Virus record (IMG/VR): IMGVR_UViG_3300025141_000560
Coordinates: 1-28,427 of that record
Length of the DNA stretch: 28,427 nucleotides
From: a virus
Reading direction: 5' to 3' (one strand)
Below are positions 1-28,427 of this stretch, piece after piece (within the stretch, counting starts at the first letter, position 1; each line of letters opens with the position of its first letter). Position numbers and translations under genes: made by a program. The notes under the pieces were generated by a model. The model saw only the letters and a list, made by a program, of their open reading frames with translations, made no database searches and was not told the DNA's origin.

Positions 1-175
1 TATTCTCAGTTAAATCTTTAGACATTAATTCTACTTCTGTTGAAAGTTTGTTTTGGGTTTCAATGATACCAAAGTAAGCCCAGGTCCCGATAGCGACCAT
101 GCAGATCAAAGAGGCTACGGTTTTCATCGGCATTTGCACGGCTGCTTCTTCTGAGATTCTGAGAGGTTTACCCAT
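1..175 (-). CDS. Small membrane protein, 3' end outside window (partial)
   Basis: The reading frame opens with ATG at 175, overlapping the TAA stop of the upstream gene (TAATG), and stays open for 58 codons to the left edge, so the C-terminus is missing. The N-terminus reads MGKPLRISEEAAVQMP and is followed by one clear hydrophobic segment at about residues 18-38 (TVASLICMVAIGTWAYFGII) and then a polar, probably helical stretch rich in E, K, T and L. This N-terminus resembles a conserved protein of unknown function I recall from marine phage late regions; that is from memory, not a search. It is the last visible member of a run of eight tiny membrane-protein genes, so a role in lysis or membrane remodelling is possible but unproven. 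Confidence 0.8.
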   Translation of the reverse strand, partial: MGKPLRISEEAAVQMPMKTVASLICMVAIGTWAYFGIIETQNKLSTEVELMSKDLTEN

Positions 176-432
176 TAATAATTATAACTCCCTGAAGTTG
201 ATTCATTATTTTCTAAAGCTTCAAATAATTTTTTGTGTTGGTCCATAATCTCTTCATCACTCTTCATCATGGTCTCTATATGAACTTGTAATTTATCTAC
301 GTGTCGTTCTAGTCGATCAACTTTATCTTCATGTACCGCTTGAATGGTAGAGAGTTCAAACGTACGGCTAAGACTCCAGCCTCCAAGGGCTATGAGCAAG
401 CCAATCAGCATTGGTAAAATTTTATCAGCCAT
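175..432 (-). CDS. Small membrane protein, N-terminal TM plus coiled coil
   Basis: This 85-residue protein has a transmembrane segment at about residues 5-20 (ILPMLIGLLIALGGWSLS) followed by a heptad-rich charged helix (residues 32-75) and a polar tail. The segment LIALGGWSLSRTFELS closely matches LALGGWSLQRSFSLS in the 65-residue protein at 1450-1647, so the two are probably paralogues. The start at 432 overlaps the end of the 37-residue gene by 8 bases, and the stop overlaps the next start as TAATG, indicating translational coupling. Topology (N-terminal anchor, soluble coil) would fit a holin-associated or spanin-like protein, but no family could be assigned. Confidence 0.8.
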   Translation of the reverse strand: MADKILPMLIGLLIALGGWSLSRTFELSTIQAVHEDKVDRLERHVDKLQVHIETMMKSDEEIMDQHKKLFEALENNESTSGSYNY

Positions 433-538
433 AAACCCCGCAGCAACTAAATTTGTCCATAAAAAAATAATGATACACAGAGAATCCTATAACAATTCCA
501 ATGCTCATTCCTATAAATAACGTTAGGTATTTTATCAT
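425..538 (-). CDS. 37-residue single-TM membrane protein
   Basis: The frame from ATG at 538 to TGA at 425-427 codes for 37 residues starting MIKYLTLFIGMSIGIVIG. Residues 4-26 form one hydrophobic helix, and the C-terminus carries a CC pair (FSCCGVYG). It fills most of the space between two better-supported genes, lies in the same strand, starts one base after the stop of the 27-residue gene and overlaps the downstream start by 8 bases. No strong ribosome binding site is visible, so coupling to the upstream gene is likely. Size and topology fit a small holin or antiholin; that is inference only. Confidence 0.6.
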   Translation of the reverse strand: MIKYLTLFIGMSIGIVIGFSVYHYFFMDKFSCCGVYG

Positions 539-539
539 G

Positions 540-623
540 TTAAAAAATTATTTCAATTACTAGATAAAGGGTGATAAATATGAACATTCCAGCCATATGA
601 ATATCATATGGGTGATTATGCAT
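540..623 (-). CDS. 27-residue single-TM micropeptide
   Basis: An ATG at 623 overlaps the TAA of the upstream gene (TAATG) and opens a 27-codon frame, MHNHPYDIHMAGMFIFITLY and then LVIEIIF. It is a short polar, histidine-containing head followed by one hydrophobic helix to the very end. The stop/start overlap and the fact that it and the 37-residue gene together exactly fill the gap between larger genes support it as a real gene, but at this length chance cannot be excluded. Confidence 0.5.
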   Translation of the reverse strand: MHNHPYDIHMAGMFIFITLYLVIEIIF

Positions 624-964
624 TAATCCCCCAGTACTTCTCTGGATAAGTCTTTAATGTCCCACTGTTGTTCTCTAACTGCATCGGTTGTCTTCCTAAG
701 TATTTCCTCTAAAGCTCTGAAGTAGGCATTTACTTCAGTTACCCGAGCATTAACATTAAACATCTCTCTTGTAAACTCTTCTTTATCTTGAGCGTATTTA
801 TCGAAGATGATTTGAATATCTTTGTTCAACATCATGACTTGTTGCTTATTTTCTTCGATCGTTTCAGTTAGATTAATAATATATTTGATAGACCCAAAGG
901 TCGCAGCCAGGATGGATACCACGATCGGTACTATTACTACCAGTTTACTCTTACTCAGATCCAT
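623..964 (-). CDS. Membrane-anchored coiled-coil protein
   Basis: This 113-residue protein has a single hydrophobic segment at about residues 8-30 (LVVIVPIVVSILAATFGS onward) followed by a long charged helix (residues 33-110) with repeated hydrophobic positions typical of a coiled coil. GGAG lies 11 bases before the ATG, and the start overlaps the end of the exported protein gene by 14 bases. The N-in/C-out anchor plus coil resembles an inner-membrane spanin or other lysis accessory, but sequence alone does not settle this. Function unknown. Confidence 0.8.
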   Translation of the reverse strand: MDLSKSKLVVIVPIVVSILAATFGSIKYIINLTETIEENKQQVMMLNKDIQIIFDKYAQDKEEFTREMFNVNARVTEVNAYFRALEEILRKTTDAVREQQWDIKDLSREVLGD

Positions 965-1445
965 TTTTCTTTTGCTCCATTTGTTTTTGGTGTTCTATCT
1001 TCATCATCTCATCAAAGAGAGTATCACCACCTCGTTCTCTTTTATCCTCTTTTTTTAAGAATTTCATATCTCTACATCTTTTAGCTACTAATTCTAAAGC
1101 TGGTCCCATCTCTACATTTCTATATTTTCTACAGATTTTAAGCAGTTCAATCTGTTGCTCCAGTTCATAACGATCCGCTTGCTTGTCTCTGAATTCTTTA
1201 TCGCAGGTATGACCAAACTTAAAACGAAGTCTAACTCCTAGATCCCAGCCTTCTTTTTCGTATTCATTACCGCTATCGGCAATGGAATAGTCATAATCAT
1301 CAGTGCTGTATTGAAGGTAGGGTTCGATGTGGCCGGCTTCGCAGTCACGCCAGTTTTGGCCTAGGTATTCGTTCTTAGCTTGTGCTTGAGATGCAAAAGC
1401 TCCTATGAATAAAATAACAATAAGGGAAATTATAAAGTAACGCAT
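951..1445 (-). CDS. Exported four-cysteine protein with signal peptide
   Basis: The best start is ATG at 1445, giving 164 residues that begin with a clean signal peptide: MRYFIISLIVILFIGAFASQ, then an AQA cleavage box before KNEYLG. The longer frame from 1520 would add 25 strongly basic residues in front and overlap the upstream gene by 71 bases, so it was not chosen. The mature protein has four cysteines (in RDCEAG, GHTCDK, KICRK and KRCRD), suited to disulphides in the periplasm, a middle part that may be beta-rich (LGVRLRFKFG) and a charged helical C-terminus (about residues 125-164). There is no lipobox. Its place within the membrane-protein cluster suggests envelope action during lysis or entry; no family was recognised. 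Confidence 0.75.
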   Translation of the reverse strand: MRYFIISLIVILFIGAFASQAQAKNEYLGQNWRDCEAGHIEPYLQYSTDDYDYSIADSGNEYEKEGWDLGVRLRFKFGHTCDKEFRDKQADRYELEQQIELLKICRKYRNVEMGPALELVAKRCRDMKFLKKEDKRERGGDTLFDEMMKIEHQKQMEQKKNGSE

Positions 1446-1449
1446 CCAT

Positions 1450-1647
1450 CTAATCGCCTTGTTTCTTTTTCTTCTTGCGATGCTTCTTGCCCTTAAGATC
1501 TTTAAAGTTCGATATCTCATTTTGTATTACCTCAATTTTCATTTTGATCACAACCATGTCTTGTGAAAGAGAGAATGATCTTTGTAGTGACCATCCTCCG
1601 AGCGCTAATACAATAGCGAGTAGTGCGGTGATTAGTTTGTCGTTCAT
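1450..1647 (-). CDS. Small membrane protein with basic tail
   Basis: The chosen start is ATG at 1647, which overlaps the TGA of the preceding gene (ATGA); the longer frame from 1704 has no support and would overlap that gene. The 65-residue product has a transmembrane helix at about residues 4-22 (LITALLAIVLALGGWSL), a short amphipathic helix and a very basic end (KGKKHRKKKKKQGD). It shares LALGGWSLxRxFxLS with the protein at 175-432. Such an arrangement (one TM, charged cytoplasmic tail) is common in phage holins, but assignment is by topology only. Confidence 0.75.
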   Translation of the reverse strand: MNDKLITALLAIVLALGGWSLQRSFSLSQDMVVIKMKIEVIQNEISNFKDLKGKKHRKKKKKQGD

Positions 1648-1853
1648 ACGACTATGTTTACCAATTGTAAGACTACAGCCCCCACCGTAGCCAAAAGAAC
1701 CCAATAGATTTTATCTATCTTGCCACCCAATTTCTCAATATCTTGATGCATATGTGTTAAATCATTTTTCTTTAGATTATACATATCTCGTTTGAGCCCT
1801 GTAATGTGGCCTTCTAAACTTATAATAGATTCTCGTGTGGTCTTTGGTACCAT
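1644..1853 (-). CDS. Coiled-coil protein with C-terminal TM, XhlA-like topology
   Basis: The start is ATG at 1853, overlapping the TAA of the giant virion gene (TAATG); the upstream extension to 1907 lies inside that gene and is not supported. The 69-residue protein begins with a polar heptad-type helix (residues 8-47) and ends in one hydrophobic segment (IYWVLLATVGAVVLQLVNIVV). A coil followed by a C-terminal TM is the layout of haemolysin XhlA-type phage proteins, which help membrane disruption; the resemblance is in layout, not in a recognised motif. It opens the run of small membrane-protein genes. Confidence 0.75.
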   Translation of the reverse strand: MVPKTTRESIISLEGHITGLKRDMYNLKKNDLTHMHQDIEKLGGKIDKIYWVLLATVGAVVLQLVNIVV

Positions 1854-4800
1854 TAAGCCAATCCCTTTTGTTTTAATCTCATTGCCTTTTCTGCAGGCGA
1901 CAGCCATGCTGTTTCACTAGCTGTTAATCCTGAAGATCCTACAACATTTCCCTTGGCCTGTGAAGTAATAACGTCAGCAGAAACTTCAGAGGTATCTTCA
2001 GTTTTATTTGATTTCTGTAGCTTCTCCATCTCTTCCATCTTTTTGAGATTCCATTCTATTTGTTTTTCCATCTCTTTTTGCTGTCTTTCAATATCAGTAT
2101 CTAATTGTTCAAATCCAAGATCAATTTTTTTCATTCGTTTCTCGTTTTCTTGAATAGATCTATAGAGATCGCTTGAAGTAAAGTTATGGTTTCTCATCGC
2201 TTCATTTAAATTGAGTGGAATTCTATCCCATTTCTTTTCAATATCTTTCATGAAATTAATATCAAACACTTCACTAGGAGTATAATTAGTTCCTAGTTCC
2301 TTGTTTAAATCTTTAATTAAACTTGCAAAGATTCTATCTTTAGACATGTCAATTTCTTTCATGTCGGTTGGCATGTAAAGACCAAGCATCAAGGCCTCTA
2401 TCTCTTTTTTAGAGAAGGCTCCTCGACCTTTGAGTCCTTCTTCAATTTGTTTTTCTGTGTACTTCATCTTCCTTAGGTTTTGAATATCATTAAATGTTAG
2501 TGACCAATAACGATACCTATTCTGTTGAAGCTTATTATATCTCTCTGGCATAAACTCAGGTGGATATCCTTCTTTAATTAAAGCGATGTCTCCCCTTAAG
2601 TTCTCTTTATTTCTAATAGCGTCACTGTAATAAAGTCTTCGAGCACTATTTAAAGTTTTAAGATAAGCATTTTGTTTCCAGTCAAAATCTTTTAAAGGCT
2701 TAACATTAATGACTCGGACTCCCGCCACCGTTGCCATGACTTCATCTTCGGGATTCATTTTAACTCCATAGCTAGTGACTTGTCCTTGCATTGCACGAAC
2801 AATTTTCTCTACACTTTTAATAGTGGTTGGTAAGAGTTTGTTATAAACATGAGCCATCACTTTTTCAAATGATTGATCGTCGATGGTCCAATTCGCTAAG
2901 ACGCCTCCGGTTTTATTATAAGAAATCCATTGAGCAAATTCTCCTGTCCCTACTTTTTTAGGAAGAATTTCTTCTAGTGTTTCATACCAAATAGCTTTGT
3001 TAATAAAAGGTTCTAAAGTATTCATGATCGCTTTACCAAAAGACTCTGCATACAGTCCAATAGTATTTTGATCGGTGTGTTTACCTTTTGCTAAGTTATC
3101 CATGATGACTGCAAAAGGCATCTGAACATCGGAGTAAGGATGTTGTGCATCCAAATCAATGGCTTTAAAATTACCATCCTCATCTTTTGCTGTGATCGGA
3201 ACAATATTATGAGCTGTCATAAATGATGGAGCAAAGGATTTTTTCCATGCGTCGAGTTCATCTTTTTTTATACCTGTCATATAAAGAGACATATCCAGTG
3301 CCACTGGACCTAATGTTCCTACTGTTGCAGTGAATCCAATTAAGCGTCTTGCTCCCATCTGTCGAATATAAGGATTAGAAGATTGAACTTCTGCCAGTCC
3401 TCTTCGTACCATATGAAAAGAGTTTCTCCACATCTCGGAAGTAAACCCTACGAAGTTTCCAACGAATGGAAAGGCTCTAATGTTTTGAACGACACGTGGT
3501 ACCATCGAGTAGTTAGGATAAACATCTCTGACGATAAGTCCTGATACTTCCTTCTGGGCATCCTCTACAGTTTTTAAATTTCTGCCGTTTGTACCCGGTG
3601 TTGATGAACCTGCTTTATAAGGATTCCATTCATAGCCTTCAACTTCTCTAAAATATTTTTTAACATCATCTAAGTTTTTAAAGGCAGGTCTCAATTGAGA
3701 CTTGGTAAATTGATAACCAAAAAGTTTCCAAACGTTATCCCCTAATTGATAGGCTTCCATCGATTTTTGAACGACTCGACCAATCAATCCTTTGTTGGTG
3801 AACAGATATTCAAAGATCTGATCACTGGTTCTACCTTCTGTACTTAGATATTTTTCTAATTTAGTAGACGTTGGCATCTCTATTCGTTTGCCTAAGCCTT
3901 CTGAAATTTCTCCCACTCCTCTTTTTAAAGCGCCTTGAACCGAACTTCCCCCCATCATTTCTGGAATCATTTTCTCTAGTTCCGTTACAATTGTAGAAGA
4001 GTCTAAGGCTCCTGCTTCTAAAGCTTCATCCAAAAGATCTCTTAAAGCTTTAGGATTCTTCGTCTTCCCAATTAATTCTTTGAATAACATTTCAAAGTTA
4101 TCTGCAACCGACGCCCCGACGCCGACATGGCCATTAGCCAGGGCAAACATAGAGGCTGTAGTAATGTTTCTCATTTGAGTCATTAAAGATAAAACCGTTT
4201 TGTTCATTTGAACACCGGCTTTCATCATGAGCAGTGTCTTCATGAAAGGAAGTTTTAATAGAGCATCCATTAAAATATTATTATCACTAATAGCTTTCGC
4301 CATTTCTGGAAGCGCTACCATGGATGAACCATCTGGATTTTTAAAGATACTTTCTAGATCCATATTATAAGGCTTACGAATAATAACTTCAGAAACCGAA
4401 CGAGGATTCATAATATTATTTTTAGCCGCCCACTGAGCGTATTCATCTTGATTTCTCCATAACCATTTACCCAGACCCATTCGAGCAAGATCTCGATAAG
4501 CATTAAAAGAATGTAAAGTGTGAGCTTGTTCAGCTAACGTATCGAGGATAATATTTTTAGGATTTTCTACCCGACCTAAGAGCGCAGCAATTTCATCAGG
4601 AACATTCTTTAAATCTTTAAAGATGTTTGCGGGAACTTTAACATCTCCCATGGCATTGGCAATTGTTTTGAGTCGTGTGTTCGGAGTTGAACCTTCATTT
4701 CTACCAATGGATAGGATCTCATCGACTTTCATTCGAGCTTTGACTAAAGCTTCTTTGTAAGCTGGTGAATTTTTTTTGAGTCTTCTCCAGTTTGGCGTTA

Positions 4801-6742
4801 TTAAATTTAAAAAGTATTCCGTGGCATTTTCAATCGCTTGTTTGGAAGGTGTAAATTTAGAGTTTCTAAAAATCTGATAGCTCGTATGAAGATAGCTTTT
4901 CATATTTTTAAGTAATTCATTTTTTATCTCTGGGTCTTTTAAAATAGGTTGTAAAGCTTCTGTTTGATCATCCACCATTTTTCTTAAGACCCTTGCATTC
5001 GTTCTTAACACTTTAGGAAGAGAATCAATTTTAATTTCTCCTCTCATGAATCTAATAACATTATCCCATTGTCTTAAGGCTCGTTGAGCGGTTACAGTTT
5101 GCATAGCGATGTCCCCAAAGCCTACTTCAGCTAACTTATACATTTGTCTATCCATATCTTTCATGAAACCATCAGCCAGTTTTTTAATTCTTCTAACTTC
5201 TGTTTCTATTTTTCTTAAAGCATTTCCAGACTGTCTATCAAATTTAAAATTAGATTGCATACGTGAGTAACCTGCTTCAATTCCTCTACCTACACTTCTC
5301 CAAAAACTAGACTGTCCTCCAAACTGAGAAAATTTCCATTTATCATAATCAGGAATACCAATTTTAGTTTTAAGTTTCTTGCCGCCTGCTCCTATTTTCC
5401 TGAACAGTTGAGGAATCCCAATGTTATAATTCATTTTTTGGAGAGGATGACTCTTCGGCAGCATGATATAATCATTCGCCAAGGCTCTTTTAATAGGATT
5501 CTTAGACTTTGCATTTCCAAAAGTTTTCCAAGGATTATAAATTGAAATAGGATTTTTAGTTTCCCATGTTAAGAGTTTAATAGGTGCAGTAATCGCAGGA
5601 TCCACCACTCCTCTCAAACCTAAGCCTGCTGTTTTTGCTGAGAGTTTAAGAGAAGGACCGACTAAAGTTAATCCTCCAAAAATAGCAGCCCCTTCTGCAG
5701 CAAATTTTAATTTGTTTCTTAAGATCGCAGCCGATCGTTCCTTGCCACTTAAACCTTCCAGACTTTCTCGTTTAGAATTAGCTAAAGCTTTTTGTAAAAT
5801 AGAAAATTTTCCTGTAGCATCTTTGTCTCCAAAGATATCTCCAAGCGTAACGTTAGCTTGACTTGAAACCACTGCATCACCTAAGGCCGCAGGAAGAACC
5901 CAATAGCCTCCGTAGCTGGCAAGATCTAAAGGAGTCTTACCGAGTAAAGAAACCGAGGCTGCTTTCTTGGCAGTTGACGTTCCGAGTTTAGTCTTCGCTA
6001 CTTTCTTAATTAGTTTTTTAGCAATCTGTCTAGCGACTCCAAAGCCTAATCCATATTGAACCAGGACTGAAGTCATCTTGGCAATGGATCCTCGTGAGTC
6101 TCCATAGACTTCCATTAAATCAATGGCGGGTAAAGCTTTTTCTACTATGGCAAGAGTATTGGTATCAAGACCTAGTTTATCAGCCCCTAAATCAGTAAGA
6201 GCAGCTACCAGTTCAGCGGTTCCTGCAACAGCATTATATAATCCAACGGCAGGACCATGCGTAGCTTGAATAATAGGGTGATTAATATATTTTCGGTATG
6301 CTTTTTTACCGGCTTCACTATCTCTGCGATAGATCATATCCCAACGTCCTTCACCAAAGAAGCCTAAATCAGACCATTTTTTAATATCTTTTTTATCTGC
6401 GTAAAGCTGAACGTTTTTTTTATCTTTTAAAAAATTATTGGCTTCAACTAATTCTTCTTCAGTGCTGGCTGTAGAAAGTTTATCAATATACATCTCCACA
6501 AGTTTAGGACTATTCTGAAAAACATACCGATAACGATCCACCTTTTTTTGAGCTTCAGAATTTAAACTCAGTAACTTCATTTCTGAGTCAATATTAATAG
6601 GAACAGGAAGTTTTTGTTTAACGATTTGTTCTTTTTCCCAAACTGGATCATTCCCAAACTTAAGCGGGGGGAGACCTGCATTAACCCGGTCCTTATTTAA
6701 TTTAAGTTGATAAGATTTTCTGAGATCGGCTAGAAGTCCCAT
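1853..6742 (-). CDS. Large internal virion / DNA-ejection protein
   Basis: At 1629 residues this is by far the largest gene. A strong AGGAGG precedes the ATG by a few bases and the upstream stop is 8 bases away. The protein is mainly helical, with hydrophobic stretches at about residues 163-195, 347-368, 835-875 (including RNITTASMFALANGH) and 1134-1158, and a charged coiled coil at about 1524-1580. Giant, helix-rich proteins with scattered membrane-active segments coded after tail genes are typical of podovirus internal core proteins that leave the capsid during infection (T7 gp16 is the analogue in role). No lysozyme or transglycosylase catalytic motif was recognised by eye. The role is inferred from size, composition and position. 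Confidence 0.8.
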   Translation of the reverse strand: MGLLADLRKSYQLKLNKDRVNAGLPPLKFGNDPVWEKEQIVKQKLPVPINIDSEMKLLSLNSEAQKKVDRYRYVFQNSPKLVEMYIDKLSTASTEEELVEANNFLKDKKNVQLYADKKDIKKWSDLGFFGEGRWDMIYRRDSEAGKKAYRKYINHPIIQATHGPAVGLYNAVAGTAELVAALTDLGADKLGLDTNTLAIVEKALPAIDLMEVYGDSRGSIAKMTSVLVQYGLGFGVARQIAKKLIKKVAKTKLGTSTAKKAASVSLLGKTPLDLASYGGYWVLPAALGDAVVSSQANVTLGDIFGDKDATGKFSILQKALANSKRESLEGLSGKERSAAILRNKLKFAAEGAAIFGGLTLVGPSLKLSAKTAGLGLRGVVDPAITAPIKLLTWETKNPISIYNPWKTFGNAKSKNPIKRALANDYIMLPKSHPLQKMNYNIGIPQLFRKIGAGGKKLKTKIGIPDYDKWKFSQFGGQSSFWRSVGRGIEAGYSRMQSNFKFDRQSGNALRKIETEVRRIKKLADGFMKDMDRQMYKLAEVGFGDIAMQTVTAQRALRQWDNVIRFMRGEIKIDSLPKVLRTNARVLRKMVDDQTEALQPILKDPEIKNELLKNMKSYLHTSYQIFRNSKFTPSKQAIENATEYFLNLITPNWRRLKKNSPAYKEALVKARMKVDEILSIGRNEGSTPNTRLKTIANAMGDVKVPANIFKDLKNVPDEIAALLGRVENPKNIILDTLAEQAHTLHSFNAYRDLARMGLGKWLWRNQDEYAQWAAKNNIMNPRSVSEVIIRKPYNMDLESIFKNPDGSSMVALPEMAKAISDNNILMDALLKLPFMKTLLMMKAGVQMNKTVLSLMTQMRNITTASMFALANGHVGVGASVADNFEMLFKELIGKTKNPKALRDLLDEALEAGALDSSTIVTELEKMIPEMMGGSSVQGALKRGVGEISEGLGKRIEMPTSTKLEKYLSTEGRTSDQIFEYLFTNKGLIGRVVQKSMEAYQLGDNVWKLFGYQFTKSQLRPAFKNLDDVKKYFREVEGYEWNPYKAGSSTPGTNGRNLKTVEDAQKEVSGLIVRDVYPNYSMVPRVVQNIRAFPFVGNFVGFTSEMWRNSFHMVRRGLAEVQSSNPYIRQMGARRLIGFTATVGTLGPVALDMSLYMTGIKKDELDAWKKSFAPSFMTAHNIVPITAKDEDGNFKAIDLDAQHPYSDVQMPFAVIMDNLAKGKHTDQNTIGLYAESFGKAIMNTLEPFINKAIWYETLEEILPKKVGTGEFAQWISYNKTGGVLANWTIDDQSFEKVMAHVYNKLLPTTIKSVEKIVRAMQGQVTSYGVKMNPEDEVMATVAGVRVINVKPLKDFDWKQNAYLKTLNSARRLYYSDAIRNKENLRGDIALIKEGYPPEFMPERYNKLQQNRYRYWSLTFNDIQNLRKMKYTEKQIEEGLKGRGAFSKKEIEALMLGLYMPTDMKEIDMSKDRIFASLIKDLNKELGTNYTPSEVFDINFMKDIEKKWDRIPLNLNEAMRNHNFTSSDLYRSIQENEKRMKKIDLGFEQLDTDIERQQKEMEKQIEWNLKKMEEMEKLQKSNKTEDTSEVSADVITSQAKGNVVGSSGLTASETAWLSPAEKAMRLKQKGLA

Positions 6743-6750
6743 GGGCCCTC

Positions 6751-7887
6751 CTAGGCTTGATCAGTAGGAAGAACGAGTTCTACTCCATACTTTTGATTGA
6801 ATAACATGACATCTTCTTGACTTTCAATTGCTGAAAAGTCAGCAAAGGCGTCAGCGTTATACGCTATAAGTCTTACGACATCATCAGTAATTTCTTGAGG
6901 AAGTCTTGCTCTTAACATTAGGTAAGGATCTTCTTTATTCATAGGGATTTGGTTCATCGATCCACTTTTTGGAAGTACTTCTGCATCCACTTCTGTAGCT
7001 TGAATAGTTTCGCCTGGCATTTTTATTGTTTCACTAGCCATTCCTTCCATGACATTCGGTCCTACGCCTAGGTTATAACCCACACGGCCTCCTGTTGCTT
7101 TTTTATTAGCATCCATTGATACACTCATTAAATAATCAACTAACTGTGCTAAAGCTTTATCAATTCGTTCTTTGTATTTAGCTTTATTTGGATTATCATC
7201 AGGCATCATCGGGTACATTGTATACATATCAGCAAAAGTTTTATCTAACATCAAAATTTCTAGAGCAGATGCTCTTGCTTCTGCTTGAGTTGTTATTTTT
7301 CCTTGCGTGGCTTGAATAATCATATTTTCATAGTCTTTATAGGTAGCATCATTTCTAAAATCTTTTCCTGGATTTTGTGATTCCCATTGATTTTTCATAC
7401 GAATTGCATCACTTAAAATTTTAGCTCGTGTTTGTGTAGCGGTTTCAGCAATTCCTGCTTTAGCTACATCCATAGCCATGGTTCTTTCAAATGGTAGTTT
7501 ATTTATCTCATGTTTTCGCTCGGCAACGACAGCTTCAGCGGGCGCTATAATTTTTTGTTGTCCCGTGACAGCACCACTTAAAGCTTCACCCAGTGTCCGT
7601 GCCTCAGAAAAGCCTTCACCGATACCTTTCCAAAAAGCTCCTTTACGTGTAGAATCTGGCACTTTAATTGTTTCACTATATGCTTTTATTTTTTCGTCAA
7701 AAGTAGGCTCTTGAAATCCTGTTCTATTGCCTATTGGATTTCCATGAATGTTTCCTCCTCCAATAGTTCCTCCCCCTGCATAATTATTTCTTGGGGTATC
7801 TAAACCAGAAGTAATCCCCGTGCCTTGAGAATCGATAACATCTCCTCCTCGTTTGAACATGGGTCTATTTAAAATTCGATTATACAT
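6751..7887 (-). CDS. Putative internal virion protein with GGRVGY motif
   Basis: This 378-residue protein starts at 7887, sharing one base with the preceding stop (TAATG). Its N-terminus (FKRGGDVIDSQGTGITSGLD at residues 11-30) and glycine-rich stretch (33-57) look like a disordered head; residues 60-260 are helical and charged; GGRVGYNLGV appears at 266-275; the C-terminal part (300-378) is acidic. The GGRVGY motif is shared with the 405-residue protein at 8738-9955. It lies between two other likely internal virion genes, so I infer a virion or ejection role. No enzyme motif was seen. Confidence 0.7.
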   Translation of the reverse strand: MYNRILNRPMFKRGGDVIDSQGTGITSGLDTPRNNYAGGGTIGGGNIHGNPIGNRTGFQEPTFDEKIKAYSETIKVPDSTRKGAFWKGIGEGFSEARTLGEALSGAVTGQQKIIAPAEAVVAERKHEINKLPFERTMAMDVAKAGIAETATQTRAKILSDAIRMKNQWESQNPGKDFRNDATYKDYENMIIQATQGKITTQAEARASALEILMLDKTFADMYTMYPMMPDDNPNKAKYKERIDKALAQLVDYLMSVSMDANKKATGGRVGYNLGVGPNVMEGMASETIKMPGETIQATEVDAEVLPKSGSMNQIPMNKEDPYLMLRARLPQEITDDVVRLIAYNADAFADFSAIESQEDVMLFNQKYGVELVLPTDQA

Positions 7888-8738
7888 TATCCTGTTCTTG
7901 CTCCCATAAGATTTTGCAGATTAGCAAACGCTCCTATACCTGCATAAGTTGGATTAGGTTGGAATGGTTGTTGTGGTGACCCAGGAACTAATCCTGCAAC
8001 GCCTCCAAAAATATTAGCGGCTTGTTGAATTCTATTCATTGGAAGTTCCATTGCATTAACGTTGGCTTGAGCCAATTGATTTTGTAGTTGTTGAGCATAA
8101 GTATTTTCTGCTCCACCCATGACTCCAAATTGTTGACCTAGACCTTGTTGTAATCCTGGAACTAATTGAGCCATGCCTGTTAAATTTTGTAGACCTTGTT
8201 GAGCCAGGGTCTGTGCTTGACCAAATCCTTGTTGTTCAAGACCTGCATAAAGCATACCCCGATTCATATCTGATGCCGCATCATATTCAGCTTCTGCAAT
8301 TCCATGCCGAGCTCCTCCAAAAGCTCCTGCATCTGAGGCTGTTTTTCCCAAGCCTAATCTTGATATTTTGGCTTGTTTATCGAATTCTGCCATGGTCTTG
8401 TTAATAACATCTGTTTGATAGGGTGACATATAAGCTGAGTAGCCTGACGGCTCCAGTAAACTTTTGTCTTCAATACTTTGTAAGAAAGGTTGGAAAGAAG
8501 CAACGCCTGTTCCTCCAGTAAATCCGCTAACTTGTCCGGTAGCATCTCTTTGAATGGATCCAAGTCCACCCATATCAGCAGTCAACTGCTGCTGTGCTTG
8601 AGTAAAGGCTCCGGGTCCTGCAATCTTTGCAGTCATCGCTCCTACGTCGATAGGTTTTCCTAGTTGTTGAGTTGCTAAACTAGCAAGACCTTGACCGTAA
8701 GGTTGAACCCATTGTTGTTGTGAAGGTACTACTGCCAT
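7887..8738 (-). CDS. Putative internal virion protein, Q/G/A-rich
   Basis: This 283-residue protein is rich in glutamine, glycine and alanine. Its central block (about residues 100-170) has the pattern YMSPYQTDVINKTMAEFD, then GAFGGARHGIAEAEYD, which I recall as a conserved block in internal/ejection proteins of tailed phages from many environments. The C-terminal part has many Q-L-G helical repeats (residues 165-225) and a proline-rich end. Both ends overlap neighbours by one base as TAATG, so it is part of a tightly coupled trio with the 405- and 378-residue proteins. A virion role is likely, the exact function unknown. Confidence 0.75.
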   Translation of the reverse strand: MAVVPSQQQWVQPYGQGLASLATQQLGKPIDVGAMTAKIAGPGAFTQAQQQLTADMGGLGSIQRDATGQVSGFTGGTGVASFQPFLQSIEDKSLLEPSGYSAYMSPYQTDVINKTMAEFDKQAKISRLGLGKTASDAGAFGGARHGIAEAEYDAASDMNRGMLYAGLEQQGFGQAQTLAQQGLQNLTGMAQLVPGLQQGLGQQFGVMGGAENTYAQQLQNQLAQANVNAMELPMNRIQQAANIFGGVAGLVPGSPQQPFQPNPTYAGIGAFANLQNLMGARTG

Positions 8739-9955
8739 TATACTTGTCCTTGTGATTGCTCAGAGATTTCTCCTCCGGCTTCTAAATTTTTCATAACGTT
8801 GTACATTCGTTGTGCACCTTTGTCGATGTCCCCACCACCTGCATTTCTTACAGCATCTGCAGTAAAGACGAATTCGTTTTTACTTAATCTTGCTGGAACG
8901 TCATCAGCTTTTTCTCTACGACCGATAGGAACAAAGCCCCCATCTTGTCTATAATCTTTTTCCATACCCCCTAAATTAAGTAAAGGCATAATGCCTCCTT
9001 CTTTAGCTCCGATTCTTCCGCCTTGAGCTTTATTTAAATTTATAATTTCTTCTAATGCACCAGATTGTTCTAGTCCACTTTGTGCCTCCTGAATTTGCTG
9101 TATAATCATGTTAATTTGATCTGCTGTAACACCCGTTAAAGTAGAAATAGTATCAGTATCCATATTTTTGTTTAACATATCCTTTATCATTGCATCTTGT
9201 TCTTTACTTATAACTGGTCCAGCTATGTTGTAACCAATCCGTGGATCCATTGCGCCAATCCCTCCGAGGTTGTAACCAATCCTTCCGCCTTTAGCTTTAT
9301 CCATAACTTCATAGTTATCTTCTGATATTCCTGATAAGACAAGAGCTTCAGCAAGGTCTCTGCTTAATCCTCTGGCCATTAATTCTTTTATTTTTGCTTC
9401 ATAGTTACCACCAGCATCAAAACCTATTCTTCCACCTTCAGCGACCGCTGTGGTTTTCATAGCGGGAAGAGTAACATCTGTATAAGATGCAACGTCTGTT
9501 ATACTGTCAGGGACATTCGTAACGGCTGGTCCCCCTGCAACATTAACTGCAAATTCTTTTTCTGCGGCAGCCAGTTGTTGGTTAAGTTTATTAAACTGTT
9601 CCATTTCATGTGCGTTTAATCCTTCTTGATCTTTCTTAGCTTTTAAGCCTGTCCATACGGACAAAGCATCTGTACCTAAATTTTTAAGTCCCTCGTCTCC
9701 ACCATAACGACTATCGATTAAATCTGCACCCCACTCAATTACATCACTTCCTTTGTCTACTACCCAACCAACAGCATCAGTAAACCAGTTGTAAGAAGGC
9801 ACTCCAGATAATGTTTCAATTCCAGATCCTCCATGAGCTTTTAATAGTCTGGCTTCGCCTGGATTGATATAAGCTAATGATTCACCGTCAGGTGCATGTT
9901 TATTAAGCAGTTTAGCTGCTTGTTTCAGGTCTTTAATTCCGTTTGATTTTGCCAT
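8738..9955 (-). CDS. Virion-associated protein with repeated GGRIGY motifs
   Basis: This 405-residue protein carries a short motif four times: GGRIGFDAGG (174-183), GGRIGYNLGG (223-232), a shorter RIGYNIAG (239-246) and GGRIGAKEGG (312-321). Between the copies are helical segments. Residues about 351-393 form a distinct C-terminal block with ARLSKNEFVFTADAV followed by GGGDIDKGAQRMYNVMKNLE, which I recall as a widespread conserved block of unknown function in marine phages. The gene is coupled to the next by TAATG. Position suggests virion assembly or ejected cargo. No known enzyme motif is visible. Confidence 0.75.
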   Translation of the reverse strand: MAKSNGIKDLKQAAKLLNKHAPDGESLAYINPGEARLLKAHGGSGIETLSGVPSYNWFTDAVGWVVDKGSDVIEWGADLIDSRYGGDEGLKNLGTDALSVWTGLKAKKDQEGLNAHEMEQFNKLNQQLAAAEKEFAVNVAGGPAVTNVPDSITDVASYTDVTLPAMKTTAVAEGGRIGFDAGGNYEAKIKELMARGLSRDLAEALVLSGISEDNYEVMDKAKGGRIGYNLGGIGAMDPRIGYNIAGPVISKEQDAMIKDMLNKNMDTDTISTLTGVTADQINMIIQQIQEAQSGLEQSGALEEIINLNKAQGGRIGAKEGGIMPLLNLGGMEKDYRQDGGFVPIGRREKADDVPARLSKNEFVFTADAVRNAGGGDIDKGAQRMYNVMKNLEAGGEISEQSQGQV

Positions 9956-10013
9956 AATTTCCTATCTTGCAATGTATATTAAATGAGCAGGGATTGCACC
10001 TGAAAATATATTA

Positions 10014-10205
10014 TTACTTTGTTTTCGCAAACAAATCAAGAGTTGGTATCTTTACCATTACATCTCTTTGAATGTCTTCTTCGGGGATATTTAACGCTTT
10101 CCATTCCTCCTCGGTACTGTAAACGACCCCGGTTTTCTTATTTTTTATGGTGGTTGTCACTTTCGCCTGAACCACAGGCACATCTTTTCCATTCATTTTA
10201 ACCAT
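10014..10205 (-). CDS. Small hypothetical protein (63 aa)
   Basis: This 63-residue protein starts 3 bases after the preceding stop and is soluble and mixed in charge, with the stretch TTTIKNKKTGVVYSTEEEWK, a beta-hairpin-like region followed by a helix. It lies in the late operon in the correct strand and phase of the gene train. The 58 bases after its stop hold no further ATG-started gene, though a frame overlapping its end stays open to 9961 (see findings). Function unknown; a small structural or assembly role is a guess. Confidence 0.7.
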   Translation of the reverse strand: MVKMNGKDVPVVQAKVTTTIKNKKTGVVYSTEEEWKALNIPEEDIQRDVMVKIPTLDLFAKTK

Positions 10206-10208
10206 AAT

Positions 10209-10541
10209 CTATTTCCGATCTTGTTCTAAAATACTCACGACGCCCGTAATTTGATTAGCGGCACTGGCTTGAATCTTTAAAATATCTCCTTCTTCCAAGA
10301 CTAAGAGATTACTGGTGAGTAATTCAAATTGTTGAATAGAACTACTGGTCGCATAACCAAAGGCATAAGTCGCAGAGGCACTTGTATCTGTATAAGAAAG
10401 AGTCACATTCACAGCGCTCGCGGTATCATTAAAACCTTGAATGGCTTTGATAATGGCTACCGTTTCATCCGGAACCGTATAGATGGTTGTTAAATTCGTT
10501 GTCGTTAAGTTGATAGATTTATTAATATATTTATTTGCCAT
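10209..10541 (-). CDS. Small virion structural protein
   Basis: This 110-residue protein is rich in T, S, A and beta-type sequence, with IYTVPDETVAIIKAIQGFND at residues 20-39 and a central YTDTSASATYAFGYATSS. The pattern (short beta-sandwich, no cysteines or charge clusters) resembles small neck or decoration proteins coded beside tail accessory genes in marine phages, and has the same general style as the 107-residue protein at 26855-27178. The start follows the previous stop by one base. A structural role is inferred; the family was not identified. Confidence 0.7.
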   Translation of the reverse strand: MANKYINKSINLTTTNLTTIYTVPDETVAIIKAIQGFNDTASAVNVTLSYTDTSASATYAFGYATSSSIQQFELLTSNLLVLEEGDILKIQASAANQITGVVSILEQDRK

Positions 10542-10542
10542 G

Positions 10543-10710
10543 TTAACTCATAAATAAACTAAAGGATTCATACTCATCCGTTAGTTGTTGTTGGTAAGTC
10601 GTGTTAAGTTTTTGTACAACCGAACTTACATTATCCGCAATGCCTTGTACATTAACAGCATCAAAGTCGGGTCCAATAATCGTTGCTATTACTTCAGAAA
10701 TTTTTGCCAT
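10543..10710 (-). CDS. Small hypothetical protein (55 aa)
   Basis: An ATG at 10710 overlaps the TAA of the gp10-like gene (TAATG), and the frame runs 55 codons to TAA at 10543-10545, two bases before the next ATG. The product starts MAKISEVIATIIGPDFDAVN, is soluble and acidic, probably helical, and has a QQQ run near residue 40. It exactly fills the gap between two good genes and is coupled on both sides, which is strong support despite its size. Function unknown. Confidence 0.7.
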   Translation of the reverse strand: MAKISEVIATIIGPDFDAVNVQGIADNVSSVVQKLNTTYQQQLTDEYESFSLFMS

Positions 10711-12875
10711 TATCTTCTGCCCCCTGGATGAATATCTAATCTAAACGTTCCCATCCTCCAACTTTGACCGGTGCTTGTATTGCCTACTTTAATCGCAATC
10801 TGTCGAGCACGAGCTCTTGCAAAAAGTTGGGTCGTTGAAGTGGTCGAAGTATAATTAGTGGATACAGCCGTACTATTCGGGAAAGTTTTTGTACTTAAAG
10901 TAATCCGTGAGTCCCCAGTTTGGGATCCATAGTCAGGCATAATACGACTAATCCTCATAATAAATTCTCCTTCGCCTTGTTCCCCTTCAGCACTTCCAAT
11001 ATCATAATCTCCAGACTCAACATAGCCTGCAATCGCATTCGTGGTTCCATCAGTAAAGACTTCATCGGTTCCTTTTTCTTGTTCCCAATAATAACTCGCA
11101 CCATTTGAAATACCTACAACAGTAGGAAAAGTCGGAGCGACAGCATTTTTATATTCGGTTGCAAACGGTTTCGTATAAACGCCTTCAATCGTCCATGTTG
11201 AACGAGCTAAAGATGACGTATACCAAATCGGATTACCGGATGAAGATTCCATATAATTATAAGTCACCGATCGATCCACATAGTCGGATCCTGAACTTGG
11301 ATAGAACCAAGTAATTTCTCCAAAGAGAGCGTTAACAGCCACATGGATTTGTTGATTTGCATTAGCATTAATATCTTCAAAGACATAGTCTTCAACTAAA
11401 CAAGGCATCGTGTGAACTCGGCCTCCATCAAACTTATAAAATCCAGTAGGTCCCATCCAATAGGCTATACCATCGACTTCAGCGGCGGAGTGTTGACTTG
11501 ACATCCCACAGTTAGTTCCGACTTGAGTAAAACCAAAGGTTAACGTAGGTCCGATATACTTCATCGTATACATGGCTGTGTCCGACCAAATATAAACAGC
11601 GTTCTTTCCTACAATAGCGCCAATCAATTTAGAGCCATCACTTAATCTTTGAGCACCAGCGGTATTCTGTACGCTTGGTGTCCATACGGTTTGTGATTCT
11701 TGATTCGACCATCTTACAAACATATCATCTTGAGTGGCTGCAGTTTGCAATGTGGTTTCTGTTCCAATACAAATTAAATGTCGATCGGGAACGGATACGA
11801 CCATGTCTCTTGAAGCCGTTGGAACTTCTGTTCCTGATACTACGACCGCTCTTACATTTAGATTAGGAACCGAAGGCTCCCATTTAAATATTTTTTTATT
11901 ATGAACTAAAGCTAATAGATCTTCACCATAGTTTAAAAGTCTCCATTGACCGGGTTCAATAACAATATTAGAACTAGTACTTGCGCTACCCCAACCGACA
12001 AAGTCTGTGGCATCACGAGTTATAGTTCCATTCGCATGTTCGACATCACTAGTTCCTCCTGCTCCTCGAGTAAATCCAGAAAGGGTATTCGTTCCTGTGT
12101 TGTTGGTTGTATAAGTAATTAATTCATTCTCAATTAAAATCGTTCCACCGCCTGCAGCTGTTGTTGGAAACGCAGAGGTACTTGTAAAAGTACAAGAGCT
12201 TGCTCCTGCAGCTAAGACACCTCCATTATTAATAGTCGTTGATGTAACGGGAGTTGTATATCCTCCGAAAGTATTGGTACCCCAACCATAGCCATAACCT
12301 TGACTAATGGGTCCAATGACATAATAAAAATCTATTGTTGTGGATCCTCCGGTAGCACTTCCCGAAGCATTACTACCCATTTCAATTTCCATGGTTGTAG
12401 CGCTCGGTACATTTTTTACTTCAAATAAAATATCTTCAAAATCAGCATCAGTAAATCCTGTTCCTCCAGGAACGGTAACAGCATCTAATAAAATAATATC
12501 TCCCACATCCGCACCATGAGCGGTTCCTGTTGTAAGAGTAACAGTTGCATCCCCATTCACCATAGTGAAAGTACAACTGGTTTGTTGTCTGCCTGTATCT
12601 AAAGGAGTGATGTCATAGACTGCACCTTCATAATAAATGTATAAACATTTATTAGTTCCAATCGCAGCATATTTATTACCTGCTAAATCTACCCAGGTAT
12701 GTTGATCACGACCGGCTCCGATAAGTTTATCGGCTACCAGTTGTTGCCATCCTCCGATTTTTTCAGGAAAGCCATATCTAAATCGAGAGTAATCGGCGTT
12801 AACCCACTTACCTTCTGCTCCTGTATCTGAGGACTGCTTATCTAATCCAGGTTTTAATCTGATCTTATGTAGCAT
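10710..12875 (-). CDS. P22 gp10-like tail/DNA stabilisation protein
   Basis: This 721-residue protein begins with KIRLKPGLDKQSSDTGAEGK and VNADYSRFRYGFPEKIGGWQ, the N-terminal signature I associate with the phage stabilisation (P22 gp10-type) family, which forms the tail hub that plugs the portal channel after packaging. Residues about 100-290 look like inserted beta modules; the second (about 215-287, containing ENELITYTTNNTG and SGFTRGAGGT) also occurs in the 298-residue virion protein at 25177-26073. The rest (300-721) is the beta-rich body. It starts 44 bases after the oxygenase cassette, with a possible promoter in that gap. P22 gp10 is shorter (about 470 residues), consistent with the insertions here. 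Confidence 0.8.
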   Translation of the reverse strand: MLHKIRLKPGLDKQSSDTGAEGKWVNADYSRFRYGFPEKIGGWQQLVADKLIGAGRDQHTWVDLAGNKYAAIGTNKCLYIYYEGAVYDITPLDTGRQQTSCTFTMVNGDATVTLTTGTAHGADVGDIILLDAVTVPGGTGFTDADFEDILFEVKNVPSATTMEIEMGSNASGSATGGSTTIDFYYVIGPISQGYGYGWGTNTFGGYTTPVTSTTINNGGVLAAGASSCTFTSTSAFPTTAAGGGTILIENELITYTTNNTGTNTLSGFTRGAGGTSDVEHANGTITRDATDFVGWGSASTSSNIVIEPGQWRLLNYGEDLLALVHNKKIFKWEPSVPNLNVRAVVVSGTEVPTASRDMVVSVPDRHLICIGTETTLQTAATQDDMFVRWSNQESQTVWTPSVQNTAGAQRLSDGSKLIGAIVGKNAVYIWSDTAMYTMKYIGPTLTFGFTQVGTNCGMSSQHSAAEVDGIAYWMGPTGFYKFDGGRVHTMPCLVEDYVFEDINANANQQIHVAVNALFGEITWFYPSSGSDYVDRSVTYNYMESSSGNPIWYTSSLARSTWTIEGVYTKPFATEYKNAVAPTFPTVVGISNGASYYWEQEKGTDEVFTDGTTNAIAGYVESGDYDIGSAEGEQGEGEFIMRISRIMPDYGSQTGDSRITLSTKTFPNSTAVSTNYTSTTSTTQLFARARARQIAIKVGNTSTGQSWRMGTFRLDIHPGGRR

Positions 12876-12896
12876 AGAAAAATCCGTTTAGAACAA

Positions 12897-12923
12897 ATTA
12901 TACTATATTTTTGAAGAGATCAA
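12897..12923 (-). promoter_or_regulatory. Possible promoter before the gp10-like gene
   Basis: On the minus strand a perfect TATAAT (12902-12897) is preceded by TTGATC (12923-12918) with a 15-base spacer, which is short. The start codon of the gp10-like gene is about 20 bases downstream. The site lies in the gap that ends the oxygenase cassette. In AT-rich DNA such a match can arise by chance, so this is tentative. Confidence 0.3.
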
Positions 12924-13573
12924 CCTAGTTTAGGTATACCGAGAATAGGTCTTTTATCATATAAATTGGTCTTTGCATATGGACCATCAGCATGATTATA
13001 ATGTAGAAAGACTTGGCCGCAGAGTTTACCTTGGAAAGGTTCTCTCCAATGCTCTAATTCACAACCTGAATATATAATCATATCTCCTGGGCCTAATGTA
13101 TAGGGAATACCTTTAGGAGCTCCAGGTTTATGGACACCTTTATATTCATCAATAACATTATCACTTCTAGTAGGGTCTATGAAGATAGGCCATGGGTCTC
13201 CCCCTAAATTAAGGGTGGTAGATATTTCACAGCTAGGTCTATCTTTGTGTCTGTTTAAAATATTACCGGTTCTGTATAATCTACAATAAGCATAAGTGGG
13301 AATTAATTTTAAACCTGTTTTCTTTTCCATTACAGGAATAGTCTTAATAAGTAATGTTTCCATTAAACGATCTGCATACTTTGCATAAGAATTGGGGACT
13401 TGTGGGTCTTTAAAATTACCCACTAAAAAATTTTTTTCATGAGTATTACCTGTTTTTAATAGCCACTGATCGGCTTCGGCTGAGATTTGTAAATAACGAT
13501 AAGCTATATCACACACTTCTTTGGACACAGCTCCTTTAATAAGTTGATATTTATCTTTGTTAAATGTAGGCAT
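12920..13573 (-). CDS. 2OG-Fe(II) oxygenase-like protein
   Basis: This 217-residue protein shows the core of the 2-oxoglutarate/Fe(II) oxygenase fold: YRTGNILNRHKDRPSC provides the HxD iron ligands (H109, D111), and PGDMIIYSGCELEHWRE supplies the distal His (H175). The ending GQVFLHY matches the last core strand. The usual arginine that anchors 2-oxoglutarate is not obvious about 10 residues after H175; R177 or K183 are the nearest basic residues, so the cofactor may be held differently. Family members hydroxylate amino acids, proteins or small molecules; the substrate is unknown. It overlaps the ParB-like gene by 14 bases and closes the accessory cassette. Confidence 0.8.
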   Translation of the reverse strand: MPTFNKDKYQLIKGAVSKEVCDIAYRYLQISAEADQWLLKTGNTHEKNFLVGNFKDPQVPNSYAKYADRLMETLLIKTIPVMEKKTGLKLIPTYAYCRLYRTGNILNRHKDRPSCEISTTLNLGGDPWPIFIDPTRSDNVIDEYKGVHKPGAPKGIPYTLGPGDMIIYSGCELEHWREPFQGKLCGQVFLHYNHADGPYAKTNLYDKRPILGIPKLG

Positions 13574-13982
13574 CGACTACTTTCTGATATTCGGGAGGCA
13601 TAATCAGATCAATGCGTCCTTCCTTATCTCGTCTTATTTGTAAGTGATCTTTTAATTTAAATAAAGATCTAATCTCGTCATCCGTTTTTAATTCTCTTCC
13701 TTCTAAATCAAATGTTTCTGGAGTCCAAATATTAACAATGATAGGAATTTCTTTAATCCCTAGTTCTTTAGCAACAGCCATTCTATTATTGCCCACTATT
13801 ATTTTAATCTTAGGTCCATAATCGTGTCCATACTCAGCATACACGGGTTCTAAAATTCCGTGTTTTTTAATGGAAGCTGTTAATTTATTTTTAAATTCTT
13901 TTTCTTCCTTATGAAACTCGGGTCTATCTAGGTAATGAATTTGATCAATAGGTAGATTTGTGTAAATTAGTTTAGTTTTCAT
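13560..13982 (-). CDS. ParB/sulfiredoxin-like domain protein
   Basis: The 140-residue protein holds a single ParB-N/Srx-type domain. Residues 10-25 carry the opening (LPIDQIHYLDRPEF), followed by a helix with ASIKKHGILEPVYA and the hallmark IIVGNNRMAVAKELGIKEIP at 61-80, the nucleotide-binding GxxR box. It lacks the helix-turn-helix DNA-binding and dimer domains of true partition proteins, so it is better seen as a stand-alone phage ParB-like nucleotidase or enzyme. It is placed between oxygenase genes, with a 14-base overlap downstream. Substrate unknown. Confidence 0.8.
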   Translation of the reverse strand: MKTKLIYTNLPIDQIHYLDRPEFHKEEKEFKNKLTASIKKHGILEPVYAEYGHDYGPKIKIIVGNNRMAVAKELGIKEIPIIVNIWTPETFDLEGRELKTDDEIRSLFKLKDHLQIRRDKEGRIDLIMPPEYQKVVDAYI

Positions 13983-13994
13983 TATTAAGAATTC

Positions 13995-14603
13995 TCATCT
14001 TACTTTCAATAATTGTTTACAATTAGGGACATTGTCCACTATATTAATTTTTTTATTCATTGCCCGGGCAAGCGCAAGTAATGAATAATAAACGTACTTG
14101 CTTTGTTTGGCCCAGTCAAAACTTTCGCAAACCAGTATCCTGCTATATTTAATATCTGATATATCTTTAAGTTGAAAATAACGTTTAAAAATAGGAAGTT
14201 GTCTTACTTTAGCAAGGTTAGCTTCTATAAATTCGATAAATCCTGAGTGATAATTCGAGACCCAAATATACCCTTTAATTTTCTTATAACGAATAAGGGC
14301 TAAAACCCATGAGGCTTCATCCATGATTCCTTTATCCATATCCTTGTATTGTTTATCGTTGTAACCTGTGTCGTGATGTTCATCAATATTAACTAAAATA
14401 GTATTAGGGGAAACAAAAGGATAATGAAAGTGATGTTCTTCGGAGAAATAAACTTCTTTAACATCCTTAACCTTATCTATAAAGTAGGAGAGAAGTTCTT
14501 GATGCTGGGAGGGAGATCTTACCCAGTCACAATCAATACTTAAAATGTAATCATCTCGCATTAGTGATGGAGACACCTTTCGTTTTTTAAACTTTGCTAT
14601 CAT
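13995..14603 (-). CDS. DEHHD-motif protein, possibly UPF0489/arginase-like
   Basis: This 202-residue protein has SIDCDW (D24, D26), a histidine cluster EEHHFH (55-60) and NIDEHHD (72-78), a set of acidic and histidine residues typical of a metal site. The pattern of an early DxD and a DEHHD resembles the UPF0489 group, which is thought to have an arginase-like fold; this is from memory and moderate at best. The C-terminal half (about 100-200) is alpha/beta. It overlaps the end of the upstream oxygenase gene by 17 bases; an alternative start is M15, with a weak ribosome site. No known function; its place suggests joint action with the oxygenases. Confidence 0.65.
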   Translation of the reverse strand: MIAKFKKRKVSPSLMRDDYILSIDCDWVRSPSQHQELLSYFIDKVKDVKEVYFSEEHHFHYPFVSPNTILVNIDEHHDTGYNDKQYKDMDKGIMDEASWVLALIRYKKIKGYIWVSNYHSGFIEFIEANLAKVRQLPIFKRYFQLKDISDIKYSRILVCESFDWAKQSKYVYYSLLALARAMNKKINIVDNVPNCKQLLKVR

Positions 14604-15216
14604 TAGGAGTTTGAATAAAATTAAAAGATACAGATACTCTTAAACTTTTATCTCCTTTAGCTTTAGTATTATTGTCTACTACACCATGAGGAACCCATGA
14701 TGGAAACATAATACATCTTCCTTCTACCGGTGGAATATTTGTCACTCTCCATAGAGAGCTAGGAAGATTAGGTACCCTTCTAGGTAATTGAATATTGGCT
14801 CCTGGTCTGGGATCTTCTAACCATAAACACCCTGAGTCTTTAGGAACTTGAACATAATAAACTCCTGAAAAATCTGAATTAGGATGTATGTGATATTTAT
14901 TATAAGCGTGAGGTGGATTAATATTAGCCCACATATTACCTAACCCTATGTTAGGTTCCATTCCATAATCTTTAAAAATTTCGTGCATCATAACAAAAAG
15001 ATGATCACATAAAGGTTTATATTCTGGTTTATGATTCATGTCTGTAGGACTATGCCATCCTCCCCCTGAATTAGTTTTATCTAAACTGGGTTCTCTTTGA
15101 GCCCAGGCTTTAATAAGCTTAAAAAGTTGTTTATTTAAATGCTTGGAATCTGGAAAATCTTTAAAGTAAATAGGTGTGGGCCACATTAAGTCCCTTTTTA
15201 ATTTGAATTGATTCAT
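14587..15216 (-). CDS. 2OG-Fe(II) oxygenase, TIGR02466-type
   Basis: The start is ATG at 15216, which overlaps the TGA of the previous oxygenase (ATGA), with GGAGG 12 bases before it; the longer GTG frame from 15240 is not supported. The 209-residue protein begins LMWPTPIYFKDFPD and contains WANINPPHAYNKYHIHPNSD and SGVYYVQVP, matching the TIGR02466/2OG-FeII_Oxy_5 pattern I know from cyanophages and marine phages. Candidate iron ligands are H109 or H111 with D115, and H177 in FPSWVPHGV; R193 in KSLRVSVSF is the likely 2-oxoglutarate anchor. Substrates of this family are not known. Part of the four-oxygenase cassette. Confidence 0.85.
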   Translation of the reverse strand: MNQFKLKRDLMWPTPIYFKDFPDSKHLNKQLFKLIKAWAQREPSLDKTNSGGGWHSPTDMNHKPEYKPLCDHLFVMMHEIFKDYGMEPNIGLGNMWANINPPHAYNKYHIHPNSDFSGVYYVQVPKDSGCLWLEDPRPGANIQLPRRVPNLPSSLWRVTNIPPVEGRCIMFPSWVPHGVVDNNTKAKGDKSLRVSVSFNFIQTPNDSKV

Positions 15217-15800
15217 CGTAGCGGGGGACCTCCAAACCACATCACTAAAGAATGTCTTACCCCTTTTTTAACAGGGGCTACTCGGTGTCTTAAAAAGGAA
15301 GCAAAGAAAATAGCTTGTCCTCGTTTTAAATCATTAATTTTTTTCCCTTTATCCATAAATTCTAATTCTCCTCCTTTAAAGTCGGAAGGATCAGAAAGTA
15401 AAAGAGTCATAGATATTTTTCTAACCGTAGGCTGATGCTCAAAATTAGTATCAGAATCCATATGCCAATCATAAAACCCTCCTTTAGGATATTCGGTAAA
15501 TTGTGCAAGTTCTGTTACTCCCATACCCTCAAAACCAAAATGATTACCATTCACTTTTAACATTTGGTCTTCTATTTGTTTGTACATTTCTGGCATCTCT
15601 TTAAAAGGAATCCAACTAATAGTAGTAACTCGTTTTTTTGTATCCGCTTTACCACCGTGGATTCCAGCGCCCACTAGAGCCTTTCGTGGTTTTAACGAAC
15701 GCCCTTTTTCAATAACCATTTGACATTGTTTAGGAGTAAACATAGGCTCATTAGTCATTGCGATATATGATTTCCATTGAGGTTCAAAAATTATCGGCAT
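15213..15800 (-). CDS. PKHD-type prolyl/lysyl hydroxylase-like oxygenase
   Basis: This 195-residue protein has a full set of 2OG-Fe(II) dioxygenase residues: YDWHMDSD gives H113 and D115, SFLRHRVAPV gives H172, and R182 in GVRHSLVMW sits ten residues later as the 2-oxoglutarate anchor. The segment RKISMTLLLSDPSDFKGGEL is characteristic of PKHD/PiuC-type hydroxylases. Size is close to that family (about 200-230). It shares a base with the preceding gene and overlaps the next by ATGA, so the three oxygenases are coupled. Probable protein or amino-acid hydroxylase; substrate unknown. Confidence 0.88.
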   Translation of the reverse strand: MPIIFEPQWKSYIAMTNEPMFTPKQCQMVIEKGRSLKPRKALVGAGIHGGKADTKKRVTTISWIPFKEMPEMYKQIEDQMLKVNGNHFGFEGMGVTELAQFTEYPKGGFYDWHMDSDTNFEHQPTVRKISMTLLLSDPSDFKGGELEFMDKGKKINDLKRGQAIFFASFLRHRVAPVKKGVRHSLVMWFGGPPLR

Positions 15801-16462
15801 TACTTTCCCATCTCACCAGCGGTTCTAGAAGCCACAGGATCATAATCTACATCCACATTACAAACTAATGTTCTTCTTTTTTCTTTTGTAGAATTAAATG
15901 GATAAACGCAATGTCTCACGTCATAGGGAAACACATAAAAATCTCCAAGTTTAACATTCGGTGAATAATCTGTTTTAGCAAATTGACCAGCAGCTGCTCC
16001 TGAAATTTGAAGTCTCCCATTCATGGGTTTTGATTCTGCTGAATATTCCACACCATAATCAGATGGAAGTTTCATAATCATAACGGAAGAGAGACCGGTA
16101 AATAATTTACCTTGATGAATATGGATAGGATTATATTCTCCTGCTCTCATTTCATTAACCCAAATAGAATTTATATTCGTCGTATAACCATAAATTTTAT
16201 TCCAATCTAAATAATGTTTAAATACAGAATAAAACCACTGCAATAAATCAGTTGGTAAAAAATTATGTTGATGCATCTTGTCATTGTTGGGCCCTGCATA
16301 ATGAAGTGAAACTTCATCTTTAATTTTACCCACAAGTTGTTTGTTAGCTTTAGGTAATTCTTTTTTTCTTTTTTCGTAAATTTCTGTGAGACCAGCAAAC
16401 ACGTCTACCGGTGTTTTGTATTTTAAGACTGTTTGACCAAAGTATACAAAGTCAAAATTCAT
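15800..16462 (-). CDS. 2OG-Fe(II) oxygenase-like protein (second TIGR02466-like)
   Basis: The 220-residue protein resembles the TIGR02466-type oxygenases: NSIWVNEMRAGEYNPIHIHQ leads to H114 and H116, then FTGLSSVMIMKLP, and a distal GDFYVFPYDVRHCVYPF gives H184, with R196 or R197 as anchor. The acidic iron ligand is not clear after HIH, where the family often has Asp or Ser a few residues on. It is a different sequence from the oxygenase at 14587-15216 and so probably has another substrate. It starts 3 bases after the coiled-coil gene and ends on the first base of the PKHD-type gene. Function inferred from motifs only. Confidence 0.8.
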   Translation of the reverse strand: MNFDFVYFGQTVLKYKTPVDVFAGLTEIYEKRKKELPKANKQLVGKIKDEVSLHYAGPNNDKMHQHNFLPTDLLQWFYSVFKHYLDWNKIYGYTTNINSIWVNEMRAGEYNPIHIHQGKLFTGLSSVMIMKLPSDYGVEYSAESKPMNGRLQISGAAAGQFAKTDYSPNVKLGDFYVFPYDVRHCVYPFNSTKEKRRTLVCNVDVDYDPVASRTAGEMGK

Positions 16463-16465
16463 ACT

Positions 16466-17137
16466 CTACTTTCTTTTGAGTTGCTTGGGTTTTTTGCTAT
16501 CCAGTGATAATGTTTTTTCTGCTATATTTTTTTCTAAAGATTCTAGTTGTCCTAGTACATTAAACACTTCTGGTTGGGAAGTACCCGGTGTAATAGTTTT
16601 TTGTTGTTCTCGTAATCTTAATAAATATGAATTGGCTTGATGCGTATTTACATCTCTATCATCAAAAGAATTATCATGAAATTCTTTTTTAAGTTTAGAC
16701 CAAGTAGCAACTTCTCTCATTCTATGTTTAGCTACCAATTCCATTTGAGCTTTCCCATAGAGTTTTTCTTCTAACTCTACTTGTTTCATTTTTTTATCTA
16801 AAGGGTCTTTTTCTTTCTTGATATCTCTTTTTAATTTTTCTATTTCAATATCATTTTTTCTAGAGTCAAAAGATAGATGAACTAAATTTTCAAAGTGTGT
16901 ATTCTGTTCTCTAACCGACTGCCAATATTTAGCAGCTCTAGTTGGATATTTATTATCGGATAACACCGAAAATCTCATTTCAGTTTCTGTTCTGAACATC
17001 TGTTTCTTCATCCAAGTATCTTGAAGTTCAGGTATAAGTTTTTTGAACTGAACGACATCTTGTTTATCCAAGATTTTAGTTAAGTACTTCGACTCAGTTT
17101 CTAGCTTTGCAACAATATTACGTTTTTCTTTATTCAT
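16466..17137 (-). CDS. Charged coiled-coil protein, unknown function
   Basis: This 223-residue protein is very rich in K and E, with long helical stretches at about residues 1-35, 95-150 and 190-223 and a lysine-rich end (KKPKQLKRK). A strong AGGAG precedes the start by 9 bases. No membrane segment, signal peptide or catalytic motif is seen. It lies after a hairpin at the end of the propeller genes and directly before the four oxygenases, so it may belong to that cassette as a scaffold, or be a tail assembly protein. Family not recognised. Confidence 0.75.
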   Translation of the reverse strand: MNKEKRNIVAKLETESKYLTKILDKQDVVQFKKLIPELQDTWMKKQMFRTETEMRFSVLSDNKYPTRAAKYWQSVREQNTHFENLVHLSFDSRKNDIEIEKLKRDIKKEKDPLDKKMKQVELEEKLYGKAQMELVAKHRMREVATWSKLKKEFHDNSFDDRDVNTHQANSYLLRLREQQKTITPGTSQPEVFNVLGQLESLEKNIAEKTLSLDSKKPKQLKRK

Positions 17138-17172
17138 TCTGTTCTCCTTTTACATCTTTTTAAATATAAACA

Positions 17173-17189
17173 CAAGAGATAATCTCTTG
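17173..17189 (-). terminator. Possible terminator after the propeller genes
   Basis: The sequence has an 8-base inverted repeat around one central base (CAAGAGAT-A-ATCTCTTG on the plus strand); as RNA it would form a 6-base stem with a 5-base loop, followed on the minus strand by the T-rich TGTTTATATTT. It lies in the 65-base gap between the last propeller gene and the coiled-coil gene. A second short repeat (TTGAT...ATCAA, about 17190-17203) overlaps it, so alternative pairing is possible. The stem is AT-rich and may only weaken transcription. Confidence 0.4.
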
Positions 17190-17202
17190 ATCTATATCAA
17201 TT

Positions 17203-18993
17203 TTATGAAGTAGTTACTGTTGCTACCGCTAAAGCGGCTGTCCATTCTTCGGACTGACTTTCTGCTGGTGGGCCTCCACCCGCTGCAAGAGTGTTTGCAG
17301 CTGAATTTTTAGGTGCTGATGGTCTTGCAGCATTAGCCAAATCAGCAACTTCTGTCCAGCTTGTTCCATCAAAAATTTCTGTATTAGCTAAATCAAATGG
17401 GGGGCCTCCACCAAAAGTTAATGCGCTTGTTTGAGTACCTGAACCAGCATTGAAAAACCTAGCAGTGTTCATATCATTGACTTCTGTCCAACTTGTTCCG
17501 TCCCATTTTTCTGTTTTTCCTGTGGCTGGTTCTCCACCAAAAACTAATCCTGCTGCTTGTGTTCCTGCTCCACCTCCACTTATTCTAGCTGTATTTAAAT
17601 TATTAACTTCTGTCCAAGCAGATCCGTTCCAGCTTTCAGTATCTGCTGTAGCAGTTGTGGTATAACCACCTGCATATAAAGTAGCAGGGGCAGCTAAACC
17701 AACACCCATACCTTGTCGTCTTGCAGTATTTATATCTGTTGTTTCTGTCCATGCAGAACCATTCCAAGACTCTACGTTTGCAATATTTGTATCAAGACCT
17801 GCAATCTCTAATGCATTTGTTAAAGTTCCAGTTCCAGCAGCTTTATCTCTTGCTGTATTTAAATCAGCGTCTTCTGTAAAAGCAGTTCCATTATAAGATT
17901 CATTTAAAACTGAAGTTGAGGCTGTAGATGTTCCACCACCAAATATTCTTGCAGATGACTGACCTGATCCCGATCCTGCTGCATAAAATCTTCCCGTATT
18001 CATTGTTCCACCAGAAGCCCATGCTCCTGTAGGTATAGAACCTTCATAACCTTTTAAAGCCCCAGTAGTTGAATTATACCAGAGATCTCCTTCGACTAAA
18101 ATTGCAGCTGTAATAGCTGGAAAAGACCATTCTTCTGTTGCAGTTGTTGCACTAGGAGTCTTTCCTGATGCACCTAATGCAGATGTATTACCTGCTCCCG
18201 CAGCACCCATTTCTGATCGTGCTGTACTTAAATTATTGACTTCTGTCCAAGATGTTCCATCGTAAGATTCTGTATTAGTTGTAAGAGATGGATTACCTCC
18301 TCCAAAACTTAAAGCCGAAGTCTGAGTACCACATACTCCATTAAAATTAACTGCGGTGTTTAAATTAGCTCCTTCAGTCCAATTTGTGCCATCCCAATAT
18401 TCAACATTAACTGTTCTCCAAGGAGAAGAAGGAATTTCACCACCAGCACCTAAAGCTGCAGTTTGAGTTCCAGTACCAAACACTACTTTTGGAGTGTTTA
18501 AATCATTGACTTCTGTCCAAGAAGTCCCATTCCATTTTTCAGTTACTGCTTGATAAGGAGGTCCTCCACCATAGCCTAAAGCAGCTGTGCTTGTTCCAGC
18601 TCTTCCAATTCTCATTCTTGCAGTGTTTAATTCATTTACCTCTGTCCATGTACTTCCATTCCAAGTTTCAGTATTATCCATATTGGGAGTTCCAGGACTT
18701 TGACCGCCGGCATCGACAGCTGCTGTAGTTGTTCCAGACAGTCCACTGTTAGCCCTTCCAGTGTTTAAATTATTGACTTCTGTCCATGTGGATCCATTAT
18801 AAGTCTCCACATCAGCCGTAGATGTATTACCTCCAGCTAAAATAGCTGCAGTTTGAGTTCCGTCTGCACCTTGGCACACATCGTTTCTTGCGGTATTTAA
18901 AGCTCCACCGCTAGCCCAAGATCCTTCATTTGCAACAGGGTCAGAATCTAATGATTGAACTGTAAATCCTTTTATGTCTCTATAATTTGCCAT
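17203..18993 (-). CDS. Double six-bladed beta-propeller tail protein
   Basis: This 596-residue protein begins with MANYRDIKGFTVQSLDSDP, shared with the two related genes, and holds two propellers (about residues 25-298 and 325-590). Each has five full blades with the motif E-x-[YFW]-[DN]-G-[ST]-x-[WF]-T-E followed by a variable loop, NTAR-type turn and GG strand. A sixth blade appears to be closed by the N-terminal WASGG-xNTxR strand and a C-terminal EEW strand (velcro closure). The link (VEGDLWYNSTTGALKGYEGS) resembles fibre collar hairpins. Kelch-like propellers usually bind sugars or proteins, so a receptor-binding or fibre role is likely. The start is 1 base after the preceding stop. Confidence 0.8.
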   Translation of the reverse strand: MANYRDIKGFTVQSLDSDPVANEGSWASGGALNTARNDVCQGADGTQTAAILAGGNTSTADVETYNGSTWTEVNNLNTGRANSGLSGTTTAAVDAGGQSPGTPNMDNTETWNGSTWTEVNELNTARMRIGRAGTSTAALGYGGGPPYQAVTEKWNGTSWTEVNDLNTPKVVFGTGTQTAALGAGGEIPSSPWRTVNVEYWDGTNWTEGANLNTAVNFNGVCGTQTSALSFGGGNPSLTTNTESYDGTSWTEVNNLSTARSEMGAAGAGNTSALGASGKTPSATTATEEWSFPAITAAILVEGDLWYNSTTGALKGYEGSIPTGAWASGGTMNTGRFYAAGSGSGQSSARIFGGGTSTASTSVLNESYNGTAFTEDADLNTARDKAAGTGTLTNALEIAGLDTNIANVESWNGSAWTETTDINTARRQGMGVGLAAPATLYAGGYTTTATADTESWNGSAWTEVNNLNTARISGGGAGTQAAGLVFGGEPATGKTEKWDGTSWTEVNDMNTARFFNAGSGTQTSALTFGGGPPFDLANTEIFDGTSWTEVADLANAARPSAPKNSAANTLAAGGGPPAESQSEEWTAALAVATVTTS

Positions 18994-18994
18994 A

Positions 18995-20809
18995 TTAACT
19001 TACCGTAATTGTATAATTTGCTAAGCTCACTGCCCATTCTTCAGTAGCTGCTCCACCCGGAGCAGTTCCACCAAAAACTATTCCTGCAGAAGTGCCAGTT
19101 CCTGATGACATGTTACCACCACAATTTCTACCTATTGAAAGATCTCCTACTTCGGTCCAACTTGAGCCATCAAAATATTCTGTAACTGCAACATTTGAAC
19201 TTCCGTCATAACCAGCCGCAACTACTTGTGCAGTTTTAGTTCCAAATCGAAAACCGCCTTGTCTTCCTGTATTTAAATCTGCTACCTCTGTCCAACTTGT
19301 GCCATCATACTGTTCACAAACTGCCTGTGAACTATCGCTAGGATTTTGACCGCCGGAACATATAGCTGCGGTAGGACTACCTGATGCCATAGCAGCAGAT
19401 CTTCCTGTATTTAAATCTCCAACTTCAGTCCAATTTGTTCCATTAAAGTTTTCTGTTATTCCTGAATTTGGTGCATTACCTATAGCTAAACCTGCTGTTT
19501 GTAATCCACATCCTGCTACATAAAGTCTAGTTGTATTTAAATCGTTCACTTCTGTCCAAGATGTACCATTCCAACTTTCATTTGCGTCAGTAGCACTAGG
19601 TGTTCCTCCTCCAAAACCATTTGCTGCACCTTGAAGTCCAAAACCACCTAAATTATTTCGCCCCGTATTCATATCATTTACTTCAGTCCATGCTGATCCA
19701 TTATAAGATTCTGTAACTGTTGATCTTGATGGTCTATCTCCAGCAAAAACTAAAGTTGCTGTAGGTGTTCCATTACTTGCTCCTCCAGCATTTGTTCCTG
19801 GAGCATTTAAATTTCCACCAGAAGCCCATGTGCCTCCTGGTACTTTTACTTGTGAAACTTTAAAAGCGTTTGTTGATGAAGAGTTAAAGTAAACTTGTCC
19901 TTCATTTATTTTTGTAAGTGATGAAGCCGTTGACCATTCTTCTGATGATTCTTTTGCAGGAGTTCCAGGAGTTCCGCCGGCATAAATTGACGAAGGTTGA
20001 GTTCCTCCCCCTGCTCCATAATATTTTGCTATTGATAAATCACCAGCCTCTGTCCAGCTTGTTCCATCAAAAATTTCTGTTTTTGTAGTAGAGGGTGGTT
20101 CACTTCCACCAAAAACTAAACCAGCGGTTTGAGTTCCTCCTCCTGATAGATATTGTCTAGCTGTGTTCAAATCTCCAACCTCTGTCCAATTTGTTCCATC
20201 AAAAGATTCAACAATAGCTCGGTAGGGATTTCCTCCTGAACCTATTCCTGCTGTACTCGTTCCAAATGTTCCTTGACCACTTCTGGCTGTATTTTGATTA
20301 TTTAGTTCTGTCCAAGAACTTCCATTCCATAATTCGCAATTGTTAGAAGGTGCGGCAGAAACGATAAGGGAGGCACTTTCTGAAGCCCCCAAACCTCTTC
20401 GGCCTTGAACTCCATTACTTATATTTGTTTCTTCTGACCAATTGGTTCCATCAAAAGTTTCAGTGAAGGAACTATTTCCTCTAGGAGAGGTTGTATAACC
20501 TGCTGTCACTAATGCAGATGTAGTTACTCCTGCGCTTGCGCCATCTTGTCTTCGTTGGTCTGTATTATTAACTTCGGTCCATGCAGAGCCATTATAGACT
20601 TCGCAATCATAAACTTGAGATCCATCACTACCATCCGGTGTTCCATTAACAACCATCCCGGCAGTTCCAGGTCCTGTTCCAAAAAGTTCCATCCGACCAG
20701 TATTTATATTTGGTGCAGAGGCCCAAGTTCCCGTAGCTCCTATAGACGCAGCAGGATCACTACTTAGGCTTTGAACGTTAAAACCTTTTATATCTTTGTA
20801 ATTTGCCAT
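18995..20809 (-). CDS. Double six-bladed beta-propeller tail protein, paralogue
   Basis: This 604-residue paralogue has the same plan: MANYKDIKGFNVQSLSSDP start, first propeller to about residue 298, link with NEGQVYFNSSSTNAFKVSQ at about 300-325, second propeller to the end. Each half has five full E-x-[YFWL]-[DN]-G-[ST]-x-W-[ST]-E blades plus the EEW closing strand. The blades differ from those of the next gene mainly in the loops between strands, as expected for binding surfaces under selection. A good AGGAG precedes the start. Its place suggests a tail fibre or spike component; a purely structural role is also possible. Confidence 0.8.
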   Translation of the reverse strand: MANYKDIKGFNVQSLSSDPAASIGATGTWASAPNINTGRMELFGTGPGTAGMVVNGTPDGSDGSQVYDCEVYNGSAWTEVNNTDQRRQDGASAGVTTSALVTAGYTTSPRGNSSFTETFDGTNWSEETNISNGVQGRRGLGASESASLIVSAAPSNNCELWNGSSWTELNNQNTARSGQGTFGTSTAGIGSGGNPYRAIVESFDGTNWTEVGDLNTARQYLSGGGTQTAGLVFGGSEPPSTTKTEIFDGTSWTEAGDLSIAKYYGAGGGTQPSSIYAGGTPGTPAKESSEEWSTASSLTKINEGQVYFNSSSTNAFKVSQVKVPGGTWASGGNLNAPGTNAGGASNGTPTATLVFAGDRPSRSTVTESYNGSAWTEVNDMNTGRNNLGGFGLQGAANGFGGGTPSATDANESWNGTSWTEVNDLNTTRLYVAGCGLQTAGLAIGNAPNSGITENFNGTNWTEVGDLNTGRSAAMASGSPTAAICSGGQNPSDSSQAVCEQYDGTSWTEVADLNTGRQGGFRFGTKTAQVVAAGYDGSSNVAVTEYFDGSSWTEVGDLSIGRNCGGNMSSGTGTSAGIVFGGTAPGGAATEEWAVSLANYTITVS

Positions 20810-20818
20810 AAAGGACTC

Positions 20819-21103
20819 CTACGGCAGATTATATTTAACTGGTCTAGTTTGTCGGTTTTGCTCTTCAGCTGATAATGCATCATAAGCAGCTTGTGCTGTT
20901 TCAATTTCACCATCAACAATAGCTTGTGCTTCTGCTTTTGTTTTAGCAGCTCCACTTACTTTGCTAATCCAGCTATCACCATGATGATTGTCGCCTACAA
21001 CCCATACTTCGCCAGCATGACCTGCAAGGTAAAACTGTCTTCTCTCTTCGTGAGTGAAGAAGTTCTTTCCCCAGTTCGTCGCTGTACAGTATTTATATGC
21101 CAT
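20819..21103 (-). CDS. Small conserved tail-region protein (94 aa)
   Basis: This 94-residue protein starts after a strong AGGAGG and reads MAYKYCTATNWGKNFFTHEE, then a W-rich middle (GEVWVVGDNHHGDSWISKV) and an alanine-rich helix (KTKAEAQAIVDGEIETAQAA). It is soluble, has one cysteine and no TM. It lies between the single and double propeller genes. A role as a small fibre, cap or assembly protein is suggested only by position; I recall similar helix endings in marine phage tail regions but no named family. Confidence 0.7.
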   Translation of the reverse strand: MAYKYCTATNWGKNFFTHEERRQFYLAGHAGEVWVVGDNHHGDSWISKVSGAAKTKAEAQAIVDGEIETAQAAYDALSAEEQNRQTRPVKYNLP

Positions 21104-21139
21104 AGTTGTTTCCTCCTTTTCTTATTTTATAAATCATTG

Positions 21140-22120
21140 TTAACTTGTTGTCACTGTTTTAATTTGATAGTCATCGGCAGTCCATTCTTCTGTTACATTT
21201 TGTGGAGAAGGTCCTCCTCCCATTGCAATTCCTGCATTAGAAGCTCCAGTTCCTGCCAGTCCATATCGAGATGTCGAAAGATCAGCTACTTCAGTCCATG
21301 AAGTTCCATCCCATGATTCCGTGATAACTGCAGCCGGGTAATCTGCTGTAATGATAGCTGCAGTTTGAGTTCCAAACATCGCTCCATAACCATGACTTCC
21401 ATTTGTATTATTTACTTCTGTCCAAGAAGTTCCATTATAAGTTTGACAATCTCGATAGGGAGCAGATTCTGCTCCTGCATTAAGACCCGCTGTAGTAGTT
21501 CCGGTTGAGGAATTTCCAATCACTGCTCCAGGTAGATCATTTCCTTCGGTCCAAGAACTTCCATTAAATGTTTGAGAGTTAGCAGTAGCTGTACCGCCAC
21601 TACTATCTCCACCTATCATCATGGCAGCAGTATTCGTTCCCAATGAACCCATCCAAGCCATTCCAGTAACGACATCACCTACTTCAGTCCAATTTGTTCC
21701 ATCATAAGATTCTACATTAGAAGTTCGGGCATTACTATCTGGACTATAAGGAGTCCCTGACATACATAAAGCTGCCGTTTGTGTTCCTGCTCCTCCTGGT
21801 CCAGCTCGACTAGTATTTAAATTATTGACTTCTGTCCAAGACGTTCCATCGTATTTTTCAGTCTCATTTTTTGCTCCAGAATTATATCCTGAAAAAGCCA
21901 TTGAAGCACTCTGAGGAGCATTTCTAGCTGCAGCTATATAATGACGAGCAGTATTCAAATTGCCACCTGAAGCCCACGTTCCAATCGAAGCGCCTCCATC
22001 TTTAACAACTTTAAATTTTTTTCCTGTAGAATCGTAATAAAAATCTCCGACAATTGGATTGTCAGGATCCCCATCTCGGGATTGTATTTTAAAGCCCTGT
22101 ATACCTTTATAAGTAGCCAT
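21140..22120 (-). CDS. Single six-bladed beta-propeller tail protein
   Basis: This 326-residue protein is the single-propeller member of the set. An N-terminal head (MATYKGIQGFKIQSRDGDPD) and a hairpin with VGDFYYDSTGKKFKVVKDGG (residues 24-43) precede the propeller (about 48-315). Five full blades follow the motif E/Q-x-[YFW]-[DN]-G-[ST]-x-W-T-E and the last strand is EEW. The two larger genes look like duplications of this unit. Likely fibre or receptor-binding protein; substrate or receptor unknown. The gene is coupled to the fibre-like gene upstream, 5 bases away. Confidence 0.8.
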   Translation of the reverse strand: MATYKGIQGFKIQSRDGDPDNPIVGDFYYDSTGKKFKVVKDGGASIGTWASGGNLNTARHYIAAARNAPQSASMAFSGYNSGAKNETEKYDGTSWTEVNNLNTSRAGPGGAGTQTAALCMSGTPYSPDSNARTSNVESYDGTNWTEVGDVVTGMAWMGSLGTNTAAMMIGGDSSGGTATANSQTFNGSSWTEGNDLPGAVIGNSSTGTTTAGLNAGAESAPYRDCQTYNGTSWTEVNNTNGSHGYGAMFGTQTAAIITADYPAAVITESWDGTSWTEVADLSTSRYGLAGTGASNAGIAMGGGPSPQNVTEEWTADDYQIKTVTTS

Positions 22121-22125
22121 GAAGC

Positions 22126-23136
22126 TTATTTATCCTTCAATACCCACCCTTGAGTTGAATCAGTGAAGACTAATGTAAAAGCGGCACGTTCAACGGAAAC
22201 CGTTAAATCAGCTGCTACACCATTAATTTTTTCCGAACCATTAGGGGAGACAGTTAGATTATTTGAATCAAATGTTCCTGCATAATCAACACAAGTTACT
22301 TCATCTCCTATAGAGCCTGCGGGTAATGCAACCGTGAAAGCTGCACTTGTTGTATTACAAAAATATCCTTGTCCTCCCACTGCTGTAAAACCTGAAGTTT
22401 TAACTGCTTGCCAAGATGTTCCTCCTGAGTTATCCACCCATGATAAAACACCACCTGTTGTTGATGTCAGTATTTGATCATTAGAACTAGCAACGGCTGC
22501 CGGCATCGTTAATGTATAAGATGTCGTTGTACCTGATGCTTTAAATCCAATGTATGCACTATCGTCTGTATCCGCTAATCGCAATTCTTTCTGAGAATTA
22601 ATTGTCAATCCAGTTCCAGCGGTCCAGATTAAATCTGCATCTCCGCCAAAAGCGCCTGAATTATTGTATTGAACTTGTGTATTTGATCCACCCGGAGAAG
22701 TTGAAGCTCCAAAACCTGTATCAACTATATCTGGATTAGTACCATCATTTGCTGTTGCATAAACAAGTACTGTTGAACCGTTAGAAATTGCAACACTTGA
22801 ACCAGACCCACTTGTATATTTAAATGTAACAGTTTGTGAACCTGAGGTTGCGTTTTTAAGTATATAAATTTGTTGAACGTCTAAAGGAATAGTAACATTT
22901 CTGCCTGCAGATAATGATCCAGTGAATTGAATACATCTGTGAGCAAGAGTTGCTCCAGTTGCACCATCTGATACCGATAAAGCTGTATCAGCTCCATCAG
23001 TTACTGCTTGTGTTGTATAACCACCAGAAACCTGTTCAATGATATCCCAGTTAGTATTAGTTAACGTACCCCATGTGCCGGCTTTTTCACCGGTTGCCAT
23101 TTTTTGTACGCCGAGTGCTGTATATGTTGAAGGCAT
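22126..23136 (-). CDS. Tail fibre-like structural protein
   Basis: This 336-residue protein opens with STYTALGVQKMATGEKAGTW and TLTNTNWDIIEQVSGG, an N-terminal block I recall from marine phage fibre-type proteins, where it likely attaches to the virion. The rest is beta-rich: a G/S/T-rich middle, and a C-terminal domain (about 245-336) with GDEVTCVDYAGTFDSNNLTV and SPNGSEKINGV. That C-terminal pattern resembles the 136-residue virion protein at 27228-27638. A TAGGAG precedes the start by 11 bases. A fibre or baseplate-like role is likely; whether it is the receptor binder cannot be told. Confidence 0.75.
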   Translation of the reverse strand: MPSTYTALGVQKMATGEKAGTWGTLTNTNWDIIEQVSGGYTTQAVTDGADTALSVSDGATGATLAHRCIQFTGSLSAGRNVTIPLDVQQIYILKNATSGSQTVTFKYTSGSGSSVAISNGSTVLVYATANDGTNPDIVDTGFGASTSPGGSNTQVQYNNSGAFGGDADLIWTAGTGLTINSQKELRLADTDDSAYIGFKASGTTTSYTLTMPAAVASSNDQILTSTTGGVLSWVDNSGGTSWQAVKTSGFTAVGGQGYFCNTTSAAFTVALPAGSIGDEVTCVDYAGTFDSNNLTVSPNGSEKINGVAADLTVSVERAAFTLVFTDSTQGWVLKDK

Positions 23137-23149
23137 ATTTTAAAATCTC

Positions 23150-23995
23150 CTAAGCTGCTTCCGTATCTACATCTGTATACGATGTATTTGATCCAGTTGC
23201 AACACTAGAATACGATGTATTTGATCCCGTGTCAACATCTTGAAAATGCTGAATCCCTAAAGTTCCCACACTAATTGTTGCTGATTGTCCAGTCACGGAC
23301 ACAGTAACATCAATTACTAAACTAAGAGAACCTACAGCCGTAGTAGCTGAAACTCCCGTTAATCCCATCACATCAGCCGGACTTAAAGCTCCTACACTAG
23401 TTGTAGCGGAGACGCCAGCTGGTTGAACTGTTGGATTAGAGGTAACTACAATATCCCCAAGAGTAGTTGTCGCAGAAACTCCAGTTAAAGATGCAGTAAC
23501 ATCTGTTACAGCCGTAGGAGAGCCTACAGAACTTGTCGCTGAGACTCCTGTTAAAGGAACTCCAATTTCTATATTTAATGATCCAGTGGCAGAAGTTGCT
23601 GAAACTCCAGTTAAAGCGAATGTGACATCTGAAACCGGTGTAACGGTTCCTAAAGCAGAAGTTGCTGAAACTCCTGTGAGTCCCATAACATCGGCTGGTG
23701 TAATTGCTCCTACACTTGTAGTTGCTGAAACTCCACTTGGTATTCTATAGACTGCTTCGTCAACCGATCCCCAGCCATTGTATCCCCATTGAAGAGTACC
23801 CCAACCAGGTTGAACATAAGCGTCAACGCTTCCTACTGTAGTTGTTGCTGATACACCTGTAAGAGTAACGGTTTGATCGTTAAGTTCTCCCCAAGCACCA
23901 TCATTCCAAGATTTAGCTCCCCATCCTGTTGCGTAAACGTTAGTGTCGCCCCAGTCAGATTGACCCCAGGTTAATCTTCCCCATCCTGTAGCCAT
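23150..23995 (-). CDS. Repeat-rich virion protein (GVSAT repeats)
   Basis: This 281-residue protein has three N-terminal tryptophan motifs of the form GWGxxxWxxxxWG (about residues 4-17, 24-37 and 64-77) and then nine copies of G[VQ]SAT-x-x-x-G spaced by about 19-22 residues (one copy lies between the second and third tryptophan motifs). A block containing GVSATTS, then PADVMGLTGVSAT, appears twice. The C-terminus has a duplicated TGSNTSY. The composition (S, T, V, A, G; no cysteine) points to an extended beta structure. A strong AAGGAGG precedes the start. Such W-motif/repeat proteins occur in marine phage structural regions; a fibre, spike or neck role is inferred. Confidence 0.75.
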   Translation of the reverse strand: MATGWGRLTWGQSDWGDTNVYATGWGAKSWNDGAWGELNDQTVTLTGVSATTTVGSVDAYVQPGWGTLQWGYNGWGSVDEAVYRIPSGVSATTSVGAITPADVMGLTGVSATSALGTVTPVSDVTFALTGVSATSATGSLNIEIGVPLTGVSATSSVGSPTAVTDVTASLTGVSATTTLGDIVVTSNPTVQPAGVSATTSVGALSPADVMGLTGVSATTAVGSLSLVIDVTVSVTGQSATISVGTLGIQHFQDVDTGSNTSYSSVATGSNTSYTDVDTEAA

Positions 23996-24008
23996 AAGGA
24001 TTGCCTCC

Positions 24009-24443
24009 TTATGCTATTCGTATGATTGCTGTTGATGCGGCTGCTGCTGGAAATTCTACAGTGAATGTTCCACTAGTAACGGTTTTATCTCCACCAAAGT
24101 CAATGGCACAGACAGAAGCGTCACTCGAGTGCGAATCATTAAAAATTAAACAACCTCTTGCAGTGAAAGAAGCTGAGGTCCAACTAACATTAGCAAAATC
24201 ACAAACTGCTGTGTCACTATCCAGAGTAGGAGTTACACTTGTAAGTGCTTTTCCTTTTGCTGTGTAGCCACCAGTAGACGCTAGTTCTTCCGAAGTTGTA
24301 TAAGCAGTTGTTGATTTATTTAAAGTCGCATCACTATCATACAGTGCTAAGTTAAAAGTGTTACCACTTGATGCAGTAAAATTATGTTCAGCCTCTAAAA
24401 TTTCTTGTTTGAAACTGTTACAAACTGCTGATGTTATAGCCAT
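24009..24443 (-). CDS. Conserved phage virion protein (beta-sandwich)
   Basis: This 144-residue protein begins MAITSAVCNSFKQEILEAEH and continues FTASSGNTFNLALYDSDATL, then FTARGCLIFNDS, AIDFGGDKTVTSGTFTVEFP and ends IIRIA. I recall this pattern as a widespread conserved protein of unknown function in tailed phages, coded near head-tail joining genes. It is all-beta in style, without a TM segment. An AAGGA lies about 12 bases before the start and the preceding stop is 14 bases away. A neck or decoration role is probable. Confidence 0.8.
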   Translation of the reverse strand: MAITSAVCNSFKQEILEAEHNFTASSGNTFNLALYDSDATLNKSTTAYTTSEELASTGGYTAKGKALTSVTPTLDSDTAVCDFANVSWTSASFTARGCLIFNDSHSSDASVCAIDFGGDKTVTSGTFTVEFPAAAASTAIIRIA

Positions 24444-24457
24444 AGTTTTTATTCCTT

Positions 24458-25177
24458 TTAAGGAGAAGGAGAATCGATTTTTATACGAATTGTTCCATCA
24501 TCGTAGTCATCTCTTCGTCTTCTACCTACTTGTTCAATAGCGAACTTCTCTACCTCTTTATTATATCGTTGTTCGTAATATGTCAACATGTCTTGAGGGC
24601 CTTTTAAGTACCCAAAAGCCTCTACCAAAGAGGCATAAAGCAGGCCATTCGCAAAATTCCTGCTAATATACGTTCCACTTGTATTCGTAACTAAACTCGT
24701 AGGTAAAGCTACATAATTCACTTGAAAAGTATAAGTTTTATCTGGACAAGGCGCAAACATAATAGTTCCAGAAGTAGTATCGGTTATTCCAGTAGCCCCA
24801 CCAAACATAGCATAATATTTAGGAATATCTCTGCCTGTGGCTACGGTCGTACCTGCGCTGCCATAATTATTATATTCATTAAGAAAGGTGACATCTCTTT
24901 TTTCTAAATATTTTAAAGTATTGGGAGAAGTATCATCTTCGGTAACCTGAACTGATCGTACGGCTAAACATCCTGCAGGAGCATTAATATACTCTTGACC
25001 AATTACTAAAGAGCCTGTTTGAGATTTTCTATCCGCATCAATATTAACATCTCTTAAAATTCGAGTCTCTGCATTTTGTATAAATCTGCTTAGAACAGCA
25101 CCAGTGAATATAGTTGAATCTACTTCAGTATAATCTCTAAGATCAGATTCTAATTGTGAGAGTGTATATGTAGCCAT
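24458..25177 (-). CDS. Head-to-tail adaptor, SU10-adaptor type
   Basis: This 239-residue protein matches the layout of the phage SU10-type adaptor: FIQNAETRILRDVN (about residues 32-45), then a beta region with APAGCLAVRSV, RDIPKYYAMFGG, MFAPCPDKTYTFQVNYVALP and a final helix (NGLLYASLVEAFGYLKGPQD). Adaptors of this type bind the portal and form the first ring of the neck. It shares one base with the preceding gene (TAATG). Identification rests on recalled family features, not a search. Confidence 0.8.
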   Translation of the reverse strand: MATYTLSQLESDLRDYTEVDSTIFTGAVLSRFIQNAETRILRDVNIDADRKSQTGSLVIGQEYINAPAGCLAVRSVQVTEDDTSPNTLKYLEKRDVTFLNEYNNYGSAGTTVATGRDIPKYYAMFGGATGITDTTSGTIMFAPCPDKTYTFQVNYVALPTSLVTNTSGTYISRNFANGLLYASLVEAFGYLKGPQDMLTYYEQRYNKEVEKFAIEQVGRRRRDDYDDGTIRIKIDSPSP

Positions 25178-26073
25178 TAGCTTTGCGGTCCTATCGCTTT
25201 TAGTGTAACGGGTCCAGAAGAAACAGTATCTCCTCCGAACCTTACACCGCCCACTGTAGCAGTGTCTGTGTTAACGGTAAAGTGATAATAATTAGCCGGA
25301 GTTTGTAAGAGTTGAACAGTTGCTCCGGTGTTATGGGTTGCAGCTGTAGAACCAAACGCTCCTCTAGTAATTCCGGTTAAATTATTTCCACTGGTTCCAG
25401 TGTAACTTAAAATTTCTGTACCTATTAAAACTCCCCATGTCGGTGTGCCTACAGGATTAGTTGAAGTTGGTTCATATTGTCCTGTCGCAACTCCTGTAAA
25501 TTGTGTTGCACTTGCTAGAAGAACAGTTGTCGTACTAGCATCGATTCCTCCATTAAGTGTAGAAGTATTAGCATAAAGTTTTCCAGGTTTAATTGTATAG
25601 CCAGCAGCTAAACACATTTTAGCTCCTGTAATTCCATCGGCTTTTGGTATGTTAGCAAAACCAGGAACAGAACTACCAGAACCTTCAACAGGTCCATCCA
25701 GTCCAATCGTATCAGCTGTTCCGGTTCCAGGTGAAGTTGTTGGGGCTCCTCTGAATCTTACTGTATCTCCATAACTTCTTTGATGATCTAATTGATGAAC
25801 ATTTATAATTCCTGAACCTGCAGCATAAGTTTGAAAAGGATTATATCCTAACCAACGTAATGCATCTGGTGGTGCTTGTTGCACTCTAACTTTAGGAAGC
25901 GCTGTTGCATCCGCCTGATGAGGGTAAGGATTTAATTGAGGTTGTTTTGATTCAAACTCAGAGTAATGAACGAATAAACCATTCCATTGCGTAACCATTT
26001 CATTCCAGGGAAATGATTGTCCACTAATATCTGAAACTGCTAATGCGTATTTTCCTTGTGCGTATTTTGCCAT
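25177..26073 (-). CDS. Virion structural protein with inserted beta module
   Basis: This 298-residue protein begins MAKYAQGKYALAVSDISGQS and FPWNEMVTQWNGLFVHYSEF, a conserved-looking block of marine phage neck-region proteins (recalled). Residues about 174-255 hold a module with NGGIDASTTTVLLASATQF and GTEILSYTGTSGNNLTGITR that also occurs, in diverged form, in the gp10-like protein at 10710-12875. The start follows the stop of the gp4-like gene by 2 bases, with no clear ribosome site, so translation is probably coupled. A neck or tail-hub role is likely. Confidence 0.75.
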   Translation of the reverse strand: MAKYAQGKYALAVSDISGQSFPWNEMVTQWNGLFVHYSEFESKQPQLNPYPHQADATALPKVRVQQAPPDALRWLGYNPFQTYAAGSGIINVHQLDHQRSYGDTVRFRGAPTTSPGTGTADTIGLDGPVEGSGSSVPGFANIPKADGITGAKMCLAAGYTIKPGKLYANTSTLNGGIDASTTTVLLASATQFTGVATGQYEPTSTNPVGTPTWGVLIGTEILSYTGTSGNNLTGITRGAFGSTAATHNTGATVQLLQTPANYYHFTVNTDTATVGGVRFGGDTVSSGPVTLKAIGPQS

Positions 26074-26075
26074 AA

Positions 26076-26840
26076 CTAAATATTAGGATAATAAGTCTTC
26101 GGTGTAATATAACTACTTGCCGAAGAACCATCCGATGCCTCCGCTCTGACTAGTTCATCTTCATATAATAATTTTAATTGTTGTGTTCTGTCTGCTGCAT
26201 ATTTTAAACTTAAATAATATGCTAACCCGGCACACATTGCAGGAATATAATTATAAGGTACATCTGCTGCATTAAAATAATCTCCTGCATCTTGAATTCT
26301 TTTTAAATACCAAAAGTGAATATAGTTCCCTGCTTGAGTAGAACTTGGTGTAATATATAAAGTGATTGTAACTTTATCGATAAATCTTTGAACCCAATAT
26401 TCTGAAGGTTGTCCCTGTGCTAATCTATTGGTATTAGCCGCATAACTAGCTCTATCTATTTTTGTTAAAGGAGTATCTGCTTGTGAAGTCGTTCCTCTGC
26501 TGGTTCTATAAGACATTTGAAGAATGTCTTCCGCTCCATAAATACTTTCTGCAGCCCCCGCATTTGTTACACCTGCATCACTCGTGCCATCAGCACTAGA
26601 TCGATACAAAGTATAAGTAGCTTGAGCAGCCACTAATGTTACATTCGTTTCTGCTACTTCCCAAAAATGTAATCCTCGGTTAGACCATTCTTGAAAAAGA
26701 ATGTTTAACGATCGTCTTGCTGTTTTTAACTGGTAACCAGCAACTCCTCGTATACCACATCTCTCGTAAGCTTCTTCAATGATTTCATCAATTGAAAAAT
26801 TCTTACCGAACGTTGCTGTTCCGGAAGTAGTATTCGCCAT
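26076..26840 (-). CDS. P22 gp4-like head-completion / tail accessory protein
   Basis: This 254-residue protein has near its start SIDEIIEEAYERCGIRG and LKTARRSLNILFQEWSNRGL, the helix pair of P22 gp4-type tail accessory factors that join the portal to the tail. The middle (YTLYRSS onward) is beta-rich and the C-terminus (YIPAMCAGLAYYLSLKYAAD, with a following helix) fits the family. A strong AAGGAG lies 8 bases before the start. With the SU10-type adaptor and the gp10-like protein this supports a short-tailed phage. Family recalled, not searched. Confidence 0.8.
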   Translation of the reverse strand: MANTTSGTATFGKNFSIDEIIEEAYERCGIRGVAGYQLKTARRSLNILFQEWSNRGLHFWEVAETNVTLVAAQATYTLYRSSADGTSDAGVTNAGAAESIYGAEDILQMSYRTSRGTTSQADTPLTKIDRASYAANTNRLAQGQPSEYWVQRFIDKVTITLYITPSSTQAGNYIHFWYLKRIQDAGDYFNAADVPYNYIPAMCAGLAYYLSLKYAADRTQQLKLLYEDELVRAEASDGSSASSYITPKTYYPNI

Positions 26841-26854
26841 GCGTTACTCCTTCC

Positions 26855-27178
26855 TTATGTGAATGTTCCTGTAACTACTAAAAAATCACAACTTGATAAC
26901 ACTGCATACATTCCAGTACCACAATAAATTCCTTGGCCCGGTACATAGAAGTGAGTCCACTCACCATCTGCAGTCCCAAATTTTAATTCAGCCACTAATT
27001 TACTTGCTGTTGTAGCTCCTACAGTATCATAAATTTTTACACTTGCATTTGCTGCACTAGCTTGTGCACTAATAGCCATGATTCTGGCTTTAGTAATATT
27101 AGTTGCTGTTGTTTTCACATATTTTTGTAGCTGTGCTGTAGCCGCTACCGCAATGGTTTGTTTTACGTCTGTTTGCAT
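26855..27178 (-). CDS. Small virion structural protein (107 aa)
   Basis: This 107-residue protein is rich in A, T and V with a helical head (QTIAVAATAQLQKYVKTTAT) and a beta-rich tail (HFYVPGQGIYCGTGMYAVLS, then FLVVTGTF). No catalytic motif or TM. It starts 8 bases after an AGGAG, itself next to a strong RNA hairpin (27194-27217). Its position between the decoration-like protein and the gp4-like protein suggests a head or neck role. Family not recognised. Confidence 0.7.
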   Translation of the reverse strand: MQTDVKQTIAVAATAQLQKYVKTTATNITKARIMAISAQASAANASVKIYDTVGATTASKLVAELKFGTADGEWTHFYVPGQGIYCGTGMYAVLSSCDFLVVTGTFT

Positions 27179-27193
27179 TTATTCTCCTAATTC

Positions 27194-27217
27194 TGTGAGC
27201 TCCCGAAGGAGCTCACA
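27194..27217 (-). promoter_or_regulatory. UUCG-capped RNA hairpin in front of the 107-aa gene
   Basis: A perfect 10-base stem (TGTGAGCTCC / GGAGCTCACA) closes a four-base loop. On the minus strand the loop is TTCG between C and G, the very stable C(UUCG)G tetraloop. There is no T-run after it; the AGGAG of the next gene follows within a few bases. It may be a processing or mRNA-stability element, a block to nuclease, or a partial terminator between the 136- and 107-residue genes. Confidence 0.7.
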
Positions 27218-27227
27218 ATTATGAATC

Positions 27228-27638
27228 TTACGATTCCTTAGCCCAAACACCTTGAGCTTCAACTACTGTCCAATGAGCAGTCGAATTTAAAGCGGCTATT
27301 TTTACATAGTCCCCAACTTTTGATGTAGCTAGAGTATTAATAAGATCTTTGTTATCTACTAATCCTCCCACGTACAAAATTCCGTCAGATGAATTAGGAC
27401 TAATAGTCAAATTGTTTTGACCATCAGCTCCTGTATTTATAAATGTAAATACATTCCCAACAGCTATTCCTGGTAGTGTAAACACTACATCCTTAGTGTT
27501 TGATAAAAAGGTTTTTCCAGAATCAGTTGAAATAACGACAGTGTAATTTGAATCCTTCTGTTCGATATTATATCCAGATAAACCTGCTTCGTTTTTCTTC
27601 CCTTGTAAAATAGGGCCTCTAAACAATGTTGATGCCAT
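27228..27638 (-). CDS. Putative capsid decoration / virion protein (136 aa)
   Basis: This 136-residue protein starts MASTLFRGPILQGKKNEAGL and is beta-rich, with DVVFTLPGIAVGNVFTFINT and NLTISPNSSDGI, then GDYVKIAALNSTAHWTVVEA. The second half resembles the C-terminal domain of the fibre-like protein at 22126-23136. A strong AGGAGG lies 9 bases upstream. It is the first gene after the promoter at 27724-27752, three genes after the capsid gene, so a head decoration role is likely but inferred from position and size. Confidence 0.7.
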   Translation of the reverse strand: MASTLFRGPILQGKKNEAGLSGYNIEQKDSNYTVVISTDSGKTFLSNTKDVVFTLPGIAVGNVFTFINTGADGQNNLTISPNSSDGILYVGGLVDNKDLINTLATSKVGDYVKIAALNSTAHWTVVEAQGVWAKES

Positions 27639-27661
27639 AATTATATCCTCCTAGTTTGTGT

Positions 27662-27702
27662 GAATGCTGTCTCTAGGCCGTCGAGTATACTCGTCAGCAT
27701 TC
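27662..27702 (-). promoter_or_regulatory. Nested hairpin in the 5' leader of the 136-aa gene
   Basis: An 8-base stem (GAATGCTG 27662-27669 with CAGCATTC 27695-27702) encloses a perfect 12-base palindrome (CGAGTATACTCG, 27682-27693) and a short spacer. As RNA on the minus strand it can fold as one hairpin inside another. It lies between the candidate promoter and the ribosome site of the next gene, so it would be in the untranslated leader. It may be a processing or stability element, or a protein-binding operator. No terminator-type T-run follows. Confidence 0.55.
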
Positions 27703-27723
27703 TAATAATTGTATACTAATATT

Positions 27724-27752
27724 TTTATAGCGCACTTTTGAATAGAGTGCAA
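27724..27752 (-). promoter_or_regulatory. Candidate sigma70-type promoter
   Basis: On the minus strand TTGCAC (27752-27747) and TATAAA (27729-27724) are separated by exactly 17 bases, close to the bacterial sigma70 consensus. It lies in the only substantial gene-free gap of the window and would start transcription near 27717, about 80 bases before the 136-residue gene. This would give separate late transcription of the neck, tail and fibre genes from the capsid gene. Not tested. Confidence 0.6.
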
Positions 27753-27797
27753 GCGATACTGTAACGTGGAGAGAATTTCCAGAATGTAGCGTTTTAT

Positions 27798-28007
27798 TTA
27801 AGTGGCTACTGACACTTCAGGCCTTGAAGCAGATATCTTAATTTTAAGATCTTCTAAACGAGCTTCTTCTAATTTGATCTGAGTAATGATCTCTTTAATC
27901 GCATGATCAATTCTCGTCATTTCAAGAGTATATCTACCCTCTTTAAGATGCTCCTGCTCCCAACTTAACTCCAAGGACTTCTTTTGTTTGTATAGGTCCT
28001 CGATCAT
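27798..28007 (-). CDS. Small coiled-coil protein (69 aa)
   Basis: The chosen start is ATG at 28007, seven bases after a perfect AGGAGG, giving 69 residues beginning MIEDLYKQKKSLELSWEQEH. The longer frame to 28058 has no ribosome site. The protein is a highly charged helix (about residues 3-55), probably a coiled coil, with a short tail. It overlaps the end of the 83-residue gene by 65 bases in another frame. A head-assembly or scaffold-fragment role is only a guess from its place right after the capsid gene. Confidence 0.75.
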   Translation of the reverse strand: MIEDLYKQKKSLELSWEQEHLKEGRYTLEMTRIDHAIKEIITQIKLEEARLEDLKIKISASRPEVSVAT

Positions 28008-28194
28008 GATTAACCTCCTCATAGGTAATCCATTTACCAGTCTTACTAGTAAATCCATCAGACTCGAACTTTACCTCATTTTTTCCCAGCTTGTCAAGGA
28101 TAGAGTTCTCGATATCTTGAGGTGTATCATTACACCAAACATTAAAGTCAGCATAATAGCCACAGTATCTGATTTGAATTCTAAAGTTTTTCAT
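27943..28194 (-). CDS. Small hypothetical protein (83 aa)
   Basis: This 83-residue protein begins MKNFRIQIRYCGYYADFNVW, is mixed alpha/beta and soluble, and is the first gene after the capsid gene and its terminator hairpin. The ribosome site is weak. Its last 21 residues are coded in DNA that also codes for the start of the next gene. No family was recognised; it may be a small head or late regulatory protein. Confidence 0.65.
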   Translation of the reverse strand: MKNFRIQIRYCGYYADFNVWCNDTPQDIENSILDKLGKNEVKFESDGFTSKTGKWITYEEVNHDRGPIQTKEVLGVKLGAGAS

Positions 28195-28217
28195 GAGTAA
28201 TTTCGATCTTTATAGTC

Positions 28218-28249
28218 GAAATGAGGCGATTTTGAGGCCGCCTCATTTC
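28218..28249 (-). terminator. Hairpin terminator after the capsid gene
   Basis: A perfect 11-base stem (GAAATGAGGCG 28218-28228 with CGCCTCATTTC 28239-28249) and 10-base loop begins 14 bases after the capsid stop codon. Only a short T-run is present at its end, so it may be a partial terminator or 3' stability element. A second repeat (TTTCGA 28201-28206 with TCGAAA 28216-28221) overlaps the base of the stem, so two folds compete. Confidence 0.6.
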
Positions 28250-28263
28250 TAATTTAGTGACGA

Positions 28264-28427
28264 TTAAGCACCTTCTGATGCGAAAATACCTCTAGGGTCA
28301 GATACTCCAAATGAGTATCTTTCTCTAGCTTTGTATCTTACGTTACCAGTTGAGAAATCACCTTCCATTTTAGTTTGGATAGGTAATCTGTCGAAGTGTT
28401 TCATTCCGTTAGGAACATCAGTAATAA
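28264..28427 (-). CDS. Major capsid protein, C-terminus (partial)
   Basis: The frame is open from the right edge to TAA at 28264-28266, giving the last 53 or so residues, ending KARERYSFGVSDPRGIFASE and GA. The ending R-Y-S-F-G-x-S-D-P-R-G is one I recall from major capsid proteins of marine phages, and gene order (hairpin, small genes, decoration-like protein, neck proteins) fits a capsid gene. The 5' part is outside the window, so the fold cannot be judged. Confidence 0.7.
   Translation of the reverse strand, partial: ITDVPNGMKHFDRLPIQTKMEGDFSTGNVRYKARERYSFGVSDPRGIFASEGA

Follow-up and report, generated by a model that had tools for sequence, protein, structure and literature searches.

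Four 2OG-Fe(II) oxygenase genes and a conserved partner gene are paired with kelch-like propeller fibre genes in an uncultured marine podovirus-type virus

2OG-Fe(II) oxygenases rank with the most frequent genes of ocean phages that lack an explanation, and the usual interpretation assigns them to auxiliary metabolism. SAR11, in whose single-cell genomes relatives of the virus described here are found, is among the most abundant bacterial groups of the ocean. The view that single oxygenases are the norm in marine phages (a previous sequence-only reading of the same DNA called them common) is out of date given HTVC008M, S-SCSM1 and the HTVC023P-type phages. The S-SCSM1 genome encodes 24 2OG oxygenases (PMC9602691), and HTVC023P-type pelagiphages carry eight kinds of them adjoining a gene labelled 'ferrochelatase', a set that has been read as auxiliary metabolism with haem (PMC9599517). 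In HTVC008M, four 2OG oxygenases and a 'ferrochelatase' follow each other in the gp068-gp072 block, which adjoins baseplate genes annotated as wedge initiator and has a PrnA-like halogenase nearby. Oxygenase runs near fibre genes are already known from HTVC008M and HTVC023P; what is new here is the fibre-type-specific pairing, a fifth gene (cc) and the relabelled 'ferrochelatase'.

The stretch of DNA analysed, hereafter the window, is a 28.4-kb fragment of an uncultured marine podovirus-type virus. Its four oxygenase genes, here OXA (15800..16462), OXB (15213..15800), OXC (14587..15216) and OXD (12920..13573), are all found on the minus strand where the sequence-only reading had placed them, and with cc (16466..17137) and three propeller genes of the same strand they make up one co-directional run ahead of a tail gene. 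The mixed oxygenase run of HTVC008M resembles that of the window and includes an OXD homologue (47% identity), but HTVC008M is a T4-like myovirus with another oxygenase set, and no match to cc or the propellers was found in it. HTVC023P-type pelagiphages share the tail gene family with the window (43%) and have OXB-, OXC- and OXD-type genes at the same site; however, their OXB and OXC relatives are distant (176 and 53 bits), and neither propellers nor cc were found. At the limits used, the propellers, cc and the window DNA gave no match to cultured phages, and the cc profile, in a search run without a positive control, matched nothing in HTVC033P, HTVC023P, HTVC008M, S-P4 or HTVC106P.

The genes are tightly packed. 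The overlap coupling of three oxygenase genes seen earlier is indeed present, with one base between OXA and OXB and four (CGATGA) between OXB and OXC; further overlaps join OXC to the 13995-14603 gene (17 bases) and the 13560-13982 gene to OXD (14 bases), and a gap of 3 bases separates cc from OXA. The oxygenases had been described as four in a row, and they do lie in one run, but OXC and OXD are separated by the two accessory genes just mentioned. The first (13995..14603, minus strand) has DxD and DEHHD motifs and homologues in only 11 viral loci; its likeness to arginase-like/UPF0489 proteins is a resemblance of these motifs only, and neither a relevant Pfam match nor, with a model of pLDDT 69.8, a significant fold match was obtained. 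The second (13560..13982, minus strand) encodes a ParB-N domain protein (PF02195, 31.4 bits) and is patchy in the relatives, occurring in a minority of cassettes. The dN/dS values of OXA-D, approximately 0.08-0.27 against nearby relatives, indicate purifying selection. Since, in addition, 65 of the 74 propeller contigs keep exactly the order OXA-OXB-OXC-OXD, the oxygenase run is more than chance.

Comparison with family profiles and, for OXD, a structure model confirmed that all four genes have the 2OG-Fe(II) oxygenase fold, although the individual assignments needed some revision. OXC passes both family tests, with 80 bits to PF13759 (cut-off 27 bits) and 124.5 bits to TIGR02466 (cut-off 62.5 bits), and has the motif HxH(P)N..H; the stated 209 amino acids correspond to a start at the ATG at 15216, and a longer GTG frame reaches 15240. 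OXA (HxH..H..R) was likewise taken for TIGR02466-like, but at 21.1 bits it stays under that cut-off and belongs to PF13759 only (39.5 bits). In alignments of relatives, H114, H116, H184 and R196 of OXA and H109, H111 and H177 of OXC are invariant. Both thus have an invariant HxH..H where HxD is expected, without a conserved acidic residue in the normal position, and both fail the 2-His-1-carboxylate triad test, so that the claim of mostly acidic active-site residues holds for two of the four genes, OXB and OXD. The solved proteins 2rg4 and 3bvc align with OXC over approximately 110 residues including HIHP(N/H)S; they are structural-genomics proteins without assigned function and therefore give no hint of a substrate.

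OXB is a PF13640 member (59.6 bits, cut-off 27 bits) with an intact HxD..H..R site, and its H113, D115, H172 and R182 are invariant in 36 sequences. Its catalytic core, this site included, aligns with the PKHD-type hydroxylases PiuC, the nearest solved relative, and YbiX (9ghl, 3dkq). The best score of OXB to the PKHD-type YbiX/PiuC equivalogs is 59 bits, under their cut-offs of 143-399 bits.

OXD matches phrog_2954, labelled 'ferrochelatase' in the phage literature and databases, with 181.6 bits. A Pfam search at E 0.1 returned no match, the OXD profile found nothing useful among PDB sequences, and the profile-profile link to OXB failed (hhalign probability 0.8%); OXD was instead assigned by fold search. 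The AlphaFold2 model (pLDDT 93.1, pTM 0.89) gave 666 PDB matches at E<=0.001 in Foldseek, led by the Pseudomonas putida prolyl-4-hydroxylase and PHD2 (E 2e-9); the best 50 of the 666 are mostly 2OG oxygenases, with no ferrochelatase fold among them. OXD thus fails the ferrochelatase family and fold test and passes that for a 2OG-Fe(II) oxygenase with HxD..H, its HKD..H residues (H109, D111, H175) being invariant in 41 sequences. Model and motif agree with the earlier view of this gene as an oxygenase, despite the phrog_2954 label. Because the model matches protein prolyl-4-hydroxylases, 'ferrochelatase' is probably a misnomer for an oxygenase. The fold and the HxD..H site are shared with the P. 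putida enzyme (PPHD; 4j25, and 4iw3 with EF-Tu) and human PHD2, but identity is 12-18% and the usual 2OG-binding arginine is not evident in OXD, which has Q187 on that strand.

This assignment bears on the published proposals that 2OG oxygenases and 'ferrochelatase' are auxiliary metabolic genes (PMC9599517, PMC11561400). Such enzymes could draw down 2-oxoglutarate or alter the nitrogen, iron or haem metabolism of the host, an idea put forward for seasonal pelagiphages and, through 2OG and NtcA, for cyanophages (PMC3037559). Some homologues away from fibre genes fit this explanation: an OXD relative in S-P4 adjoins DNA-replication genes, and an OXA relative in HTVC106P stands among small unannotated genes. 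Its haem half, however, depends on phrog_2954, an oxygenase by its predicted fold, and it offers no reason for exchange with fibre type or for four enzymes in fixed order; for this locus we consider it quite unlikely. Because the S-P4 and HTVC106P homologues stand away from fibre genes, the virion linkage suggested earlier is not universal for these families.

Upstream of OXA lies cc, a conserved 223-aa protein (dN/dS approximately 0.05-0.09) that constantly accompanies propellers and oxygenases and matches phrog_1409 weakly in 24/24 members; we infer it to be a candidate adaptor or chaperone. It belongs to the OXA-D unit, making the module wider than first recognized. The first kelch-like propeller protein (17203..18993; phrog_27227, 551 bits; repeat profile), a probable receptor-binding fibre head, has a repeat of approximately 45 residues ending ..ES[WY][ND]GSSWTEVNDLNTAR. 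The second (18995..20809; 473 bits to the same phrog) has the same N-terminal anchor, MANYKDIKGF, and the third (21140..22120; 225 bits) is shorter. In a distant homologue (contig L374) a collagen-like stalk precedes the propeller (PF01391, 130 bits). The locus is closed by the tail gene (10710..12875, minus strand; phrog_3287, 280 bits), a relative of the P22 gp10-like 'phage stabilization protein' with 43% identity to HTVC023P/HTVC027P; relatives are annotated as stabilization protein.

In a neutral sample of contigs fetched without use of the cassette, 17 with kelch-like propellers and 33 without, cc was found in 17/17 and 0/33, respectively, and a strong OXA match in 13/17 and 1/33; the contigs are related to each other and the counts are not independent. 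The co-occurrence of cassette and propellers, proposed earlier as a check, is thus strongly positive. Pairwise distances of cc and OXA-D intercorrelate at 0.82-0.93 (cc against OXA-D, 0.82-0.89), whereas those of OXD correlate with the adjoining tail gene at just 0.43. The cc, OXA-D and propeller genes behave as a single evolutionary module. Propeller distances track those of the cassette weakly (0.26-0.41), an observation that counts against finishing of the fibre by these enzymes. Fibre type switches at least nine times on the tail-gene tree, and where tail genes are 84-90% alike but fibres differ, enzyme sets differ as well. Relatives with other fibre types have other enzyme sets at the same site, with up to nine oxygenases and sometimes tryptophan halogenases.

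The adjacent propeller-cc-oxygenase block might simply recombine as one segment, the enzymes having unrelated targets. Its genes are contiguous, and hypervariable host-recognition loci are known from marine phages (PMC7029224; PMC3909814). As cc and the oxygenases adjoin fibre genes, co-occurrence may partly be physical linkage, which also speaks against finishing. Breakpoints are separate, however, with OXD tracking cc and not its neighbour the tail gene, and at the cassette site most relatives that lack propellers carry different oxygenases rather than none. Furthermore, cc stands beside propellers and oxygenases in five bacterial-genome contigs, among them the reordered L374 and the SAR11 contig L373, which adjoins host nuo-like genes; in L372-L374 the pairing persists in distant phages, on other backbones and in changed order. 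Linkage alone was rejected as the main reading on the distance correlations, the fibre switches on the tail tree and the bacterial-genome contigs with cc, and we regard it as decidedly improbable.

The co-travel of the enzymes and cc with one kind of fibre, seen in numerous marine viruses, suggests chemical finishing of the fibre. We put the probability that the fibre-linked module of the window serves oxidative finishing of fibre proteins slightly above one half (approximately 0.52). OXA-D would be soluble enzymes that act late in infection, within the cytoplasm of SAR11, on propeller proteins just synthesized; cc would present the fibre or hold the enzymes together, and OXB and OXD would hydroxylate side chains. 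Assembly of the finished fibre on the tail would follow, the modification tuning fibre folding, stability or receptor specificity. The metal sites of OXB and OXD are intact in sequence, and the nearest folds to OXD are enzymes hydroxylating prolines in proteins. As to OXA and OXC, the missing usual acidic ligand counts against finishing, as do family members near replication genes in S-P4. A limited literature search for hydroxylated phage tail proteins found no paper. The interpretation in the sequence-only reading is partly supported: four distinct oxygenases in a co-directional run with virion genes are borne out by gene content and orientation, and propeller co-occurrence favours fibre proteins over general host metabolism as the target, but the gene data here do not support a stepwise pathway.

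The same pairing with fibre type would be expected if the enzymes modified the host surface seen by the fibre (e.g., a precursor of LPS or a protein of the outer membrane) and thereby kept progeny from becoming caught on debris or barred rival phages; pelagimyophages do have surface-changing genes, such as glycosyltransferases, within the host-recognition cluster (PMC7029224). The four proteins are, however, short and look soluble, with no signal or membrane segments apparent in their sequences, the constant partner cc is left unexplained, and protein hydroxylases are the closest folds to OXD, which makes this explanation unlikely. Production of a small oxidised or halogenated molecule is highly improbable: PF04820 halogenases (332-372 bits) do occur in sibling loci and a PrnA-like gene in HTVC008M, but among the fibre types compared halogenases are confined to the Gly-rich one and absent from all 74 propeller contigs, no biosynthetic core gene was seen, and the enzyme genes keep a fixed order with fibre genes. 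Tryptophan content of Gly-rich fibres showed no clear difference with halogenase presence and does not support fibre tryptophan as the halogenase substrate.

Returning to fibre finishing, marine phages may, more tentatively, have a RiPP-like fibre maturation, with an exchangeable oxygenase set for each fibre type (plus flavin halogenases for Gly-rich fibres), cc as adaptor for kelch-propeller fibres, and fibre chemistry together with sequence deciding adsorption. The relabelling of phrog_2954 matters independently of fibre finishing, as its 'ferrochelatase' label underlies the case of recent papers for viral haem or iron metabolism. An enzyme set paired with fibre type offers a concrete, testable substrate for phage 2OG oxygenases. 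If the proposal is true, post-translational oxidation of fibres, and in relatives perhaps their halogenation, would be a new layer of host recognition in SAR11 phages.

The long gene chain of the window, an IMG/VR record of 28,427 bases, lies entirely on the minus strand and is rich in tail and virion genes, with tail and structural genes at 22 to 27 kb and, at 10710-12875, a relative of the P22 gp10-like 'stabilization protein' (43% identity to HTVC023P/HTVC027P; hereafter the tail gene). All three kelch-like propeller proteins belong to one family, phrog_27227, and a small conserved 94-aa gene (20819-21103) recurs among propeller genes in relatives. The true unit of the oxygenase region comprises five genes, namely cc (16466-17137, minus strand; weak match to phrog_1409) and the four oxygenase genes OXA (15800-16462), OXB (15213-15800), OXC (14587-15216) and OXD (12920-13573). 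Their pairwise protein distances correlate mutually at 0.82-0.93 (109-132 contigs), compared with 0.26-0.41 against the propellers, 0.13-0.37 against the upstream structural gene at 22126-23136 and 0.43-0.71 against the tail gene, despite the spacing of 44 bases between OXD and the latter. All five genes are under purifying selection, which is strongest on cc (dN/dS about 0.05-0.09). A rare 202-aa gene at 13995-14603, with DxD and DEHHD motifs, is found in 11 viral loci with or without propellers.

In profile searches OXC is a full member of TIGR02466/PF13759, OXA a weaker member of PF13759, and OXB a member of PF13640 with PiuC as its nearest solved relative. OXB and OXD have HxD..H. In the OXA and OXC families HxH..H is invariant and no acid two residues on from the first histidine is conserved in the alignments; iron may be bound by three histidines or another ligand, or catalysis may have been lost. 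OXD gave no match in the Pfam search and belongs to phrog_2954, described as 'ferrochelatase', a label used to couple oxygenases with haem or iron metabolism (PMC9599517, PMC11561400); in PMC3037559, T4-GC 615 is listed as 'Hyp. with ferrochetalase domain', an annotation that S-P4 gp111 shares. The label is probably a misannotation of a prolyl-4-hydroxylase-like oxygenase, because the AlphaFold2 model (41-sequence alignment, mean pLDDT 93.1) best matched 2OG oxygenases, among them PHD2 and the prolyl-4-hydroxylase of P. putida (both by itself and together with EF-Tu), with no ferrochelatase among the best 50 PDB fold matches, because its viral library matches include the S-SM1 'ferrochelatase' together with proteins annotated as a 2OG oxygenase or a prolyl 4-hydroxylase, and because HKD..H is invariant in the alignment. 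The names of phrog_274 ('DNA endonuclease V') and phrog_2297 ('DNA endonuclease') may be similar misnomers, as these families match the same sibling proteins as phrog_81/61; proteins of these families, such as L084:7186-7719, also match 2OG oxygenase profiles.

Large numbers of 2OG oxygenases per marine phage genome are already known: cyanophages carry one to five (PMC3037559), S-SCSM1 has 24 (PMC9602691), and HTVC023P-type phages have eight kinds, next to 'ferrochelatase' (PMC9599517). HTVC008M has five consecutive oxygenase-type genes (including 'ferrochelatase') adjoining baseplate genes, and PHD-like folds have been described in phages (PMC12774648). No earlier report of the pairing with fibre type, of cc or of phrog_2954 as an oxygenase was found in the literature searched, outside which most subscription papers lie.

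The pairing was assessed in 50 informative, de-duplicated contigs retrieved via the tail gene and gene 22126-23136, so that the cassette played no part in their retrieval. cc was present in 17/17 contigs with propellers vs 0/33 without, and OXA (>200 bits) in 13/17 vs 1/33. The co-occurrence of cassette and propellers, proposed as a check in the sequence-only reading, was also borne out in a larger set partly selected by the cassette, where 65 of 74 propeller contigs had the exact OXA-OXB-OXC-OXD order and halogenases were absent from all 74. Where the fibre is of the Gly-rich type (FGYxxLGFG), contigs carried between one and nine oxygenases, whose order varied, and 7/16 had a tryptophan halogenase. 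Mere linkage of cassette and fibre genes is a rival explanation, and the counts are not independent trials, since the contigs are related and the unit contiguous; on the tail-gene tree (83 contigs) fibre type changed at least nine times, and where tails 84-90% identical carry different fibres, the oxygenase sets differ.

Sibling phages carry PF04820 flavin tryptophan halogenases (L066:7218-9862; L076:7694-9175; L313:3228-4688 and 8105-9628; also L049, L058, L320 and L340), with scores of up to 372 bits among those scanned. They are placed amid oxygenases, with Gly-rich fibre genes on one side and the tail gene on the other, and never alongside propellers. In L084:4886-9954, nine consecutive oxygenase-like genes are bounded by fibre and tail genes.

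A cc search of bacterial and archaeal genomes gave five loci, all with oxygenases and a propeller-type gene. One (L374:2956-10115) has cc, two oxygenases and the propeller gene in altered order with a sulfotransferase in between; its propeller is fused C-terminally to a collagen-like stalk (PF01391, 130 bits), which favours propellers being fibre heads. The host is most likely SAR11, as we infer from cassette contigs in single cells: that of a Pelagibacteraceae cell has the same cassette with cc 82% identical, and that of a SAR11 cell a more distant one adjoining nuo-like host genes. In the latter (L373:4993-12057), propeller, cc and oxygenase phage genes are joined to the host genes, the set is reduced to OXD and OXB, and two tRNA-Asp genes lie by the phage/host border; it is possibly a provirus.

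The strongest rival is that the enzymes alter the host receptor, for which the same pairing with fibre type is expected; auxiliary metabolism and small-molecule synthesis by the oxygenases are further rivals. Across the roughly 1,300 units examined, the propeller repeat of about 45 residues is conserved at positions occupied by Asn, Asp, Pro, Trp and Arg, any of which could be a site of modification. The oxygenases are probably fibre-directed and work in the cytoplasm before assembly: co-produced with virion genes where 2OG, iron and oxygen are present, they would act on the propeller proteins, with cc as a candidate adaptor or fibre chaperone.
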